From Candidatus Saccharimonadota bacterium (GTDB taxonomy: Bacteria > Patescibacteriota > Saccharimonadia > Saccharimonadales > Saccharimonadaceae): 64,000 bases of DNA. Of the stretch, positions 1 through 64,000 are shown one piece after another. The stretch spans positions 62,001-126,000 of the forward strand of contig JAFQYG010000002.1 in the NCBI GenBank assembly GCA_017406565.1. Direction: 5' to 3'. The number at the start of each line of letters is the position of its first letter. The first letter of the stretch is position 1. The notes beneath the pieces are model-generated. The model was not told the origin of the DNA. It did no database searches and saw only the letters and a program-made list of their open reading frames with translations. A program made the translations under genes and the position numbers.

Positions 1-2
1 AT

Positions 3-578
3 AAAGTAAAAGAGAATAGTGGTATTGTAGCCGTGATAATTTGTCTTGTGTTAATCGCGCTTGGTGGGATTGGGTTTGGTATGTGGGCAGTAACAGATGG
101 AAATACTAAAGAAGCAAAATTAAAAGAAGAGATTAGCAAACTGAAGCAACAGGTTGATGGAGAAGATGGAATTGAGGATGAATCTGAAGACGAGTTTGCA
201 GATGAAGAACTAGAATTTGGGAAGCCAGACTCTGCAGATCAAATTGAGGCTATTTATATCACTTATAATGACGATAGCGAAAGTATAGATGTATATGAGG
301 ATGGAGTAGAATACTATGCTTTTAATGACGAGGGACTAATTGAAGAATCGGAACGCGAGATTGAAACGGACACTATGGAAATAAGACAATTTGTTTTTGA
401 TAGTGGTGTAGATAATTTGACAGATGAAACTGTTCCAGATGATTACGATTGGTCGATTAAAGTAGATACTGCTGATAAAACTTGTATGAAGTTTGGCACG
501 GGTGATTATCCAGATTGGTTTAAAAACATTTTGGATAAGTTGAATGTTTCCGAGAACGGTAATTATCTAAAAAAGTAA
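3..578 (+). CDS. Membrane-anchored acidic protein, 5' end cut by window edge
   Basis: The frame is open to the left edge (it reads KVKENSGIVAV before the first possible GTG start at 33), so the true N-terminus lies outside the window. What is visible is one hydrophobic segment (IICLVLIALGGIGFGMWAV), a Lys/Glu-rich stretch with coiled-coil character (KEAKLKEEISKLKQQ), a very acidic linker, and a C-terminal part of about 110 residues with no motif I recognise. The layout suggests a single-pass anchor with the bulk of the protein outside the cell. It ends about 35 bp before the clpC control region. No function can be assigned. Confidence 0.7.
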   Translation, partial: KVKENSGIVAVIICLVLIALGGIGFGMWAVTDGNTKEAKLKEEISKLKQQVDGEDGIEDESEDEFADEELEFGKPDSADQIEAIYITYNDDSESIDVYEDGVEYYAFNDEGLIEESEREIETDTMEIRQFVFDSGVDNLTDETVPDDYDWSIKVDTADKTCMKFGTGDYPDWFKNILDKLNVSENGNYLKK

Positions 579-614
579 TTATTTAGATAGTTAAAAACTC
601 AACAAACAGATTAA

Positions 615-652
615 TTAGCACTCTTGACATGAGAGTGCTAGTTTTGTATAAT
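615..652 (+). promoter_or_regulatory. CIRCE operator overlapping the clpC promoter
   Basis: TTAGCACTC (615-623), a 9-nt spacer and GAGTGCTAG (633-641) form a CIRCE inverted repeat, one base from the textbook consensus. The spacer holds a perfect -35 box TTGACA (624-629); 17 bp later lies TATAAT (647-652). A bound HrcA repressor would cover the -35 box. CIRCE/HrcA control of heat-shock genes is established in many bacteria; hrcA itself is not in this window. The operator also rules out the ATG at 629, which lies between the -35 and -10 boxes. Confidence 0.93.
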
Positions 653-661
653 GATTATATT

Positions 662-3130
662 ATGCAGGAAGAATTTAGCGAAATAATGAATAGATTATCC
701 GAAAATGCGCGATTTGCGCTGCAAAAATCGGATTTTTATAGTAAGAGATATAACAATGGTTATATGGGGACAGAACACCTGCTACTTGGAATAATGTCGA
801 TGGATAATTCAACGGGTGCGAAAATGTTACGAGAGGAAGGCGTAACGATGGAAGAAGTTGAAAAAGCACTAAATAAGGTAGCGGTGGAAGTACCTGGAAG
901 TGATATGGCAATGATGTCATTATCCGAGGCGGTGATATTGACTCTGAGGATGGCGCAGAATTATACGCGTGAGCAAGGTTTAAAGGTAATTGGTACTGAA
1001 CATATTTTATATGCGCTTCTTAGTCAACCCAATTCACGGGCGTCTTTGATTTTAATTGGGCTAAAGGTGGATATAGAAAAAGTATTAGGTGAAATCGAAC
1101 ATTTAGTAGAAGAACAAACTAAAGATGAAAAGCTAAAAGCAGAAAAAGCTAAATATCTAAAAAAGACACCATTGAAGTTCCTTGGGCGCTATGGTAAAGA
1201 TTTAACTGAAGAAGCGAAGCAGGGCCATCTTGATACGGTGATTGGGCGTGAAAATGAGATTGAGCGAGTGGTGACAGTGTTAAGTCGTCGAACAAAATCA
1301 AACCCTGTATTAATTGGTGAAGCTGGTGTAGGTAAGACAGCAATTGTAGAAGGTCTTGCGACACGAATTGCAAATAATGAAGTGCCTGGTAATTTGATTG
1401 GCAAACATATTTTTCAAGTAGATTTGTCTTCGTTGGTAGCAGGTACGAAATTCCGTGGTGAATTTGAAGAGCGAATTAAAGGTGTAATTGATGAAGCGAT
1501 GGGAGATGACTCGGTATTGCTATTTATTGATGAAATACATTTGTTATGCGGAGCGGGTTCTGGTGAAGGATCGATGGATGCGGCAAATATTTTGAAGCCA
1601 GCGTTAGCACGAAATCAGATAAATTTGATTGGTGCGACGACTTTAGACGAATATCGTAAAACGGTTGAAAAAGATAAAGCTTTGTCGAGACGTTTTCAAA
1701 CGGTGATGGTAGAAGAGCCAAGTGCGGTGGTGACTCTAAGGATTTTGAAAGGTATCAAAGGTCACTACGAAAAACATCATGGCGTAGTGATACCAGATGA
1801 AATACTTGAGACAGCGATTACAATGGGTCAACGCTATATTAATGATAGATTTATGCCGGATAAGGTAATTGATATTATCGATGAAGCTTCGGCTATTTGT
1901 AAAGTTGCGGCAGACAAAAAGGGCGGTGGTAAATATAAGAAGATGAAAATTGAGATAGCAACATTAGAAAAGAAGATTGAAGAAGCTGCGGAAGCAGAGA
2001 ATTATGAAAAAGCAGCGGAATACAAGACGGAAAGTGAACGTTTAAAAAAAGAAATTAAGAAACTTGAAAAAGCTGGCGTGAAGGAAACTGAGAACCCAAT
2101 ACTGACAGAAGAAAATTTGGCGACAGCGGTTTCACTTAAAACTGGTATACCAGTGTCTAAGGTACATGGTTCGGAAATGAAGATGTTGCTTGGGCTTGAG
2201 GATGAGCTAAAGAAGTCTATCATTGGACAAGACGAGGCTGTCAATGCAGTGGCTAAAGCGATAAGGCGGGGTAGATCTGGGATTACAGATTCGAGAAGGC
2301 CAATTGGCTCGTTCTTATTCATGGGGCCAACTGGTGTCGGTAAAACTGAACTTGCGCGGGTAATTGCTCGGGAAGTATTTGGCGGTGAGAATGCTTTGAT
2401 AAAGATTGATATGTCAGAATTTGGTGAAAAACATAACGTATCTCGATTAGTTGGCGCACCGGCAGGATATATTGGCTACGATGACGGCGGCAAACTGACT
2501 GAAGCGGTGCGTCGTAAACCATATTCGGTAGTGTTATTTGATGAGATTGAAAAAGCACATCCAGATGTATTTAATCTATTACTTCAGATTCTGGAAGATG
2601 GTGTGCTGACGGATGGGCAAGGTAATAAGATTAAGTTCAATAATACGATTGTGATTTTGACTTCTAATTTGGGTTCGGCGGATATGTATAGAGAATCGGA
2701 ACTTGGTTTTACTGCTAAAACTACAAAGGATAAAAAAGCGTTAGAGCAAGAATATGAAGAAAACAAATCTTATGCGATGAAGGCTTTGAAAAAAGTGATG
2801 CGTCCAGAGTTAATTAACCGTTTAGATTCGATATTGGTATTCCACGCATTGACGCGCAAAAACGTTGAAAAGATATTTGATAATTTGATTAATGAGCTAA
2901 AGAAGCGACTTGCAACAAAGGGTGTAGGGCTAAAAGTAGATGAAGCTGCAAAAAATTATTTGATTAAGGAAGGATATGATCCGAAAAATGGTGCACGTCC
3001 TTTGAGACGAAAAATTGAAGAGGAAGTTGAGTCACTGCTTTCTGAAGAGATTATCAAGGAAAACTTAAAGAAAGGTGATATTCCAACTTTGAAGTATATT
3101 AATAAGAAACTTAAATTAGTAAAGGAGTAA
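662..3130 (+). CDS. clpC: ClpC-type AAA+ unfoldase (Clp ATPase)
   Basis: Two-ring Hsp100 ATPase that unfolds substrates and feeds them to ClpP. Seen in order: Clp_N repeat domain (about residues 1-145), first AAA module with Walker A GEAGVGKT (near 219) and Walker B LLFIDEIH, a UVR-like coiled middle segment ([20 protein letters not shown], near 445-465), second AAA module with GPTGVGKTE (near 556) and [12 protein letters not shown], then the C-terminal D2-small domain. The UVR segment marks ClpC rather than ClpB. Start chosen at 662: an in-frame ATG at 629 lies inside the promoter. The -10 box ends only 9 nt before 662, so the mRNA is leaderless or nearly so. clpP follows after 1 nt. Confidence 0.95.
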
Positions 3131-3131
3131 A

Positions 3132-3716
3132 ATGACAAAGAATTATTTAGTGCCAACGGTGGTTGAAGAAACTAATAAAGGGGAAAGAGCCTACGATATT
3201 TATTCGAGATTGCTAAATGATCGAATTGTATTTTTAGGTGAAGACGTTAACTCACATACGGCGAATTTAGTAATTGCACAGCTTTTGTATTTGGCGCATG
3301 AGGATCCAAAGAAACCAATTAAGCTATATATTAATTCACCTGGTGGTTCAGTGTATGATGGGCTCGCGATTATTGATACGATGAATTATATTGAGCCAGA
3401 TGTAGAAACGATCGGAATTGGCTTGCAGGCTTCGATGGGAGCGATGCTTTTGTCGTCTGGCGCTAAGGGTAAGAGGTATTGTTTGCCAAATTCTCGTATT
3501 ATGATTCATCAACCATCTTCTGGTACAGAAGGTAAAATAACTGATCAAGAAATTATGTTGCGTGAAGGTGTGTTTTTGAAAAAGCGTCTTGCAGAAATTT
3601 TTGCAAAGAATACTGGTAAGGATTTGAAGCGAGTTGAAAAGGATATGGATAGGGATAATTGGATGAGTGCGGAAGAAGCCAAAGAATACGGAATAATTGA
3701 TGAGATTATAAAATAG
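3132..3716 (+). CDS. clpP: ATP-dependent Clp protease proteolytic subunit
   Basis: Serine peptidase S14 that forms the tetradecameric barrel capped by ClpC. The catalytic triad is visible: Ser in QASMGAM (about residue 101), His in IMIHQPSSG (about 126) and Asp in DRDNWM (about 174). At 194 residues the length is normal for ClpP. It starts 1 nt after the clpC stop with an AAAGGAG ribosome site inside the clpC end, so unfoldase and protease are co-transcribed under the same CIRCE operator. Direct clpC-clpP adjacency is a compact arrangement; in many bacteria the two genes are separated. Confidence 0.97.
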
Positions 3717-3770
3717 AATTCTGAAACTACGAGGAATTATACCATATAATATATATGGTATAATTTTTTT

Positions 3771-4199
3771 ATGAAGATTTTATGGACTGATGGAAGTGCT
3801 TCGCCGAACCCTGGGCCGGGTGGATATGCAGTGCTTGAGATTAATGATAGTGAGGCTGCGCCAGTAGTGTTAGGTCGAGAGAAAGATACAACAAATATTC
3901 GGATGGAAGGATGCGCAATGATTGCGGCAATTAAATATGCAGGTGAAGATGGATGTGAAATTCATTCGGATTCAGAGTTTTGGATAAATGTGTTGACGAA
4001 ATGGGCACCTACTTGGCAAAAGAATGGGTGGAAGAAGAAAACAGGGCCGATTAAAAATTTGGATTTAGTGCAGGAGCTATATGATTTGTACTGTTCACAC
4101 GACGTGAAGCTGGTGTGGGTGCGAGGACATGTGGGGACGGAATACAATGAATTAGCAGATGAGTGGGCGAATCGGGCGAGAAAAGGCGAAGAGCTATAA
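3771..4199 (+). CDS. rnhA: Ribonuclease HI
   Basis: Cleaves the RNA strand of RNA/DNA hybrids. The four carboxylates of the RNase H active site are seen: Asp in WTDGSASPNPGPGG (residue 7), Glu in RMEGCAMIAAI, Asp in HSDSEFW and Asp in LADEWAN; the His loop is present as RGHVGTEYNELAD. At 142 residues it is a minimal RNase HI with no hybrid-binding domain. An extended -10 box (TGGTATAAT, TATAAT at 3759-3764) ends 6 nt before the ATG, and there is no Shine-Dalgarno site, so the transcript should be leaderless. Confidence 0.93.
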   Translation: MKILWTDGSASPNPGPGGYAVLEINDSEAAPVVLGREKDTTNIRMEGCAMIAAIKYAGEDGCEIHSDSEFWINVLTKWAPTWQKNGWKKKTGPIKNLDLVQELYDLYCSHDVKLVWVRGHVGTEYNELADEWANRARKGEEL

Positions 4200-4261
4200 T
4201 TTAAGTATTATTAAGCGTATATGATTGCTAAAATATGCATTTCCTGTTATAATACTTTTTT

Positions 4262-5422
4262 ATGTTGGTGTCTGACTATAATTATGATTTACCGGAAGAA
4301 CGGATTGCGAAATTTCCACCAGAAGTGCGTGGAACTACAAGATTATTAGTATTAAATCGTGAAACTGGCGAAATGCAAGATTCGTATTATCGGGATTTGA
4401 CGGATTTTTTGAATTCCGGAGATGTGTTAGTTTTAAATGATACGCGAGTGATGCAGTCGCGTTTGTTTTGCGAATTATCGGATGGACGCAAGCGAGAATT
4501 AGTAGTACTGGAAAAACACGGTGATGAACCGCAACGAGTGATGTATCGAGGGAAGCTGCATGATGGAGATGAGTTGACGCTTGATAATAGTTCTTTCGAG
4601 GAGCATAATCGCCGACGGGGCGATTACGGAGCGACCGAGCCCCGTAACGACGGGTGCGAGGGAGCGTTCCGAGAAAGAATCTTTATCAAGCGGATTCTAG
4701 GTAACGGTATTGCAGAGGTTGAGTCAGATACACCGCTTGCTGAGTTGGCTGAGGAATATGGTACGGTGCCTTTACCGCCGTATTTGCATCGTGATGCGAC
4801 TGAAGCAGATAAAAAACGTTATCAAACGGTTTGGGCAAAAAACATGGGTTCGGCAGCTGCGCCGACGGCGAGTTTGAACATGACGGATGAGTTACTTGAA
4901 AAGCTACGTAGAAAAGGTGTAATTATTAAGTATCTGACGCTTCATGTTGGGCTCGGAACATTTTTACCAATTCGAAGTGATAAGGTAGAAGAACACAAGA
5001 TGCATTCGGAATGGTTTTATATTCCCGAAGATACGCTAAAGGAAATAGAGCGAGTAAAAGGGGACGGGTGGCGGACATGGGAGGGTTCCCACGGAGCTCC
5101 CGAAGGGAGGAGTCGTGGGAAGGAAATGTCCGACAGGACCCGTCCCCGCATAATCGCGCTGGGTACTACTGTGGCTAGGACTTTGGAGTATTATGGTAAA
5201 ACTGGTAAGACTGAAGGGGAAGATGACATTTTTATTTATCCTGGGTTTGAATTTAGGGTGATAGATGCGTTACTTACGAATTTTCATGCGCCGAAATCCA
5301 CAGTGTTGATGCTGACAGCAGCATTTGCTAGTTGGGAATATTTAAAGCCGGCTTATGAACATGCGGTGAAAGCTAACTATAACTTCCTTAGTTATGGCGA
5401 TTCGATGTTTATCTATCAGTAA
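4262..5422 (+). CDS. queA: S-adenosylmethionine:tRNA ribosyltransferase-isomerase with two inserted palindromic elements
   Basis: Adds the epoxycyclopentane precursor to 7-deazaguanine in tRNA (queuosine pathway). Family signatures are clear: FDYDLPEERIA-like N-terminus, VLNDTRVMQSRL, PLPPYLHR, YQTVWA, SAAAPTASLNM, LHVGLGTFLPIR, HSEWF, IALGTTVARTLE, FIYPGF, LLTNFHAPKSTVLML, FLSYGDSMFI. Two segments have no counterpart in ordinary QueA: about residues 108-140 and 267-296. They are exactly the translations of GC-rich palindromic repeats (see separate entries) and fall in loops. The frame is kept, so the enzyme is probably active. No other queuosine genes are in the window. TATAAT at 4248-4253 ends 8 nt before the ATG, again a leaderless configuration. 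Confidence 0.95.
   Translation: MLVSDYNYDLPEERIAKFPPEVRGTTRLLVLNRETGEMQDSYYRDLTDFLNSGDVLVLNDTRVMQSRLFCELSDGRKRELVVLEKHGDEPQRVMYRGKLHDGDELTLDNSSFEEHNRRRGDYGATEPRNDGCEGAFRERIFIKRILGNGIAEVESDTPLAELAEEYGTVPLPPYLHRDATEADKKRYQTVWAKNMGSAAAPTASLNMTDELLEKLRRKGVIIKYLTLHVGLGTFLPIRSDKVEEHKMHSEWFYIPEDTLKEIERVKGDGWRTWEGSHGAPEGRSRGKEMSDRTRPRIIALGTTVARTLEYYGKTGKTEGEDDIFIYPGFEFRVIDALLTNFHAPKSTVLMLTAAFASWEYLKPAYEHAVKANYNFLSYGDSMFIYQ
4582..4688 (+). repeat. In-frame palindromic element, family 1, copy in queA
   Basis: GC-rich insert in an AT-rich gene. Terminal inverted TTCTTTC (4591-4597) and GAAAGAA (4673-4679) are extended outward by TGATAA (4582-4587) and TTATCA (4683-4688). The core GCCCCGTAACGACGGG lies near 4638-4653. 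The encoded peptide contains EPRNDG. Thirty core bases match the copy in the TRM11-like gene at 27 positions. Confidence 0.85.
5060..5147 (+). repeat. In-frame palindromic element, family 2, copy in queA
   Basis: GGGGACGGGT (5060-5069) is mirrored by ACCCGTCCCC (5138-5147), with further paired blocks inside (GGACAT with ATGTCC, TTCCCACG with CGTGGGAA). The element is 88 nt long and open in the queA frame, where it encodes a Gly/Arg/Ser-rich loop between VK and RIIALGTT. Its reverse complement aligns with the copy at 6801-6880 through GGAYGGGTCCTGYCGG. Confidence 0.82.
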
Positions 5423-5464
5423 TGTGGTATAATTAATAGATAAAACTAAAGGAAAGGAAAAACG

Positions 5465-6721
5465 ATGAAACTTTCAGAAGAGTTGATTTATCGTGGCTTT
5501 AAAGCTGAAACAACCATTGAAAATCCAGCGGATTTAGATACGAGAGAGAATAGGAAGTATTATATCGGATTAGACCCTTCAGCTGATTCCTTGACGATTG
5601 GTAATTTGGCAGCTTTAATGATGTCGGCATGTTTTGCAAGACACGGTTATGAACCGTTTTTATTAGTTGGTGGCGCTACAGGACAGATTGGTGACCCTAA
5701 GGATAATGGTGAGCGTGATTTGAAAGCGCTTGATGAAGTGAAGCATAATAAAAAATGTATTAAAGAACAAATTGAACATGTAGTACGTGCAGGTGGCGGA
5801 GAAGCAGCAAAAGTTCCAATTACAATGGTAGATAATTACGATTGGTTTAAAGATATTAAATATCTAGACTTTTTGCGAGAAGTAGGTAAAGCATTTTCAA
5901 TGACACAACTTTTAGATAGGCAATTCGTACAGAATCGTATCGGTGAAGGTGGTTCTGGGATAAGCTATGCTGAATTTTCGTACACTTTAATTCAGGGGTA
6001 TGATTTCTTACATCTATATCGTGAACATGACGTAAAAATGCAACTTTGTGGTGCAGATCAGTTTGGGAATTGTACATCAGGTGTGCATTTGATTAAAAGA
6101 TTAGAAAATGGTTCGGCTGATGTGTGGTCTACACCATTAATTATTGATCCAGTGACTGGTAGAAAATTTGGTAAATCTGAAGGTAATGCGATTTGGCTTG
6201 CTGCAACCGATAATGGTTCTGGCAATTTTACGCCAGTCTTTGATTTCTATCAGTTTTGGCTAAACCAACCAGATGAGAGCGCGGAATATCTGATAAAGAT
6301 TTACACCTTGCTTTCAAAGGACGAGATTGAAGCAATTTTGAAAGAACATAAGAAGTCACCAGAAAAGCGAATTGCACAAAAGGCTTTGGCGCGAGGTGCT
6401 ACTGAAGTAGTACATGGTAAGAAAGCTGCTGATGCAGTGGAGGCTTTGACTGAGAAATTGTTTGATTTGAAGACTGATTTTAAAGATTTTACTGAAGATG
6501 AGATTATTGAGTTTGCGGAATTTTTGCCAACAGTGAAGAAAGGTGTTAAGTTAGTAGACGTATTAGTTGAAAATGGTTTAGCAGAGTCAAAGAAGAAAGC
6601 TCGCGAGTTTATTTCACAAGGTGCGATTACTGTAAATGGCGAAAAAGCTTCTGAAGATGTAGCTATTAAGCAAACTGCTATCGTAAAGAAGGGTAAGAAT
6701 AAATTTGTAATTGTAAAATGA
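5465..6721 (+). CDS. tyrS: Tyrosyl-tRNA synthetase
   Basis: Class I synthetase that charges tRNA-Tyr. Seen: the tyrosine-site N-terminal fold with GLDPSADSLTIGNL (HIGH-like motif), GGATGQIGDPKD, YDFLHLYREHDVKMQLCGADQFGN, and the KMSKS-like loop KFGKSEGN; the C-terminal S4 RNA-binding domain is intact (ESKKKAREFISQGAITVNG). The 418-residue length is normal. It has its own TATAAT box (5426-5431) and, unlike its leaderless neighbours, a short leader with AAAGGAAAGG. Its TGA stop overlaps the ATG of the next gene (ATGA at 6718), so the two are translationally coupled. Confidence 0.96.
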   Translation: MKLSEELIYRGFKAETTIENPADLDTRENRKYYIGLDPSADSLTIGNLAALMMSACFARHGYEPFLLVGGATGQIGDPKDNGERDLKALDEVKHNKKCIKEQIEHVVRAGGGEAAKVPITMVDNYDWFKDIKYLDFLREVGKAFSMTQLLDRQFVQNRIGEGGSGISYAEFSYTLIQGYDFLHLYREHDVKMQLCGADQFGNCTSGVHLIKRLENGSADVWSTPLIIDPVTGRKFGKSEGNAIWLAATDNGSGNFTPVFDFYQFWLNQPDESAEYLIKIYTLLSKDEIEAILKEHKKSPEKRIAQKALARGATEVVHGKKAADAVEALTEKLFDLKTDFKDFTEDEIIEFAEFLPTVKKGVKLVDVLVENGLAESKKKAREFISQGAITVNGEKASEDVAIKQTAIVKKGKNKFVIVK

Positions 6722-7953
6722 AATACTTAGCGGTACTGGGTAGGCAACCGGAGATATCAATAGCGGAACTTGAAGCACTGTTTTCTGATATGCAGATTCT
6801 GGATGGGTCCTGCCGGCTCTTTTCCTCCCCCAAAAATGATGACATTTTTGGGGGTCCCCCTCCAGAGCCGTCACCCGTCCATGTGATACATTTTGAAACC
6901 AGTGATATAATTACTATTGCTCGTCTTGGGGGTACTTTGAAGTTAGCGGTGGAGCTAATGGAAAAACCGTTGGATTATTTATTAAAGCTACCGGAAGGGA
7001 AGATTACATTAGGGGTATCGGATTATTCTAATAAAGCCTCGCGGAAAACGGCAACAACGGAAGCTTTGAAGTTGAAAAGAGTTTTAGCAAAACAAGGTCG
7101 AAGCGTGAGAGTAGTTGAGAATAAAGAAGCGGTTTTGTCCACGGCTACTTCTTTGCATAATGGATTATCTGGTAAGAATGAGCGCAAAGTTGAACTAATA
7201 AAAGTTGATAATGATTGGTATAAAGTAATTGGCGTACAAGACATTGATGCATATGCAAAACGTGACCAGGCGCGTCCAGCACGAGATGCAAAAGTTGGGA
7301 TGTTGCCACCAAAATTGGCGCAGATTTTGATTAATTTGTGTGGACCACTTAAACCTGGCATGACAGTATTAGACCCATTTTGTGGGACAGGAGTGGTGCT
7401 CCAAGAAGCGCTACTTATGGGATATCGAGCATATGGAACGGACGTTAGTGAACGGATGGTTGAGTATTCCCAAAAGAACCTGAAATGGTTTCTTTCTGAG
7501 CATTGCGACCAACGGGGAGCATGTTCGAGCGAGCCCCGTAACGACGGGCGCGAGCGAGAACGCGAAGAAAGAAATCTATTTCAGGTTCAAGTTGGTGATG
7601 CTACCACTTTTCAATGGGAGCAGCCGATTGATGCGGTGGCGTGTGAAGGTTATCTTGGCAAGCCATTTTCGAAAATCCCGACAGAAATGGAATTAAAGGA
7701 GCAAAAACAGGAATGTGGGACGATTGTGCTAGGGTTTTTGAAGAATTTAGCTTCTCAGATTAAAACGGAAACGCCTGTGACAATAGCGGCGCCGGCGTGG
7801 CTGAGGGAAAATGGCGAATATTCCAGGCTAGAAATTGTTGACGAAATTGAGAAATTGGGGTATAATGTTAATAATAAAACGCGCGAGGGGCTTCTTTATC
7901 ATCGAGAGAGGCAAGTCGTTGCGAGAGATATATTAATTTTAAGGAAAAAGTAA
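6718..7953 (+). CDS. TRM11-like SAM-dependent RNA methyltransferase with two palindromic inserts
   Basis: Probable tRNA guanosine N2-methyltransferase of the TRM11/TrmG10 group (COG1041 type). The C-terminal half holds a Rossmann methyltransferase core: LDPFCGTGVVLQEALLMGYRAYGTD (motif I, near residue 216) and VEYSQKNL. The usual catalytic (D/N)PPY is replaced by CEGYLGKPF, a variant, so the methylation target is uncertain. The N-terminal half (IAELEALF, SNKASRKTATTEALKLKR) resembles the THUMP-containing part of the family. Two GC-rich palindromic elements lie in frame: 6801-6880 (about residues 28-55, in the N-terminal part) and 7479-7585 (about 254-290, inside the methyltransferase domain after motif II). 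The gene overlaps tyrS by 4 nt and abuts rpmA. Confidence 0.8.
   Translation: MKYLAVLGRQPEISIAELEALFSDMQILDGSCRLFSSPKNDDIFGGPPPEPSPVHVIHFETSDIITIARLGGTLKLAVELMEKPLDYLLKLPEGKITLGVSDYSNKASRKTATTEALKLKRVLAKQGRSVRVVENKEAVLSTATSLHNGLSGKNERKVELIKVDNDWYKVIGVQDIDAYAKRDQARPARDAKVGMLPPKLAQILINLCGPLKPGMTVLDPFCGTGVVLQEALLMGYRAYGTDVSERMVEYSQKNLKWFLSEHCDQRGACSSEPRNDGREREREERNLFQVQVGDATTFQWEQPIDAVACEGYLGKPFSKIPTEMELKEQKQECGTIVLGFLKNLASQIKTETPVTIAAPAWLRENGEYSRLEIVDEIEKLGYNVNNKTREGLLYHRERQVVARDILILRKK
6801..6880 (+). repeat. In-frame palindromic element, family 2, copy in the TRM11-like gene
   Basis: GGATGGGT (6801-6808) is mirrored by ACCCGTCC (6873-6880); CGGCTCT pairs with AGAGCCG, and CCCCCAAAAATG with CATTTTTGGGGG. 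The outer arm GGAYGGGTCCTGYCGG is shared with the queA copy (5060-5147, reverse complement), while the inner stem is different. Open in the host frame. Confidence 0.82.
7479..7585 (+). repeat. In-frame palindromic element, family 1, copy in the TRM11-like gene
   Basis: Core with GCCCCGTAACGACGGG inside TTTCTTTC...GAAAGAAA ends, extended by the locus-specific arms CCTGAAAT (7479-7486) and ATTTCAGG (7578-7585). The peptide contains SEPRNDGRERE. It matches the queA and dusB copies at 27 of 30 core bases each and sits in the same frame and orientation relative to the gene. Confidence 0.88.
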
Positions 7954-8226
7954 ATGTCACATGTAAAAGCTGGCGGTACCGCCAAAAATGTCCATAATAA
8001 TGCTGGCCAGCGCCTAGGCGTTAAGCGCTTTGGTGGCCAAAAAGTTAAGAGTGGTGAAGTATTAGTTCGCCAGACTGGGGCTACCAAGATTGCTGGTCCT
8101 GGTACTTATATGTCACGTAATTTCACAATCCATGCTGCAAAAGACGGTGTGGTGACTTTTGTGAAAACAAAGAAAACACATTTTTCTGGTAAATCTTTGC
8201 CACGCGTCCGAGTTGAAGTACGTTAG
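7954..8226 (+). CDS. rpmA: Large ribosomal subunit protein bL27
   Basis: Ribosomal protein L27 (90 residues), whose N-terminal tail reaches the peptidyl-transferase centre. Recognised from AGGTAKNVHNNAGQRLGVKRFGGQKVKSG and VRQTGATKIAGPGTYM. There is no Firmicutes-type cleaved N-terminal extension; the tail begins MSHVKAGG. The start codon follows directly after the preceding TAA, with AAGGAAA as ribosome site. The usual partner gene rplU (L21) is not adjacent. Confidence 0.96.
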   Translation: MSHVKAGGTAKNVHNNAGQRLGVKRFGGQKVKSGEVLVRQTGATKIAGPGTYMSRNFTIHAAKDGVVTFVKTKKTHFSGKSLPRVRVEVR

Positions 8227-8243
8227 TGTGCTATAATTAATCT

Positions 8244-9287
8244 ATGGCTAAAAATAAGCGTGTTGGTTTTTCTGTACGGACAATTTTAATTGTTCTTACG
8301 GCTATTTTAGTGGGATATGTAGTATATCAGAACTGGCCAGATATTCAGGAAACATTTAAACATCTACATGAAGCGAATGGTTTCGTCTTGATATTACTGA
8401 TTCCGGAACAATTATTTATGTACTTTGCTTGCGGGCAAATATTTTTTTCATACTTGAAGCAACAAAGAAATGTTACAAAGTTTTCAAAAAAAGAGATTTT
8501 AAAAATCTCGACTGAATTAAATTTTGTGAATCATGCGGTTCCAGCTGGTGGTGTAGGCGGACTGGCTTTTTTGACGTATCGAATGACGCCATATGGAGTA
8601 AGTGCTGGGCAAGCGTCTTTTTTGTATATTTTTAGATATGCAGTGACGACGGTGATTAATTATGCGCAGGCTTTGATTGCGATTTTGGTTTTATTGACGT
8701 TAGGTTTGATTCCGCCAGAAGCACGTTGGATTATTCCAGTATCACTGTTAATGAATTTGGGAGTATTTGGATTTTTGAGTTTAATGGTATATGTAGCGAG
8801 TAGCAAAAAAAGGATAGAATTTTTTTCTAGAACTATTTCACGTTTTTTAAATGGATTAGTTAGGTTGGTAACTTTTGGCCGTAAAAAGTATATTATGAGA
8901 TATGACAAAATTAGTGCATATTTTGCGGATATTCATGAAAGTGTCAAAATTGCTAAGAAAGATAAAAAGTTGCTGAGAAAACCTACGTTGTGGGGGTTGA
9001 TTTATAGTTTTTGCGAAGTAGGTACTTATTGGATTGTGGCTATTTCGTTAGGACGGCCTGAACTTTTGGCATATATTATGGTGGGGGAAGCGATTGGGTC
9101 GGTATTCGATGGAATAATTCCTTATGGATTGTATGAACTTGGAATGGCTGGTGTGATGATTGCGCTTGGCGTGGATTTTCCGACAGCAACAATTATCACT
9201 GTGATGACTAGAGTGATTACTTTATTATTTACTATTGCGTCTGGTTCGATTCCATATTATGATGCAATTAGGGATAAAGATGAATAG
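8244..9287 (+). CDS. Flippase-like integral membrane protein (lysylphosphatidylglycerol synthase TM region / UPF0104 type)
   Basis: Multi-pass membrane protein of 347 residues. The region NFVNHAVPAGGVGGLAFLTYRM followed by repeated hydrophobic segments and a late VGEAIGSVFDGIIPYGLYELGMAGVM matches the LPG_synthase_TM / UPF0104 family, known as the flippase-like half of MprF and as stand-alone proteins in lipid or glycan export. No synthase domain follows, so aminoacyl-lipid synthesis is not supported. The extended -10 box TGCTATAAT ends 6 nt before the ATG (leaderless). Its 3' end overlaps xseA by 8 nt, which suggests co-transcription. Confidence 0.75.
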   Translation: MAKNKRVGFSVRTILIVLTAILVGYVVYQNWPDIQETFKHLHEANGFVLILLIPEQLFMYFACGQIFFSYLKQQRNVTKFSKKEILKISTELNFVNHAVPAGGVGGLAFLTYRMTPYGVSAGQASFLYIFRYAVTTVINYAQALIAILVLLTLGLIPPEARWIIPVSLLMNLGVFGFLSLMVYVASSKKRIEFFSRTISRFLNGLVRLVTFGRKKYIMRYDKISAYFADIHESVKIAKKDKKLLRKPTLWGLIYSFCEVGTYWIVAISLGRPELLAYIMVGEAIGSVFDGIIPYGLYELGMAGVMIALGVDFPTATIITVMTRVITLLFTIASGSIPYYDAIRDKDE

Positions 9288-10434
9288 TTTTACACCGACA
9301 GAGTTTATTGGAGTGGTAAATCAGACGCTTGAGTATGCGTATGCACCGGTGATGATTACGGGTGAAGTAGCAAGCTTCAAAGTAAACCAGAATAAATGGG
9401 TATTTTTTGACCTTAAAGATGAAGAATCGTCGGTATCTTGCTTTATGACCTTGTGGTCGCTTAGGATTCCATTAGAAGATGGCATGAAAGTTGTAGTAAG
9501 AGCGGTGCCAAAGTTAACAAAATGGGGAAAGTTTTCTTTGACTGTGGATGCGGTTCAACCTATAGGAGAAGGAAGTCTGAAAAAAGCATATGAACTGCTA
9601 AAGAAAAAATTGACAGCAGAGGGGCTCTTTGATAAGGCTAAGAAGCGCGAATTACCTGAAGACATAACAAAACTGGGAGTGATTTCGTCTACGCAGGCGG
9701 CTGGTTATGCAGATTTTGTAAAGATTATAAATGCAAGATGGGGAGGAATAAAAATTCAAGTTGCGCATACCCAAGTACAGGGTATGGATGCACCGGATCA
9801 AATTATACGTGCTTTAAAGTATTTTAATGAACGAGGCGAAGTACAAGTGATTGCAATTTTGCGTGGTGGGGGAAGTGCGGATGATCTGTCGTGTTTTAAT
9901 GATGAGGCTTTGGTGAGAGAAATTGCAGCAAGTCGTATCCCGGTAATTACGGGTATTGGGCATGAAGTGGATGAGTCTTTATGTGATTTAGCAGCAGATA
10001 TGAGAGCTTCGACGCCGTCTAATGCGGCTGAAATGTTAACGCGAGATAGAATAATCGAGGCTGCTAAAGTAGACAAGTTGATTAGGCAAACAAAACAAGT
10101 GGCTTTGCAGGAGATTAAAAAGGCTAAGATAAATAATGCTGGAGCAGTTAAGCAAGTTGCGAAAGGGATTTTGGATAAATATATCGAGCCAATGCGAGAA
10201 GTAAATCAAGGCAAACTTACTAAGATGATTGATAAGATAAAGGAAGAGTACCAAAACGTTGCAGGTGATGTGCGCCATAAAGTAAAATTGCTTGAAGTAT
10301 TGAATCCAGAAAAAGTGCTTAGTCAAGGCTATGCAATTCTTTCTGGTAAAATTTCACCCGGTGAAACAATTAACATCACGACTCTAAATAAAGAAGTTGA
10401 AGCTGAGATTAAAAAAGTTAAAGAAAGGAAATAA
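9280..10434 (+). CDS. xseA: Exodeoxyribonuclease VII large subunit
   Basis: Single-strand-specific exonuclease subunit. An N-terminal OB fold (VVNQTLEYAYAPVMITGEVASFKVNQNKWVFFDLKD) is followed by the catalytic region: GVISSTQAAGYADFVKII, the (I)AILRGGGSADDLSCFNDEALVREIAASRIPVITGIGHEVDESLCDLAADMRASTPSNAAEM core and a long helical tail. Start chosen at 9280 (MNSFTPTEF), which overlaps the end of the upstream gene by 8 nt; an upstream in-frame ATG at 9235 would add 15 residues that overlap a membrane gene and do not look like XseA. xseB follows directly. Confidence 0.94.
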   Translation: MNSFTPTEFIGVVNQTLEYAYAPVMITGEVASFKVNQNKWVFFDLKDEESSVSCFMTLWSLRIPLEDGMKVVVRAVPKLTKWGKFSLTVDAVQPIGEGSLKKAYELLKKKLTAEGLFDKAKKRELPEDITKLGVISSTQAAGYADFVKIINARWGGIKIQVAHTQVQGMDAPDQIIRALKYFNERGEVQVIAILRGGGSADDLSCFNDEALVREIAASRIPVITGIGHEVDESLCDLAADMRASTPSNAAEMLTRDRIIEAAKVDKLIRQTKQVALQEIKKAKINNAGAVKQVAKGILDKYIEPMREVNQGKLTKMIDKIKEEYQNVAGDVRHKVKLLEVLNPEKVLSQGYAILSGKISPGETINITTLNKEVEAEIKKVKERK

Positions 10435-10635
10435 ATGGCAGAAAAAAGTTTGAATCAGAAAATTGAAGAATTAGACGAGAAAGTGGAATGGTTTTATTCA
10501 GATGAGTTTAAATTAGAAGAAGCAGTGGATAAATACAAGGATGCAGCTAAACTAGCTCGTGAAATTGAAAAAGACCTTGATGGATTGAAGAACGAAATTG
10601 AAGTGTTGTCAGAGGATTTTAGTAAAAAATCATAA
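10435..10635 (+). CDS. xseB: Exodeoxyribonuclease VII small subunit
   Basis: Short helical partner of XseA (66 residues). The pattern LNQKIEELDEKVEWFYSDEFKLEEAVDKYKDAAKLAREIEKDL is typical XseB. The ATG directly follows the xseA stop, with GAAAGGAAA as ribosome site, so the two subunits are translated from one message. Confidence 0.92.
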   Translation: MAEKSLNQKIEELDEKVEWFYSDEFKLEEAVDKYKDAAKLAREIEKDLDGLKNEIEVLSEDFSKKS

Positions 10636-10700
10636 ATACTTGTAATATTTTCCGAGAATGCTGTGTTGATGGGATGTAAATGATGTGATACAATATACTT

Positions 10701-11486
10701 ATGGATAATTCTCAAATGCCACCAATTCAACCAGTACAACCAATTCAACCGGTGCAGCCGATGGGTCAGTATCAGACTGGGCCGAATGGAATGCCTATGG
10801 TGCAACAAGTGCAAGTGATGCCAGAGCAGAAAAAAGATATATCTGGTTTAATCAAGACGATTGTTATTATTATAGTCTCGTTGATTGCGGTGACATTTAT
10901 TGGTTTGTTTATTTGGATGATGGTTGAAAAACAAACCATCGAGACAAATGTAGATGACATGATTAGAAAAGCTCAAGCTGAAGCGCGTGATGAGCAATCA
11001 TCTAAAATGGAGGCTGAGTTCTTGGAGCGTGAAAAATATCCATATAAGACCTTTTCTGGTCCAGAAGATTATGGCAAATTATCTTTTCAATATCCAAAGA
11101 CGTGGAGTGTTTATATTGAACAGTCTGCAAATAAAGGTGGTGATTTTAAAGCTTATTTGAATCCTGGGCAAGTTGATGCAGTAGGAAAAGAAACACTCAA
11201 TGCGCTTAGAGTAACTATTTTGAATAAAAGCTATGATGAAGTGACGGCTGATTATCAGAAGAAAATGGATAGGAAAGATTCAAATTTGACTGTAGAAGCA
11301 GTGAATGTCGGTTCGGATGGAGCGACTCAAGCGAATCGCTATTCTGGTACAATTCCTGATACAGAATTTTTGGGATATATTGTAACTTTTAGAATTCGCG
11401 ATAAAACAGTGATATTGCAAACAGATTCGGTTAACTTCAGAGAAGAATTCGATAAGCTACTTGGTACGATAAACTATAATAAATAG
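10701..11486 (+). CDS. Single-pass membrane protein with Pro/Gln-rich N-terminus, unknown
   Basis: The N-terminal 45 residues are a low-complexity Pro/Gln/Val tract with the repeat QPVQPIQPVQP, probably cytoplasmic. One membrane helix follows (about residues 51-73, TIVIIIVSLIAVTFIGLFIWMM), then an extracytoplasmic domain of about 170 residues with YGKLSFQYPKTWSVYIEQ, a pattern reminiscent of PsbP-like or lipoprotein beta folds, but I would not assign a family. TACAAT (10689-10694) ends 6 nt before the ATG, so the message is likely leaderless. The gene stands alone between xseB and the kinase gene. Confidence 0.65.
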   Translation: MDNSQMPPIQPVQPIQPVQPMGQYQTGPNGMPMVQQVQVMPEQKKDISGLIKTIVIIIVSLIAVTFIGLFIWMMVEKQTIETNVDDMIRKAQAEARDEQSSKMEAEFLEREKYPYKTFSGPEDYGKLSFQYPKTWSVYIEQSANKGGDFKAYLNPGQVDAVGKETLNALRVTILNKSYDEVTADYQKKMDRKDSNLTVEAVNVGSDGATQANRYSGTIPDTEFLGYIVTFRIRDKTVILQTDSVNFREEFDKLLGTINYNK

Positions 11487-11506
11487 AATCGTGTTATAAT
11501 GGGGGT

Positions 11507-12205
11507 ATGGATGTGGAGGTTGATGGGATTTTGGTGGCAGCGCACGAACTGAAGGCACCACTGGCGGTGCTGAGGCAGTTGGCGTTGTCATTAGATGAAA
11601 TGAATAGTTCGAATGAGTATATTCGTAACGAGATGGTTAATGTATCAGAGCGAGCAATTAGACAAGTAAATGATTTAGTTAAAGTAAAAAGACTTGAAGA
11701 CGGTTTGTTTGAGATGGAGCCAGTGTCGGTGCGGGCGGTTTGTGACGAAGTAACTCGTGAATTAGCTCATTTGTTTAAGGTGGATCAAAAAGGTTTGTCA
11801 GTAAAATATTCGAATCGAACGAGATTAGTAACAGCAAATAGGGAACTGCTGTATAGTGTAATTTATAATTTCTTACTAAATGCAATGCATTATGCTGATG
11901 ATAGAACTAAAGCGGAGCTCGTGGTTAAGGATTATTGTGGAAGAGTACAGGTTGCAATTCGCGATTATGGACCAGCTTTGCCAATGGATATTTGGCGAGA
12001 AATGAAAGGGGGTTTTATTAAAAAACCTACTTCGATTGCGATGCGTCCTGGTTCATCTGGATTGGGATTATTTATCGCGTCGAGGTTTTCTCGTTATATG
12101 CATGCGGATGTTGGTGCAGTGCGACATCGGGACGGAACGAGTTTTTATGTAAATTTACCAATTTCTAAACAGATGAGTATGTTTGACTATGATTTTCGTG
12201 ATTGA
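11507..12205 (+). CDS. Soluble histidine kinase without sensor domain
   Basis: Short kinase of 232 residues. A dimerisation/phosphoacceptor box AAHELKAPLAVLRQL near residue 15 carries the His; the HATPase domain shows the N box NFLLNAMHYA, G1 RDYGPALP and G2 GSSGLGLFIASRF. There is no membrane helix and no PAS or GAF domain, so the input must come from a partner or from the few N-terminal residues. TATAAT (11495-11500) ends 6 nt before the ATG. It overlaps the receiver gene at 12189, which makes the two a cognate pair. Confidence 0.88.
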   Translation: MDVEVDGILVAAHELKAPLAVLRQLALSLDEMNSSNEYIRNEMVNVSERAIRQVNDLVKVKRLEDGLFEMEPVSVRAVCDEVTRELAHLFKVDQKGLSVKYSNRTRLVTANRELLYSVIYNFLLNAMHYADDRTKAELVVKDYCGRVQVAIRDYGPALPMDIWREMKGGFIKKPTSIAMRPGSSGLGLFIASRFSRYMHADVGAVRHRDGTSFYVNLPISKQMSMFDYDFRD

Positions 12206-12542
12206 TGATGATAAAATAATGGCCGAATGTATTGCGCGTGCGTGTGCTGGCTATACTGTGCGTATTTTTAATAATGCAATTACAGCTATGGAGGCGATTA
12301 GTGAAAACCAAGTGCCGGATTTGATTTTTTTAGATATATTATTAGATGGCCCAGATGGATTTACTTTTTTGAATGAGTTGGTGTCTTATACTGATACGGC
12401 GAAAATCCCAATCGTGATAGTGTCATCATTGAATATAGACAATAATGATTTATCGGTGTATGGGGTAATAGGAGTACTAAATAAAGATACTATGTTACCG
12501 GAGGATATAAAAAAATATGCGAATGAATACTGTGACAAATAA
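12189..12542 (+). CDS. Stand-alone response-regulator receiver protein
   Basis: CheY-like receiver of about 117 residues: acidic pocket IDDDK at the N-terminus, phospho-acceptor Asp in LIFLDILLDGPDGF, conserved Ser in VIVSSLN and Lys in VLNKD. There is no DNA-binding or enzymatic output domain. Start taken as the ATG at 12189; a TTG two codons upstream is also possible. It overlaps the kinase gene by 17 nt and recO by 26 nt, so all three are one transcript. Without an output domain it must act by protein contact. Confidence 0.86.
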   Translation: MIFVIDDDKIMAECIARACAGYTVRIFNNAITAMEAISENQVPDLIFLDILLDGPDGFTFLNELVSYTDTAKIPIVIVSSLNIDNNDLSVYGVIGVLNKDTMLPEDIKKYANEYCDK

Positions 12543-13209
12543 TGATATACGTACGCAGGGGTTTGTCCTAAGAAGAACAAACTATGGCGAAGCGGACAGG
12601 ATTCTAAATATTATTACACCTTTGGGCAAATTTGTGGTGATAGCAAAAAGTGTACGGAAGTCAAAATCGAAACTGGCTGGAAGTGTAGAAATGTTTTCTC
12701 TGATTGACTTTAATATACATCAGGGAAGGTCTGAATTTGGTGTGGTAACTGGCGCGAAGATGTTGGAGCATTATGGTGAAATTTTACATGATTATCGGCG
12801 AATGGAGTTGGCGGGTTTGGTTTTAAAAAAAATTAGTCAAGCAGCGGAAAGTGCAAATTCGGAAGAGTATTTTAATATAACTAAACAGTGTTTAGTTGGT
12901 TTGAATGCTGGCCTAAATACTGATTTGATTGAGGCGTGGTTTTTATTACATTTGATGAAGGTGATGGGGGAAGAAATGAATCTATATCGTGATATTAATG
13001 GAGAAAAACTAGTAGAAAACGAGAATTATTCATTTGATAATACAGCATTGGCATTTATGGCTAATGATGGGGGAGAGTTCGGTACGAACGAGATAAAATT
13101 CTTACGACTCCTAGTCACATCAAAGTTAAACGTAGTACAGAGAGTGAAAGTTGATGATTCAATGATTCGTGAAATTTTAGATTTGGTACGAGTAGTAGCA
13201 CACTTATAA
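12517..13209 (+). CDS. recO: DNA repair protein RecO
   Basis: RecFOR-pathway mediator that helps load RecA. The N-terminal OB fold is typical: TQGFVLRRTNYGEADRILNIITPLGKFVVIAKSVRKSKSKLAG; the helical C-terminal part contains LRLLVTSKLNVVQRVKVDD. At 230 residues it is near normal length. No zinc-binding Cys cluster is seen. Starts at 12517 or 12523 are possible; GGAGG at 12500-12504 serves either. It overlaps the receiver gene. Confidence 0.88.
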   Translation: MRMNTVTNNDIRTQGFVLRRTNYGEADRILNIITPLGKFVVIAKSVRKSKSKLAGSVEMFSLIDFNIHQGRSEFGVVTGAKMLEHYGEILHDYRRMELAGLVLKKISQAAESANSEEYFNITKQCLVGLNAGLNTDLIEAWFLLHLMKVMGEEMNLYRDINGEKLVENENYSFDNTALAFMANDGGEFGTNEIKFLRLLVTSKLNVVQRVKVDDSMIREILDLVRVVAHL

Positions 13210-13250
13210 AATATGTTATAATTGTCTTATAACAAACAAAGGAGATATTT

Positions 13251-13775
13251 ATGGCAGATTTTAATAAAATTTTGACGCCTGGGGATTATAAAAATGGTGA
13301 ATTAAATGTCGTGATTGAGATTCCAACTGGTTCCAATCATAAAATTGAATGGGATCGTGAACATGCTTGCTTTATGCTAGACAGAGTTGAACCGATGGCT
13401 TTTGCGAAGCCATGTAACTATGGTTTTATTCCTCAAACTTTGGATGAAGATGGTGACGAATTGGATGTATTAATGATTACTGATCAGCCACTAACAACTG
13501 GTATCTGGATGAAAGCACGTATTCTTGGTGTAATGAAGTTTGTTGATGGTGGGGAGGTAGATGACAAAATTATTTGTGTGCCGGATGATGATCGTAATAA
13601 TGGCGATGCTTACAAAACTTTGGAGGATTTGCCAGCACAAACTTTGAAACAGATCGAGTTCCATTTTAATCATTATAAAGATTTGAAGAAGCCAGGTACA
13701 ACTGAAGTAAAGGCATTTGAAGGCTTGGAAGAGGCAAAGAAAGTAATCGAAGCAGCAATTAAGAGATTCAAGTAG
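13251..13775 (+). CDS. ppa: Inorganic pyrophosphatase (family I)
   Basis: Hydrolyses pyrophosphate from nucleotide-dependent synthesis. The family I active site is complete: VVIEIPTGSNHKIEWDRE, YGFIPQTLDEDGDELDVLMI with the DxDxxD acidic triad, and KVIEAAIKRF at the end. The 174-residue length is standard. It has its own TATAAT (13217-13222), a leader with AAAGGAG and a strong terminator. Confidence 0.97.
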   Translation: MADFNKILTPGDYKNGELNVVIEIPTGSNHKIEWDREHACFMLDRVEPMAFAKPCNYGFIPQTLDEDGDELDVLMITDQPLTTGIWMKARILGVMKFVDGGEVDDKIICVPDDDRNNGDAYKTLEDLPAQTLKQIEFHFNHYKDLKKPGTTEVKAFEGLEEAKKVIEAAIKRFK

Positions 13776-13781
13776 TAATCA

Positions 13782-13809
13782 AAAAACCTCCCTTCGGGGA
13801 GGTTTTTTG
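13782..13809 (+). terminator. Rho-independent terminator after ppa
   Basis: AAAAAACCTCCC, loop TTC, GGGGAGGTTTTTT. The A and T tracts on both sides mean it can also end the minus-strand gene that converges here. Confidence 0.92.
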
Positions 13810-13816
13810 TTGTTTT

Positions 13817-14359
13817 TTACTCTTCTTCGTCGTCGGTGCTTTCTTCGGAGTCGACGTCTTCTACATAATCATCGCTGTCGGTGTCCATGTTTTTCAATGT
13901 TTCCATTAATTCGATGCGCTCTTTAATCTGAGAAGCAGTTAATTCTTCATATTCGCTTTTATCGTTAGTGAATATAATATATTTGCCCTTTAATTCGGCA
14001 TTTTTGGCTTCTTCTTCATCAGAGTCTTTGAGTTGTTGGTAAGCCTTTTCAGCCGTGGCTGCATCGGCGAATTCGGCATAACTCTTCATGCCAGTTATTT
14101 CGTCACCAGAATAAGTGTAAACAATGTGGGTTTTGGTTGGGATATATTCCTCGCCTTCTTCTGAATCGATGTCGATTGAATCTGTCTCGTAAGTAAGGAC
14201 GTATTTCGTTCCATCGGATTTGAAATAGTCGTCGTTGAGTGTGTTGGCGCCGTTGCGAGCTATTATTACGATCGCTACTACAACGATAATTGCGACCAAT
14301 GCAACGCAAACACCAGTAATTATACTTTTATTATCCTTTCTTGCTGCTCGTTTAGCCAT
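13817..14359 (-). CDS. Single-pass membrane protein with acidic C-terminus, unknown
   Basis: A basic N-terminus (MAKRAARKDNK) precedes one membrane helix (about residues 13-33, SIITGVCVALVAIIVVVAIVII). The external part of about 145 residues includes TKYVLTYETDSIDI and ends in an Asp/Glu/Ser-rich tail. AAAAGGAG precedes the ATG. It lies downstream of glyQS on the same strand, but with a 37-nt gap. I recognise no family. Confidence 0.7.
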   Translation of the reverse strand: MAKRAARKDNKSIITGVCVALVAIIVVVAIVIIARNGANTLNDDYFKSDGTKYVLTYETDSIDIDSEEGEEYIPTKTHIVYTYSGDEITGMKSYAEFADAATAEKAYQQLKDSDEEEAKNAELKGKYIIFTNDKSEYEELTASQIKERIELMETLKNMDTDSDDYVEDVDSEESTDDEEE

Positions 14360-14396
14360 AATAATCTCCTTTTATGATTTTATATTAACATAAGAG

Positions 14397-15740
14397 TTAT
14401 AAATTAGCAATGTTTACACGAGTTTGCTTGGTAGTGTTGCGGTCTCGAACGGTAACAGTATTGTCGTTTAGTGTGTCAAAATCTATGACTATGCATTTTG
14501 GAGTACCAATTTCGTCTTGCTTGCGATAGCGTTTACCGATGTTACCGGAATCGTCCCAAGTAACGTGAGAGTATTTATTTTTAAGAAGATCAAAGACTTC
14601 TTTAGCTTTAGTAATGAGTTCTGGCTTGTTCTTTAATAGTGGTGAAACGCAGAATTTGTATGGTGCGAGATTCTCTGGAAGCTTTAAAACAGTGCGTTTT
14701 TCGCCGTTGATTTCGTCTTCGGTGTAGGCTGCAGTCATTACAGCAAGGAAGAGACGTTCGACACCGATTGAAGGTTCGATGACGTGTGGAATAAAAGATT
14801 CGCCTGTTTGTTTGTCGCGGTATTCCATAGACTTGCCGGATTCTCTCTGAATATTACTTAGATCAAAATCAGTGCGATAAGCTAGACCCATGAGCTCTTC
14901 TTCACCACCTGGGTAGTCGTACATAAAATCGATAGTGCGTTTGGAATAATGAGCGCGATCTTCGGCGGGAACTTCTAATTCGTGAATTTTTTCTTTTGGA
15001 AGTCCGATGACATTTTCTAAAAATTCGTGTTGGAGAGTGCGCATTAGTTCAAAGTTTTGTTCCCAAGTATCTGGGTGAACGAAATATTCGACTTCCATCT
15101 GAGAACATTCACGATCACGTAAGATAAAATCACGAGGACTAATTTCGTTACGGAAGGCTTTACCTTGTTGAGCTAGGCCAAAAGGTAAATTTGGATAAAA
15201 TGTATCTACGACATTTTTATAATTAGTGAAAATACCCTGCGCTGTTTCGGGGCGAAGATAGGCGATGTTTTTATTGCTAGTTGCTTCATCGTCATCTGGC
15301 AGAATTGCGCCAACATGAGTCTCGAACATCATATTGAACTTGCGGATAGGACCCCACGATTCTTTACCACAGACGGGGCATTTGGTATGAGTATTTAAGA
15401 ACTCTTCGGTGGTGACTGATTCATTGATACCGTCGGCGATTTTATCAGCACGAAAGCGTGATTTACACTCTTTACATTCGACAAGTGGATCAGCAAAAGT
15501 AGCAGTGTGGCCACTAGCTACCCACGTGCGAGGGTTCATAATAATAGCAGCATCAATGCCATACATATCGTTGCGGTCTTCGACGAAGAATTTCCACCAA
15601 GCGTCCATGATATTTTTCTTCAAAGCAGTGCCGAGTGGGCCAAAATCCCAAGTGCCGGCCATACCGCCGTAGACATCGCTTCCCTGAAAAATAAAGCCAC
15701 GACGTTTACATAAGCTTACTATATTGTCTAAATTTTCCAT
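14397..15740 (-). CDS. glyQS: Glycyl-tRNA synthetase, single-chain type
   Basis: Class II synthetase of the dimeric type found in eukaryotes, archaea and some bacteria, unlike the two-subunit GlyQ/GlyS enzyme. Seen: CKRRGFIFQGSDVYGGMAGTWDFGPLGTALKKN, RPETAQGIFTNYKNV (motif 2 region), LPFGLAQQGKAFRNEISPR, FDLSNIQRESGKSMEYRD, VIEPSIGVERL (motif 3) and a C-terminal anticodon-binding domain. A zinc-type cluster CKECKSRF...CPVCGKES is present. Start set at 15740 (MENLDNIV); a longer reading would run into the divergent ABC transporter gene. A TACAAT box on the minus strand lies 6 nt upstream. Confidence 0.95.
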   Translation of the reverse strand: MENLDNIVSLCKRRGFIFQGSDVYGGMAGTWDFGPLGTALKKNIMDAWWKFFVEDRNDMYGIDAAIIMNPRTWVASGHTATFADPLVECKECKSRFRADKIADGINESVTTEEFLNTHTKCPVCGKESWGPIRKFNMMFETHVGAILPDDDEATSNKNIAYLRPETAQGIFTNYKNVVDTFYPNLPFGLAQQGKAFRNEISPRDFILRDRECSQMEVEYFVHPDTWEQNFELMRTLQHEFLENVIGLPKEKIHELEVPAEDRAHYSKRTIDFMYDYPGGEEELMGLAYRTDFDLSNIQRESGKSMEYRDKQTGESFIPHVIEPSIGVERLFLAVMTAAYTEDEINGEKRTVLKLPENLAPYKFCVSPLLKNKPELITKAKEVFDLLKNKYSHVTWDDSGNIGKRYRKQDEIGTPKCIVIDFDTLNDNTVTVRDRNTTKQTRVNIANL

Positions 15741-15754
15741 GCTATAATTGTAAC
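15741..15754. promoter_or_regulatory. 14-bp divergent promoter shared by glyQS and the ABC exporter gene
   Basis: The whole gap between the two start codons is 14 bp. TATAAT (15743-15748) reads right and ends 6 nt before the exporter ATG; TACAAT reads left (complement of 15747-15752) and ends 6 nt before the glyQS ATG. The -10 boxes overlap, and each gene's -35 region lies inside the other gene's coding sequence. Confidence 0.75.
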
Positions 15755-17530
15755 ATGAAAAAAGAGAAGAAGCCAGTTCGCGTGAAGCGAACATTACATT
15801 ATTTTTGGCAAGCGTTGATGCAATACAAAGCACGTACAATTATGGTATTGCTTTTGGTGCCAATTTGGATTTTTGTTTCCAATATTGTAGTGCCATGGGG
15901 AACTTCTCAAATAGTTGGAAAACTGTCGACAGGTGATTTTGAGATTAATAATTATATTTCAATTTTGCTTTTAACATTGATTTCGGCTGGAATAAATAAT
16001 TTGTTTGTGATACGTGCGATTGATTGGTTGGATTGGTCGCTTGACGCTAAGGGTGGCCAGTATTTAAGTAAACTTGCATTTGATGCAGTGATTAATCAAT
16101 CGATGACATTTCACAATGATAGATTTTCGGGATCACTAACTTCAGCAGCAAATAAATTACCACATGCATTTATAAGTTTTAAATCAAATTTTGTGTGGGA
16201 TGTGTTTCCACTGGTGTTGACATTGATTTATTCGGTTGGCGCGGCGGCAGTTGTGTGTTTGCCGTTTGCGATTATTCTATTAGTTTATGCAGCGATTTAT
16301 GTAACCGTGGCAGTAGTGACTTATTATAAGACTATGCATTATGATTCGGCTTTGGCTGATGCAGAAAATAAACAAACTGGACAATTGGCGGATTCGATTA
16401 CTAACGAGATTTCGGTAAAATCTTACGCTAGGGAACGATTTGAAAAAAATAGATTTAGTCGAGCGACGAAACATACTCATGATACGACTTTTGCAGTGGC
16501 AAAAGTTTCGTTTTGGCGAAACTTATCTATGAATATAGTGAATATGATCACTTTTGCTGCATTATTAGTACTAATTGTGATGAGTCATAATTTGTTTGGG
16601 CTAGAAGTGGCAAGTATCGTATTCTTGTATTCGGTGTCAAATTCTTTACTTTCAAACGTTTGGACGATCAATCACATTATGAGGAGTATGAACCGTTCGT
16701 TTGGTGATGCTTCGGAGATGGTGGGAATTTTAGATATGCCATATATTATAGATGATAAAACTGATACGGAACTAAAAGTAAAGAAAGGGAGAGTAGATTT
16801 TAATCATATCAGTTATAAACATCATGAACAGAAGACAGCACTGTTTTCTGATTTTAATTTAGAAATACCTGCTGGGAAAACGGTAGGTTTAGTAGGTGTG
16901 TCTGGTTCTGGTAAGACTACTCTAACTAAATTGCTTTTGAGGTTCGATGATGTGACGGCGGGAGCGATTTGTATTGACGGGAAGGACATTCGCGATGTGA
17001 CGCAGGAGAGCTTACGCGAAGCGATTGCGTATGTACCACAAGAATCGTCGTTGTTTCATCGTTCGATTTTTGAAAACATTGCATATGGTAAAATGGATGC
17101 AACTGAGGAAGAAGTAATCCGTGCAGCGAAATTGGCAAATGCAGATGAGTTTATCCGAGAATTGCCAGATGGTTACAATACGCTAGTGGGCGAACGTGGT
17201 GTGAAATTATCGGGTGGACAAAGACAACGGGTAGCGATTGCTAGGGCAATATTAAAGGATGCTCCGATTTTGGTGCTTGATGAAGCGACTTCGGCGCTAG
17301 ACTCTGAATCTGAAGCTCTGATTCAGGAGGCTTTGAAGAATCTTATGAAAAATCGTACTTCGATTGTAGTTGCACATCGCTTATCTACTATTGCGGGGTT
17401 AGATACAATTGTGGTTTTGTCAGAAGGGAAAATTGTAGAGCAAGGATCGCATCACGAACTCTTGAAACGCAATGGCGAATATGCAAAACTATGGTCAAGA
17501 CAGTCAGGTGCATTTTTAAAAGAAATCTAG
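15755..17530 (+). CDS. ABC exporter, fused membrane and ATPase domains (MsbA/MdlB-like)
   Basis: Type IV (former exporter-type) half-transporter of 591 residues. The N-terminal part carries about six membrane helices (for example ARTIMVLLLVPIWIFVSNIVV); the C-terminal ATPase has Walker A GVSGSGKTT, Q-loop YVPQESSLFHRS, signature LSGGQRQR, Walker B ILVLDEATSALD and H-loop VAHRLS. It would work as a dimer and could export lipids, peptides or drugs; the sequence does not say which. The leaderless promoter overlaps that of glyQS. It ends at a perfect palindrome between the converging genes. Confidence 0.9.
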   Translation: MKKEKKPVRVKRTLHYFWQALMQYKARTIMVLLLVPIWIFVSNIVVPWGTSQIVGKLSTGDFEINNYISILLLTLISAGINNLFVIRAIDWLDWSLDAKGGQYLSKLAFDAVINQSMTFHNDRFSGSLTSAANKLPHAFISFKSNFVWDVFPLVLTLIYSVGAAAVVCLPFAIILLVYAAIYVTVAVVTYYKTMHYDSALADAENKQTGQLADSITNEISVKSYARERFEKNRFSRATKHTHDTTFAVAKVSFWRNLSMNIVNMITFAALLVLIVMSHNLFGLEVASIVFLYSVSNSLLSNVWTINHIMRSMNRSFGDASEMVGILDMPYIIDDKTDTELKVKKGRVDFNHISYKHHEQKTALFSDFNLEIPAGKTVGLVGVSGSGKTTLTKLLLRFDDVTAGAICIDGKDIRDVTQESLREAIAYVPQESSLFHRSIFENIAYGKMDATEEEVIRAAKLANADEFIRELPDGYNTLVGERGVKLSGGQRQRVAIARAILKDAPILVLDEATSALDSESEALIQEALKNLMKNRTSIVVAHRLSTIAGLDTIVVLSEGKIVEQGSHHELLKRNGEYAKLWSRQSGAFLKEI

Positions 17531-17552
17531 TACGCTAGATATAGCGTACTAG
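17527..17552. repeat. Perfect 11-bp inverted repeat between converging genes
   Basis: CTAGTACGCTA, loop GATA, TAGCGTACTAG. The left arm contains the stop codon of the ABC exporter gene. The motif AGATATAGCGT occurs again about 20 bp later, just before the hisS stop. There is no T tract on either side, so this is not a standard terminator. Confidence 0.7.
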
Positions 17553-17575
17553 ATGTGGTGTGCCAGATATAGCGT

Positions 17576-18910
17576 TTAGTCTGCCCAGAAATCTTCGGGA
17601 TTGGAGACGACTTCGATATTAACGGTGTTTTCTTCGCCAGTTTCAAAGTCTTTAGCTTTGAGAGTTTTAGCGCCAATTTCGGCTTCACCTATGACAATGC
17701 CGTGTTTGGCGATTTTACTGGCATAAGTTAGTTTATCGCCAAGCTTTTTGTTGGTCAGAACAATAGTAGTGGTGAGATTTTTGTCGCGAAGTTTTTGAGC
17801 GACGTTGAAGGCTTCGTCGAATTCATGTTCAGATACAGGTATAATTGCGTAATTAATTAGTTCCTTTTTTGATTCTTTTAGGAGTTTGTTTTCGTTTAGA
17901 ACGTAGAAGAGACGAGTGAGACCGATGGAACCACCGACGCCTGGGAAGGCTTTGTCAGAAAAGTGTTTGGTAAGGTTTTCGTAGCGACCACCGCCAGCGA
18001 TCGAACCGATGTTCTTGTGCTCTGGGAGGATAAATTCGAAAACGGTGCCAGTGTAATAATCTAATCCGCGGATAATTTTGAGATCAGCAGTGATTTGATC
18101 AGCGAGACCGACGGATTCGAGAAGATATAATACTTGATCTAACTCGTCAACGCCAGTATTAAACGTATCGTTTTCAATATCTAATTCTTTGAGTGCTGAG
18201 ACGACTGCAGAGCGGTTGCCATTTATCTCAATGAGTGAAAGTACGCTTTTGACGGTAGATTTATCGAGTCCGAGTTCTTCGAGGCTTACTTTGGTTTGCT
18301 CAGAAGTAACTTTTTCGGCGTGATCGATGATATTCATAATATCTGCAGTAAGTTCAGTGAGATGATGTGCTTCAAGGAAGCCAGTCATAATCTTACGGTT
18401 ACTAATTCGGGCAAGAATAGGAGTGTCTAGTTCGAAAGCGGTAAAAGTATCAATGAGTGCAGAAATTACATCAGCGTCATAAGCGATAGAAAGCTCAGTG
18501 CGACCAATTACATCAATGTCACATTGATAAAATTCACGAAAGCGACCTTTTTGAGCGCGTTCGCCACGGAAATTAGTGCCAATTTGGCTGACTTTGAAAG
18601 GGAAGTCTAAATCATTTTCGTGTTCAATAACATAGCGAGCGAGTGGTACGGTATGATCAAACCTTAGTGCTTGCGAAGCGCTGTCGGCGGCTTCGGCAGT
18701 TTTGACGACTTTGTAAATTTGTTTTTCGGTATCACCGCCAGCTTTGGCGAGTAGAATATCAGTACGTTCGATAGAGGGGGTTTCAATTTCAAGATAGCCA
18801 TGAGATTTGTAAACATTTTCAATTTTAGTTTTTAGGCTGCTAAATACAGCTTGGGTTTCAGGCAATAGTTCTTGTGCGCCTGAAATTGGTGAAGTATTGA
18901 ATTTTTTCAT
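17576..18910 (-). CDS. hisS: Histidyl-tRNA synthetase
   Basis: Class II synthetase. Seen: PISGAQELLPETQAVFSSLK, LRFDHTVPLARYVIEH (motif 1/2 region), QIGTNFRGERAQKGRFREFYQCDIDVIG (motif 2), IIRGLDYYTGTVFEF (histidine loop), GSIAGGGRYENL, GVGGSIGLTRL (motif 3) and a C-terminal anticodon-binding domain. At 444 residues it is full length. TATAAT on the minus strand (complement of 18918-18923) ends 7 nt before the ATG, so it is predicted leaderless. Confidence 0.96.
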   Translation of the reverse strand: MKKFNTSPISGAQELLPETQAVFSSLKTKIENVYKSHGYLEIETPSIERTDILLAKAGGDTEKQIYKVVKTAEAADSASQALRFDHTVPLARYVIEHENDLDFPFKVSQIGTNFRGERAQKGRFREFYQCDIDVIGRTELSIAYDADVISALIDTFTAFELDTPILARISNRKIMTGFLEAHHLTELTADIMNIIDHAEKVTSEQTKVSLEELGLDKSTVKSVLSLIEINGNRSAVVSALKELDIENDTFNTGVDELDQVLYLLESVGLADQITADLKIIRGLDYYTGTVFEFILPEHKNIGSIAGGGRYENLTKHFSDKAFPGVGGSIGLTRLFYVLNENKLLKESKKELINYAIIPVSEHEFDEAFNVAQKLRDKNLTTTIVLTNKKLGDKLTYASKIAKHGIVIGEAEIGAKTLKAKDFETGEENTVNIEVVSNPEDFWAD

Positions 18911-19075
18911 ACTTTTTATTATACCATACTGGTATTTGAAAAGTTTTTGGTGATTTTATATTTCTTATTATTTCTTATGAGAGACATTTTTAGGTGACAA
19001 AAATTGGAAAATATGTTATAATTTACTTTTAAGTGGGCGTACTTTTAGAATTAGGATAGTGAAAGGAGTATTATT

Positions 19076-19675
19076 ATGAAACAACTAAGTATTCCTAAAA
19101 GTCAAAATACTGAAGAAATTGCACAATTAATAAGGGAAAAGAGAGAATTGTTGAAGAAGAGTTTGAAAAAGGCTCATAGAAAAGATTTTTCGATAAGAGT
19201 AGTCGCAAAAAGAGTGGGTATTAGTCCAACTCATTTAGAGAGATTAGAACATGGTGAGCGTGATTTATCTACAATTAATATAATCTATGGCATTTCGCGT
19301 GAATTAAATATACCACTTAATCAATTAGTAAAAGTGTATCTTGGTCTTTCTGATGAAGAGGAAAGAAGATGCTTCCTTGTAGATGGTGGAGCCTATCATG
19401 ATATAGACAATAGTCGGATTATTAAAGAAAAATCTGCTAAGCTTCTAGAAAAACGAGGATACAAAGTTACTGAACAGGAAGTAGCAACTAAATTAGGTTG
19501 CTCAAAGTCTCATTTCAATCATTATAAGAGCGGTCGTAGAAAATTTAAGGATATTCGTTTATTATATGGTTTATCGGAATTATTTGATGTACCACTATAT
19601 GTATTTATTAGAAATGAATTAGGGATTACTGATGATGAAATAGCGAGGGTGATTAACTTAGATATAAGAGAATAG
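19076..19675 (+). CDS. Protein with two tandem XRE-type HTH domains
   Basis: Probable DNA-binding regulator of 199 residues with an internal duplication. First HTH near residues 38-80: VAKRVGISPTHLERLEHGERDLSTI. Second near 140-180: VATKLGCSKSHFNHYKSGRRKF. Each is followed by a similar helix pair (IYGISRELNIPLNQLVKVYLGLSDEE, LYGLSELFDVPLYVFIRNELGITDDE). The duplication suggests binding as a monomer to two half-sites. It has TATAAT (19017-19022), a leader with GAAAGGAG and a terminator, so it is a single-gene unit directly upstream of the lectin genes and could control them (inference from position only). Confidence 0.8.
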   Translation: MKQLSIPKSQNTEEIAQLIREKRELLKKSLKKAHRKDFSIRVVAKRVGISPTHLERLEHGERDLSTINIIYGISRELNIPLNQLVKVYLGLSDEEERRCFLVDGGAYHDIDNSRIIKEKSAKLLEKRGYKVTEQEVATKLGCSKSHFNHYKSGRRKFKDIRLLYGLSELFDVPLYVFIRNELGITDDEIARVINLDIRE

Positions 19676-19693
19676 AATGCTATCCTATAATAA

Positions 19694-19721
19694 AACCACT
19701 CATTTGTGAGTGGTTATTTTT
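19694..19721 (+). terminator. Terminator after the double-HTH gene
   Basis: AACCACTCA, loop TTTG, TGAGTGGTT followed by ATTTTTAT. Confidence 0.9.
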
Positions 19722-19795
19722 ATACAAATTCTTTTTATTTAGGTATATTTTAAAAATATGTTATAATGGTTATGTAGTAGGTAATACTAAAAGAC

Positions 19796-21835
19796 ATGTC
19801 CATGACAAAAGAAAAACATATAATATTAGCTTCAATAGGACTAAGTCTGATGGTCCTTGCTGGAGCTTTTTTGAGTTGCCAGGATACATTTGCCGCATAC
19901 GAAGGCTTTTACCTCAACCTCTCCTCTTCGGGCTCGCAGTCTATTGATGTCTCTAGTTCTGGCGATAAGACAGCTATCAGTGCAGATAATATCAATGTAG
20001 CTACTAACTGTAGATATGGCTATAACCTAACTCTCTCTACTTCAGTAAATAATAATAATCTATATCTAAATGGTAATAGCTCTAATAATACAACTGGTAC
20101 ATACTTCTCTCCAGTAAATGGCACTACCTCGTTAAAGGACTCTCCTAATACCTGGGGATACTATTTTGATAGTTCATATATTCATAATGGTTCATCACCC
20201 ACTGTGCCTAATTCATCATCTATCTTCTCTCCTGTACCTACACTAAATAACCCTGCTACTATTATGACCCCGTTAATGCTAGAGAATGATACGGATATTA
20301 ATGATTCTTTTAATATCTACTATGGTGTAGCATCATCAGATGATATGCCTGTAGGCACATATAAACTAATACCAGATACTAATAACTCAGGTAATGATGG
20401 AACTCTAGTCTATAATGCTACTATTGCTGATACTTGCATGAGATATACAGTTCATTTTAATCCTTCTAGTTACTTTGAAGATAATCTAATTACTGGTACT
20501 GGTACAGTAGCAGACCAGACCATTTATGAAGGTGTAGCTACTCCACTCACAACTTCTACCTTTACTGCTCCAAGTGGTTACTATTTTGCTGGTTGGAATA
20601 CGGCTCAAGATGGTTCTGGTACCAGCTATGCATCAGGACAATCTGTGACTGACCTGACTACCGCAGGAGATACTATCACTCTTTATGCCATGTGGACGGA
20701 TTGTCCAAGCAACAACATTTGCTACAATGCCAATGTAGCGAATGCTAGTGAAATAGAAGGTAGTATGGGTAACCAGACAATATCCAGTTCAGCCACTTCA
20801 GCTACGCTTTATGCCCCTAATTACAAACATGCAGGCTTTGGTTTTAAATCTTGGAATACTAAGAAAGACGGGACTGGTACTAACTATGGACCAAACCAAA
20901 CGATAGAATTTACTGCCGGACAGTATAGTACTGGTGGACTTAAACTCTATGCTACCTGGGTAGAAAGTAATGGTAATATGCAAAACTGGTCTGGATGTTC
21001 TAGTATGAGCATAGGTGACGTGACTGCATTAAAAGACACTAGAGACAACAATGTCTATGCCGTAGCTAAACTCGCAGACGGAAAATGCTGGACTATAGAA
21101 AACTTAAGGCTAGACGATTCTGCAGAACTATCTACCACAAACACCCATAATCCATCTCTTCCAATCACTAATGTCTATGATGCTACTAACCCAACCACTT
21201 CCAATCATCTCTCAGCTACTACAGATCCAACCACCACTGCCTGGTGCCAAGCTAACTCATCCGCCTGTGACGACCAATCCATGCTAGCCACCAACAATAC
21301 CACTCTCTTCACCAACAATACTTCTACTAGCTACAGTGTATCTAGTAACGTTTACTCCTATGGTAACTATTACAACTGGTATTCAGCTACAGCAGGAAAT
21401 GGTAAATACGGTTCTAGCTACAGCCAAGGCTACGAATCGCCAGGAGATATCTGCCCAGCAGGATGGCATCTACCAAAAGGCGGTAACAAATCCCAAGAGT
21501 CCACCAACGAATTCTGGCAACTGATCACTACTGGACTAAATAATGGGGTTAATCCAGCTAACTATGATAGCACCACGCAACCATATTATACAGGGACAGA
21601 AGCTACTCCAGTATCTAATGCTTTAAGATCCTATCCTAACAACTTTGTCTATTCCGGCTACGTGCTTGGCTCTTCAGTTAACTACCGCGGTTCACGCGGG
21701 GGCTATTGGTCGTCCTCGGCGTACGGTAGTAACGGCGCCTACCTCTTGCGCTTCTATAGCAGTCTCGTCTACCCAGGCACGGACTACAGCAACAAGTACA
21801 GCGGGTGGTTGGTGCGTTGCGTCGCTGGCGTGTAG
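19796..21835 (+). CDS. Secreted DGR-type lectin-like protein with InlB-type repeats (lectin A)
   Basis: Secreted protein of 679 residues. Signal peptide (about 1-34, hydrophobic core LASIGLSLMVLAGAFLS, AxA-like TFAA). A Ser/Thr/Asn-rich beta region follows, then two InlB/Listeria-Bacteroides-type repeats (about 217-300 ending LYAMW, 303-388 ending LYATW), each with the AGWNT or SWNTKKDGTGT motif. The C-terminal domain is the Fibrobacter succinogenes major paralogous type (MQNWSGC, ALKDTRDNNVYAVAKLADGKCWTIENLRLD, ICPAGWHLPKGG), a C-type-lectin/FGE-like fold. Its last ~60 residues are the variable region (separate entry). No sortase motif or C-terminal anchor is seen. TATAAT is at 19762-19767. 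The probable role is binding on the cell surface; the target is unknown. Confidence 0.85.
   Translation: MSMTKEKHIILASIGLSLMVLAGAFLSCQDTFAAYEGFYLNLSSSGSQSIDVSSSGDKTAISADNINVATNCRYGYNLTLSTSVNNNNLYLNGNSSNNTTGTYFSPVNGTTSLKDSPNTWGYYFDSSYIHNGSSPTVPNSSSIFSPVPTLNNPATIMTPLMLENDTDINDSFNIYYGVASSDDMPVGTYKLIPDTNNSGNDGTLVYNATIADTCMRYTVHFNPSSYFEDNLITGTGTVADQTIYEGVATPLTTSTFTAPSGYYFAGWNTAQDGSGTSYASGQSVTDLTTAGDTITLYAMWTDCPSNNICYNANVANASEIEGSMGNQTISSSATSATLYAPNYKHAGFGFKSWNTKKDGTGTNYGPNQTIEFTAGQYSTGGLKLYATWVESNGNMQNWSGCSSMSIGDVTALKDTRDNNVYAVAKLADGKCWTIENLRLDDSAELSTTNTHNPSLPITNVYDATNPTTSNHLSATTDPTTTAWCQANSSACDDQSMLATNNTTLFTNNTSTSYSVSSNVYSYGNYYNWYSATAGNGKYGSSYSQGYESPGDICPAGWHLPKGGNKSQESTNEFWQLITTGLNNGVNPANYDSTTQPYYTGTEATPVSNALRSYPNNFVYSGYVLGSSVNYRGSRGGYWSSSAYGSNGAYLLRFYSSLVYPGTDYSNKYSGWLVRCVAGV
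21641..21832 (+). other. DGR-type variable region of lectin A
   Basis: GC content rises abruptly over the last ~190 nt of the gene. The fixed frame includes GGYWSSSAY and VRCVAGV. Codons that differ from lectins B and C change mainly at the first two bases and keep C or T at the third, as expected from adenine mutagenesis of AAC or AAT template codons. Confidence 0.8.
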
Positions 21836-21903
21836 GCGATTAGCAACCTGATTTATAATCATGAGGAGAGGGATAGAAAGGAAGAAACCAATGAAAGGAG
21901 TAG

Positions 21904-23595
21904 ATGAGCAAAGCGGTAGATAAACTAACCATAGCAACACTTAGTTTGGTGGGGCTAACTGTCTTTGCTGGTGCAATTCTTATGTCGTCGGGAGCATCGG
22001 CTGATGATAGTGCTATAAGCAATGTTTCAGTCAATGTTCCAGTAGCTTGTACGATGACTGGTACTAGTATGAATAGTCATAATGCCACTATTCCTAATGG
22101 TACCTATCAAGCCAATATAGGTACTACTACCATGAAAGCTGTATGTAATGATAGTAATGGTTTTGCTATCTATGCTATAGGATATACAGACAATGAATAT
22201 GGCAAGACAGTATTAACTAACAGCACTTTAGGCTCTTCTTCTGATATAGCTACAGGAACAGCTACGAGTATAGGAAGTCCTGATGTATCTAACTGGGCTA
22301 TGAAACTAGCTACAAATTCATCTGCTACTTATCCATTAACCCTAGATAATAGCTTTGGTAATTATCACAATGTCCCAGCAGAATATACTAAAGTAGCACA
22401 TAGAGATTCTGGTACTGATATAGGAACTAGTGCAGTAGGAAGTGAACTAACATCTACTTATGCTGCTTATATGAGTAAGACTCAACCTGCTGGAACCTAC
22501 ATAGGACAAGTTAAATATACCTTAGTCCATCCATCTAGCCATGCAGCTCCTGTAGTATGTAATGATAATGCCACTACTATCAGTGAAGCTAAATGTCTCC
22601 AAGATTTCGCTCATGTCACAGAAACTAATCTAAACTCCATCATCGCTTCTATGACTCCAGAACAACAATACACCTTAAAAGATAGTAGAGATGGTAAGAC
22701 ATATACTATCGCTAAATACCAAGTTGGAAACACTGGAAATTACGATGTCTGGATGACTCAGAATCTAGACTTAGATTTACAAGCAGGCGAAACTTATACT
22801 AATGAAGACACAGATATAGGCTACAATACCACTACACAACAATATGAAACCGCAGCTTGGAGTCCAGCTCGCTCTACCTACACCGCTACCACTGGCCACA
22901 TTCATGAATGGTGTCAGGGTGGAACTTGGAATTCACAAGATGGTTACTGCGAGTTAAACGATACTCCCGAATCCTATGATCCAGGTGACCTATATTGGAA
23001 CGCTACAGAAAGTGACTATAGTGACTGGAGTGCCTACCACAATAGCTGTGACTACAGCACCCCTACCCCGTCCTGCGACCAATCCCTCAATCCTATCTCA
23101 ACTTACGTCTCATCTACTGGCACAGCCCAATATCACCTTGGTAATTATTATAACTGGGCGGCAGCTCTCGCCACTAATGATTCTTCTCAGTTCAATAGTT
23201 CTGAGCTAGTAGAACAATCCATTTGTCCTGCTGGGTGGACTATGCCGAGAACCGGAACAGGCGAGGATACTTTTTACGGTCTCTGGAATCAATATGGATT
23301 TAGCAGTAGTTCTATAAACGGAAACAACAACCTGTGGACTAGTCCACTTTACTTCGCCGCGGGTGGGTTCTTTAACGGGTATCTGGGCGGTGTCGGGTAC
23401 AACGGCAACTTCTGGTCACCTATCCCGGGTGGCTCGGGCGCCGCCAGGAGTGCGTACTTCAACGTGGATGGCGACGTCGCCCCGTCTGACAACGGCGGCC
23501 GAAGCTACGGCAACTCTGTTCGCTGCGTGGTTCGTCCTGTGTCTGATTCAGTTTCTGGAGGCGGTGGCGGTGGACCGGAGGGTCCTTACAGCTAA
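21904..23595 (+). CDS. Secreted DGR-type lectin-like protein, second type (lectin D)
   Basis: Secreted protein of 563 residues, 68 nt after lectin A and preceded by AAAGGAG, so probably in its operon. Signal peptide about 1-37 (SLVGLTVFAGAILMSSGASA). The N-terminal region differs from the other lectins (SVNVPVACTMTGTSMNSHNATIPNGTY). From about residue 258 the paralogous domain starts (YTLKDSRDGKTYTIAKYQVG, VWMTQNLDLDL, SICPAGWTMPRTG). The final variable region has its own frame (NFWSPIP...GNSVRCVVRP), unlike the GGYWSSSAY frame of A, B and C. After it comes a Gly-rich tail (SVSGGGGGGPEGPYS) not seen in the other three. Confidence 0.82.
   Translation: MSKAVDKLTIATLSLVGLTVFAGAILMSSGASADDSAISNVSVNVPVACTMTGTSMNSHNATIPNGTYQANIGTTTMKAVCNDSNGFAIYAIGYTDNEYGKTVLTNSTLGSSSDIATGTATSIGSPDVSNWAMKLATNSSATYPLTLDNSFGNYHNVPAEYTKVAHRDSGTDIGTSAVGSELTSTYAAYMSKTQPAGTYIGQVKYTLVHPSSHAAPVVCNDNATTISEAKCLQDFAHVTETNLNSIIASMTPEQQYTLKDSRDGKTYTIAKYQVGNTGNYDVWMTQNLDLDLQAGETYTNEDTDIGYNTTTQQYETAAWSPARSTYTATTGHIHEWCQGGTWNSQDGYCELNDTPESYDPGDLYWNATESDYSDWSAYHNSCDYSTPTPSCDQSLNPISTYVSSTGTAQYHLGNYYNWAAALATNDSSQFNSSELVEQSICPAGWTMPRTGTGEDTFYGLWNQYGFSSSSINGNNNLWTSPLYFAAGGFFNGYLGGVGYNGNFWSPIPGGSGAARSAYFNVDGDVAPSDNGGRSYGNSVRCVVRPVSDSVSGGGGGGPEGPYS
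23341..23530 (+). other. DGR-type variable region of lectin D
   Basis: GC-rich block at the 3' end of an AT-rich gene, dense in GGC, GGT, GCC, TAC, TTC, AAC and GAC codons between fixed anchors (TSPLYF, NFWSP, NSVRCV). No second copy is in the window, so substitution at template adenines cannot be tested here; the call rests on position, composition and domain type. Confidence 0.6.
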
Positions 23596-23799
23596 TGGTT
23601 TCTCTAGTTTTCCAGTTTGTGTCTTTTCCGCCTTTTTTGAACTAATTTGATGAACTAAATATATGAGCTATTTACAAATAGTTCTTATATTTTCTCCATT
23701 ATTAGCTATTCAAATCTTTTCCTCCCCATCATTTTCCGCATCTCTCCACTATATTCCTAACTTATCCGGTTTATTTTTATTGTGCCAAAAATTTCAGGT

Positions 23800-23833
23800 G
23801 TTAGCATAAGAGCAAGATAATATTGCTGCTAAC
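23800..23833 (+). promoter_or_regulatory. Inverted repeat in the leader of the small gene at 23848
   Basis: GTTAGC (23800-23805) and AGCA (23811-23814) pair with TGCT (23824-23827) and GCTAAC (23828-23833). The repeat ends 4 nt before the AAGGAGGT ribosome site. It could be an operator or an RNA hairpin that controls access to the site. Confidence 0.5.
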
Positions 23834-23847
23834 GAAAGGAGGTAATG

Positions 23848-24048
23848 ATGGCATATCTAACAGTAAATAAAAACCTGATCCTAGATGACACCGTTAGATC
23901 TGGGGAGAGAGTTCCACTTGCAATTCAGTATCTCAATTACACTATCTTTACAGAACAGAACCGTGCAGTACTAACAGAATGTGCGATGAATAATACTGCG
24001 GTTTTGATGGAAAGAGCTGTTGAGATCTTAAATGATAATCCATACTGA
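23848..24048 (+). CDS. Small orphan protein between two lectin genes, with open frame beyond its TGA
   Basis: 66 residues (MAYLTVNKNLILDDTV...), mostly helical in appearance, with no signal peptide and no recognised family. AAGGAGGT at 23836-23843 is one of the best ribosome sites in the window; the ATG at 23848 is preferred to 23845 for spacing. After the TGA at 24046 the same frame stays open for 18 more codons of amphipathic helix (ELIGELQKLLMMVGEVEQ) to a TAG, so the stop may be a recent nonsense mutation. The position among DGR-type targets invites comparison with DGR accessory proteins, but it is shorter than Avd and I do not assign it. Confidence 0.6.
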   Translation: MAYLTVNKNLILDDTVRSGERVPLAIQYLNYTIFTEQNRAVLTECAMNNTAVLMERAVEILNDNPY

Positions 24049-24360
24049 GAGCTGATCGGGGAATTACAGAAGCTTCTGATGATGGTGGGTGAGGTGGAGC
24101 AATAGTAGGAATATTGCAGAATCTAGTATGTTTTATTTAGGATAGCGAGTGTGTGCTAGGAACAAAAAAGAAGATAGATAACTATCTCCTAAGTATCACT
24201 TCTTGCTGATCATGGTGGAACTTTCCGGCAAAGGTCATAGTTGAAACAAAAGGCGTATGTTAAACAAACTATATAAGAAATAATTGTCAAAAAGTTACCA
24301 AATCCACCCGACTAGCAAGCGAATACATGAATATTATATCATGGTTTTAAATTCATCAGA
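24049..24360. other. Intergenic region between the small orphan gene and lectin B
   Basis: It holds the 18-codon frame extension noted for the preceding gene, a short hairpin GATAG-ATAA-CTATC near 24176 and no gene I can support. It does not contain a DGR template repeat: the frame bases of the lectin variable regions (for example CGTCTTCGGCGTAC) are absent. Confidence 0.6.
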
Positions 24361-26100
24361 TTAGGCTGGTGGACTGGTGACGCAACGCACCATCCTCCCG
24401 AGGTACTTGCTGTAGCCGTACGTGCCTGGGCCGACGTTGCTACTGTTTAAGTACAAGTAGTAGGCGCTGCTACTGCTACCATTGTACGCCGAAGACGACC
24501 AATAGCCCCCGTTGGAACTACGTTCGTAGACCGACGAACTAGTCACGTACCCGGAAAAGACAAAGTTGTTAGGATAGCTTCTTAGATTATTACTAGCTGT
24601 AATACCAGTATCAGTACCACTAAGTGCAGTATTTAGGCTATCAAATTCGCCTGAAGTGTTACCAGTTGGAAGCTGCCATCCTGTAGGACAGATATCACCT
24701 GGAGCTGTGTAGCCACTTCTAGAGTCGTATTTACCATGACCTGCGGTAGCTGAATACCAGTTGTAGTAGTTGCCATAGGAGTAAACGTTACTAGAAATAC
24801 TGTAGCTAGAAGATGTATTGTCGGTGAAGAGGGTAATATTATCTGTTCGGAGTCTAGATTGGTCGTAACAGGCAGAAGAGTCAGTGGAACACCAGCCTTC
24901 TGGAGCAGTAGTTGCATCATAGGCTAGTGATGAGGTTGGAGAGAGGTGATTTGAAGTAGTAGATGAATCATAAATGTTAGTGAGGGGGAGAGACGGATTA
25001 TTGGTATTGGAATCGGACAATTCTGGGATGTTATCTAGTCTGAGGTTTTCTATCATCCAACATTTATAGTCTGCAAGTTTAGCTACGGCATAGACATTAT
25101 TGTCACGACTATCCTTTAAGGCGGTCACCTCGCCTCTAGGTAGTGATTCACAACCTTCCCAATTCTGCATATCGCCAGCAGATTTGACCCAAATGGCGTA
25201 TAAAGATAGGCCATTGGTGGAGATGTTTGATGGAGCAGTGATGGTTTGGTTAGGACCAAACTTTTGTCCACTACCATCATATGTATCGCTCCAACCAGCA
25301 AAGCCATAACCATCTTTCTTGAAGTTGGAGGCCCATAATGTAGTACTCGCACCATTACTAGCACTTTGTTGTCTCATCTCACCTTGGACTGTGGTTAAGG
25401 AGTTGTTGTTATAGCAGATCTTACCAGCAGGACAAGCTACTGGGCCTAGTTCTGGATCTGGATTAGCTACAGCATAGAAGTTTACTGTGTTGGTGTAAGT
25501 ACCTGATGCTTGTGACTGACTAGCTTTAGCTCCTATCTTGAACTTAATGGTCCTATTGTCTGCTGGGTTAGTGGTACTAATCAAAGCTATACCACCATTA
25601 CCACGTTCTTCTGCATTATCATTATTGTCTAATGGAAGTCCTGCATAACCTGATGCAGTAGAACCAGTACTACCAGATATCCAGTTAGTACCATTATCTA
25701 CTGAATAGGAGTATCCCCATGTATCATCAGTAAAGTTAGCTAGTGAGCTTACTGTACCTGGAGTAGTAGATAGGTTAGTGAAGGTATAGTTATTATTGCT
25801 TGAATTAACTAGAGAAGATGTACCACCTTTTACTCCTACTGTGATTAGTAGGTTATAGCCTTGTGAAGCATTAGTAGCTACAGTTACGTCTATGATATTA
25901 CTATCACTAGCTGTACCAGGAGCTAGGTTACTTATTACAAGATCGCCTGAGAGATTAAGTGAGATAGTAGGGTTGAAGGTGAAGCCGACCTCGGCGTTGG
26001 ACTGATAAGTTAAGGCTGATGCAGAATGATCACAAACAAAAAGACCAGACAAAAGTATGGCCATGACAGAAATAGTATTAATTAGTTTAGGATCTTTCAT
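24361..26100 (-). CDS. Secreted DGR-type lectin-like protein (lectin B)
   Basis: Secreted protein of 579 residues. Signal peptide about 1-29 (ISVMAILLSGLFVCDHSASA). The N-terminal beta domain (YQSNAEVGFTFNPTISLNLSGDLVISNL) is shared with lectin C (61583) but not with A or D. One InlB-type repeat (GFAGWSDTYDGSGQKFGPNQTI...LYAIW) leads into the paralogous domain (MQNWEGCESLPRGEVTALKDSRDNNVYAVAKLADYKCWMIENLRLD, ICPTGWQLPTG). It ends with a variable region and an unusual tail (RCVTSPPA). It converges on the plus-strand lectin genes. AAGGTAACC is a possible weak ribosome site. Confidence 0.85.
   Translation of the reverse strand: MKDPKLINTISVMAILLSGLFVCDHSASALTYQSNAEVGFTFNPTISLNLSGDLVISNLAPGTASDSNIIDVTVATNASQGYNLLITVGVKGGTSSLVNSSNNNYTFTNLSTTPGTVSSLANFTDDTWGYSYSVDNGTNWISGSTGSTASGYAGLPLDNNDNAEERGNGGIALISTTNPADNRTIKFKIGAKASQSQASGTYTNTVNFYAVANPDPELGPVACPAGKICYNNNSLTTVQGEMRQQSASNGASTTLWASNFKKDGYGFAGWSDTYDGSGQKFGPNQTITAPSNISTNGLSLYAIWVKSAGDMQNWEGCESLPRGEVTALKDSRDNNVYAVAKLADYKCWMIENLRLDNIPELSDSNTNNPSLPLTNIYDSSTTSNHLSPTSSLAYDATTAPEGWCSTDSSACYDQSRLRTDNITLFTDNTSSSYSISSNVYSYGNYYNWYSATAGHGKYDSRSGYTAPGDICPTGWQLPTGNTSGEFDSLNTALSGTDTGITASNNLRSYPNNFVFSGYVTSSSVYERSSNGGYWSSSAYNGSSSSAYYLYLNSSNVGPGTYGYSKYLGRMVRCVTSPPA
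24376..24570 (-). other. DGR-type variable region of lectin B
   Basis: Aligns nearly gap-free with the variable regions of lectins A and C. Fixed codons (tat tgg tcg tct tcg gcg tac; gtc; cca ggc) alternate with codons of the form NNC/NNT that differ in all three genes. GC-rich relative to the rest of the gene. Confidence 0.82.
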
Positions 26101-26450
26101 TTAGTAGGTTACCTTATTTATAAATCGCCTTTGCTCCACTGCGATGCCACCCTATAAAGATCTAAAGTAATACACGGATCATATGCGTAAAGAATGGCAC
26201 CGCAAGAGGTACGACAATTATGCCAGCGCAAATAAGCATAACTGTATCATCTACTATTGTATCATTAAAACTTAGATATTTAGAAAAAATGTCGCTAGTA
26301 TGCGTGCGTAAATGAATATGTCTTATCGCTTGTGATGGTTCGTAAAGACTGAATAAGGAGACAAAAATAGGCCAAAATCGGCTTAAAATCTGTCTTGAAT
26401 ATGTCGCAAATATGTTGCAAATGAACGAAAATATCCCCAAAAACAATTAA
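26101..26450. other. Non-coding stretch upstream of lectin B
   Basis: A 94-codon minus-strand frame here starts with TTG and has no ribosome site, and I do not accept it as a gene. The plus strand ends at a terminator-like hairpin (26452-26479), which raises the possibility of a plus-strand RNA, but I see no clear promoter for one. Confidence 0.5.
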
Positions 26451-26451
26451 G

Positions 26452-26479
26452 ACCCCTGTAAATTAGGGGTTATTTTTTC
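26452..26479. terminator. Terminator hairpin next to the tRNA cluster
   Basis: ACCCCT, loop, AGGGGT followed by TATTTTTT on the plus strand. On the minus strand the same hairpin is followed by a weaker run (CTTAATTGTTTTT) and would end the tRNA transcript. Likely bidirectional. Confidence 0.75.
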
Positions 26480-26510
26480 TGGAGATGACACTCCGGAATT
26501 AATTTGTTTA

Positions 26511-26587
26511 TGGTGGGCGATACAGGAGTCGAACCTGTGACCTCGTCTACGTCAAAGACGCGCTCTAGCCAACTGAGCTAACCGCCC
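26511..26587 (-). tRNA. tRNA-Val (GAC)
   Basis: Minus-strand cloverleaf: acceptor GGGCGGT/ATCGCCC, D arm GCTC...GAGC, anticodon stem CGTCT/AGACG with loop TTGACGT (anticodon GAC), T arm ACAGG-TTCGACT-CCTGT and encoded CCA. Third in transcription order of a three-tRNA cluster. Confidence 0.96.
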
Positions 26588-26600
26588 ATCGTCTTTATAT

Positions 26601-26677
26601 TGGTGAGCCGGGAGGGGCTCGAACCCTCGACACCGGGCTTAAAAGGCCCGTGCTCTAACCAGCTGAGCTACCGGCCC
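26601..26677 (-). tRNA. tRNA-Lys (UUU)
   Basis: Minus strand. Anticodon stem CGGGC/GCCCG with loop CTTTTAA (anticodon TTT), D arm GCTC...GAGC, T arm GAGGG-TTCGAGC-CCCTC and encoded CCA. Middle gene of the cluster. Confidence 0.96.
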
Positions 26678-26693
26678 AACATTAGACGATAAT

Positions 26694-26770
26694 TGGTGGC
26701 GCCGACTGGACTTGAACCAGTGACACAAGGCTCTTCAGGCCTCTGCTCTACCAACTGAGCTACAGCGCCA
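26694..26770 (-). tRNA. tRNA-Phe (GAA)
   Basis: Minus strand. Loop CTGAAGA gives anticodon GAA; D arm GCTC...GAGC, T arm ACTGG-TTCAAGT-CCAGT and encoded CCA. First gene of the cluster. Confidence 0.96.
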
Positions 26771-26830
26771 CGTTTGTAATTATATCATAGATTTTGTTTT
26801 TTGTGAATTGTAGTATTATAATAAATAAGT

Positions 26831-27469
26831 ATGAAAATTGGTGTATTTGATTCTGGTAAAGGAGGAACAACAGTACTCGAGGCAATAAAAAGAGTTTTAC
26901 CAAATGAAGAGTACAAATATATTGGTGATTCGAAGAATTGTCCGTATGGTGAAAAATCTGATGAAGAATTGATGCGTATAGTGTGTGGAATCGTCGATGA
27001 GTTATGTGACTTTGGAGCTGAAATAATTGTGATAGCGTGTAATACTGCTACTGCGAAATGTATCGATAAACTGAGGGAACTATATCCGAAAATAGAATTT
27101 GTGGGGACGGAACCTGCGATTAAATTAGCGGTAGCGACGGGAGCAGAAAAAATTTTAGTTATGGCGACGCCTGGTACGATAGAATCAGAACGTTTACATG
27201 AATTGGTACGTGACAATAAAATGAATAACCAAAAGATCGAATTGTTGGCTTGCGCTGGTTTGGCCGATGCGATTGAAAAAGATGAGAATGTCGATGAGGT
27301 CTTAAATAGATTGTTAAAAGGAAAGAAGAACTATGATGTGGTAGTACTTGGCTGTACACATTATTCTTTGATTCGTGATAGGATTCAAAAGTATTTTCCT
27401 GAAGCTTTATTGATAGATGGTAATGATGGGGTGGCTAGTAGGGTGCAGCAAATAGTACAGAAGCATTAA
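26831..27469 (+). CDS. murI: Glutamate racemase
   Basis: Makes D-glutamate for peptidoglycan. Both catalytic cysteines are present, in IACNTATA and VLGCTHYSL, together with the substrate loop FDSGKGGTTVLEAI and the NCPYGEKS segment. At 212 residues it is shorter than most MurI proteins (about 260), but no catalytic block is missing, so this is a compact form. TATAAT (26817-26822) ends 8 nt before the ATG (leaderless). With murD in the same window it indicates that the cell builds peptidoglycan. Confidence 0.93.
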   Translation: MKIGVFDSGKGGTTVLEAIKRVLPNEEYKYIGDSKNCPYGEKSDEELMRIVCGIVDELCDFGAEIIVIACNTATAKCIDKLRELYPKIEFVGTEPAIKLAVATGAEKILVMATPGTIESERLHELVRDNKMNNQKIELLACAGLADAIEKDENVDEVLNRLLKGKKNYDVVVLGCTHYSLIRDRIQKYFPEALLIDGNDGVASRVQQIVQKH

Positions 27470-27497
27470 AAAAATCCCCTTTTAAAAGGGGATTTTT
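27469..27497. terminator. Bidirectional terminator after murI
   Basis: AAAAAATCCCCTTTT pairs with AAAAGGGGATTTTT between converging genes. Confidence 0.9.
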
Positions 27498-27506
27498 ACC
27501 GGAGTA

Positions 27507-27956
27507 TTATTTTTTAGATGACTTGGTGTGTTCAGCGATGTCTTTGGTATTTCGCCAAATCATGATAAACATCATGGTGATTTCGTAAGTAATACGGACG
27601 ATGACTGGACCACCGATGAGGCAGAAGAAGAATGCTAATACACCATAGCCGCCAGCTGTAAGGAAGGTGAATGAGAACAAGATGACAAAAATGGTGGCAA
27701 TATAATAAAGTGTTTTTAGAATTGCTTCTAGCCACATAATCTTAAAGGATAAGAAATCCTTTAACCATTTAGCAAATTTACCTTTTGGCTCAGCTGAATT
27801 TTTAACAAATAGGAAATAAGTAAGAATTCCGCCGATTACAGCGAGAATTCCGGCAATAATAATCCAAACAGCAGCTCCTTCTGAGATAGTGCCCTCAAAT
27901 TGAGGTTCCAATTCATAACGATAGCTTGCACCATATGCAGCGAGTTGATTTAACAT
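27507..27956 (-). CDS. Small integral membrane protein resembling DUF4282
   Basis: 149 residues with about three membrane helices (WIIIAGILAVIGGILTYFLF, TLYYIATIFVILFSFTFL, VLAFFFCLIGGPVIVRITYEITMMFIMIW). The pattern FLSFKIMW...LKTLYYIATIF...GPVIVRITYEITMMFIMIWRNTKDI matches what I know of DUF4282 proteins, whose function is unknown. The ribosome site is AAAGGAG and a TATAAT lies upstream on the minus strand. Confidence 0.7.
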   Translation of the reverse strand: MLNQLAAYGASYRYELEPQFEGTISEGAAVWIIIAGILAVIGGILTYFLFVKNSAEPKGKFAKWLKDFLSFKIMWLEAILKTLYYIATIFVILFSFTFLTAGGYGVLAFFFCLIGGPVIVRITYEITMMFIMIWRNTKDIAEHTKSSKK

Positions 27957-28036
27957 TTTATAACTCCTTTAATTATATTAATTTGATTATAGCATAATAA
28001 TTTTTTATTTAAAAAAAATTTTATATAATATAATAT

Positions 28037-29212
28037 ATGAATAGAGTACCATTGGCGGAGCGGATGAGGCCGACTAAATTATCTGAAGTAGTGGGGCAGG
28101 ACGAAATTATTGGTGATGGGAAAATTTTGACGGAAATTGTACGAAAGGGAGAACCGGTGAACTTAATTTTTTGGGGACCACCTGGTACCGGTAAGACGAC
28201 TTTGGCGCGAATTTTGGCGCGAGAGTTTAAAGCGGATTTTGTGGAGATTTCTGCAGTAACGGCTGGTAAAAAAGATGTTGAAGCGGTGGTATCACGGGCT
28301 AAACTTAACTGGAATTTAAAAACTAGAACGATATTGTTTGTAGATGAAATTCATCGTTTTAATAAAGCACAGCAGGATGCTTTTTTGCCACACGTGGAAT
28401 CAGGGTTGATTACTTTGATTGGGGCCACAACTGAAAATCCCTCGTTTGAGGTGATTTCACCGTTACTATCTAGATCAAGGGTAGTGGTAGTGGCGCCCTT
28501 ATCGAAAGATGCAATTATTGAAGTATTAAAGCGAGCCATTAAGGCAGAAAAAGCATCTAAGAGAGTGACTAAAAAAGCACTTGATTTATTGGCAGAGTTA
28601 TCCGGAGGTGATGCGAGAAGCGCGCTAGGAGATTTGGAATTAGCACTTTCTTTGGCGGATAAAGTGGATGAAAAAATAGTAGAAGAAGCGGCTGGACGAA
28701 AGGTGCCTGGGTATGATAAAAAAGGCGATAACCATTATGATACGATTTCGGCATTTATAAAATCGATGCGAGGTTCGGATGCTGACGCTGCGCTGTATTA
28801 TTTAGCACGGATGGTAGAAGCGGGTGAAGATCCGAAATTTATCGCTAGAAGAATGGTAATATTTGCTTCTGAAGATATTGGACTGGCTGGGAATGGGGCA
28901 CTAAGCCTTGCGACAGCGTGTTTTCAAGCCGTGGAAAGAGTGGGAATGCCAGAGTCTGGTTTGATGTTAGCGCATACTTGTGTGGCATTAGCGAAATCTA
29001 AAAAATCGAGAACAACGACAGATGCTTGGTATAAAGCCTTAGATTTAGCTAGAAAGACTCGTGGTGAGCCAGTGCCGATATGGTTGCGTAACGCTCCAAC
29101 AAAATTAATGAAAGATTTAGGTTATGGTAAAGGCCAAAAATGGGAAGCTGGATTCCATTTAGATAAAAATTATTTACCAGATAGCATTAAGGATGAGAAA
29201 TTGTTAGATTAA
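28037..29212 (+). CDS. rarA: Replication-associated recombination ATPase RarA (MgsA)
   Basis: AAA+ ATPase related to clamp loaders that acts at stalled replication forks. Seen: PLAERMRPTKLSEVVGQDEI, Walker A WGPPGTGKTTLA, Walker B LFVDEIHRFNKAQQDAFLPHVE, sensor IGATTENPSFEVISPLLSRSRV, LSGGDARSALGDLE, and the RarA-specific C-terminal part DKKGDNHYDTISAFIKSMRGSDADAALYYLARM and PIWLRNAPTKLMKDLGYGKGQ. Full length at 391 residues. TATAAT boxes end 2 or 7 nt before the ATG. It overlaps the converging gene by 4 nt. Confidence 0.95.
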   Translation: MNRVPLAERMRPTKLSEVVGQDEIIGDGKILTEIVRKGEPVNLIFWGPPGTGKTTLARILAREFKADFVEISAVTAGKKDVEAVVSRAKLNWNLKTRTILFVDEIHRFNKAQQDAFLPHVESGLITLIGATTENPSFEVISPLLSRSRVVVVAPLSKDAIIEVLKRAIKAEKASKRVTKKALDLLAELSGGDARSALGDLELALSLADKVDEKIVEEAAGRKVPGYDKKGDNHYDTISAFIKSMRGSDADAALYYLARMVEAGEDPKFIARRMVIFASEDIGLAGNGALSLATACFQAVERVGMPESGLMLAHTCVALAKSKKSRTTTDAWYKALDLARKTRGEPVPIWLRNAPTKLMKDLGYGKGQKWEAGFHLDKNYLPDSIKDEKLLD

Positions 29213-29898
29213 CTGTTTAGGCCTGCTTCAAAGTAAGCTTTGACATCTTCCCAAGTGCCGTCTGGTGAAAAGCCTGGAGGTGAGTATTTGTTTAGTTTAA
29301 AGGCGGGTAAGCCAGTAACTAAATCAGAAGTTTTGGCGGCGTTCTTTATGATTTCATCTAGAGGTCGCTTTTCTTTTATGCAAGTTTTAAAATCGTCGCT
29401 AAGATCAAGCCCTTCCCCGATTTTAGTCCAATAATCTTGACTGTTTTTATTGAGGGCGACAAAACCAGATTTACCTTCATCTTTGAAATAGTCGTTCCAA
29501 ACGGTGGTGATAGCTTTATTGTAGTAGTCCCAGAATTTACCTTCATCACGGGCGCAATAGGTGGCAATTGCTGAATAGCGTGAATTAATTGGATTGGATT
29601 CACCATATTCGTAGAGGAAGTCGGAAACGCGGACTTCGAATAGGATGTCGTTCTCCTCAATATACTGTTGGAACTCTTCTTCGTTTTCGATTATGGCATT
29701 TTCAAAAGCCAAACAATATGGACAGACTAAATCTGAATAAATAATAAAGTAATTTTTTGCTTCAGGATTGCCGATGGTGGTTCTATCATCCCATACCTTA
29801 TCTGAATTGGATGGCTTACTATTCATACTTGCAATAATGGCGGCAAAAATTAAAATAACGATTGCAACTATGCCGATGATTCTACCTGCTTTTTGCAT
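29209..29898 (-). CDS. DsbA-like thioredoxin-fold oxidoreductase, membrane-anchored
   Basis: Extracytoplasmic thiol-disulfide protein. An N-terminal anchor or signal (MQKAGRIIGIVAIVILIFAAIIA) is followed by a thioredoxin fold with the active site DLVCPYCLAFENAI (CPYC) and a cis-Pro region in TGLPAFKLN. Start chosen at 29898, which has AAGGAG at good spacing; two upstream in-frame ATGs lie deeper in the preceding gene. It overlaps that gene by 17 nt, so the two are coupled, and they probably form a redox pair for disulfide bonds in secreted proteins. Confidence 0.85.
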   Translation of the reverse strand: MQKAGRIIGIVAIVILIFAAIIASMNSKPSNSDKVWDDRTTIGNPEAKNYFIIYSDLVCPYCLAFENAIIENEEEFQQYIEENDILFEVRVSDFLYEYGESNPINSRYSAIATYCARDEGKFWDYYNKAITTVWNDYFKDEGKSGFVALNKNSQDYWTKIGEGLDLSDDFKTCIKEKRPLDEIIKNAAKTSDLVTGLPAFKLNKYSPPGFSPDGTWEDVKAYFEAGLNS

Positions 29899-30499
29899 TT
29901 TTCTCCTTCTCTTTCGCATGTCTTGCGAGATATTTTTCATTTACTATTGTAACATATGTTTCTTCACCTAAACGTTTTAATGATAGAATCGCAATAACAA
30001 TGGCGAGCCAAGTGACGATAGCGGAAATAGTTCCGGCGATCGATAAGCTACCAGTGGAAAAAATAACGCCAATTAATGGAGTGATTAGGGTAGTACCACA
30101 AGTGGGGCAACCAGCGCCAAGGGCGATTAGCCCAGTAATGATGCCAGCTTTTTCTAAATTAGCGGTATTTTGTTCTTTCTTCTTTTTCCAGAGTAAAACT
30201 ATGAGTCCAATTAGAACGCCCTGCAGAATAGCAATGAAAAAGATTGGGAGCCAATCGAAAAACGATTGATTAATACCAAAAATTGCTATAAAGCTTTCAC
30301 CGATAATTCTGAGGCCTTTTGGAAAGCCGAGCACTCTAATTAATTCAAATTTGGCGAGGCCAGCATTAAGTAGATTCATTAACATACCAAAAAAGATGAA
30401 ACTCGGAATAAATCCGTACCAAAAGCGTTTTTCTTTGGTGGCAAGTAAAATACCTTTTGCGGCAAGCACAAATCCGTCGAGCCATTTCCTCCAATTCAT
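29882..30499 (-). CDS. Polytopic membrane protein with intramembrane CxxC, probable redox partner
   Basis: About 205 residues with five or so membrane helices. GLIALGAGCPTCGTTLITPLIGVIF carries a CPTC motif at a membrane helix, suggesting a thiol/disulfide role. I cannot place it in VKOR, DsbB or CcdA by sequence. Start chosen at the second ATG (30499, MNWRKW): TATAAT on the minus strand (complement of 30507-30512) ends 7 nt before it, while the first ATG at 30505 is only 1 nt from the box. The C-terminus is highly charged (KEKEKNAKSR). Coupled to the DsbA-like gene. Confidence 0.75.
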   Translation of the reverse strand: MNWRKWLDGFVLAAKGILLATKEKRFWYGFIPSFIFFGMLMNLLNAGLAKFELIRVLGFPKGLRIIGESFIAIFGINQSFFDWLPIFFIAILQGVLIGLIVLLWKKKKEQNTANLEKAGIITGLIALGAGCPTCGTTLITPLIGVIFSTGSLSIAGTISAIVTWLAIVIAILSLKRLGEETYVTIVNEKYLARHAKEKEKNAKSR

Positions 30500-30534
30500 G
30501 AACATTATTATAACACAACAATTATGGCTGCGGT

Positions 30535-30701
30535 TATTTTAATATATTATTTTATTTATACTTCACTTACGCCAGGAAGATTTTTAAATATTTTTTAACG
30601 AATTTTTTTTCGCTACGCCCACCACCCTCGCTCAAAAATTCTAAAATATCTAAAAATCTTCTTGGGTTCGTTCAAAATAAATAAAATAATATATTAAAAT
30701 A
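30535..30701. repeat. Large intergenic palindrome with GC-rich cap
   Basis: A 25-bp perfect inverted repeat of AT-rich sequence (30535-30559 with 30677-30701; begins TATTTTAATATATTATTTTA) encloses a second paired block (AAGATTTTTA with TAAAAATCTT) and a GC-rich tip. On the minus strand the tip reads GAGCGAGGGTGGTGGGCG then TAGCGA, which recalls the family 1 core (GAGCGAG...GGGCG..AGCGA). It is not followed by a gene-proximal T tract. Confidence 0.75.
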
Positions 30702-30831
30702 GTCAAGTTATGTTTGTTCGGTTTTTTGTATTTTACCTCTGTTATTCTTTGGTTTTAGCATAAACATATTATGACATGAAAAATTTTAAAAAACAAGGTT
30801 GACAATGATGTTGCCTATGCTAAAATTAGGG

Positions 30832-31050
30832 TAGGTTCGGACCGAATCCAACGTTGAAAGCGGGCTGAGCCGGGAGATGTGAATACATAAGATTAAAGAT
30901 CTTATTGTACCAATAATCTTATAAAGGCATATCGTTTAAGGCGATATAGCTGATGTAGGGTGGAGTGTAGAGCTATATTGGCTAAGATGTGTATGACCTT
31001 CCACCTAGAAGTTTGTGTAAAAGTTCACCTTTGTTGAGGTGAATTTTTAT
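30832..31050 (+). ncRNA. Unassigned structured RNA of about 220 nt with its own promoter and terminator
   Basis: TTGACA (30799-30804), 16 bp, then an extended -10 TGCTAAAAT (TAAAAT 30821-30826) place the 5' end near 30832. The RNA ends at a strong terminator (TTCACCT 31024-31030, loop TTGTTG, AGGTGAA 31037-31043, then TTTTTAT). Internal helices: TTCG-GAC-CGAA, TAAGATT/AATCTTA, ATATCG/CGATAT, and GGTGGA/TCCACC closing a 3' domain. No open frame fits. The next gene has its own promoter after the terminator, so this is a separate RNA or a terminated leader. It does not match RNase P, tmRNA, SRP or 6S signatures that I know. Confidence 0.75.
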
Positions 31051-31086
31051 ATGGACCCATAAGCTTAAGTGTGGTATAATTACGGC

Positions 31087-32121
31087 ATGGAACTTTCTCA
31101 TAAGTTCAAAAATATTTTGATTACCAGTGTTGTTGTGATAATGGGAATATTTTTTGCTTGTTTATTAAAAGTAGCGAACACTTCGACATTTGCTGAGGGT
31201 GATGACACCTTTATTTATGATGGTGCTGGTGCGAAGTTTGTAACTTTTTATGATGATGGTGAAAAATTGACAGTTAAAACAGAGGCGCGGACGGTAAGAG
31301 AAGCGTTGGAGAGAGCTGAGATTATAGTAAATACTGGTGATATTGTGGATCCTGGATTAGATAGCGAAATCAATGCAGATAATTTCTTTATCAATATATA
31401 TCGAGCGCGTCCGGTAGTGGTACGAGATGGCACAAAGGATCGTTATTTAATGACAGCAAGTTATGATGTGAAGACTATTATGAAAGAAGCTGGTTTGACG
31501 GTTTATGATGGTGATGAGATTGAAATGGTGGCTAATACTAATTTTTTGGAAACTGGACTTGCAAGTATTTATCAGATTTCACGAAATGGCGGCAGAACTA
31601 TCACTGAGGAAGTAGAGATTCCTTATACAGAAGAAACCGTAGCAGATACTAATCTCGAAACTGGCAAGACCGAAGTAAGACAACTTGGTGAAGTAGGAAC
31701 GAAGCGCGTAAATTATACTGTATATTATGTAGATAATGTAGAAGTGTCGCGTGAAGTGGTTTCGGAAGAAGTAATTCGAGAACCAGTAGCGCGCATTACT
31801 GCAGTAGGCGCAAAACGCTCTTCGCCACCAGCGACGGGTACTTGTGCTGATTGGGTGCGAGCGGCTGGCGTGGCTGAAGCAGATGTGAATGCAGCAGTAG
31901 ATTTGATCTATCACGAAAGTGGTTGTAGACCAGATGCTAGAAATGCACGTTCTGGTGCATATGGTATACCACAGGCTTTACCTGGTAGCAAAATGGCATC
32001 GGCTGGCGCAGATTGGGAAACTAATCCAATTACACAAATTCGATGGATGGCTGGTTATGTAAACCGTTATGGCGGTTGGCAGGGAGCGGTTAATTTCTGG
32101 TACGCCCATGGTTGGTACTAA
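31087..32121 (+). CDS. Rpf/lytic transglycosylase-like protein with DUF348 and G5 domains
   Basis: Secreted or membrane-tethered cell-wall hydrolase of 344 residues. A membrane/signal segment (ILITSVVVIMGIFFACLL) is followed by DUF348 (ubiquitin-like) units (FVTFYDDGEKLTVKTEARTVREALERAEI), a G5 domain (ITEEVEIPYTEETVADTNLETGKTEVRQLGEVGTKRVNY) and a C-terminal lysozyme-like domain with the probable catalytic Glu in DLIYHESGCRPDARN and SGAYGIPQALPGSKM. The layout is like actinobacterial RpfB and Firmicutes YabE. Start at 31087 (MELSHKF): TATAAT (31075-31080) ends 6 nt before it. It overlaps rsmA. Confidence 0.88.
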   Translation: MELSHKFKNILITSVVVIMGIFFACLLKVANTSTFAEGDDTFIYDGAGAKFVTFYDDGEKLTVKTEARTVREALERAEIIVNTGDIVDPGLDSEINADNFFINIYRARPVVVRDGTKDRYLMTASYDVKTIMKEAGLTVYDGDEIEMVANTNFLETGLASIYQISRNGGRTITEEVEIPYTEETVADTNLETGKTEVRQLGEVGTKRVNYTVYYVDNVEVSREVVSEEVIREPVARITAVGAKRSSPPATGTCADWVRAAGVAEADVNAAVDLIYHESGCRPDARNARSGAYGIPQALPGSKMASAGADWETNPITQIRWMAGYVNRYGGWQGAVNFWYAHGWY

Positions 32122-32890
32122 AAAATCTTTGGGGCAGCATTGGCTAAAAAATCGAGCAATTTTAAATGATATTGCAGATTTATCTCTTTTGGGGATTGAA
32201 GGGAGCGCGTATGATTCTTCCGATGATAATCTGATTTGTGTAGAAATTGGCCCGGGGTTAGGGTTTTTGACTTCGTCACTTTTGAAACGTTTTTCTAAGG
32301 TAATTGCGGTAGAGTATGATGATAGATTGGCCGAAAATTTGCCGAAATCATTTCCGGGAACAAATCTGGAGGTCGTTAAGGGTGATATTTTGGAGTATGA
32401 TTTTAGTTCAATTAAAGAGCCGTATGTAATTTCTGGAAATATACCATATTATATTACTTCGCCAATTATTGAGAAGGTTTTGACTTGCTCGCCGTTACCA
32501 AAACGAATAGTGCTTTTGATGCAAAAAGAAGTAGCAGAGCGGATTGTATCAGATAAAGAGACAGTGCTATCTCTGTTTGTGAAGAATAGAGCGGAAGTAT
32601 TTGCTGGGCCCGTGGTGAAAGCAGAAGAATTCACACCACCTCCCAAAGTAGATTCGGAGGTGGTAGTGTTTGAGCCGTTTAAAGTGCCGAAAGTTTCGAA
32701 TGAAGTATTTGATTTGATTAAACAAGGATTTAAAGCCCCACGAAAGAAGCTAATTCATAATCTTTCTGGATTAAAATCTAAAGAAGAATTAGTGGGTATT
32801 TTTAAGGAAATTGGTATTTCGGTAGATGTTAGACCAGGGGATTTGAGATTAGAAGATTGGGGCGATTTGTATAAAAAGATAGACTCGTAA
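32108..32890 (+). CDS. rsmA: 16S rRNA dimethyladenosine transferase KsgA/RsmA
   Basis: Dimethylates two adjacent adenosines near the 3' end of 16S rRNA. Seen: KKSLGQHWLKN, CVEIGPGLGFLTSSLLKR (SAM motif I), VIAVEYDD, VVKGDILEYDF, VISGNIPYYITSPII (NLPY-like catalytic motif as NIPY), FTPPPKVDSEVVVFEP. Start at 32108 (MVGTKKSLGQ), which overlaps the upstream gene by 14 nt; an earlier reading would add residues without family support. 260 residues, normal. Confidence 0.94.
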   Translation: MVGTKKSLGQHWLKNRAILNDIADLSLLGIEGSAYDSSDDNLICVEIGPGLGFLTSSLLKRFSKVIAVEYDDRLAENLPKSFPGTNLEVVKGDILEYDFSSIKEPYVISGNIPYYITSPIIEKVLTCSPLPKRIVLLMQKEVAERIVSDKETVLSLFVKNRAEVFAGPVVKAEEFTPPPKVDSEVVVFEPFKVPKVSNEVFDLIKQGFKAPRKKLIHNLSGLKSKEELVGIFKEIGISVDVRPGDLRLEDWGDLYKKIDS

Positions 32891-32919
32891 AAACAAATAA
32901 ATAGTGATATAATAACTGT

Positions 32920-34164
32920 ATGTTAGATGTGAAGTTTATCAGAGATAATCTTGAGCTTGTGGAAAAGTCGGCGAAAGAAAAAGGATATAAAATAGACGTA
33001 AAAAAGGTATTAGAACTTGACGATAAGCGTAAGGAAATTTTGGTCGAAGTTGAAGATTTGAGACGCAAACGTAATGAAATTGCGGCTAAAATGAAGGGCG
33101 GTAAACCTGCTCCCGAATTAATTGCTGAAGGTAAAAAAATAAAAGATGAATTAGCGGAAAAAGAACAGGCGCTCTCTTTAGCTGAAACAGAGGTAAGAGA
33201 TTTAACAAAGCAGATTCCGAATGTGATTTTTGAGGATGTGCCGTTGGGCGGTGAAGAATGCTCAGTCGAAATAAAAAAATGGGGCGAAAACCATGAATCT
33301 GGCGTGGATCATCTTGATTATGCAGTGAGTCGGGATTGGGTAGATTTTGAGCGGGGTGCTAAAGTTGCGGGTGCGAAATTCTATTATCTTAAAAATGAAT
33401 TGGCGCTTTTAGAAAATGCCCTGCTTCAATATGGTTTGTCGAAAGTATTGGAACACGGCTTTACTTATATGACGGTGCCAGATATGGTATCTTCGAGGAT
33501 TTTGGAAGGTTGTGGATTTAATCCACGTAGTTCTGAACAGTCAGACGAGTATTATGTTGAAGGTGAAGATTTAGCGATGATTGCTACGGCTGAAATGCCT
33601 TTGACTGGTTACCATATGGATGAGATTATTGATGAGGATAAGTTGCCTTTGTTATATGCTGGGTATTCAGCGTGCTTTAGAAAAGAGGCGGGTACTTATG
33701 GTAAGTATACTAGAGGGTTGTTTAGAGTGCATCAGTTTAATAAGCTTGAGATGTATGTGTTTTGTTTGCCAGAGAAATCAGAAGAAATGCACGAAAAAAT
33801 ACTAGAAATCGAAGAAGAGATTTGGCAGGGGCTTGGTGTGCCATATCGGGTAATTAATATTGCAGCAGGTGATCTTGGAGCACCGGCAGCAAAGAAATAT
33901 GATATGGAATATTGGTCACCGGTGAATCAGAAATACCAGGAAATAACATCCTGCTCTAACTGTACTGATTTTCAGGCACGGGCAGTGAATTGTCGAGTAA
34001 GACGAAAAGATGGTACAATTCAGTTTGTACATACATTGAATGGGACAGCGATTCCTCTAGCGAGGGCACTTGTGGTGATGCTAGAGAATTATGCTATGCC
34101 GAATGGTAAATTGAAAGTACCAGAAGTTTTGAGACCGTATTTAAACAATAAGGAGGAAATATAA
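32920..34164 (+). CDS. serS: Seryl-tRNA synthetase
   Basis: Class II synthetase. The N-terminal coiled-coil arm (DKRKEILVEVEDLRRKRNEIAAKMK) binds the long variable arm of tRNA-Ser. The catalytic domain has TYMTVPDMVSSRILEGCGF, TAEMPLTGYHMDEI, CFRKEAGTYGKYTRGLFRVHQFNKLEMYVF (motif 2), ITSCSNCTDFQARAVNCR and HTLNGTAIPLARALVVMLENY (motif 3). TATAAT (32908-32913) ends 6 nt before the ATG. 414 residues. Confidence 0.96.
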   Translation: MLDVKFIRDNLELVEKSAKEKGYKIDVKKVLELDDKRKEILVEVEDLRRKRNEIAAKMKGGKPAPELIAEGKKIKDELAEKEQALSLAETEVRDLTKQIPNVIFEDVPLGGEECSVEIKKWGENHESGVDHLDYAVSRDWVDFERGAKVAGAKFYYLKNELALLENALLQYGLSKVLEHGFTYMTVPDMVSSRILEGCGFNPRSSEQSDEYYVEGEDLAMIATAEMPLTGYHMDEIIDEDKLPLLYAGYSACFRKEAGTYGKYTRGLFRVHQFNKLEMYVFCLPEKSEEMHEKILEIEEEIWQGLGVPYRVINIAAGDLGAPAAKKYDMEYWSPVNQKYQEITSCSNCTDFQARAVNCRVRRKDGTIQFVHTLNGTAIPLARALVVMLENYAMPNGKLKVPEVLRPYLNNKEEI

Positions 34165-34527
34165 ATGATCGAGAAGATCGAAATCAGTGGTAACGGATAT
34201 AAAGTTGAAGAGCCATTCCGTAAGTATGTCGAAAAAAGATTAGGGAAATTGGATAAGTATTTACCACGTCGTAATAAAAAGGACGTAATCTGTAAAGTAG
34301 TAGTGTCTGAAATTGGTAAAGGCAAGCTTGATAAGTATGAAATTTCGGCAGCGATGGAGATTCCTGGTGGTAAGGTATTAGCAGCTAGGGATGAGTGCTC
34401 AAATGTCTTTGCAGGAGTGGATCTGGTAGAAGCAAAACTAATGGGCCAGATTCGTCGTTATAAGTTGGAAGTTCAACCACATCGTCAAAGGAAAAGTCTG
34501 AAAAACCTCTTTATAAAGAGGAAATAA
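34165..34527 (+). CDS. hpf: Short ribosome hibernation promoting factor (HPF/RaiA)
   Basis: The pattern IEISGNGYKVEEPFRKYVEKRLGKLDKYLPRR matches the HPF/YfiA beta-alpha-beta-beta-beta-alpha fold that binds the 30S subunit in stationary phase. At 120 residues it lacks the C-terminal dimerisation domain of long HPF. It starts directly after the serS stop with AAGGAGG inside the serS end, so the two genes are coupled. The C-terminus is strongly basic. Confidence 0.87.
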   Translation: MIEKIEISGNGYKVEEPFRKYVEKRLGKLDKYLPRRNKKDVICKVVVSEIGKGKLDKYEISAAMEIPGGKVLAARDECSNVFAGVDLVEAKLMGQIRRYKLEVQPHRQRKSLKNLFIKRK

Positions 34528-34560
34528 TGTGGTAAAATAGGGGGTAATACTAGGAGTTAT

Positions 34561-37296
34561 ATGGCTAAGAAAGAGAAGAAACCGAGTGATAAACTCGCGG
34601 ATAAGACCGCACTAACAAAATTTTTACAAGGTGTTTTTGGTGATGCGCAAAAGAAGATTTTGAGGCGTTTGTGGAAGAGAGCGCAGGAGATTACCAAATT
34701 AGAACCAAAATATGAAAAAATGTCCGATGAGGAACTAGCTGCTCAAACGGAGATTTTTAAGGCGAAAATTAACAAAGCTTTAAAGACTGCACGAGCCGAA
34801 GAGGGCATCAATAAGACTGGCAAGAAGCGTCCTCCAGTAGATGACACTAAGATATTGAACGAGCTTTTGCCGGAAGTATTCGCAGTGGCAAGGGAGGCTT
34901 CGAAACGAATTTTGGGACTTCGACCTTATGATGTGCAGTTGATTGGTGGTATGGTGCTAAATGAAGGTGCCGTAGCTGAAATGAAGACTGGTGAAGGTAA
35001 AACTTTAGTGGCGATGTTGCCAGCTTATCTTAATGGTTTGACTGGACGTGGTGTACATGTGGTAACGGTGAATGACTACTTGGCACAACGTGATGCGGGT
35101 TGGAATGGCCCAATTTATGATTTTCTAGGTTTATCTGTAGGCGTGATTATCAATGAGGCTTCGTTTATTTATGATGCGGAATTTGAAAACACTGATCACG
35201 ATGATGAAAGATTCTCGCACCTCAAGCCATGTACGAGAAAAGAAGCCTATGAGGCTGATATTACTTATGGTACCAACAACGAATTCGGTTTTGACTATTT
35301 GCGAGACAATATGGCTTCGGAAGTACAATATCTCAGACAACGGGAATTGAATTTTGCGATCGTGGATGAGGTTGACTCAATTTTGATTGATGAAGCGAGA
35401 ACGCCATTGATTATTTCAGCCCCGGCTGCTGATAACCCAGAATCATATTATCAGTTTGCTAAGGTTGCGAGTCGTTTGACTCCAGATGATTATATCTTTG
35501 ATGAAAAACGCCGCTCGGTGACTTTGACTGATAAAGGTATTGAAAAAGTTCAGGGTATTTTGGGTGTGGATAATTTGTATTCAACTAAGAATACGCGATT
35601 AGTGTACCATTTGGAGCAGGCAATTCGTGCGGAAATTGTGTTTAAGCGAGACAAGGATTATGTAGTAACGAATTCTGGCGAAGTGATTATCGTGGATGAG
35701 CATACTGGTCGTTTGATGCAGGGGCGTCGTTATAATGAGGGTCTACATCAGGCAATTGAGGCTAAAGAAGGTGTAGCGGTCAAACAAGAATCGATGACGT
35801 TAGCGACGATTTCGTTCCAGAATTTCTTCCGTTTATATAAGAAACTATCTGGTATGACTGGTACGGCATTTACGGAAGCAGAAGAGTTCCAACAGATTTA
35901 TGCGCTTGACGTGATCCAAATTCCACCAAATAAGCCAATTATTCGTGTAGATAAAGACGACTTAATTTATAAGACTAAAGCTGGTAAGCTTAAAGCGATT
36001 GCGACTGAGATTAAGAAATATCACGATAGAGGTCAACCAGTGTTGGTAGGTTCTGGTTCGATTGCTAATAACGAAGAGATTGCCAGCTATCTTGATCAAT
36101 TTGGTTTGCCGTATGAAATCTTGAACGCTAAGAACAATGAGCGTGAAGCAGCGATTATCGCTAAAGCTGGCGAAAAAGGCGCGATTACTCTAGCTACCAA
36201 CATGGCGGGCCGTGGTACGGATATTAAGCTTGGTGAAGGTGTAAAAGAATTAGGTGGATTAGTGGTAATTGGATCAGAACGTCATGATTCTAGACGAGTA
36301 GATAATCAGCTTCGTGGTCGTGGTGGTCGTCAGGGTGATCCTGGTACGACTCAATTCTTTGTGTCATGCGAAGATGATCTAATGCGTATTTTCCAAGGTG
36401 ACCGAGTAAAAGTGTTGATGACACGTCTTGGAGTAGATGAAGATATGCCGATTCAGACAAGAGCTATTTCAAGGACTCTTGAAGCAGCGCAAAAACGAAT
36501 CGAAGGTTTTAACTTTGATTCACGTAAAAATGTGGTGCAATACGATAACGTGATTAATCGTCACCGTAAAGTTGTTTATATGATGCGTAGGAAGATTCTT
36601 GAGGGAGATGATATTTACCCAGAGATTAAGCGTTTGATGCGTGAAGAAGTGCAAATGCTAACTGAATTCTCATCACGCGTGAATAAGAAGTTTGATGAAG
36701 AATTTAAGGCTGTATTTGATTTTGACGATGATCTTATTCATGGAATTGGGCTTGTGCGTAAGGAAAAAGATCGTGAGAAAATGGCATTTGAGGCAGTGGA
36801 AGAGGCTTATAAGCGTAAAGAAGATGAGTTTGGTGCTGAAATAATGCGTAAAGTTGAGCGTGAAGTATACTTGAAGGTCTTAGATACTTTATGGATGCAA
36901 CACCTTGAAAATATGCAACATCTTCGCGAGGGGATTCACTGGCGTTCAGTGGGCCAAAGGGATCCATTAGTTGAATATCGCTCCGAATCACAGAAATTAT
37001 TTGATGGTTTGCAGAGAAATCTACGTGAAGAAGTGTTGAAGATTTTGCTCACAATTACACCAGCCGAGGCGGCAGCGGATGATGTGACAGATGGTGAAGA
37101 ATATGAATCTGAGCTAACTAAGATGGCAGAATCACAAACTGAACGTGGTGTAAATGAAATTACTAAAGGGGAACGTAATTTAGATAGTGAGTTCAAGAAA
37201 AAGACACCTGGTACTAGACCGGTGCCAAGAAGGACAAGTAAAAAGTCTAATTCAAAGAAGAAAAAGAAGAAAAAATCTGGAAAGAAGCGGAAATAA
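34561..37296 (+). CDS. secA: Preprotein translocase ATPase SecA
   Basis: Motor of Sec export. Seen: LRPYDVQLIGGMVLNEGAVAEMKTGEGKTLVAMLPAYLN (Walker A GEGKT), NDYLAQRDAGW, GTNNEFGFDYLRDNM, DEVDSILIDEARTPLIIS (DEAD box), KLSGMTGTAFTEAEEF, MAGRGTDIKLGEGV, GSERHDSRRVDNQLRGRGGRQGDPG and the scaffold and wing regions. The usual C-terminal zinc-binding CxC...CH motif is missing and replaced by a Lys/Ser-rich tail (SKKSNSKKKKKKKSG). An AGGAG site precedes the ATG. It would serve the secreted lectins and wall enzymes of this window. Confidence 0.97.
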   Translation: MAKKEKKPSDKLADKTALTKFLQGVFGDAQKKILRRLWKRAQEITKLEPKYEKMSDEELAAQTEIFKAKINKALKTARAEEGINKTGKKRPPVDDTKILNELLPEVFAVAREASKRILGLRPYDVQLIGGMVLNEGAVAEMKTGEGKTLVAMLPAYLNGLTGRGVHVVTVNDYLAQRDAGWNGPIYDFLGLSVGVIINEASFIYDAEFENTDHDDERFSHLKPCTRKEAYEADITYGTNNEFGFDYLRDNMASEVQYLRQRELNFAIVDEVDSILIDEARTPLIISAPAADNPESYYQFAKVASRLTPDDYIFDEKRRSVTLTDKGIEKVQGILGVDNLYSTKNTRLVYHLEQAIRAEIVFKRDKDYVVTNSGEVIIVDEHTGRLMQGRRYNEGLHQAIEAKEGVAVKQESMTLATISFQNFFRLYKKLSGMTGTAFTEAEEFQQIYALDVIQIPPNKPIIRVDKDDLIYKTKAGKLKAIATEIKKYHDRGQPVLVGSGSIANNEEIASYLDQFGLPYEILNAKNNEREAAIIAKAGEKGAITLATNMAGRGTDIKLGEGVKELGGLVVIGSERHDSRRVDNQLRGRGGRQGDPGTTQFFVSCEDDLMRIFQGDRVKVLMTRLGVDEDMPIQTRAISRTLEAAQKRIEGFNFDSRKNVVQYDNVINRHRKVVYMMRRKILEGDDIYPEIKRLMREEVQMLTEFSSRVNKKFDEEFKAVFDFDDDLIHGIGLVRKEKDREKMAFEAVEEAYKRKEDEFGAEIMRKVEREVYLKVLDTLWMQHLENMQHLREGIHWRSVGQRDPLVEYRSESQKLFDGLQRNLREEVLKILLTITPAEAAADDVTDGEEYESELTKMAESQTERGVNEITKGERNLDSEFKKKTPGTRPVPRRTSKKSNSKKKKKKKSGKKRK

Positions 37297-37350
37297 TCCG
37301 ATGATTATATTATAGCATAAGAACTATAATATGTCAAGAGGTAGAAAAAC

Positions 37351-38622
37351 ATGAAGCATTCAGTTGAGGAAATACATTTGAAAAATGGGGCAAAAGGTTT
37401 ATTGGTTAATATTCCTGGTGCTTCAGTGATGTCTACACGAATTCAATTTCGCGCAGGGATGTTATATGCTAAAAATAAAGATGTTTATGAGATACCACAT
37501 GTGGTAGAACATTTGGCTTTTGGTGCAAATGCTAAGTTTCGTGATGAACAGGCTTTTGAGGCGGAGTTTACCAAAAATGGTGCATATCATAATGCCTGGA
37601 CATCCGATATTTCGGTTTGTTATGAAACGGAATGTGCTGATTTTGAGTGGGAACGGATTATGGATTTGCAGCAAGTTTCGATTTGTGAGCCGAGATTTAA
37701 TGAGGATGAGCTTAAGTCTGAAAAGGCTAATGTACGCTCAGAATTGACTGGATACATGAATGATTATTACCGTTTGCTTTGGCCGAGAGTGCAGCAGGCG
37801 GTGGGTGAAGATATTTTGGACTTATCAGAACGTTTGAAAACAATTTCGAATATTGAGCTAAAAGACATTAGAGAGCATTATCGTCGTACCCATACGGCGC
37901 ATAATATGCGGTTTATTATTGCGGGAAGGATTCGTGGACGTAAAGGTAAGCTTATTAAAATGTTAGAAGAATGGAATTTGAAGGAAGGGCGGGAGTTTGA
38001 GATACCTGCGACCGAATTGCATTCTTCGGAGGCGGTTTCGATTCGTCGGAAAGATGCTTCAAATATTACGTTTGGGTTCTCGTTGGTGACACCACGACAC
38101 CTTAGTCCCGAAGAAGTGTTTGCAATGAACTGTTTGAACCATATATTAAATGGGACGACTAATTCGAAGATTTTTGGAGCAGCAAGAAAACGTGGATTAG
38201 TGTATGGGATGGGTTCGTCAGTAGCGAGCAATGCACACAATTCATATTGGGATTTTGATGGTGAGGTGAATATCGAAAATGCAGAAGAGTTGTTTGATTT
38301 GATACAGATAGAACTGATGAAGACATTAAATGGTGAGATACTCGATATGGATTTCTTAGCAGCAAAGTCTTATGCTCTTGGACGGATGCAGATGGGAGCG
38401 CAAACTCCGGCGCAAATTGCAGATTATTATGCGGATGGATATTTTACTAATGGTACGATTGAAAAATATGATAATATGGCTAATATCATTAAGTCCATCG
38501 ATAAATTTAGGATGATTGAATTAGCGCGTGAATTTGCTGGATCAGGAATTAAAGGATTCGCGGCAGTTTCTTCAACGGAAAAGGCTTTTATTACAGAATT
38601 AGAAACTAGATTGAATTTTTAA
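37351..38622 (+). CDS. M16 family zinc peptidase (inverzincin)
   Basis: Half-length M16B-type peptidase of 423 residues. The inverted zinc motif HxxEH is present as HVVEHLAF, with the downstream third ligand region ELKSEKANVRSEL. The second M16 domain (ITFGFSLVTPRHLSPEEVFAMNCLNHIL, SKIFGAARKRGLVYGMGSSVASN) is intact and shows the R/Y region usual for substrate binding. There is no signal peptide, so it acts in the cytoplasm or is exported by other means. The substrate is unknown. It follows secA after 54 nt with a TATAAT box in the gap. Confidence 0.9.
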   Translation: MKHSVEEIHLKNGAKGLLVNIPGASVMSTRIQFRAGMLYAKNKDVYEIPHVVEHLAFGANAKFRDEQAFEAEFTKNGAYHNAWTSDISVCYETECADFEWERIMDLQQVSICEPRFNEDELKSEKANVRSELTGYMNDYYRLLWPRVQQAVGEDILDLSERLKTISNIELKDIREHYRRTHTAHNMRFIIAGRIRGRKGKLIKMLEEWNLKEGREFEIPATELHSSEAVSIRRKDASNITFGFSLVTPRHLSPEEVFAMNCLNHILNGTTNSKIFGAARKRGLVYGMGSSVASNAHNSYWDFDGEVNIENAEELFDLIQIELMKTLNGEILDMDFLAAKSYALGRMQMGAQTPAQIADYYADGYFTNGTIEKYDNMANIIKSIDKFRMIELAREFAGSGIKGFAAVSSTEKAFITELETRLNF

Positions 38623-38666
38623 AATAGTATTGACATTTTTTCAAATATGCGCCATAATTTAAGCAT

Positions 38667-39962
38667 ATGTGGAATTATTTAAAACAAAAACAAACAAAAA
38701 TTCTGGTGGGTTTTTTATTACTCGCTAGTGTGGGGGCGGCCACTTTTATAGTGGTGGGAATGGATAAAAACGATAAAAAAGAAACTGCGTCGACGCGTCA
38801 AGTGGAAGGAGAGATGGAGGTGGATGATGTAGCGGAAGTTGCTGATGTTAGTGATGGGTATCAGGAACCGTTGGGGGTAAACGAATCAAGTGAACCGGCT
38901 TACGAACAAAATACTAGTGCTGTAAATCCGAGTGTGATAAATACACCGGTGAGTTTTGCAGCGGCGACAACTACTAATATAGTGATTGAAATAGAGCCAG
39001 CACGTGAAGAGACGCCGATTCAGGTAGTAAAAGCAGAAAACCCGACTGAACAAATAGTAGCAGTTGACACTTCAGAAAAACATGAAGGAAAAACACGTAG
39101 CTTTGAAGGTGCGGTCAGTGTGCCGAGTTTGAAAGATGTTAACGAAGAAGAGGAAGCGAGAAGAGCAGAAGAAGTAAGAAGGGCAGAAGAAGAAGCTAAG
39201 AAAGCAGAAGAAGAGGCGAAAGCGTTAGCTGAAGCTGAGGAAAAAGCAAAGGCAGAAGAAGCGGCTAGAATTGAGGCGGAAGAAAGAGCAAAGGCGGAAT
39301 TAGAACAGGCAGAGGAAGAGGCTAGGGAAAAAGCTGAGGAGGAGGCACGTAAGGCAGAGGAAGCTAGAATACAGGCCGAAGAAGAAGCACGTAAGGCAGA
39401 GGAAGCTAGAATACAGGCTGAGGAGGAAGCTAGGAGAAAGGCAGAAGAAGAGGCACGTGTGTTGGCAGAGGCTGAGGCTTTGGAACAGATGCTTCATTCA
39501 GAGCATTATGAAGGAAATGTGTTTAGTGGGGCTAATACATATCCTTGGCAGAATGATTGTCCGGACAAGCAAGATTATTATTTGACGTACTTAGATGGTC
39601 ATAAAATTGGTGGATATGTTTGTGAATGTGTGAGTTATGCAGGTTGGAAAGCGTATGAAGCGTGGGGTATACCGCTAGGCTGGGGTAATGCTTATTCCTG
39701 GGATGATGGTGCGAGAGCAGATGGTAGGTTTTATGTTGACCATACTCCGGCGGCAAAGACGATTGGACAGGCAAATGGTGGTACTTATGGGCATGTATTT
39801 TGGGTAGAGAGTGTAAATCCGGATGGTTCAGTGAATGTGACTGAATATAACAACGCATATGCAACTAAATTATACTCAGGTGTATACCGTTATGGAGATT
39901 TTGGAGCGCGTACAATTTCAGCGAATGAAGCAGGAAACTATAACTATATTCACTTAAGATAA
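38667..39962 (+). CDS. Membrane-anchored CHAP-domain cell-wall hydrolase with long coiled coil
   Basis: 431 residues. N-terminal membrane helix (ILVGFLLLASVGAATFIVVGM), a Ser/Thr/Glu-rich linker, a roughly 120-residue Ala/Glu/Lys/Arg coiled coil made of EEARKAEEARIQA-type repeats, and a C-terminal CHAP domain with the catalytic Cys in YVCECVSYAGWKAYEAWGIPLGWGNAYSW, His in GGTYGHVFWVESV and Asn in VTEYNNAY. CHAP enzymes cut peptidoglycan as amidases or endopeptidases. A perfect TTGACA (38630-38635), 17 bp and CATAAT (38653-38658) end 8 nt before the ATG. The coiled coil would hold the enzyme away from the membrane. It overlaps converging murD by 9 nt. Confidence 0.88.
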   Translation: MWNYLKQKQTKILVGFLLLASVGAATFIVVGMDKNDKKETASTRQVEGEMEVDDVAEVADVSDGYQEPLGVNESSEPAYEQNTSAVNPSVINTPVSFAAATTTNIVIEIEPAREETPIQVVKAENPTEQIVAVDTSEKHEGKTRSFEGAVSVPSLKDVNEEEEARRAEEVRRAEEEAKKAEEEAKALAEAEEKAKAEEAARIEAEERAKAELEQAEEEAREKAEEEARKAEEARIQAEEEARKAEEARIQAEEEARRKAEEEARVLAEAEALEQMLHSEHYEGNVFSGANTYPWQNDCPDKQDYYLTYLDGHKIGGYVCECVSYAGWKAYEAWGIPLGWGNAYSWDDGARADGRFYVDHTPAAKTIGQANGGTYGHVFWVESVNPDGSVNVTEYNNAYATKLYSGVYRYGDFGARTISANEAGNYNYIHLR

Positions 39963-41183
39963 GTTTTTAATAAGATTATGGAATTTAGCACCGCGGTCGT
40001 AGACGTTTTCGAACATGTCAAAGGAAGCTGCGGCAGGGGACATTAAGACGATAGAATTGTTATATTCTTCGGCATATTGGCGAGCGGTATTAATAGCTTC
40101 TTCAAGCGATTTGGCAAGAATAAAGCGATCGTCTTGGTAGTTTTTGGCGAGCTTGTGCCCAGATTCGCCAATAAGAACGATGTTTTTAAGGTTTTTGGAT
40201 TGCAAGATTTCGTAAATTTCGGGAAGATCTTCGTAATCGGTTTTGTCGCGGCCGCCAATAATCAGGACAACATTATCGTTCGGGAAAGAATTGACTGCGA
40301 CACGAGTAGAGGCAGGGTTGGTGGAAAAGTTGTCGTCATAGTACTTAACATTGTTAAGTGTACGGAGGTATTCGAGGCGGTGAGGTAAACCTTTGAAGTT
40401 TTTTAGACCTTCTAATATCTCGTTCTTACTAGTGGTTAAATATTCATCTGGTGAGATATTTTTGAGACAGGCAACTGCGGCAATGGCAGCGATACAGTTG
40501 TTTTGATTATGTTCGCCAGGGATAGTGATAGCGTTTTTGATATCTTCGGGAATATTGAATGGATAAGGAATTTTATGGGCTTTGCTAGTATCGGCGATTT
40601 TAACTGTTTCAGAATTGTCTTTATAGTAGATTAGGTAGTCTGATTCGGTTTGATGTTTGGTAATATTTGCTTTAGCGTCTAAATAATCTTTGTAATCTTT
40701 GTGAATATTGAGATGATCGGGCTCTAGGTGACCGAGAATAGCAATATGGGGGGATTTTTCGAGATCCCAGAGTTGAAAACTAGACATTTCGTAAATTACG
40801 ACGGATTCTTCTGTGAGACTATCTAGAATGTCGATTGCAGGAACGCCGATGTTGCCAACTAAATAGGCGTCTTTTTGTTCGGCGTCGAGCAAAGCTTTGA
40901 TAAAAGTACAGGTAGTGCCTTTGCCTTTGGTGGCGGTAACGCCGATGATAGGACATGGACAATGGTCGAGGAAATATTTGGTTACAGATGTCTCGTTATC
41001 TAGATGAAGTGGCGGGACAGAAGGGCTGCGAAAGACAAAATTGTATGATGAGAAATCTTTTTGCTTGATTTCTTCTGGATCAAAGTTTTCTAAAATATCA
41101 ATTTCGACGTTCTGATGACGTTCTTTGAGATATTTTTCTACGGATTTACCTTCTTTACCGTAGCCAAGTAGTGCAATTTTCAT
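39954..41183 (-). CDS. murD: UDP-N-acetylmuramoylalanine--D-glutamate ligase
   Basis: Adds D-glutamate to UDP-MurNAc-Ala. Mur ligase features: ATP loop GVTATKGKGTTCTFIKALL (a variant of GTNGKTT), GNIGVPAIDIL, VYEMSSFQLWDL, LGHLEPDHLNIHKDYKDYLDAK, HNQNNCIAAIAA, GLPHRLEYLRTLNNVKYYDDNFSTNPASTRVA and LIIGGRDK. At 409 residues it is slightly short of typical MurD. ATTATA on the plus strand (41191-41196) gives a TATAAT box 7 nt upstream, so it is predicted leaderless. Works with murI. Confidence 0.93.
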   Translation of the reverse strand: MKIALLGYGKEGKSVEKYLKERHQNVEIDILENFDPEEIKQKDFSSYNFVFRSPSVPPLHLDNETSVTKYFLDHCPCPIIGVTATKGKGTTCTFIKALLDAEQKDAYLVGNIGVPAIDILDSLTEESVVIYEMSSFQLWDLEKSPHIAILGHLEPDHLNIHKDYKDYLDAKANITKHQTESDYLIYYKDNSETVKIADTSKAHKIPYPFNIPEDIKNAITIPGEHNQNNCIAAIAAVACLKNISPDEYLTTSKNEILEGLKNFKGLPHRLEYLRTLNNVKYYDDNFSTNPASTRVAVNSFPNDNVVLIIGGRDKTDYEDLPEIYEILQSKNLKNIVLIGESGHKLAKNYQDDRFILAKSLEEAINTARQYAEEYNNSIVLMSPAAASFDMFENVYDRGAKFHNLIKNLS

Positions 41184-41218
41184 AAGATTAATTATAACAT
41201 AGATATAGGATTGGTGTT

Positions 41219-42250
41219 TTATCCTTGAAGGATCTTGCGGGCTTCGGCGACGGAGTGAGTTTCCATTAGTTTTGCACGGAGTTCTTTGGCGCCAGGGAAG
41301 TTGTTGACGTAGATTTTGAAGAAATGTTTCAAGGGTTCGTAAGATGGGATACGTAAATAAGCTTTCTCGTCGCCTTCTCGCTCGCGCCCATCGTCATGGG
41401 GCTCGCTTCGAAGTTCGCTCCCGTTGTCGCGAATGCTCCTCGAAAGTCTATTTACGTATTTGTCATACAAGTCTAAATGTAGTTTCAAAAGATTCATGAG
41501 TTCGTCTTTAGTGGGTGTGTGGTTGGTGAAGCAGTAGGGGTTTTGAAAAACACCGCGGCCGATCATAAAACCGTCGATTTCGGGATATTTGGCGTGAAGT
41601 TCTAGTGCATGGGTACGGTCTTTGATGTCGCCATTGATGATAAGTTTGGTTTTGGGACTGATTTTATTGCGTAGTTCTAGTATTTCTGGGATTAATTCGT
41701 AGTGGGCAGGGACTTTGCTCATTTCTTTTTTAGTACGAAGATGTACAGTAAGAGCGGCAGGGTGTTCATTGAGTAAAGTTGGTAGCCAAGTGCGAAATTC
41801 ATCAATATTACTCCAGCCGAGACGAGTTTTGATAGAAACTGGTAAGTCGGTAGATTTGACAGCATTTCTAAAACATTCCACTGCAAGATCTGGGGTTTTT
41901 ATCATAGCAGCGCCACCACCAGTTTTATTAACATGTTTATCTGGACAGCCAAAATTAAGGTCTACACCCGAAAATCCAAGTTCTGCTAGAGCTTGACATG
42001 TTTCTGCAAAATGCTCAGGATTTTTGCCCCAAATTTGAGCGATAATCGGAGTATCACTAGGCGCTATTTTGAGACGCTCTAAAGCGTTCCAGCGACCTTT
42101 TTCAGAAGCATATGAAGAGACGTTGGTGAATTCAGTAAAGAATAGGTCTGGGCGGCCGGCATGCGCTATAACTTGTCGAAACATAATATCAGTGACGCCT
42201 TCCATTGGCGCCAAAATCAGAAACGGTTTCGGTAGATTATCCCATATCAT
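41219..42250 (-). CDS. dus: tRNA-dihydrouridine synthase with palindromic insert
   Basis: Flavin enzyme that reduces uridine in tRNA D loops. Seen: PFLILAPMEGVTDIMFRQVI, FTEFTNVSSYASEKGRWNALERL, PIIAQIWGKNPEHFAETCQALAELGFSGVDLNFGCPDKHVNKTGGGAAMIKTPDLAVE (catalytic Cys in GCPDK), VSIKTRLGW, LTVHLRTKKEMSKVPAHYELI, LIINGDIKD and GFMIGRGVFQNPY. The C-terminal helical domain contains a GC-rich in-frame insert (about residues 264-300, SRSIRDNGSELRSEPHDDGR) that is a family 1 palindromic element. TAAAAT ends 6 nt upstream of the ATG. The exact Dus subfamily is not assigned. Confidence 0.92.
   Translation of the reverse strand: MIWDNLPKPFLILAPMEGVTDIMFRQVIAHAGRPDLFFTEFTNVSSYASEKGRWNALERLKIAPSDTPIIAQIWGKNPEHFAETCQALAELGFSGVDLNFGCPDKHVNKTGGGAAMIKTPDLAVECFRNAVKSTDLPVSIKTRLGWSNIDEFRTWLPTLLNEHPAALTVHLRTKKEMSKVPAHYELIPEILELRNKISPKTKLIINGDIKDRTHALELHAKYPEIDGFMIGRGVFQNPYCFTNHTPTKDELMNLLKLHLDLYDKYVNRLSRSIRDNGSELRSEPHDDGREREGDEKAYLRIPSYEPLKHFFKIYVNNFPGAKELRAKLMETHSVAEARKILQG
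41348..41458 (-). repeat. In-frame palindromic element, family 1, copy in dus
   Basis: Core with GCCCCATGACGATGGG, read on the coding strand, and TTTC...GAAAG ends, bounded by perfect 11-bp arms ATACGTAAATA (41348-41358) and TATTTACGTAT (41448-41458). It encodes SEPHDDGRERE. Compared with the copy in the TRM11-like gene, CCCGT/ACGGG has become CCCAT/ATGGG: two paired changes that keep the hairpin. Confidence 0.88.
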
Positions 42251-42396
42251 AAAAATATTTTACCATAATTTGTATGATTTGCCAAACTGAGGTTATTCAA
42301 TGCTTTTATGGTTGATTTTTGTTAAAGATTATAATATGATAGAAAGACGTTCTCTTTTGAGAATAGTCCGTTATTGGAAGTACCTTAAAAGGAGGG

Positions 42397-42897
42397 TTGA
42401 ATATGAGTATGCTTGTTGAAAAAAACCTAAAGAATGGCGACTCGGCGGTGTTATACGTGACGACATGTTCGGATATAGACTCATCGTTTAAGTATAGTCG
42501 AAAATTCTTGGAATGTCATGTAGTTGGTAAGATTTGTAGTTGGAATAAGGATGAAATGGACGACAGGTTTATCGTTCGTTGTGCCGAAGATATCAGAGAG
42601 GATCCATATAAAGGTGGTATCTATGCTTTTGAGGCTTTGGTGAGCACTCATTCTCCGTTTTTGCTAACATGGGAACAATTCGAAGAGCTAAATAGTAATC
42701 CAGAAAGTCTTTCTGAATGGTTAGTTGAAGTTAGTGATTTGATAATGGGATTTGATATCCCAGAAGGAATGTCCAATTGGCAATACGAACTCTGCAAAAT
42801 CATGCTTGGCCTTGGAATCGATGATTTCGGGGAAGTCATTGCTGATATAAAACAAGATTTTATTCCTGGTGAAATGGCAGTGATTCGCTTTCCATAG
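42397..42897 (+). CDS. Orphan soluble protein, unknown
   Basis: 166 residues with no signal peptide or membrane helix. It is rich in acidic and aromatic residues (LLTWEQFEELNSNPESLSEWLVEVSDLIMGFDIPEGMSNWQYELCK) and has six Cys. No family recognised. Preceded by AAAAGGAGGG, a near-perfect ribosome site, and a TATAAT/TATGAT region at 42330-42340; the leader of about 50-60 nt contains TTCTC-TTTT-GAGAA. Followed by its own terminator. First of several single-gene units with this layout between dus and the ribosomal cluster. Confidence 0.7.
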   Translation: MNMSMLVEKNLKNGDSAVLYVTTCSDIDSSFKYSRKFLECHVVGKICSWNKDEMDDRFIVRCAEDIREDPYKGGIYAFEALVSTHSPFLLTWEQFEELNSNPESLSEWLVEVSDLIMGFDIPEGMSNWQYELCKIMLGLGIDDFGEVIADIKQDFIPGEMAVIRFP

Positions 42898-42942
42898 TAA
42901 CTTGCTTTTCCTATCTTGTAGGAAAGTCCCAACCTCTTTATA

Positions 42943-42967
42943 CCCCCTCTTCTTAGAGGGGGTTATT
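42943..42967 (+). terminator. Terminator after the orphan gene at 42397
   Basis: CCCCCTCT, loop TCT, TAGAGGGGG, then TTATT. Confidence 0.88.
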
Positions 42968-42996
42968 CAATTTTGAAGTTATGCTATAATAAAATT

Positions 42997-43132
42997 ACTC
43001 ATGCTATACTTCGGTCACTGGCATTGAGAAAAGTTTAAGGTTGTAGGTATCGTCATTTATGCCTATAACTAGGAGCCAATAAAACAGGCTCACATAGATG
43101 ACTTCTTTTATTAATATAATTGGAGTCTAACT
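42997..43132 (+). promoter_or_regulatory. Long structured 5' leader of the gene at 43133
   Basis: An extended -10 TGCTATAAT (TATAAT 42985-42990) places the transcript start near 42997, giving a leader of about 135 nt. It contains the hairpins TAGGTAT...ATGCCTA and GAGCC-AATAAAACA-GGCTC and a possible long-range pairing GTCAT/ATGAC. This is far longer than most leaders in the window, so cis regulation is likely. Confidence 0.55.
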
Positions 43133-43384
43133 ATGAAAAACTTTAACAAAAATAATACAGAACGAGTCGAAGTGATGGCTTTGTTCGGTTACGAGATGAC
43201 ACCTTGCCAACCGTTGACTTTTCGACGGCGCGGGGAAAGCGAAACCGAGGTAACAGAGCTTCTAGCGACGCAAGTGCGGTTCGTAGGAAGAACGGCTATC
43301 CATATTTTCGACGTTCTGGTTGGTCGGGAAAAAATGACATTGGAGTTTAACTCCAGTGATCTAGCCTGGTCAATAACAAAGTAA
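43133..43384 (+). CDS. Small orphan protein, unknown
   Basis: 83 residues, basic N-terminus, no membrane helix (MKNFNKNNTERVEVMALFGYEMTPCQPLTFRRRGE). The second half looks like a small beta structure (TQVRFVGRTAIHIFDVLVGREKMTLEF). The ribosome site is weak (TTGGAGTC) compared with its neighbours, consistent with control by the structured leader. Followed by a terminator. Higher GC than the housekeeping genes. Confidence 0.65.
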   Translation: MKNFNKNNTERVEVMALFGYEMTPCQPLTFRRRGESETEVTELLATQVRFVGRTAIHIFDVLVGREKMTLEFNSSDLAWSITK

Positions 43385-43410
43385 AAATAGCCCCGTTTGG
43401 GGCTATTTTA
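43383..43410 (+). terminator. Terminator of the AAATAGCCCC type
   Basis: AAAAATAGCCCC, loop GTTT, GGGGCTATTTTA. The same stem sequence is used after rpsH and rplO. Confidence 0.9.
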
Positions 43411-43503
43411 CCTTTTACTTGCATTTTTAAGTATTTTATGCTATAATATAGAGATAGGTTGCCATTTTGGTGGCAAAGAATTTTAACAAGGAGGGTTATA
43501 GTG

Positions 43504-44082
43504 ATGGAATACTGTAGAAGAGTAGATTCATTGAGGTCAATAAGTGACTTGGAATTTTTCGAGAGGTTGAAAGAAGCGGTAGGTCATGTAGATTTCGATA
43601 AAATAATACTCGGAATCCGGAATGGTAATCTGTTTTGTAGACAAACTTTACCGACTGGAAAAAAGATTGACGAAGAGGAATGGTGGCTGTATCTGGATAT
43701 GATCAATGATGTGAAGGATTATTTAAGGCTGGAAGGCTACATCCGTCACGATATTGATAACATAATGATGCCTGAGCGGTATTTTGCAGAAATGTATGCG
43801 ATACCATGTGGATTAGTTGACAGTAAAACCTGTCAGCCTTATTTCTTTTCAAATGAGGCATACGAAACTTACGCTTTCGGTTATGATAGGTTGAGATTAA
43901 TCCTGGATATTCTGGCGGAAGAACTAACTCCTCAGCAGTTTATAGCTGTTCGAGAAGATATAATGAATGCTGACAAATACTGTTTTGAGGGGAATTCTAC
44001 CGACATTACTGCTGTCCGACAGTTCCTAAGAAATAACCGCAGGCGCCTAAAACAACGTTTTAGCGTTTGTTGGTGGTTATAA
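43504..44082 (+). CDS. Orphan soluble protein, paralogue of the gene at 45331
   Basis: 192 residues, largely helical, with a basic C-terminus (RNNRRRLKQRFSVCWWL). The region SNEAYETYAFGYDRLRLILDILAEELTPQQFIAV aligns with SNEIYETYDFEKSGRVILYIIESLNLPPWQAEYV of the protein at 45331, so the two are diverged paralogues on either side of prfB. TTGCAT (43419-43424), 17 bp and TATAAT (43442-43447) give a strong promoter; AAGGAGGG is the ribosome site. A GTG at 43501 is an equally possible start. No known family. Confidence 0.7.
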   Translation: MEYCRRVDSLRSISDLEFFERLKEAVGHVDFDKIILGIRNGNLFCRQTLPTGKKIDEEEWWLYLDMINDVKDYLRLEGYIRHDIDNIMMPERYFAEMYAIPCGLVDSKTCQPYFFSNEAYETYAFGYDRLRLILDILAEELTPQQFIAVREDIMNADKYCFEGNSTDITAVRQFLRNNRRRLKQRFSVCWWL

Positions 44083-44095
44083 CCTTTCTCCTTTT

Positions 44096-44123
44096 GCCCC
44101 GGTCTGAATAGACCGGGGTTTTT
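44096..44123 (+). terminator. Terminator after the orphan gene at 43504
   Basis: CCCCGGTC, loop TGAATA, GACCGGGG, then TTTTT. The prfB promoter begins right after it. Confidence 0.92.
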
Positions 44124-44141
44124 CGTGCTATAATTGTTTTT

Positions 44142-45218
44142 ATGCAGGATTTAGAAAAAAGATTGAGCGAGCTTAAGGGGGAATTTTTGCAGGTTTATGA
44201 AAAATTGGCGATTGCTGATAAATTGGCATTGAAACAAAGTCTGGAAAAAGAGGTAGCGGAACCGGATATTTGGAAGGATGTGGCAACGGCAACAGCTAAA
44301 AATCAAGAATTATCGCGTCTTTCTGACGAGGTACAACCTTGGGAACTGCTAAAGACACAGATAAATGATATGGGTGAGCTAATTAAAATGGCAGATGATG
44401 ACTTGAAAGATGAGATGGGCGAACAGATAAGTGCGATGGAGACGGAGTTGAGAAAACTACGTAAGGCTTTGAGATTCCAGGGGCCCTATGATAAGAATGA
44501 TGCAATCGTACGGATTACTTCGGGCGCGGGCGGTACAGAGGCAATGGATTGGGCGTCGATGTTGGAGCGGATGTATTTAAGGTTTTTTGAGAAAAAGGGT
44601 TTTAAGGTGGTGTGTTTGGAACGAGTTTCTGGTGAAGAGGCGGGCATTAAAACTGCTGTTTATGAGGTGAGCGGTGCGAATGTTTATGGGTTTTTGAAGT
44701 CTGAGTATGGGGTGCATAGATTGGTGAGGTTGTCACCGTTTAATGCGAATAATTTGAGGCAGACGTCATTCGCATTAGTAGAGGTATTGCCGGTGATTAA
44801 GGCGGATACAGAGGTAGTAATTGATGATAAGGATCTCCGTGTTGATGTGTATCACGCTGGTGGGCATGGCGGTCAATCGGTGAATACAACTAATTCAGCG
44901 GTGAGAATTACGCATATTCCAACGAATACGGTGGTAGCAATTCAAAATGAACGATCACAGCTTCAGAATAAAGAAAAGGCGATGGAAATCTTAAGGGGTA
45001 AATTGGTGCAGATGCAATTAGAACAACATGCGGAAACGATCGGGGAGCTTAGAGCTGGAGAGTCGGCTGGTTGGGGACAACAGATAAGAAATTATGTACT
45101 GCAACCTTATAAGTTAGTAAAAGATACTAGGACTGGATTTGAGTCAAAAGAGCCGGATAAGGTGTTGGATGGCGAAATTGATGAGTTTATTGATGCCTAT
45201 CTGGAGGATATGGTTTAG
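44142..45218 (+). CDS. prfB: Peptide chain release factor 2
   Basis: Class I release factor for UGA and UAA. The SPF stop-codon motif is present in RLVRLSPFNANNLRQTS and the catalytic GGQ in YHAGGHGGQSVNTTNSAVRITHIPT. The single continuous frame of 358 residues from 44142 has no internal TGA near codon 25, so the programmed +1 frameshift that controls prfB in many bacteria is absent. Presence of RF2 supports UGA as a stop here, unlike Gracilibacteria and SR1. TATAAT (44129-44134) ends 7 nt before the ATG. Confidence 0.95.
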   Translation: MQDLEKRLSELKGEFLQVYEKLAIADKLALKQSLEKEVAEPDIWKDVATATAKNQELSRLSDEVQPWELLKTQINDMGELIKMADDDLKDEMGEQISAMETELRKLRKALRFQGPYDKNDAIVRITSGAGGTEAMDWASMLERMYLRFFEKKGFKVVCLERVSGEEAGIKTAVYEVSGANVYGFLKSEYGVHRLVRLSPFNANNLRQTSFALVEVLPVIKADTEVVIDDKDLRVDVYHAGGHGGQSVNTTNSAVRITHIPTNTVVAIQNERSQLQNKEKAMEILRGKLVQMQLEQHAETIGELRAGESAGWGQQIRNYVLQPYKLVKDTRTGFESKEPDKVLDGEIDEFIDAYLEDMV

Positions 45219-45221
45219 ACA

Positions 45222-45250
45222 TTGACTTTTTATTATGCTTGTGGTATAAT
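45222..45250 (+). promoter_or_regulatory. Near-consensus promoter of the orphan gene at 45331
   Basis: TTGACT (45222-45227), 17-bp spacer, extended -10 TGGTATAAT (TATAAT 45245-45250). The leader is about 75 nt. Confidence 0.85.
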
Positions 45251-45330
45251 ATATGTTATATAGTGGTTATATTTATAGATAATCAAGCATATTACAAATT
45301 TTAGGATGAATATATTTAGGGAGGGTAAAT

Positions 45331-45924
45331 ATGTTTAATAATGAAGAGAAGAGATTTTGCCTTGGTTCGTCTGACCTTATGTACTTTCTTATGAAAGATG
45401 CCGATAAAAATTTGAAAGATATTTTTGATAATAGTGGTGTGCTCGAAGAAGAACTGCTTTATCTTGTCCGGAATGGAAAATATGAGGCAAGCGAAGATGG
45501 AACTGACGAAATATTTGAAGACAATCTTGCGGGTTTTATGAGAAGAGAGTTCGGTTATCTGCGCGGGTATGCAAGTTGCTGCGTTGAGCGCAGATTTAAG
45601 GAACTGTTGGAAATAGGAGCAGGAGATTGTGATATGTGGATACTTAGGCACTGGGATAGATGGTTTGCTCCTGATGAAGATGTTTCTAACGAAATCTATG
45701 AAACATATGATTTCGAGAAAAGTGGAAGGGTTATTCTGTATATCATCGAATCTCTCAACTTGCCTCCATGGCAGGCAGAGTATGTGGAATACTATCTTAA
45801 GATGGAGAGAGAATATCTGTTTAGCGATCAGGAAGAGGAAATTCTAAGATTGGCTAGCATAAACCTGTTGAATCAGGGAGGTGATATCTATAGTAGACTG
45901 AATGAGCTATTTGATATTAAGTAA
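45331..45924 (+). CDS. Orphan soluble protein, paralogue of the gene at 43504
   Basis: 197 residues, acidic, helical, no signal peptide. It shares SNE(A/I)YETYxF and the following L/P/Q pattern with the protein at 43504. Three Cys lie close together (YASCCVERR and GAGDCDMW). GGGAGGGT precedes the ATG; a strong promoter and terminator bound the gene. No family recognised. Confidence 0.7.
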   Translation: MFNNEEKRFCLGSSDLMYFLMKDADKNLKDIFDNSGVLEEELLYLVRNGKYEASEDGTDEIFEDNLAGFMRREFGYLRGYASCCVERRFKELLEIGAGDCDMWILRHWDRWFAPDEDVSNEIYETYDFEKSGRVILYIIESLNLPPWQAEYVEYYLKMEREYLFSDQEEEILRLASINLLNQGGDIYSRLNELFDIK

Positions 45925-45945
45925 TTCTAAATCCTAAAATCTAAG

Positions 45946-45974
45946 ACCCCCGACGGTTAGTCGGGGGATTTTTT
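45946..45974 (+). terminator. Terminator upstream of the ribosomal cluster
   Basis: ACCCCCGA, loop CGGTTAG, TCGGGGGATTTTTT. Confidence 0.92.
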
Positions 45975-45997
45975 ATGTTTAATTCTTAAATTAGGGG

Positions 45998-46187
45998 TTG
46001 GCAAGAGAGAAAAAGTGTGCTATAATTTAGGAGTTATTCTAGACATAAGGAGAGGTCCGTAAACTCACGAACGGAAACCAGCCTAAAAGTCTAGTTATTT
46101 ACGTGTTAAAAATATTAAAAAATTGCGGGAAGTGTTTTTGCCTGATGTACAGAGGCAAAAATCGGCAATATAAAGGAAAGGAATAGA
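45998..46187 (+). promoter_or_regulatory. Promoter and structured leader of the ribosomal protein cluster
   Basis: TTGGCA (45998-46003), 17 bp, extended -10 TGCTATAAT (TATAAT 46021-46026). The leader of about 155 nt holds CTAGAC (46039-46044) pairing with GTCTAG (46089-46094) around an inner hairpin TCCGT/ACGGA, and a 9-bp stem TTTTTGCCT (46135-46143) with AGGCAAAAA (46153-46161). Leaders of S10 operons are classic sites of autogenous control by r-proteins; that role here is inference. Confidence 0.75.
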
Positions 46188-46808
46188 ATGCAAGTCATTC
46201 TCGGCACCAAAATTGGTATGACCCAGATTATCGGTGATGATGGCGTAGTTACTCCTGTAACTATTCTGCAAGCCGGTCCGTGCACGGTGACTCAGATAAA
46301 GACTATCGAAACCGATGGTTATAATGCTGTGCAAGTGGGCTACGGTCAGGGTAAGAATCTGAGCAAGTCGGTTTCCGGTCATGTTAAAAAGGCTGGAGAA
46401 AAATTAAGTCCTAAAGTCCTGAAAGAATTTCGCGTTGAGGAGATTCCAGAAGGAATGAAGATTGGTGATACTATCACGATCGAGAGTTTTAAACTCGGTG
46501 ACAAGGTAGCGGTTACTGGTACTTCAAAAGGCAAAGGTTATGCTGGTACGGTGAAGCGTTACAACTTCAACGAATCACGCAATACACATGGTTTTAAGGG
46601 TAATATTCGTCGAGTCGGTTCGATTGGTTCGATGTACCCACAAAAAGTATTTAAAGGCAAGAAGATGCCTGGTCGAATGGGCCACGATAAAGTTACTGTG
46701 AAGAATTTGACAGTTGCTTATGTCGACGTAGAAAAGAATTTGATTGGTCTTAAAGGCGCAGTGCCTGGTCCAAACAAAGGTATCGTAAGCGTGGAGGGAA
46801 AGGAGTAA
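46188..46808 (+). CDS. rplC: Large ribosomal subunit protein uL3
   Basis: 206 residues; recognised from ILGTKIGMTQIIGDDG, VTILQAGPCTVTQIK, GTSKGKGYAGTVKRYNF and GSIGSMYPQKVFKGKKMPGRMGHDKVTVKNL. It binds early in 50S assembly, next to the peptidyl-transferase centre. It is the first gene of the cluster; rpsJ (S10), which normally precedes it, is absent. AAAGGAAAGG is the ribosome site. Confidence 0.98.
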   Translation: MQVILGTKIGMTQIIGDDGVVTPVTILQAGPCTVTQIKTIETDGYNAVQVGYGQGKNLSKSVSGHVKKAGEKLSPKVLKEFRVEEIPEGMKIGDTITIESFKLGDKVAVTGTSKGKGYAGTVKRYNFNESRNTHGFKGNIRRVGSIGSMYPQKVFKGKKMPGRMGHDKVTVKNLTVAYVDVEKNLIGLKGAVPGPNKGIVSVEGKE

Positions 46809-46809
46809 T

Positions 46810-47409
46810 ATGGCTACACTAAATAAAGACATTTTTGGTCTAAATGTAGAAAATCATGAACTCGTGAAACTCGCTTATGATGCGTATCTCGCAAACTCTC
46901 GTTCATCTCATGCTAAAACTTTAAAGCGTGGTGAAGTACGGGGTGGTGGTAAAAAGCCATGGAGACAAAAAGGCACTGGTAGAGCTCGTTTTGGTTCTAC
47001 GCGTAACCCGATTTGGCGTCATGGTGGTGTGGCCTTTGGTCGCACTGGCAATGAAAACTTCACTAAGAAGTTGTCACGCAGTTCTAAACAACTCGCTGTG
47101 CGTCAAGCATTGTCGATGAAAAATGCTGCTAAGGCAGTTGTGGTACTTGATAAGGAAGTTAAACTTACCGGTAAGACTAAAGATGCTGTAAAAGTACTCA
47201 AAAATTTGAAACTTGAGAGTAAGAATGTGCTAGCAGTAGTGGCGGAAAAAACTCCTGAAGTATTACGCTCTACCAATAATTTGCCAAATGTTAAATTGGT
47301 TCGTGCAACTTATCTTAACGTATTCGATATTATGAATGCTGATGCAGTTGTATTTTCTGAAGCAGCACTTAAAGCTACCTCTGAGTGGCTATTAGGAAAG
47401 GAGAAGTAA
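46810..47409 (+). CDS. rplD: Large ribosomal subunit protein uL4
   Basis: 199 residues; conserved loop LKRGEVRGGGKKPWRQKGTGRARFGSTRNPIWRHGGVAFG, which lines the exit tunnel, and the C-terminal globular part. In enteric bacteria L4 is the autogenous repressor of the S10 operon. Follows rplC after 1 nt. Confidence 0.97.
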   Translation: MATLNKDIFGLNVENHELVKLAYDAYLANSRSSHAKTLKRGEVRGGGKKPWRQKGTGRARFGSTRNPIWRHGGVAFGRTGNENFTKKLSRSSKQLAVRQALSMKNAAKAVVVLDKEVKLTGKTKDAVKVLKNLKLESKNVLAVVAEKTPEVLRSTNNLPNVKLVRATYLNVFDIMNADAVVFSEAALKATSEWLLGKEK

Positions 47410-47410
47410 G

Positions 47411-47812
47411 ATGGCAAAAGAAGATAATACTAACATCCAACTTCATCTCCTAGAACCAAGAGCTACTGAGAAGAGCTATCTTGAACAAACTAACCGAATC
47501 TATGTTTTCCCAGTGAAGAAATCAATGGGTAAGCAAGAAATTGCTAAGATGGTTGAAAAAGAATTCAATGTAACTGTCACTGACGTTAGTACTTTAATCC
47601 GAAAAGGTAAGAAGACTAAATTTAGTAAAGGCAAACATGCTTATCCTGGTATTACACATCGTCAAGATAAGAAATTTGCATATGTCAGACTAAAGAAAGG
47701 CGATTCAATCAAAGTATTTGATGAACCTGAAAGTGAAACCAGCGCAAAGGAAGCCAAAGCTGATAAAAAAGCTAAAAAGGCGGACAAGAATGCAGGGAAG
47801 GAGAATAAGTAA
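47411..47812 (+). CDS. rplW: Large ribosomal subunit protein uL23
   Basis: 133 residues: a normal L23 fold (LLEPRATEKSYLEQTNRIYVFPVKKSMGKQEIAKMVEKEFNVTVTDVSTL, RKGKKTKF) plus an Ala/Lys-rich C-terminal tail of about 30 residues. L23 is the docking site for trigger factor and SRP at the tunnel exit. Its stop overlaps the rplB start. Confidence 0.95.
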   Translation: MAKEDNTNIQLHLLEPRATEKSYLEQTNRIYVFPVKKSMGKQEIAKMVEKEFNVTVTDVSTLIRKGKKTKFSKGKHAYPGITHRQDKKFAYVRLKKGDSIKVFDEPESETSAKEAKADKKAKKADKNAGKENK

Positions 47813-48648
47813 TGGCTATTAAGGCTTACCGCCCAATGACACCAGCACAACGCCAAAAGACGACTCAGGATTTTGATCAGATTACGACCAAAAAACCATT
47901 GAAGTCTTTGACTCGTGCTAAGAAGCAACAGGCGGGTAAAAATAATCAAGGTCGTATTACAGTACGACATCGTGGTGGCGGAGTCAAACGTCACTACCGC
48001 TTGGTGACTTATAAGTTACCAGAAAATTTGACTTTTACGGTTGAAGAAATCGAGTACGATCCAAATCGTTCAGCTCGAATTGCTCGTGTAAAAGATCAAA
48101 ATGGTGTATTTTACTATGTTTTAGCGGATACCAAGATGACAAAGGGTACGACTTTTAAGACTGGTAAAGAAATTGAAGTGGAAGATTCTTCTAGAATGCC
48201 ACTTGAAAATATTCCGGTTGGTACTTTTGTTTATGCAGTAGAGTTGACACCTGGTAAGGGTGCTCAAATGGTACGTGCTGCAGGTGCTTCGGCGCAGTTG
48301 ATGGCAAAGGAAGATGGCTATGCCACTCTTAAGATGCCTTCAGGTGAAGTTCGTAAAGTCCTAGTAGGCTGTGAAGCATCAATTGGTACCGTTTCAAATG
48401 TTCAACATCAGAATGTGAAGATTGGCGCAGCTGGTCGAAGGCGTCGTAAGGGTATTCGCCCAACTGTACGTGGTGTTGTAATGAACGCTACGGATCACCC
48501 ACACGGTGGTGGTGATGGTGGTCGTCACGGTTCAGGTAAGGCTCCTCGCACTCCGTGGGGACAACTCACCTTGGGCTATCGTACTCGTCACAATAAGAAA
48601 ACTAATAAAATGATCGTGCGCAGTCGCCACGAAGGAAAGAGGAAATAA
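47812..48648 (+). CDS. rplB: Large ribosomal subunit protein uL2
   Basis: 278 residues; the full signature is present ([22 protein letters not shown]-like N-terminus, [67 protein letters not shown]). Contacts helix 66 of 23S rRNA and is needed for subunit joining. Overlaps both neighbours by 1 nt. Confidence 0.98.
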
Positions 48649-48941
48649 TGTCTCGGAGTCTAAAGAAAGGTCTATTTGTAGACTACAAACTCGCGAAAAA
48701 GATTGCCGCACTTTCCAGCGAAGATCGTACTGTGATTAAAACCTGGGCACGTCAATCAACAATTTCGCCAGAAATGGTTGGTCGTACGATTGCTGTTCAT
48801 AATGGCAAGGTACACGTTCCAGTATTTATTTCAGAGAATATGGTCGGTCATAAGCTTGGTGAATTTGCGCCAACTCGTAAGTTTAAGCGCCATGGTGGCA
48901 AAAAAGCTGCTGAGGCTGCTGCAGCAAAGGGAGGTAACTAA
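48648..48941 (+). CDS. rpsS: Small ribosomal subunit protein uS19
   Basis: 97 residues; [74 protein letters not shown]. Lies in the 30S head. Ends in a short Ala/Lys tail. Confidence 0.98.
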
Positions 48942-48943
48942 TC

Positions 48944-49360
48944 ATGGCTACTCACTTTGCACATGCATATGAAAAAGGCATTGATAATCAGCCACGTAAA
49001 ACTAGCATTGTTGCGTCTTTAGTACGTGATCGCTACGTGGCAGATGCCGTAGTAATTTTGGAACACACGCCACGTCGTGCTGCTAGAGCAGTGCTCAAAG
49101 CAGTAGAATCAGCAAATGCAAATTTGTTGAACAATTCAAAGGTGTCAATTGATCCAAAAACTGTAAGAATTTCAAGAATTTTCGTAACAAGTGGCACGAG
49201 GATGCGCCGCTATAAGCCAGCTTCTCGTGGTCGAGCACTTCCTTACGAAAAGATTAGTAGTAATATATTCGTCGAGGTCGCCGGCGAAGAAAAAGTAAAG
49301 AAAACTGCTGAAAAGGCTGAACCAAAAGCCAAAGCAGAAGCGAAGAAGGAGAAAAAGTAA
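48944..49360 (+). CDS. rplV: Large ribosomal subunit protein uL22
   Basis: 138 residues: typical L22 core (YEKGIDNQPRKTSIVASLVRDRYVADAVVILEHTPRRAARAVLKAVESANANL, ISRIFVTSGTRMRRYKPASRGRALPYEK, the beta hairpin that reaches into the exit tunnel) followed by a Lys/Ala/Glu tail of about 28 residues. Confidence 0.97.
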   Translation: MATHFAHAYEKGIDNQPRKTSIVASLVRDRYVADAVVILEHTPRRAARAVLKAVESANANLLNNSKVSIDPKTVRISRIFVTSGTRMRRYKPASRGRALPYEKISSNIFVEVAGEEKVKKTAEKAEPKAKAEAKKEKK

Positions 49361-49361
49361 T

Positions 49362-49988
49362 ATGGGTCAGAAGGTTAATCCCATCTCTTACCGTCTCCAA
49401 GTCAGCAAGGACTGGTCTTCGAAATGGTTTGTCCGTAAGGCAGATTTCCGTCGCTGGCTAGTGGAAGACGACAAGATTCGCAAGATTGTAGAGGATCGTT
49501 TTAAATCACGTCCAACAATCGCACGAGTTAATATCGAACGCTCCGCTAATCTTACTACCATCACGATTTTAACTGCGAAAGCAGGTGCTGTGATTGGTAA
49601 GCAAGGCGCAGGTATTAATGAACTTAAAAAACAACTTGAGAAAATCGTCGAAGGTCCAATTCGGATTAACGTCGAAGAAGTTAAGAAACCAGAACTTAAT
49701 GCTAAACTTGTAGCAGAAAACATCGGTTTTCAATTGGGTAAGCGTATGAATTTCCGCCGTGCGGTAAAGATGGCACTCCAATCTACAATGAATGCTGGTG
49801 CTAAGGGTGTACGTATTGAGGTAGCAGGTCGTTTGAACGGTGCTGAAATGAGCCGTCGTGAAAAATTCATCGAAGGTTCGGTGCCTCTACATACTTTGCG
49901 TGCAGATATTGATTTCTATTGCCATCATGCACCAACTATTGCTGGTATCGTAGGTGTTAAGGTTTGGATTTATAAGGGGGAAAAGTAA
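49362..49988 (+). CDS. rpsC: Small ribosomal subunit protein uS3
   Basis: 208 residues; MGQKVNPISYRLQVSKDWSSKWF, KH domain with VIGKQGAGINELKKQLEKI, and the C-terminal domain GAKGVRIEVAGRLNGAEMSRREKFIEGSVPLHTLRADIDFY. Part of the mRNA entry channel. Confidence 0.98.
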   Translation: MGQKVNPISYRLQVSKDWSSKWFVRKADFRRWLVEDDKIRKIVEDRFKSRPTIARVNIERSANLTTITILTAKAGAVIGKQGAGINELKKQLEKIVEGPIRINVEEVKKPELNAKLVAENIGFQLGKRMNFRRAVKMALQSTMNAGAKGVRIEVAGRLNGAEMSRREKFIEGSVPLHTLRADIDFYCHHAPTIAGIVGVKVWIYKGEK

Positions 49989-49989
49989 G

Positions 49990-50409
49990 ATGGCAATTAT
50001 GATTCCAAAGAAACTTGCTCACCGCAAGGTTCGTAAAGGCAAAAATGCTGGCGTAGCAACACGTTGTAATACTGTAGCATTTGGTGATTATGGTTTGATG
50101 TCGCTTGATAACGAACGAGTCAATTCACGCCAAATCGAGGCTGCTCGTCAGGCAATTACGCGTTACATTAAGCGTGGTGGTAAAATTTGGATTCGAATTT
50201 TCCCACATACACCTGTAACCAAGAAACCACTTGATGTAAAAATGGGTTCTGGTAAAGGTGAGCCACAATTTTATGTGGCAAAAGTGAAAGCTGGCACTGT
50301 GATGTTTGAAATCGCAGACGTTACTGATGAACAAGCAAAGGAGGCTCTCCGACTTGCTTCTCACAAATTACCAGTGAAATGTAAAATAATTAAGAAAGAG
50401 GAGTTCTAA
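49990..50409 (+). CDS. rplP: Large ribosomal subunit protein uL16
   Basis: 139 residues; [97 protein letters not shown]. Start set at 49990 (MAIMIPKK), 1 nt after rpsC. The next gene is rpsQ; rpmC (L29), normally between them, is missing. Confidence 0.97.
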
Positions 50410-50410
50410 G

Positions 50411-50770
50411 ATGGCACACACTTTGATTGGAACAGTGACTTCCGATAAGCGCGATAAGACCATTACCGTCTCCATCGCAAATCGGGAAACTCACCCACTT
50501 TATCGTAAACAGTACACGAAGACTCGTAAATATACTGCTCACGATGAAAAAAACGAAGCCAAAGTTGGTGATCGTGTTGAAATCGCAATGACTCGACCAA
50601 TTTCCAAAACTAAGGCTTACTCTTTGGTAAAAGTGCTTGAGAAAGCTCGTGGCACAGTCGAACTTAAGGAAGATGTACATACAGTTGATCTTCCTGAAAA
50701 AGTTGGTGCTGATGAGATTGCAAAAGCTAAAAAAGCTGCAGAATCTGAAGCTGAAGGGGAGGAAGAGTAA
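50411..50770 (+). CDS. rpsQ: Small ribosomal subunit protein uS17
   Basis: 119 residues. OB-fold S17 core ([75 protein letters not shown]) with a C-terminal extension of about 40 acidic residues not found in most S17 proteins. No L29-like sequence is fused to it. Overlaps rplN by 1 nt. Confidence 0.96.
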
Positions 50771-51138
50771 TGATACAACAAGAAAGTAGATTAAAAGTTG
50801 CTGACAACAGTGGCGCTAAGGAACTTGGTGTAATCCGAGTACTTGGCGGTACTAGAGCTCGTTATGCTCGAGTTGGTGACATCGTAACTTGCTCAGTTAA
50901 GGATGCTTCACCTACTGGTGGCGTTAAAAAGAAGGCAGTAGTGCGTGCTGTGATTGTACGAACTCGTCAACCAATTCGTCGTCCAGATGGTTCAACTATT
51001 CGTTTTGACGAAAATGCAGCAGTATTAGTCAATGACGATAAGACACCAAAAGGAACGCGTGTCTTTGGGCCGATTCCACGTGAACTTCGCGACCTTGGTT
51101 TTACTAAGATTATAAGCTTAGCACCGGAGGTACTCTAA
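50770..51138 (+). CDS. rplN: Large ribosomal subunit protein uL14
   Basis: 122 residues; [46 protein letters not shown] and [46 protein letters not shown]. Forms part of intersubunit bridges. Confidence 0.98.
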
Positions 51139-51139
51139 A

Positions 51140-51427
51140 ATGGCACAGAATTTAAAGATAAATGATAAAGTCTTAGTCATCTCTGGTGACCATAAGGGCA
51201 AAGAAGCTAAGATTGTGAAAATCGATCGCAGTGCTAGGAAAGCTATGCTTGAAGGTATCGGTGTGATTGAACGTCACATGAAAAAATCTTATTTAAATCC
51301 AGCTGGTGGTAAAAAGACTATTCATGTGGGAATTGATTGGTCAAATTTGAAGTTGGTGGAGGCGGCAAAAGCCGTGAAGCCAGCTGTGAAAAAAGTTGAC
51401 AAAAAGCTAAAGAAAGGAGCTAAATAA
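51140..51427 (+). CDS. rplX: Large ribosomal subunit protein uL24
   Basis: 95 residues; KOW motif KINDKVLVISGDHKGKEAKIVKID, then GVIERHMKK and a Lys/Ala-rich end. An assembly initiator of the 50S subunit. Its stop overlaps the rplE start. Confidence 0.94.
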   Translation: MAQNLKINDKVLVISGDHKGKEAKIVKIDRSARKAMLEGIGVIERHMKKSYLNPAGGKKTIHVGIDWSNLKLVEAAKAVKPAVKKVDKKLKKGAK

Positions 51428-52047
51428 TGGCGGAAAAGAAAACGGCTGCCAAGACTGAAAAAGTCAGCAAAAAAGCTGATACGGTCAAAGCACAACCACG
51501 CCTCAAAGAGCTCTATAACAAAGAGTTGAAGGCGAAACTCAAAAAAGAGCTGGGACTTTCTAATATTAGCCAAGTTCCAGAACTTAAAAAAGTAATTGTT
51601 TCTTCTGGCGTTGGTAAAAAACGCGAAGACAAGAGATTTACTGAAACTGTTGCACTGACAATTGAGAAAATTACTGGTCAGAAGGCAACTTCTAGATTAG
51701 CTAAAAAATCAATTGCGACCTTTAAAATTCGTAAAGGCATGGGTGCGCCAGTTGGCTATCTCACAACACTTCGTAATGATAAGATGTACGAATTTGTCGA
51801 TCGTTTGATTAATGTTGCTTTGCCACACGTGAGAGATTTTCATGGTGTGTCGCGAACGGCATTTGACAATCAAGGTAATTATAATTTAGGCCTTAAAGAG
51901 CAAACTGTATTCCCAGAAATTACTTTTGAGGATGCATCAGTGCTTCATGGTCTTGAGATTACGTTTATTATTAAAAATGGTTCAAAGGAAGGAAGTCTAA
52001 AATTGTTAGAGCTTTTCGGAATGCCATTTACTAAGGAGGGGAAGTAG
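51427..52047 (+). CDS. rplE: Large ribosomal subunit protein uL5
   Basis: 206 residues: a Lys/Ala-rich N-terminal extension of about 24 residues ([18 protein letters not shown]), then normal L5 ([104 protein letters not shown]). Binds 5S rRNA and P-site tRNA. Confidence 0.97.
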
Positions 52048-52048
52048 T

Positions 52049-52318
52049 ATGGCTAAGAAATCTGCAGTATTCCGCGATGAGAAACGTCGCAAGATGTACG
52101 AAAAATATAAAGACAAAAGAGCTGCATTGAAAGCTGCTGGTGACCTTGAAGGTCTTCAAAAGTTGCCACGCAACTCGTCACCAACTCGACTTAAGAATCG
52201 TGACCTCTTAGATGGTCGTCCACGTGGTTACATGCGTCGATTTGGTTTGTCTCGTATTAATTTCCGGGAAAAAGCTTCTAAGGGCGAAATTCCTGGTGTA
52301 ACTAAGAGTAGCTGGTAG
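52049..52318 (+). CDS. rpsN: Small ribosomal subunit protein uS14, zinc-free type
   Basis: 89 residues; the long form without CxxC motifs ([83 protein letters not shown]). Zinc independence is notable in a compact genome but common among bacteria that carry only this form. Confidence 0.97.
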
Positions 52319-52333
52319 GAGAAAGGAGAGAAT

Positions 52334-52735
52334 ATGTCATTACAATCTACAGATCAAATTGCAGATCTTATCACTCGTATTCGCAATGCGGTATTAGTTG
52401 GTAAGAATGAAATCCTCGTCCCGACTTCTAAATTGAAAGCAGGTGTCGTTGAAGTATTGAATAGGAACGGTTATGTGGCTGATTTTGAGATAATCGATGG
52501 TAAGCCACGTGGCATGCTTAAAGTTACTATTAACGAACCTGGTAAAGTTGCTCGGATCAACGAGATTGCTAAAGTATCTAAACCTGGTCGAAGAGTCTAT
52601 TCAAGTTCGAATGATTTGCCGACAGTGAAGTCTGGTCGCGGTATGATTATCGTATCAACTTCTAAAGGTTTGATGACTGGTCGTGAAGCCAAGAAAAATC
52701 GTCTTGGCGGCGAAGTACTAGTAAAAGTTTGGTAA
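52334..52735 (+). CDS. rpsH: Small ribosomal subunit protein uS8
   Basis: 133 residues; DQIADLITRIRNAVLVGKNEILVPTSKLKAGVVEVLNRNGYV, KPGRRVYSSSNDLPTVKSGRGMIIVSTSKGLMTGREAKKNRLGGEVLVKVW. Preceded by GAAAGGAG. It is the last gene of the first ribosomal block: a terminator follows, and L6 resumes only 5.3 kb later. Confidence 0.98.
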   Translation: MSLQSTDQIADLITRIRNAVLVGKNEILVPTSKLKAGVVEVLNRNGYVADFEIIDGKPRGMLKVTINEPGKVARINEIAKVSKPGRRVYSSSNDLPTVKSGRGMIIVSTSKGLMTGREAKKNRLGGEVLVKVW

Positions 52736-52740
52736 TACAA

Positions 52741-52766
52741 AAAAATAGCCCTGCGGGGCTATTTTT
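52741..52766 (+). terminator. Terminator after rpsH
   Basis: AAAAATAGCCC, loop TGC, GGGGCTATTTTT. Separates the ribosomal block from the surface-protein gene. Confidence 0.93.
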
Positions 52767-52788
52767 GTTGAATAAAAAACGCTTATCG

Positions 52789-52817
52789 TTGACCTCTGTA
52801 AAATGGTGTGATATGAT
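52789..52817 (+). promoter_or_regulatory. Promoter of the large surface protein
   Basis: TTGACC (52789-52794), 17-bp spacer, TATGAT (52812-52817). A leader of about 25 nt with AAGGAG leads to the ATG. Confidence 0.75.
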
Positions 52818-52848
52818 GAGTGCAAAATATTAGAGCGAAGGAGTTCAT

Positions 52849-55800
52849 ATGAAATCAAAACTTAAACGACTGTTTAGTGTTGTGCTAGCAGTGGTGATGG
52901 TGGGATATAATCTTGGGGGAATAATACCAGTAATGGCGGATGCAGATGATCCGACAATAAAAAATGCCGATCCGGTAACTTTAGCTGATGGCGTGAAGTT
53001 GTTCAAGACTGTGAAAAGTGTGCCTGGGTATGCTAACAAATGGGAAGTTACGCTGAGGATCGAATCTCCTAAGACTGAGAAGACGTCAGATACAGTGCTT
53101 GTGATTGATCGCTCTGGCAGTATGGGTAATGATGGTAGGTTAACTGCAGCAAAAAATGCAGCTAATTCTCTAGCTCAACAATTATTGCCTAGTGGTAACA
53201 CTACGAATAGAGTGGCCGTAGTCTCCTTTGCTTCTTCTGCGAGTACTAATACTAATTTTACAAATGATCTTAGTGCGGTTTCAAGAGCAATTAATGGGTT
53301 TCGTGCCGATGGTGGTACTTATACGCAATCGGCAATCCATATGGCTGCAGGATTACTAGCGAATTCAACTGCGGATATTAAGACGATGATTCTTCTTTCA
53401 GATGGTGAGCCGACCTACAGTGTATCCTTTACTTCGTCTGCTAGAAATGACAATAATAACTTCGTGGCTTATGGTAATGCACTTGAAACTAGTTCAGAGG
53501 TTGATCAATCAGTGTTTAATTATACCACTACTGGTTCGGTAGGGAATGGTAGGAACTTAAGGTATTGTATTGGTGGGACCGATTATTGGGGCAACTGTAC
53601 AAGCGGAAAATACTATAATCATGGTAATTCGGCTATTGCTGAGGCTGGTTACTTTAAGGATAGCAATATTGGTGATTTATATACAATTGCACTTGATGCT
53701 GGTGCGGTTGGTACACCGATTTTGAATGCGATTGCTAGCCCAGACAAACACTATACGGCAACTCCTTCTGAACTTACAAGAATCTTTAATGAAATTGGTG
53801 GAAATATCCTGTCGTTAATCCAAAGCGCCTCGGTTGAAGATACGATGGGGCATGGCGTGACGGTTAGTGGAACTGGTGACACATCGATTGAATGGACGCC
53901 TGCGTTCAAACTTGAAGGCAATGTGTTTGTAGCAGAAACTTCATATCAGGTTGAGATGGATGAAAGTGTTTATGAGCAGACACCAGAGGATGGTTTCTAT
54001 GCCTTAAATAAGAGTGCGGTACTGACCTATAATGATAATCAAAAAGGCGAGTTTCCTATTCCGAAAGCAAAACCATTTGCTTTGAATGTGGAAAAGGAAT
54101 TGGTAATTATTGACGAAGATGGCAACAAAACGACCAGAGATGATGAAGAGTATGAATTTAAGATTTCTGGTAGTAATAAAACCTACAAAGTCAGTTCTGG
54201 TGGACACAACATCGTAAAAGTACCAATGCCTATTAAGATTGGAACTGAGTATACAATCACGGAGACTGGTGCAGTTGATGAAAGTGAGATGAGATTTGAA
54301 AACTATTTGGTGGAGTACACTGGTAATAAATTTACGATTACCGAGGATCATGGTGACGAAATAGACATTAAGATTAAGAACACTTACGCGGAGACTAGAG
54401 TTGAGGCTCATAAGACATGGGATGATGATAATAATAGAGATGGGTTGAGAAAGAATTATAATGATTTGGCAGTAGCGGTAAAAGATGGAAATAAATATGT
54501 GGCGTACGAAGCGTTAGACTTGAACACCAAGGATAAGGATTATAGTTTTGAAAACTTGCCAAAGTATCGCAACGGTTCGGAAATTAATTATGAGGTAGTT
54601 GAAGCGAGAGGCTGTAGTGGAAGTGATGAAAGTATTACTTGTAGGAGTGAATTTAGTGGTGACAATAGTTATACGATGACAAATAAAGATGGTGTGATTA
54701 CTAATAAGCATACTCCTGAAACTGTGACTTTGACCATTAAAAAGAAATGGGACACTTCGGCTGGGACTTTACCAACGGTAACTCCTGGATTTGTAACGGT
54801 TGAAGTTTCAAATGATAAAAATAATACAGTAGAGACTGTAACCCTGCAAGGAGAATCATATTCAGAATGGACTGGAACTTTTACGGGCTTCAAGAATGAA
54901 GGTGGCCAAGAGATTAATTATACCGTAACTGAAAAGAAAATTGATGATAGTAGTCTTAATGCTAATAATACATTGTACGTTTACAATGGTAATGTTTTGG
55001 AAGGTAAATGGGTGGCAACACGTGAAGGTGTGGAAGTAACAAATACTTGGACGCCAGCTAAAACGGAGTATACTGGTGCAGGTGAATTTTATATCAAGAA
55101 AACCGATCAAGCTGGTGAGGCATTGGCTGGTGTGACTTTCACGGTTGGCAATGAAACTTATACAACTGGAAATGATGGCACAGTAAAAGTTGAATTTTCA
55201 GCATCTACTGAAGAACCAGAAGATAAATATACCTTTAATATTGAAGAAACTGATGCTCCAGATTTCTATGACATTATCGAGGGTACGGAAGTTTTGGAGG
55301 CTACAACTGATTTAGATTTGGAAGTCGACACCGAAAACTTGGTTAATAAATACACTAAGAGTTTTGAGTTTACAGTTAAAACTTCAGTTGATGGTTATGT
55401 CTGGCAGAATGACGATTCGACTCTGCTTGTAACTGACCAAGCTCTTGCAGATGAATTAGTGATTGAGAAAACATTTGAAGGAATTTCAGCAAATGCTTTC
55501 GAAGAGAATAGCCAGATTAAATTCGATATTAGTGGCCCTGAAGGATTTACTGAAATGACGGTAGGAAATGGTGATGATGAATGTGAAATTTCTGGTAGTA
55601 AGTTAGTATGTACGATTGATGGTTCGGAGACTTTACTTCCAGTTGGTGAATATACAGTTACCGAAAAGGATGCAGACATTGATAACTTTACTTACACGAG
55701 TGAGCCAACCAGTAAAGAGATTAAAAAGACAGTTGCACTAGGTGGAACTGCAGAGTTTAAATTTAAGAATATTTATGAACCAGTTAAAACTGCTTCGTTT

Positions 55801-57705
55801 AAGGTTAAGAAAGTTTGGAAAGATGACTCGGACAGAGATGGTATCCGCCCAGATGAGCTAGAAGTTACCCTGCTTGCTGATGGTGAAGCCTATGGCGATC
55901 CAGTGGAATTAACTGGTGACAATTGGGAATACGAGTGGACTGGGTTGCCACTAGTAAACGAAGATGCTGAAGTAATCGAATATAGTGCTGAAGAAGAAGA
56001 TTTAGGTGATGATTATGAATCTGATGGTGGCGAAATGAAAAATGGCGTGTTCACCTTTACAAATACTCATGAACCAGAAATGCACGATGATATAACAGTG
56101 AAAAAGATTTGGGCAGGTGAAGGTAATGAGCTAGCGAGACCAGGTTCGGTCTTGGTGGAATTGCTCGCTGATGGTGAAGTAATTGATACAGCAAGCATTG
56201 TGGCTGGTCAGAACAATGAATGGACTCATACATTTACCGATCTTTATAAGAATGCAGATGGTGAAGAAATTGTTTATTCCGTACAAGAGTCGAAAATTGG
56301 TGAAACTGCATTTGGTGAGGGTGAGAGTACGATTGTAGTTTATAAAGCTGATGGTGAAACACTTGAAGGAAAATGGGTTAAGAGTATTGAAGGGTTTGAA
56401 GTAACTAACACTTGGACTCCTGCAGCTACTCAGATTGATTATAATGGTGAGAGTGAATTCACAATTAAAAAGGTAGATGAAGAATATGAACCATTGTCGG
56501 GCGTAACATTCGAAATAAATGACGACAAAGAGAAAACTGATAGAAGTGGTGAAATCACGGTAGAAGTGCCAATTACTACTACAGACGAAGATGAGGATGA
56601 AGCAAAGACAGAAGAAAGCTTTGAATATGAAATTAGTGAATATGAAGCTAAAGAAGGTTATGATGAAGTAGAAGGCTCTGCTACGGTGGGCGTTACATGT
56701 ACAAGTACATTAGTTGCGGATCCAGATACGCTGACAAACTACTACACGAAGACATGTACGTTTGAAAAGACCGATGGTAGCGATAAGTTTGTTTGGGACG
56801 GAGAAGATTTGACGCTTACTGTTGTAAATAAACGAAGCTTAGCTAAATCTCTAATAATTACTAAGACTTTCTCAGGTGTAAATGCGAGTGTATTGAGGGA
56901 TGTAACATTTACTATTGAAGGTCCAGAAGACTTTGGCGATAATGGTACTATGACCCTCACTGTGGGCGAAGATTGTACATCTTCTGAGGACAAGATTGTT
57001 TGTGAAGTAGATGCCAAGATTCCAACTGGTGAATATACAGTTACAGAAGGTAACGCAGAAATAGAATTCTTTACCCTGAATGTAACTGGTGATAATGGTG
57101 AAGAAAAGACCGTAGAGAAGAATGACGAGGTTGAGTTTGAGATTGATAATGAGTATATAGTTGACACAACTTACTTCGATGTAGTGAAGATTTGGGAGGA
57201 CGAACATAATAAAGATGGTAGTCGTCCAGAGACACTAAAAGTTAATTTATTGGCAAACGATGAAGTGGTTGATGATGAAGAATTGTCGGCGGACAATGAA
57301 ATACAAGACGAAGATTTACCAGAAGAATTAGAGAGTAGTGATATTTGGGTATATACTTTCGAAGGGCTACCAGTAGCAGATGAGAATGCCAAAGTAATTG
57401 AATACTATGCTGAAGAGATATTAGAGGCAGACGGTTATGAGCAAATCGATGAGATTGGCGGTATGCATACAGTTATATTTGTTAATATGCATGAGCCGGT
57501 AGTGGATCCGTGTGAAGAAGGTGGCTGTGGCGGTGAAGTACCACCGGTGAAAACACCAGAGACAGGTAAATTAACGAAGTCTGACGATAATGGTACAGTC
57601 GAAGGAGCTTGGACTGGAAATATGATTGGTGGAGCAATGATGGTAATCTTGGGTATCTCCTTGGTCGCCTTCGGTAAGCGCAAAGAGGTAAAATTGACAA
57701 AATAA
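52849..57705 (+). CDS. Giant surface protein: vWA domain plus Cna_B/SpaA-type repeats and C-terminal anchor
   Basis: 1,618 residues. Signal peptide (about 1-31, LFSVVLAVVMVGYNLGGIIPVMA). A von Willebrand A domain follows with the metal-binding MIDAS motif DRSGS at 87-91 and LLSDGEPTYS. Then come at least six to seven immunoglobulin-like Cna_B or SpaA-type repeats: VEAHKTWDDDNNRDG, VTLTIKKKWDTS, FYIKKTDQAGEALAGVTF, FKVKKVWKDDSDRDGIRP, DITVKKIWAGEG, FTIKKVDEEYEPLSGVTF and VVKIWEDEHNKDGSRP, plus two DUF5979-like units (EKTFEGISANAFEENSQIKFDISGPEGF and a second). It ends with TPETG, a spacer, a hydrophobic helix and KRKEVKLTK, a sorting-like or membrane anchor. Likely an adhesin or pilus-tip-like protein. 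It interrupts the ribosomal cluster. Confidence 0.9.
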   Translation: MKSKLKRLFSVVLAVVMVGYNLGGIIPVMADADDPTIKNADPVTLADGVKLFKTVKSVPGYANKWEVTLRIESPKTEKTSDTVLVIDRSGSMGNDGRLTAAKNAANSLAQQLLPSGNTTNRVAVVSFASSASTNTNFTNDLSAVSRAINGFRADGGTYTQSAIHMAAGLLANSTADIKTMILLSDGEPTYSVSFTSSARNDNNNFVAYGNALETSSEVDQSVFNYTTTGSVGNGRNLRYCIGGTDYWGNCTSGKYYNHGNSAIAEAGYFKDSNIGDLYTIALDAGAVGTPILNAIASPDKHYTATPSELTRIFNEIGGNILSLIQSASVEDTMGHGVTVSGTGDTSIEWTPAFKLEGNVFVAETSYQVEMDESVYEQTPEDGFYALNKSAVLTYNDNQKGEFPIPKAKPFALNVEKELVIIDEDGNKTTRDDEEYEFKISGSNKTYKVSSGGHNIVKVPMPIKIGTEYTITETGAVDESEMRFENYLVEYTGNKFTITEDHGDEIDIKIKNTYAETRVEAHKTWDDDNNRDGLRKNYNDLAVAVKDGNKYVAYEALDLNTKDKDYSFENLPKYRNGSEINYEVVEARGCSGSDESITCRSEFSGDNSYTMTNKDGVITNKHTPETVTLTIKKKWDTSAGTLPTVTPGFVTVEVSNDKNNTVETVTLQGESYSEWTGTFTGFKNEGGQEINYTVTEKKIDDSSLNANNTLYVYNGNVLEGKWVATREGVEVTNTWTPAKTEYTGAGEFYIKKTDQAGEALAGVTFTVGNETYTTGNDGTVKVEFSASTEEPEDKYTFNIEETDAPDFYDIIEGTEVLEATTDLDLEVDTENLVNKYTKSFEFTVKTSVDGYVWQNDDSTLLVTDQALADELVIEKTFEGISANAFEENSQIKFDISGPEGFTEMTVGNGDDECEISGSKLVCTIDGSETLLPVGEYTVTEKDADIDNFTYTSEPTSKEIKKTVALGGTAEFKFKNIYEPVKTASFKVKKVWKDDSDRDGIRPDELEVTLLADGEAYGDPVELTGDNWEYEWTGLPLVNEDAEVIEYSAEEEDLGDDYESDGGEMKNGVFTFTNTHEPEMHDDITVKKIWAGEGNELARPGSVLVELLADGEVIDTASIVAGQNNEWTHTFTDLYKNADGEEIVYSVQESKIGETAFGEGESTIVVYKADGETLEGKWVKSIEGFEVTNTWTPAATQIDYNGESEFTIKKVDEEYEPLSGVTFEINDDKEKTDRSGEITVEVPITTTDEDEDEAKTEESFEYEISEYEAKEGYDEVEGSATVGVTCTSTLVADPDTLTNYYTKTCTFEKTDGSDKFVWDGEDLTLTVVNKRSLAKSLIITKTFSGVNASVLRDVTFTIEGPEDFGDNGTMTLTVGEDCTSSEDKIVCEVDAKIPTGEYTVTEGNAEIEFFTLNVTGDNGEEKTVEKNDEVEFEIDNEYIVDTTYFDVVKIWEDEHNKDGSRPETLKVNLLANDEVVDDEELSADNEIQDEDLPEELESSDIWVYTFEGLPVADENAKVIEYYAEEILEADGYEQIDEIGGMHTVIFVNMHEPVVDPCEEGGCGGEVPPVKTPETGKLTKSDDNGTVEGAWTGNMIGGAMMVILGISLVAFGKRKEVKLTK

Positions 57706-57737
57706 CGTAAGTGTGATATAATATAAGTATAGGGCAT

Positions 57738-57766
57738 TAATCCCCTCTAATGAGGGGATTTTTGGT
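57738..57766 (+). terminator. Terminator after the surface-protein gene
   Basis: AATCCCCTC, loop TAAT, GAGGGGATTTTT. Confidence 0.9.
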
Positions 57767-57797
57767 GGAAAAATTGAGAATGATGCTTATTTTTATA

Positions 57798-57826
57798 TTG
57801 ACTTAAGTATTTTGTTGTCATATAAT
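57798..57826 (+). promoter_or_regulatory. Promoter of the 37-residue peptide
   Basis: TTGACT (57798-57803), 17-bp spacer, perfect TATAAT (57821-57826). Confidence 0.88.
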
Positions 57827-57850
57827 GAAAATATTAAAAGTGGAGGTAAA

Positions 57851-57964
57851 ATGGTTTTAACTACAACTGTTGCTTCAATGATGGGCGCAGCGATTATAAC
57901 TGCGGCCGCAGCAGGTCTATTAATGACGATCATTATCTTTGCATATTTAATTCGTCGAAGATAG
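57851..57964 (+). CDS. 37-residue hydrophobic membrane peptide
   Basis: Begins MVLTTTVASMMGAA and ends FAYLIRRR: one membrane helix of about 25 residues with a positive C-terminal tail. GTGGAGGT is the ribosome site; a near-perfect promoter and a strong terminator (57983-58010) make it a complete one-gene unit of about 180 bp. Small hydrophobic peptides of this shape include regulators of membrane complexes and type I toxins; the sequence does not decide, and I see no antisense RNA promoter that would argue for a toxin pair. Confidence 0.75.
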   Translation: MVLTTTVASMMGAAIITAAAAGLLMTIIIFAYLIRRR

Positions 57965-57982
57965 ACGTAAAACCTGAAATAC

Positions 57983-58012
57983 AAAATCCCCTGATAAAAC
58001 AGGGGATTTTGC
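57983..58012 (+). terminator. Terminator after the 37-residue peptide
   Basis: AAAATCCCCT, loop GATAAAAC, AGGGGATTTT. Confidence 0.92.
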
Positions 58013-58041
58013 TTGTATATTTATGTAATTTGTGGTATAAT
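58013..58041 (+). promoter_or_regulatory. Promoter of the second ribosomal block
   Basis: TTGTAT (58013-58018), 17-bp spacer, extended -10 TGGTATAAT (TATAAT 58036-58041). It allows L6-L15 to be expressed despite the interruption upstream. Confidence 0.82.
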
Positions 58042-58072
58042 GGTACGGATATTAACATAAAAGGGAAAAGAT

Positions 58073-58609
58073 ATGAGTCGTATCGGAAAACAACCCATCG
58101 ATATTCCGGCGGGAGTGACAATTACGGTCGGCGACAGCGAAATTACTGTTGCGGGACCGAAAGGTTCACTCAACGTCCCGGTGCAGCCAAAGACAAAGGT
58201 TGCGATTGATGGTAACGTCTTGACCGTCACCCGTGAGGATGACGAGCCAAAATCTCGTGCTTGGCACGGTCTCCAGCGCGCATTAATTAATAATGCCGTT
58301 GTAGGTGTGACTAAGGGTTACGAGAAAAAATTAGAAGTAAATGGTGTAGGTTTCCGTCTATCTGGTGGTGGACAAGAAATCGAAATGGCGCTTGGTTTTT
58401 CACACCCTGTGAAATATAAAGCTCCAGAAGGTGTACAGCTTACCACTAACAAAATGGAAATCACGGTTTCTGGCATCGACAAACAAAAAGTTGGTCAGGT
58501 GGCTGCGGAAATCCGCTCATTAAAGAAACCTGAACCTTACAAGGGTAAAGGTATTAAGTATGTCGATGAAGTAATCCTTCGTAAGGCAGGAAAGGCGGGT
58601 AAGAAATAA
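58073..58609 (+). CDS. rplF: Large ribosomal subunit protein uL6
   Basis: 178 residues; MSRIGKQPIDIPAGVTITVGDSEITVAGPKGSL, WHGLQRALINNAVVGVTKGYEKKLEVNGVGFRL and SGIDKQKVGQVAAEIRSLKKPEPYKGKGIKYVDEVILRKAGK. First gene of the second block. AAAAGGGAAAAG is the ribosome site; the stop overlaps the rplR start by 1 nt. Confidence 0.98.
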   Translation: MSRIGKQPIDIPAGVTITVGDSEITVAGPKGSLNVPVQPKTKVAIDGNVLTVTREDDEPKSRAWHGLQRALINNAVVGVTKGYEKKLEVNGVGFRLSGGGQEIEMALGFSHPVKYKAPEGVQLTTNKMEITVSGIDKQKVGQVAAEIRSLKKPEPYKGKGIKYVDEVILRKAGKAGKK

Positions 58610-58938
58610 TGAATAAGATCTATAGGGCTAAAAGAACGCGTGCTAAGATTCATGGTACAGCGGACAGACCACGTCTTTCAGTGTTTTTCTCGAATCAACA
58701 CATTGTAGCTCAAATAATTAATGATGATAATGGCAAGACTTTAGTCTATGCGACAACAGTTGGTAGTAAGTTGACTGGTACTAAGACTGAAAAAGCTGCA
58801 AAGATTGGTGAAGAGATTGCCAAAAAAGCTAAAACCGCTAAGATTAAAAAGGTCGTTTTTGATCGTGGTTCTAAACTATATGCAGGACGTATGAGTGCAC
58901 TAGCTGATGCGGCTCGCAAAGAAGGATTGGAGTTTTAA
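58609..58938 (+). CDS. rplR: Large ribosomal subunit protein uL18
   Basis: 109 residues; RAKRTRAKIHGTADRPRLSVFFSNQHIVAQIINDDNGKTLVYATTV and VVFDRGSKLYAGRMSALADAARKEGLEF. Binds 5S rRNA. It lacks the usual basic N-terminal segment of about 10 residues, so it is a short form. Confidence 0.96.
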   Translation: MNKIYRAKRTRAKIHGTADRPRLSVFFSNQHIVAQIINDDNGKTLVYATTVGSKLTGTKTEKAAKIGEEIAKKAKTAKIKKVVFDRGSKLYAGRMSALADAARKEGLEF

Positions 58939-58939
58939 T

Positions 58940-59680
58940 ATGGCTGAAAATGATAAAAAAGCTCCGCGAGTAATTAATAAGTCCGGCACCCTCAAAATGG
59001 ATGACAAGGTTGCTGCGACTAAACAGACTCGTGATATTTCGGGGCGCAAGATGGACCGCAGGAATCGTCGCGATCGTGTACGCGCTGATGCTGGTCCAAA
59101 AGAATTTGATGAGATTACCATTGCAGTTGATCGTGTGTCACGTACAGTGGCCGGTGGTCGTAGAATGCGTTTCAAAGCACTCGTAGCGATGGGAAATCAT
59201 AAAAATAAGGTTGGTGTCGGTGTTGCAAAAGGTAATGATGTGACTACGGCAGTAGCCAAAGCAGGTCGTAAGGCTAAGAAATCTATGATTACTTTCAACA
59301 TGGATGGCGAAACAATCTGCCACGAAACTCGTACTAAAGTGACTGGTGCTGATGTTTTGATGAAACCAGCAGCGCCTGGTACTGGTATTATTGCAGGTGG
59401 TACAGTACGTTCAATTATGGGTCTTACTGGTGTGAAGAATTTGATTTCTAAGTCACTAGGTTCATCCAATAAGGTAAACGTAGCTTATGCTGTGATTGAA
59501 GCTTTGCGTCAACAGACTCCACGAAAAGAATGGACTGGTGCAAAGGCTGAAAAGACTGAAGCTAAGGTTGAAACTACCGAAGCTAAGAAGCCAGTTGCTA
59601 AAAAAGAAACTGCTAAGCCTGTTTCTAAGGCTACAGCTAAGCCAGCTGCCAAGAAGTCCACTAAGAAGGAGGACAAGTAA
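58940..59680 (+). CDS. rpsE: Small ribosomal subunit protein uS5
   Basis: 246 residues. An N-terminal charged extension of about 60 residues (including MDRRNRRDRVRADAGP) precedes the S5 core (EFDEITIAVDRVSRTVAGGRRMRFKALVAMGNHKNKVGVGVAKGNDVTTAVAKAGRKAKKSMI, PAAPGTGIIAGGTVRSIMGLTGVKNLISKSLGSSNKVNVAYAVIEAL), then an Ala/Lys/Thr tail of about 50 residues. Start at 58940 (MAENDKK), 1 nt after rplR. rpmD (L30), normally next, is absent. Confidence 0.96.
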   Translation: MAENDKKAPRVINKSGTLKMDDKVAATKQTRDISGRKMDRRNRRDRVRADAGPKEFDEITIAVDRVSRTVAGGRRMRFKALVAMGNHKNKVGVGVAKGNDVTTAVAKAGRKAKKSMITFNMDGETICHETRTKVTGADVLMKPAAPGTGIIAGGTVRSIMGLTGVKNLISKSLGSSNKVNVAYAVIEALRQQTPRKEWTGAKAEKTEAKVETTEAKKPVAKKETAKPVSKATAKPAAKKSTKKEDK

Positions 59681-60147
59681 TGAAATACAATGATTTAGAA
59701 GTGACGAAGAATGCTCGTCCAAGTCGTAAAGGCCGTGGTATTTCGGCTGGTCAGGGTAAAACTGCTGGTCGTGGCACAAAAGGCCAAAAATCTCGTACTG
59801 GTCATCGCAAGATGCCAGCTGGATTTATGGGTGGCCAACGTGCTATCATGCAGGCTGTGCCAAAACTCAAAGGTTTTAAATCTTTCCATCCTAAGGCTGA
59901 GGTGGTCTATACGGATCGCTTAAATGAGCTAAAGGGTAAGGTCGATAACTTTGCTTTGGCTGAGGCTTCACTGGTGTCTTCACCATTTGTGAAGGTGAAA
60001 GTAATTACTCGTGGTGAATTAACTGCTAAAATTGATTTAGAAACTCAATTTGCTTCGAAATCGGCAGTTGCCGCAATTAAGAAAGCTGGTGGTTCATTCA
60101 AACAGGTCCCAATCTTAAAAAGACCTGAAAGCAAGAAAGAAGCCTAG
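59680..60147 (+). CDS. rplO: Large ribosomal subunit protein uL15
   Basis: 155 residues; N-terminal RPSRKGRGISAGQGKTAGRGTKGQKSRTGHRKMPAGFMGGQRAIMQAVPKLKGF and the C-terminal domain TAKIDLETQFASKSAVAAIKKAGGSFKQV. Overlaps rpsE by 1 nt. A terminator follows directly; secY, adk, map and infA, which often follow L15, are not here. Confidence 0.97.
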   Translation: MKYNDLEVTKNARPSRKGRGISAGQGKTAGRGTKGQKSRTGHRKMPAGFMGGQRAIMQAVPKLKGFKSFHPKAEVVYTDRLNELKGKVDNFALAEASLVSSPFVKVKVITRGELTAKIDLETQFASKSAVAAIKKAGGSFKQVPILKRPESKKEA

Positions 60148-60174
60148 AAATAGCCCCTTCGGGGGCTATTTTTT
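60148..60174 (+). terminator. Terminator after rplO
   Basis: AAATAGCCCC, loop TTC, GGGGGCTATTTTTT. Same stem sequence as after rpsH. Confidence 0.94.
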
Positions 60175-60206
60175 GTGGTATAATGTCTAGAGATAGGAGA
60201 GTTATT

Positions 60207-60938
60207 ATGGATGAAAAAGAATTAAAAACCAGTCCGAAGCAGCGCATTTTTATTATTTTAATTGCAATTATTATGGTGGGTTCGATTATCGCAAGTTATG
60301 CAGCGATAGTAATTAGTGGCGCAAAAGGTGCAAGTACAGATTCGTCAGAACTTGGTGAAGTAGATCAAGCTAAAATAGCAGAATATCAAGCGGCCTACGA
60401 CAAAAAGGCAGAAGAGTTCAAAAAAGCGAGTAAAAGCGATTTTGACGAATTTATTAAGTTTAAATCAGAAATTAAGGCTTACAATGAAGCTTCGGTTAAT
60501 GATACCAATAACGTTGGGGTGAAGGATTTGAAAGAGGGCACTGGAGCAGAGGTGAGCGATGACAATTATTTAGCGTATTATGTGGGATGGTGCGCAGATG
60601 AGTCAGTGTTTGATTCGTCTTTTGATGACAATAATAATCCTACAGCTTTTGCAAAAATTATTGATCCGTCGGCTGGTATGATTGAGGGGTGGAATCAGGG
60701 GGTGAAGGGGATGAAACTAGGTGGTATTAGAAGAATTACGATGCCAGGAGAATTAGCGTATGGTGACTCGATGGAAATCTGTGGTGGATACAATAAACCT
60801 TTGCGATTTATGTTGATGGCGGTGCCGAAAGAAGAGCCAATTAAAACCATGTCTGAAGAATTAGATGATGCGTTTATGAGGTTACAATATGCGCAATATG
60901 GAGTGGATTATGACTCTATAAAGCAGAATACTGAATAG
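60207..60938 (+). CDS. Membrane-anchored FKBP-type peptidyl-prolyl isomerase
   Basis: 243 residues. A short cytoplasmic N-terminus, one membrane helix (IFIILIAIIMVGSIIASYAAIVI), a coiled linker (EYQAAYDKKAEEFKKASKSDFDEF) and an FKBP domain: KEGTGAEVSDDNYLAYYVGW, VFDSSF, MIEGWNQGVKGMKLGGIRRITMPGELAYGD and LRFMLMAV. It probably assists folding of secreted proteins. Start at 60207 (MDEKELK) with ATAGGAGAG upstream; a longer reading has no family support. Confidence 0.9.
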   Translation: MDEKELKTSPKQRIFIILIAIIMVGSIIASYAAIVISGAKGASTDSSELGEVDQAKIAEYQAAYDKKAEEFKKASKSDFDEFIKFKSEIKAYNEASVNDTNNVGVKDLKEGTGAEVSDDNYLAYYVGWCADESVFDSSFDDNNNPTAFAKIIDPSAGMIEGWNQGVKGMKLGGIRRITMPGELAYGDSMEICGGYNKPLRFMLMAVPKEEPIKTMSEELDDAFMRLQYAQYGVDYDSIKQNTE

Positions 60939-60972
60939 TGGTAGTGTCTCTGTTGCGACTATAGTATAATAG

Positions 60973-61001
60973 TTGACTTTTTAGCATAAGTATGATATAA
61001 T
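60973..61001 (+). promoter_or_regulatory. Near-consensus promoter of the orphan membrane gene at 61071
   Basis: TTGACT (60973-60978), 17-bp spacer, TATAAT (60996-61001). The leader is about 65 nt. Confidence 0.87.
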
Positions 61002-61070
61002 GTAAGTATAAACTGGCATTTGGGGTGCGGAGGGTCGGTTTCGTACCATCATGATAAAAAGGAGGGTATC

Positions 61071-61508
61071 ATGAGTAGGATTATTAAGTTTGTAGGATTT
61101 GTGTTTGCGGTTCTGTTTTCGGAAAGGATGTTTTTCTGGGCTTACAATGGGACACTGATGGGCCTGAATTACTGGACAAAAATCGGTGCGCTGGGGCTCG
61201 TAGCTGTTATCATTGCCGGTATCTTTCAGTATGATGAAACAGGAAGACGTAGATACAATGAACGGATGTTTTTATGTATTTCGGTGGTCTTCTCTGCGGT
61301 AGTGGCAGCAGCGTTATTTATTGAGGGATGCGACACAATTATTGCATTACTCGATACTTGTCTTACCAGTTCTGATTCGCCACTATGGTCAGTGATTTTG
61401 GCTCCTTGGGTAGCTATGTTTGCTGGAGCGGCTTATTGCTTCGTATTAGCTTATACTGGTGCCATCATTGGTGAACTTCGTAGATTGAGAATAGTCAGAC
61501 ACTTCTAA
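61071..61508 (+). CDS. Orphan integral membrane protein
   Basis: 145 residues with about four membrane helices (IIKFVGFVFAVLFSERMFFWAY, IGALGLVAVIIAGIFQY, MFLCISVVFSAVVAAALFIEG, VAMFAGAAYCFVLAYTGAIIGEL). AAAGGAGGG four nt before the ATG fixes the start at 61071; a TTG at 61020 would put the ribosome site inside the gene. It shares the layout (strong promoter, leader, AAGGAGGGT, terminator) with the orphans at 42.4-46 kb. No family recognised. Confidence 0.72.
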   Translation: MSRIIKFVGFVFAVLFSERMFFWAYNGTLMGLNYWTKIGALGLVAVIIAGIFQYDETGRRRYNERMFLCISVVFSAVVAAALFIEGCDTIIALLDTCLTSSDSPLWSVILAPWVAMFAGAAYCFVLAYTGAIIGELRRLRIVRHF

Positions 61509-61518
61509 ATCCTACACG

Positions 61519-61546
61519 ATCCCCCGATATTATTCGGGGGATTTTT
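61519..61546 (+). terminator. Terminator after the orphan membrane gene
   Basis: ATCCCCCGA, loop TATTAT, TCGGGGGATTTTT. Confidence 0.92.
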
Positions 61547-61582
61547 CATGTTTGTCTATAATAGTTATGTTATAATGAGGGT

Positions 61583-63271
61583 ATGAATAAGAAACATTTT
61601 CTGTTGATCGTGTGTGGAATGACTATATTTGTTGGATGTGAAAAAGCTTCCGCCCTCACCTACTCTTCCAATGTAGAGGTCGGCTTCACCTTCAATCCCA
61701 CTATCTCAGTAAACTTGTCTGGCGATCTACTAATCAATAATCTCTCCCCAGGTTCAGTCTCAGACTCTAATGTCATTAATGTTAATGTAGCTACCAATGC
61801 CTCACAAGGCTATGTTTTGACTGCTACTTCCGGTACAAAAACTACTAATACAGACTTAGTCAATCAAACCAACTCAGCCTATAAGTTCTCCAGTATTGCT
61901 ACTAATGCTAGTCTATCAAACCTCACTACAGACAATACTTGGGGCTATAGCTATTCAGAAGATAGTGGTACTAATTGGTCTAACTACTCAGGTCTTCCAT
62001 TAGACAATGATGATGAAGGAGCTACCGGAAAACAATTAATCAATACTATTAACCCAGCAGACAATAGAACTCTACAATTCAAAATAGCAGCTAGAGCATC
62101 CAGTAACCAAGCTGCTGGTACTTATCAAAATACTATTAACTTCTATGCTGTAGCTAATCCTGATCCTACTCTTCAACCTGTTTCCTGTCCTGCTGGGAAG
62201 GTTTGCTATAATGCTAACTCCCTCACCACTGTTCAAGGTGAGATGGGACAACAGACACCAACTACTGATGAGTTAACCAATGGCATTACTCTTTGGGCCT
62301 CCAACTTCAAACGTGACGGCTATGGCTTTGCTGGCTGGGCTGACTCAACTACCTATAATGGTTTAAGATACGGCCCCAACCAAACCATCACAGCCCCAAG
62401 TGACGTTTCAACTAATGGCTACTCCCTCTACGCCATCTGGATTCCTTCTGCTGGCGATATGCAAAACTGGACTGGTTGTTCTAGTTTAAGTCAAGGTGAA
62501 GTTACTGCTCTTAAAGACACCAGAGATAATAATGTCTATGCTGTAGCTAAATTAGCAGACAACAAATGCTGGATGATAGAAAACCTCAGACTAGATGACT
62601 CCGCTGAGCTCTCTTCTACGAATACTCACAGCCCATCACTGCCTCTCACGAATATTTACGATTCTAGTACTACGTCAAATCACCTCTCCTCAACTTCATC
62701 ACTAGCCTATGATGCAACTACTGCTCCAGAAGGCTGGTGTTCCACTGACTCTTCTGCCTGTGACGATCAATCTAGACTCCGAACAGATAATACCACCCTC
62801 TTCACTGACAACACATCTTCTAGCTACAATGCCGAAAGTAATGTCTACTCCTATGGCAACTACTACAACTGGTATTCTGCTACAGCTGGTCACGGTAAAT
62901 ATGGCTCTTCTTATGGTAGTGGATACACCGCTCCGGGCGATATCTGTCCTGCAGGATGGCACTTACCAACTGGAGGAAGTGCTACGGCGGAATTTGGTGC
63001 TCTGGACATAGCTATGGGTGGTACAGGAGCAACTCAATCTACTGCAGAGGCTTCCAACAGATGGAGAACTCATCCTAACAACTTTGTCTATTCCGGGGGC
63101 GCGGGTTCGTCGGTCTACTTCCGTGATTCCGGCGGGTTCTATTGGTCGTCTTCGGCGTACAATAGTAGCCTCGCCTACAACTTGTACTTGTACGGTAACT
63201 ACGTCAGCCCAGGCACTGTCTACCCCAGCAAGTACGACGGGAGGATGGCGCGTTGCGTCGCTGGCGTATAG
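61583..63271 (+). CDS. Secreted DGR-type lectin-like protein (lectin C)
   Basis: 562 residues; closest relative in the window is lectin B. Signal peptide about 1-25 (LLIVCGMTIFVGCEKASA). The N-terminal beta domain (LTYSSNVEVGFTFNPTISVNLSGDLLINNLSPG), one InlB-type repeat (GFAGWADSTTYNGLRYGPNQ...LYAIW) and the paralogous domain (MQNWTGCSSLSQGEVTALKDTRDNNVYAVAKLADNKCWMIENLRLD, ICPAGWHLPTGG) are intact, and the variable region closes the protein with the same C-terminus (CVAGV) as lectin A. TATAAT (61571-61576) ends 6 nt before the ATG. It lies 35 kb from the other three lectin genes. Confidence 0.86.
   Translation: MNKKHFLLIVCGMTIFVGCEKASALTYSSNVEVGFTFNPTISVNLSGDLLINNLSPGSVSDSNVINVNVATNASQGYVLTATSGTKTTNTDLVNQTNSAYKFSSIATNASLSNLTTDNTWGYSYSEDSGTNWSNYSGLPLDNDDEGATGKQLINTINPADNRTLQFKIAARASSNQAAGTYQNTINFYAVANPDPTLQPVSCPAGKVCYNANSLTTVQGEMGQQTPTTDELTNGITLWASNFKRDGYGFAGWADSTTYNGLRYGPNQTITAPSDVSTNGYSLYAIWIPSAGDMQNWTGCSSLSQGEVTALKDTRDNNVYAVAKLADNKCWMIENLRLDDSAELSSTNTHSPSLPLTNIYDSSTTSNHLSSTSSLAYDATTAPEGWCSTDSSACDDQSRLRTDNTTLFTDNTSSSYNAESNVYSYGNYYNWYSATAGHGKYGSSYGSGYTAPGDICPAGWHLPTGGSATAEFGALDIAMGGTGATQSTAEASNRWRTHPNNFVYSGGAGSSVYFRDSGGFYWSSSAYNSSLAYNLYLYGNYVSPGTVYPSKYDGRMARCVAGV
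63080..63268 (+). other. DGR-type variable region of lectin C
   Basis: GC-rich 3' end, same frame as A and B (tat tgg tcg tct tcg gcg tac; cca ggc). Toward the end the three genes read gac/tac/gtc, tac/ggc/tac, agc/tac/ccc, agc/ctc/gac at successive variable codons: the third base is always C. Confidence 0.82.
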
Positions 63272-63351
63272 AAATATAACGATTTAAGAGTATCAGTGGG
63301 GGTTGTAGAATTGATGGGGGTGTGGTATAAGGAAAGGAGAAAGAGGGCTAG

Positions 63352-64000
63352 ATGAAGACATTTTTCTTTTATGATTTAGAGACGAGCGGACTTTTGGCGC
63401 GAGAAGATCGGATTATGCAGTTTGCGGGGCAGCGGACGGATATGGATTTGGAGCTGATTGGCGAACCAGTAAATATCCTTGTGAAGATGACGGATGATGC
63501 TTTACCGAGTCCTGGAGCGATTAATGTGACGAAGATTACACCGCAGCAAACTTTGATGGATGGGATTAGTGAGGCGGAGTTTTGTAAATATGTGACGGAG
63601 GATATATTTGTGCCAGATACAGTAGCGGTGGGGTATAATACGGTGCGGTTTGATGATGAATTCATGCGGGCGACTTTGTGGCGGAATTTTTATGATGCCT
63701 ATGAATGGGAATGGAAAGATGGGCGTAGTCGTTGGGATATGCTTGACGTTGTGAGATTGACACGAGCTTTGCGGCCGGAGGGGATTAATTGGCCTTTTAC
63801 GGATGATGGCAGGCCGACTAATCGATTGGAATTAATTACTAAATTGAATGGTTTGGAACACGTGCACGCTCATGATGCGCTTTCTGATGTATACGCGACA
63901 ATTGCAGTAGCAAAATTGATTAAAGAAAAACAACCGAAATTATTTGAATACTTGTATAAGATGCGTGAAAAAAATGCCGTAAAAAAGCTAGTAAATCTTG
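63352..64000 (+). CDS. sbcB: Exonuclease I, 3' end outside window
   Basis: 3'-5' single-strand DNA exonuclease of the DEDDh type; 216 codons are visible. Seen: FFFYDLETSGLLAREDRIMQFAGQRTD (first Asp and Glu), the ExoI-specific VGYNTVRFDDEFMRATLWRNFYDAYEWEW, SRWDMLDVVRLTRALRPEGINWP, and HVHAHDALSDVYATIAVAKLI (His and Asp of the third motif). AAGGAAAGGAG lies upstream of the ATG. The RNase-T-like catalytic domain is complete to the window edge; the SH3-like and helical parts would follow beyond it. Confidence 0.93.
   Translation, partial: MKTFFFYDLETSGLLAREDRIMQFAGQRTDMDLELIGEPVNILVKMTDDALPSPGAINVTKITPQQTLMDGISEAEFCKYVTEDIFVPDTVAVGYNTVRFDDEFMRATLWRNFYDAYEWEWKDGRSRWDMLDVVRLTRALRPEGINWPFTDDGRPTNRLELITKLNGLEHVHAHDALSDVYATIAVAKLIKEKQPKLFEYLYKMREKNAVKKLVNL

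Follow-up and report, generated by a model that had tools for sequence, protein, structure and literature searches.

The three copies of a palindromic element in the window raise the question of how the two arms of a copy can match each other and still differ from the arms of every other copy. The window, a 64,000-nucleotide stretch of DNA, is part of G000, an 815-kb Saccharibacteria genome in 7 contigs. An earlier note on it had described a conserved core between inverted arms within dus, queA and a TRM11-like gene, and had proposed that insertion either duplicates the host flank in inverted orientation or is followed by selection that rebuilds the stem. The features concerned are as follows.

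41219–42250, − strand: host gene dus (tRNA-dihydrouridine synthase; PF01207, E 7e-50)
41349–41459, − strand: whole F1 palindrome in dus (both arms and the core), coding and in frame
41366–41444, − strand: F1 core in dus (model R1, E 2e-15)
41349–41359: dus outer arm on the gene's 3' side, ATACGTAAATA on the + strand
41449–41459: dus outer arm on the gene's 5' side, TATTTACGTAT on the + strand
4262–5422, + strand: host gene queA (PF02547, E 2e-103)
4595–4675, + strand: F1 core in queA (model R1, E 9e-22)
4578–4587: queA outer 5' arm, CGCTTGATAA
4683–4692: queA outer 3' arm, TTATCAAGCG
5047–5160: second palindrome in queA, in frame, with an unrelated core and arms AGAGCGAGTAAAAGGGGACGGGT / ACCCGTCCCCGCATAATCGCGCT
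6718–7953, + strand: host gene, TRM11-like methyltransferase (TIGR01177, E 8e-19, below the curated cut-off; PF01170, E 5e-9)
7495–7569, + strand: F1 core in the TRM11-like gene (model R1, E 9e-15)
7476–7491: 5' arm in the TRM11-like gene
7573–7588: 3' arm in the TRM11-like gene

The element totals ~120 nt, within the range of interspersed palindromes (about 100–150 bp), and consists of a 75–81-nt conserved core with an inverted arm of ~19 nt on each side. The F1 core is GC-rich and folds as a branched hairpin. By using R1, a covariance model of the core, we found 15 strong F1 copies in G000 and detected the core in 48 of the 60 genomes of the genus, which are drafts and mostly metagenome-assembled. 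Exact matches to the core motif were also sought across a collection covering 84,980 species, and among the matches listed all 80 are from Candidatus Saccharibacteria, many of them from ruminant gut. Of the 72 F1 copies, 68 lie within open frames that are 120 codons or longer, and the flanks of these coding copies align in frame with orthologs, as for in-frame insertions. Specifically, the hosts are housekeeping genes, including leuS, ileS, argS (two sites), trmD, obgE, iscS, tatD, recX, polA and others; the names from leuS to polA come from protein motifs, and profile checks cover dus, queA and the TRM11-like gene, whose ORFs all continue through the element. Five of the six frames through arms and core are open in 39–54 of the 68 coding copies and the sixth in 3, and the element therefore appears to be tolerated in almost any frame.

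Other searches were less informative. The exact search for long inverted repeats overlooked most elements because the arms contain bulges, genome-wide folding was too unspecific for listing elements, and comparison of the window with Rfam at gathering thresholds returned tRNAs only. Additionally, we observed an intergenic palindrome at 30535–30701 of the window, with ~50-nt arms that are 76% complementary and with no F1 match; three stretches shared by the window genes at 19796–21835 and 61583–63271 at 73–76% DNA identity; and, at C4:39621–39855, C2:166723–166962 and C6:6724–6957 of G000, a tRNA gene followed by a hairpin and then by a repeat of the tRNA 3' end.

The arms of the window copies lie where the earlier note had placed them, and they are inverted at all three loci. 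The outer arms are paired at 11/11 positions in dus, 10/10 in queA and 11/11 in the TRM11-like gene (7476–7486, GAACCTGAAAT, versus 7578–7588, ATTTCAGGTTC), so the description of perfect inversion fits the outer part, whereas the full ~19-nt arms hold mismatches or bulges. Across the 72 copies, the arm-to-arm score has a median of 14.25 for a copy's own pair versus 2.0 when a 5' arm is matched with the 3' arm of another copy (95% point 6.0), and mean arm identity is 0.87 within a copy versus 0.54 between different copies. The match of the two arms within a copy exceeds chance. It extends over a defined length: in most columns 80–99% of copies match out to 19–20 nt from the core edge, with a sharp drop beyond. 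Gaps in the stem cluster at columns 6 and 14, and stem length and bulges are therefore fairly regular. The earlier note also held that the arms differ at every locus; this applies to the three window copies but does not extend to the whole family, since one subfamily has recognisably the same arms in unrelated genes.

To follow the arms over time, we compared copies at sites shared between species. For dus, 12 filled species were compared on a codon alignment at the 5' arm, with a pairing register that was set separately in every species from the complementarity of its arms, a choice that slightly favours pairing. The arms of one palindrome mismatch at 9.4% of positions, while the same arm differs between species at 47–48%, and 93.1% of cells are standard pairs. 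Changes on both sides were found at 15 of the 18 pair positions, with 62 doubly changed cells, and the covariation score is 0.760 versus 0.247 when shuffled (0/500) and at most 0.152 when slid. Over 15 shared sites, arm identity is 0.87 within a copy and 0.62 between species, and identity of the outer flanks is 0.67. Comparable pairs of copies, which are not independent of one another, show 37 changed stem columns that are two-sided with pairing kept, 7 that are one-sided and 6 of other kinds; the closest pairs show 10 two-sided versus 2 one-sided changes. Species are mostly ~70–80% identical at element sites, so that single events cannot be polarised. Together, the arms match within a copy and have diverged between lineages, that is, they co-evolve after insertion. 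The earlier suggestion that the stem was rebuilt after insertion is borne out as to the rebuilding itself (arms about 47% diverged and about 91% self-complementary); selection on an RNA stem as its cause is disfavoured, as discussed below.

The core between the arms is not constant either. Both core orientations occur across species at five shared sites, namely tatD, the two argS sites, C3:55606 and dus. The clearest flip is at tatD, where the arms of G055 and G000 are nearly the same and the core is reversed; among these inverted spacers, arm conservation is best at this site. At dus, the core is F1 in G000, reversed F1 in G150, and a different family, F3, in G155, G055, G156 and G076; the queA and TRM11-like sites show the same mix of cores across genomes. 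Furthermore, a second family, F2, occupies four sites in G000 that hold F1 in relatives. Finally, the trimmed cores of two locus pairs are 100% identical, with an arm identity of just 0.59–0.65, so either the arms change faster than the cores or the cores are homogenised among copies. Identical cores between different arms, together with different core families at one site, suggest that cores are exchanged or homogenised among copies. As further observations, F3 (L189, L192, L193, L194, dus site) has the ends GAGGAACAT...CTTCCGAAA in common with F1, and F2 palindromes, whose arms are locus-specific in the same way, lie in G000 at C3:106008, C3:114493, C3:122285, C5:843, C6:9727 and C6:112308. 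G155 was considered as a clean empty-site control and ruled out, being mostly ~69–84% identical to G000 at other element sites and compared loci; its dus gene (L189) is 93% identical, which suggests a recent exchange of the gene.

We consider it probable that F1 is a mobile coding palindrome resembling the Rickettsia palindromic elements (RPEs), and that its own arms are homogenised by template switching at the DNA level after insertion. A small mobile palindromic element would enter protein genes and stay in frame, and during replication one arm would template the other inside the hairpin. Repeated homogenisation would let each copy drift to its own arm sequence with the arms still matching, and the same process could flip the core between them, so that arm identity, two-sided changes and flipped cores would all follow from one process. 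Cores would, in addition, be exchanged between copies or homogenised across them. It is known that template switching within an inverted repeat homogenises its arms and inverts the spacer (PMC8604942); the process reportedly also gives rise to hairpins and maintains them, with compensatory changes of several bases (PMC8794818), and a similar mechanism was proposed for the coding palindromes of Nematomorpha mitochondria (PMC6649704). Replacement of one core family by another is not covered by template switching and needs recombination between copies or re-insertion. It is tempting, though improbable, to regard the arms as lasting docking sites in essential genes, where a dedicated enzyme would read the ~19-bp bulged stem by shape and swap or flip F1, F2 and F3 cores, making a cassette system in coding DNA.

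Two other explanations concern the way in which a copy arises. By fold-back synthesis, insertion would copy ~19 nt of host flank in inverted orientation, as the earlier note had offered; this would account for the fixed arm length, for identical cores that carry different arms, and for insertion lengths that are often near core plus one arm (32–36 aa). Relative to empty relatives, the insertion is mostly 27–41 aa, the one in queA adding about 28–30 aa and the TRM11-like one ~20 aa, versus ~40 aa for the full element; insertions are thus often shorter than the element, and some host codons must have been lost or overwritten. The outer arms in the TRM11-like gene also overlap the host residues N-L-K/E and F-Q-V, which are present in empty orthologs too, and arms can therefore take in host codons at their outer end. 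What speaks against copying of the flank is the sharing of arms. The subfamily with the same arms occupies obgE, iscS, a P-type ATPase gene and others, and between these unrelated loci identity falls to background ~19 nt out from either edge of the core. At unrelated loci more generally, arm similarity increases with core similarity (rho 0.23), as against a rho of 0.00 for the flanks past the arms, and a weak residual consensus is found in both arms. Since unrelated genes share arms and the similarity ends ~19 nt from the core, the arms appear to travel with the element and, judged by this similarity, are probably mostly element DNA by origin. A one-time copy would also leave the concerted arm change between species without account, and at the available divergence empty sites cannot be matched to one arm. 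We therefore regard fold-back synthesis as unlikely. An element that targets pre-existing palindromes in host genes is far less likely still and is unsupported by the empty-site test. Filled and empty versions of the dus loop are each found in many species. Empty sites do not as a rule hold both arms: the empty dus, queA and TRM11-like sites are mostly ordinary, and ten sites that are empty in G000 and filled elsewhere have a mean palindromicity of 7.1/12 versus a background of 7.5. Palindromes do occur at the empty dus sites of G017 and G080 and at the empty TRM11-like site of G008. Of these, the G017 site, EEYEKTHSHIPYE, equals the expected remnant of an in-frame GAGAA-to-GAGAA deletion from a G121-like filled site, and it reads as the deletion scar of a filled site.

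The remaining explanations concern what keeps the arms paired. Selection on an mRNA stem, acting through translation pausing, stability, splicing or ribosome bypass, would fit the strong predicted RNA folds, and under it mismatches tolerated on the mRNA strand should be G-U in preference to A-C. Residual mismatches on this strand comprise 24 G-U versus 20 A-C (p 0.65), with few one-sided G-U states at dus; so few G-U would have p 8e-6 under a true 5:1 preference, and the count is compatible with a mild 2:1 preference (p 0.06). Paired arms are also found in copies outside long reading frames. With no G-U excess and with such copies, the constraint would act on DNA or reflect a mutational process. 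Additionally, cores are found in both orientations, and the rarely open sense frame (3/68) is unused, which would be expected of an insert that is translated and not removed, an argument that is partly circular since frames were called from open ORFs. These data make selection on the mRNA stem very unlikely and favour DNA-level homogenisation over it. Selection could instead keep the hairpin paired at the DNA level, for example if only paired copies move or replicate safely. Symmetric mismatch types, preferred bulge positions and preferred stem length are in its favour; a rather fixed arm length and preferred bulge positions are not predicted by homogenisation alone, and strong selection on a DNA hairpin would be expected to give a similar pattern. 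Against it, the copies are fixed in housekeeping genes, with no obvious gain from mobility, and two-sided changes exceed one-sided ones even in the closest pairs. We give this selection as small a chance as fold-back synthesis and retain template switching.

Of the known systems, the nearest by description are the RPEs and Wolbachia protein-coding palindromes, which are 105–146 bp long, form a long stem-loop with terminal inverted repeats and lie in frame in conserved genes and also outside genes (PMC2229807). F1 resembles the RPEs in size, in its stem-loop with terminal inverted repeats and in its in-frame insertion in conserved genes, but they belong to a different host phylum; no RPE domain model is among the NCBIfam or Pfam matches of the three window proteins, and Rfam gave no match. 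RPEs reportedly lose repeat identity over time (PMC6649704). Unlike them, the arms in Saccharibacteria remain complementary while diverging. To our knowledge, swapped or inverted cores have not been reported for RPEs. Inverted repeats with concerted arm evolution, for which template switching was proposed, also occur in conserved protein genes of Nematomorpha mitochondria (PMC6649704); those arms are much longer and perfect, with no described mobile core family, whereas F1 is an interspersed element of a bacterial genome. At quasi-palindromes in coding DNA, template switching likewise homogenises the arms of an inverted repeat and turns the spacer round (PMC8604942), yet the known cases are single mutation events at short repeats, and the process proposed for F1 would work genus-wide on the copies of a mobile element. 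REP/RAYT elements and other bacterial MITEs (ERIC, Correia, RUP) are likewise short interspersed palindromes that have terminal inverted repeats; unlike F1, they keep a family-wide terminal repeat and lie mostly between genes. The Y1 transposase (PF01797) of a REP/RAYT system is absent from G000 and present in only 2 of the 60 genomes of the genus. For a retroelement or an rve-type DDE element, reverse transcriptase (PF00078) and rve integrase (PF00665) were sought in G000, and both are absent from it. Phage carriage was also considered and rejected, the core motif search of viral contigs having given nothing. The literature searched contained no paper that describes palindromic elements from Saccharibacteria. 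Overall, F1 is a coding palindrome that resembles the RPEs and whose arms are unusually well maintained.

Together, these data extend protein-coding palindromic elements to Saccharibacteria, members of the Candidate Phyla Radiation. The many copies at orthologous sites across the genus show covariation of a kind that is usually taken to prove a functional RNA stem, here without the RNA-strand signature, and they offer a natural experiment on whether template switching is by itself enough to yield compensatory change.
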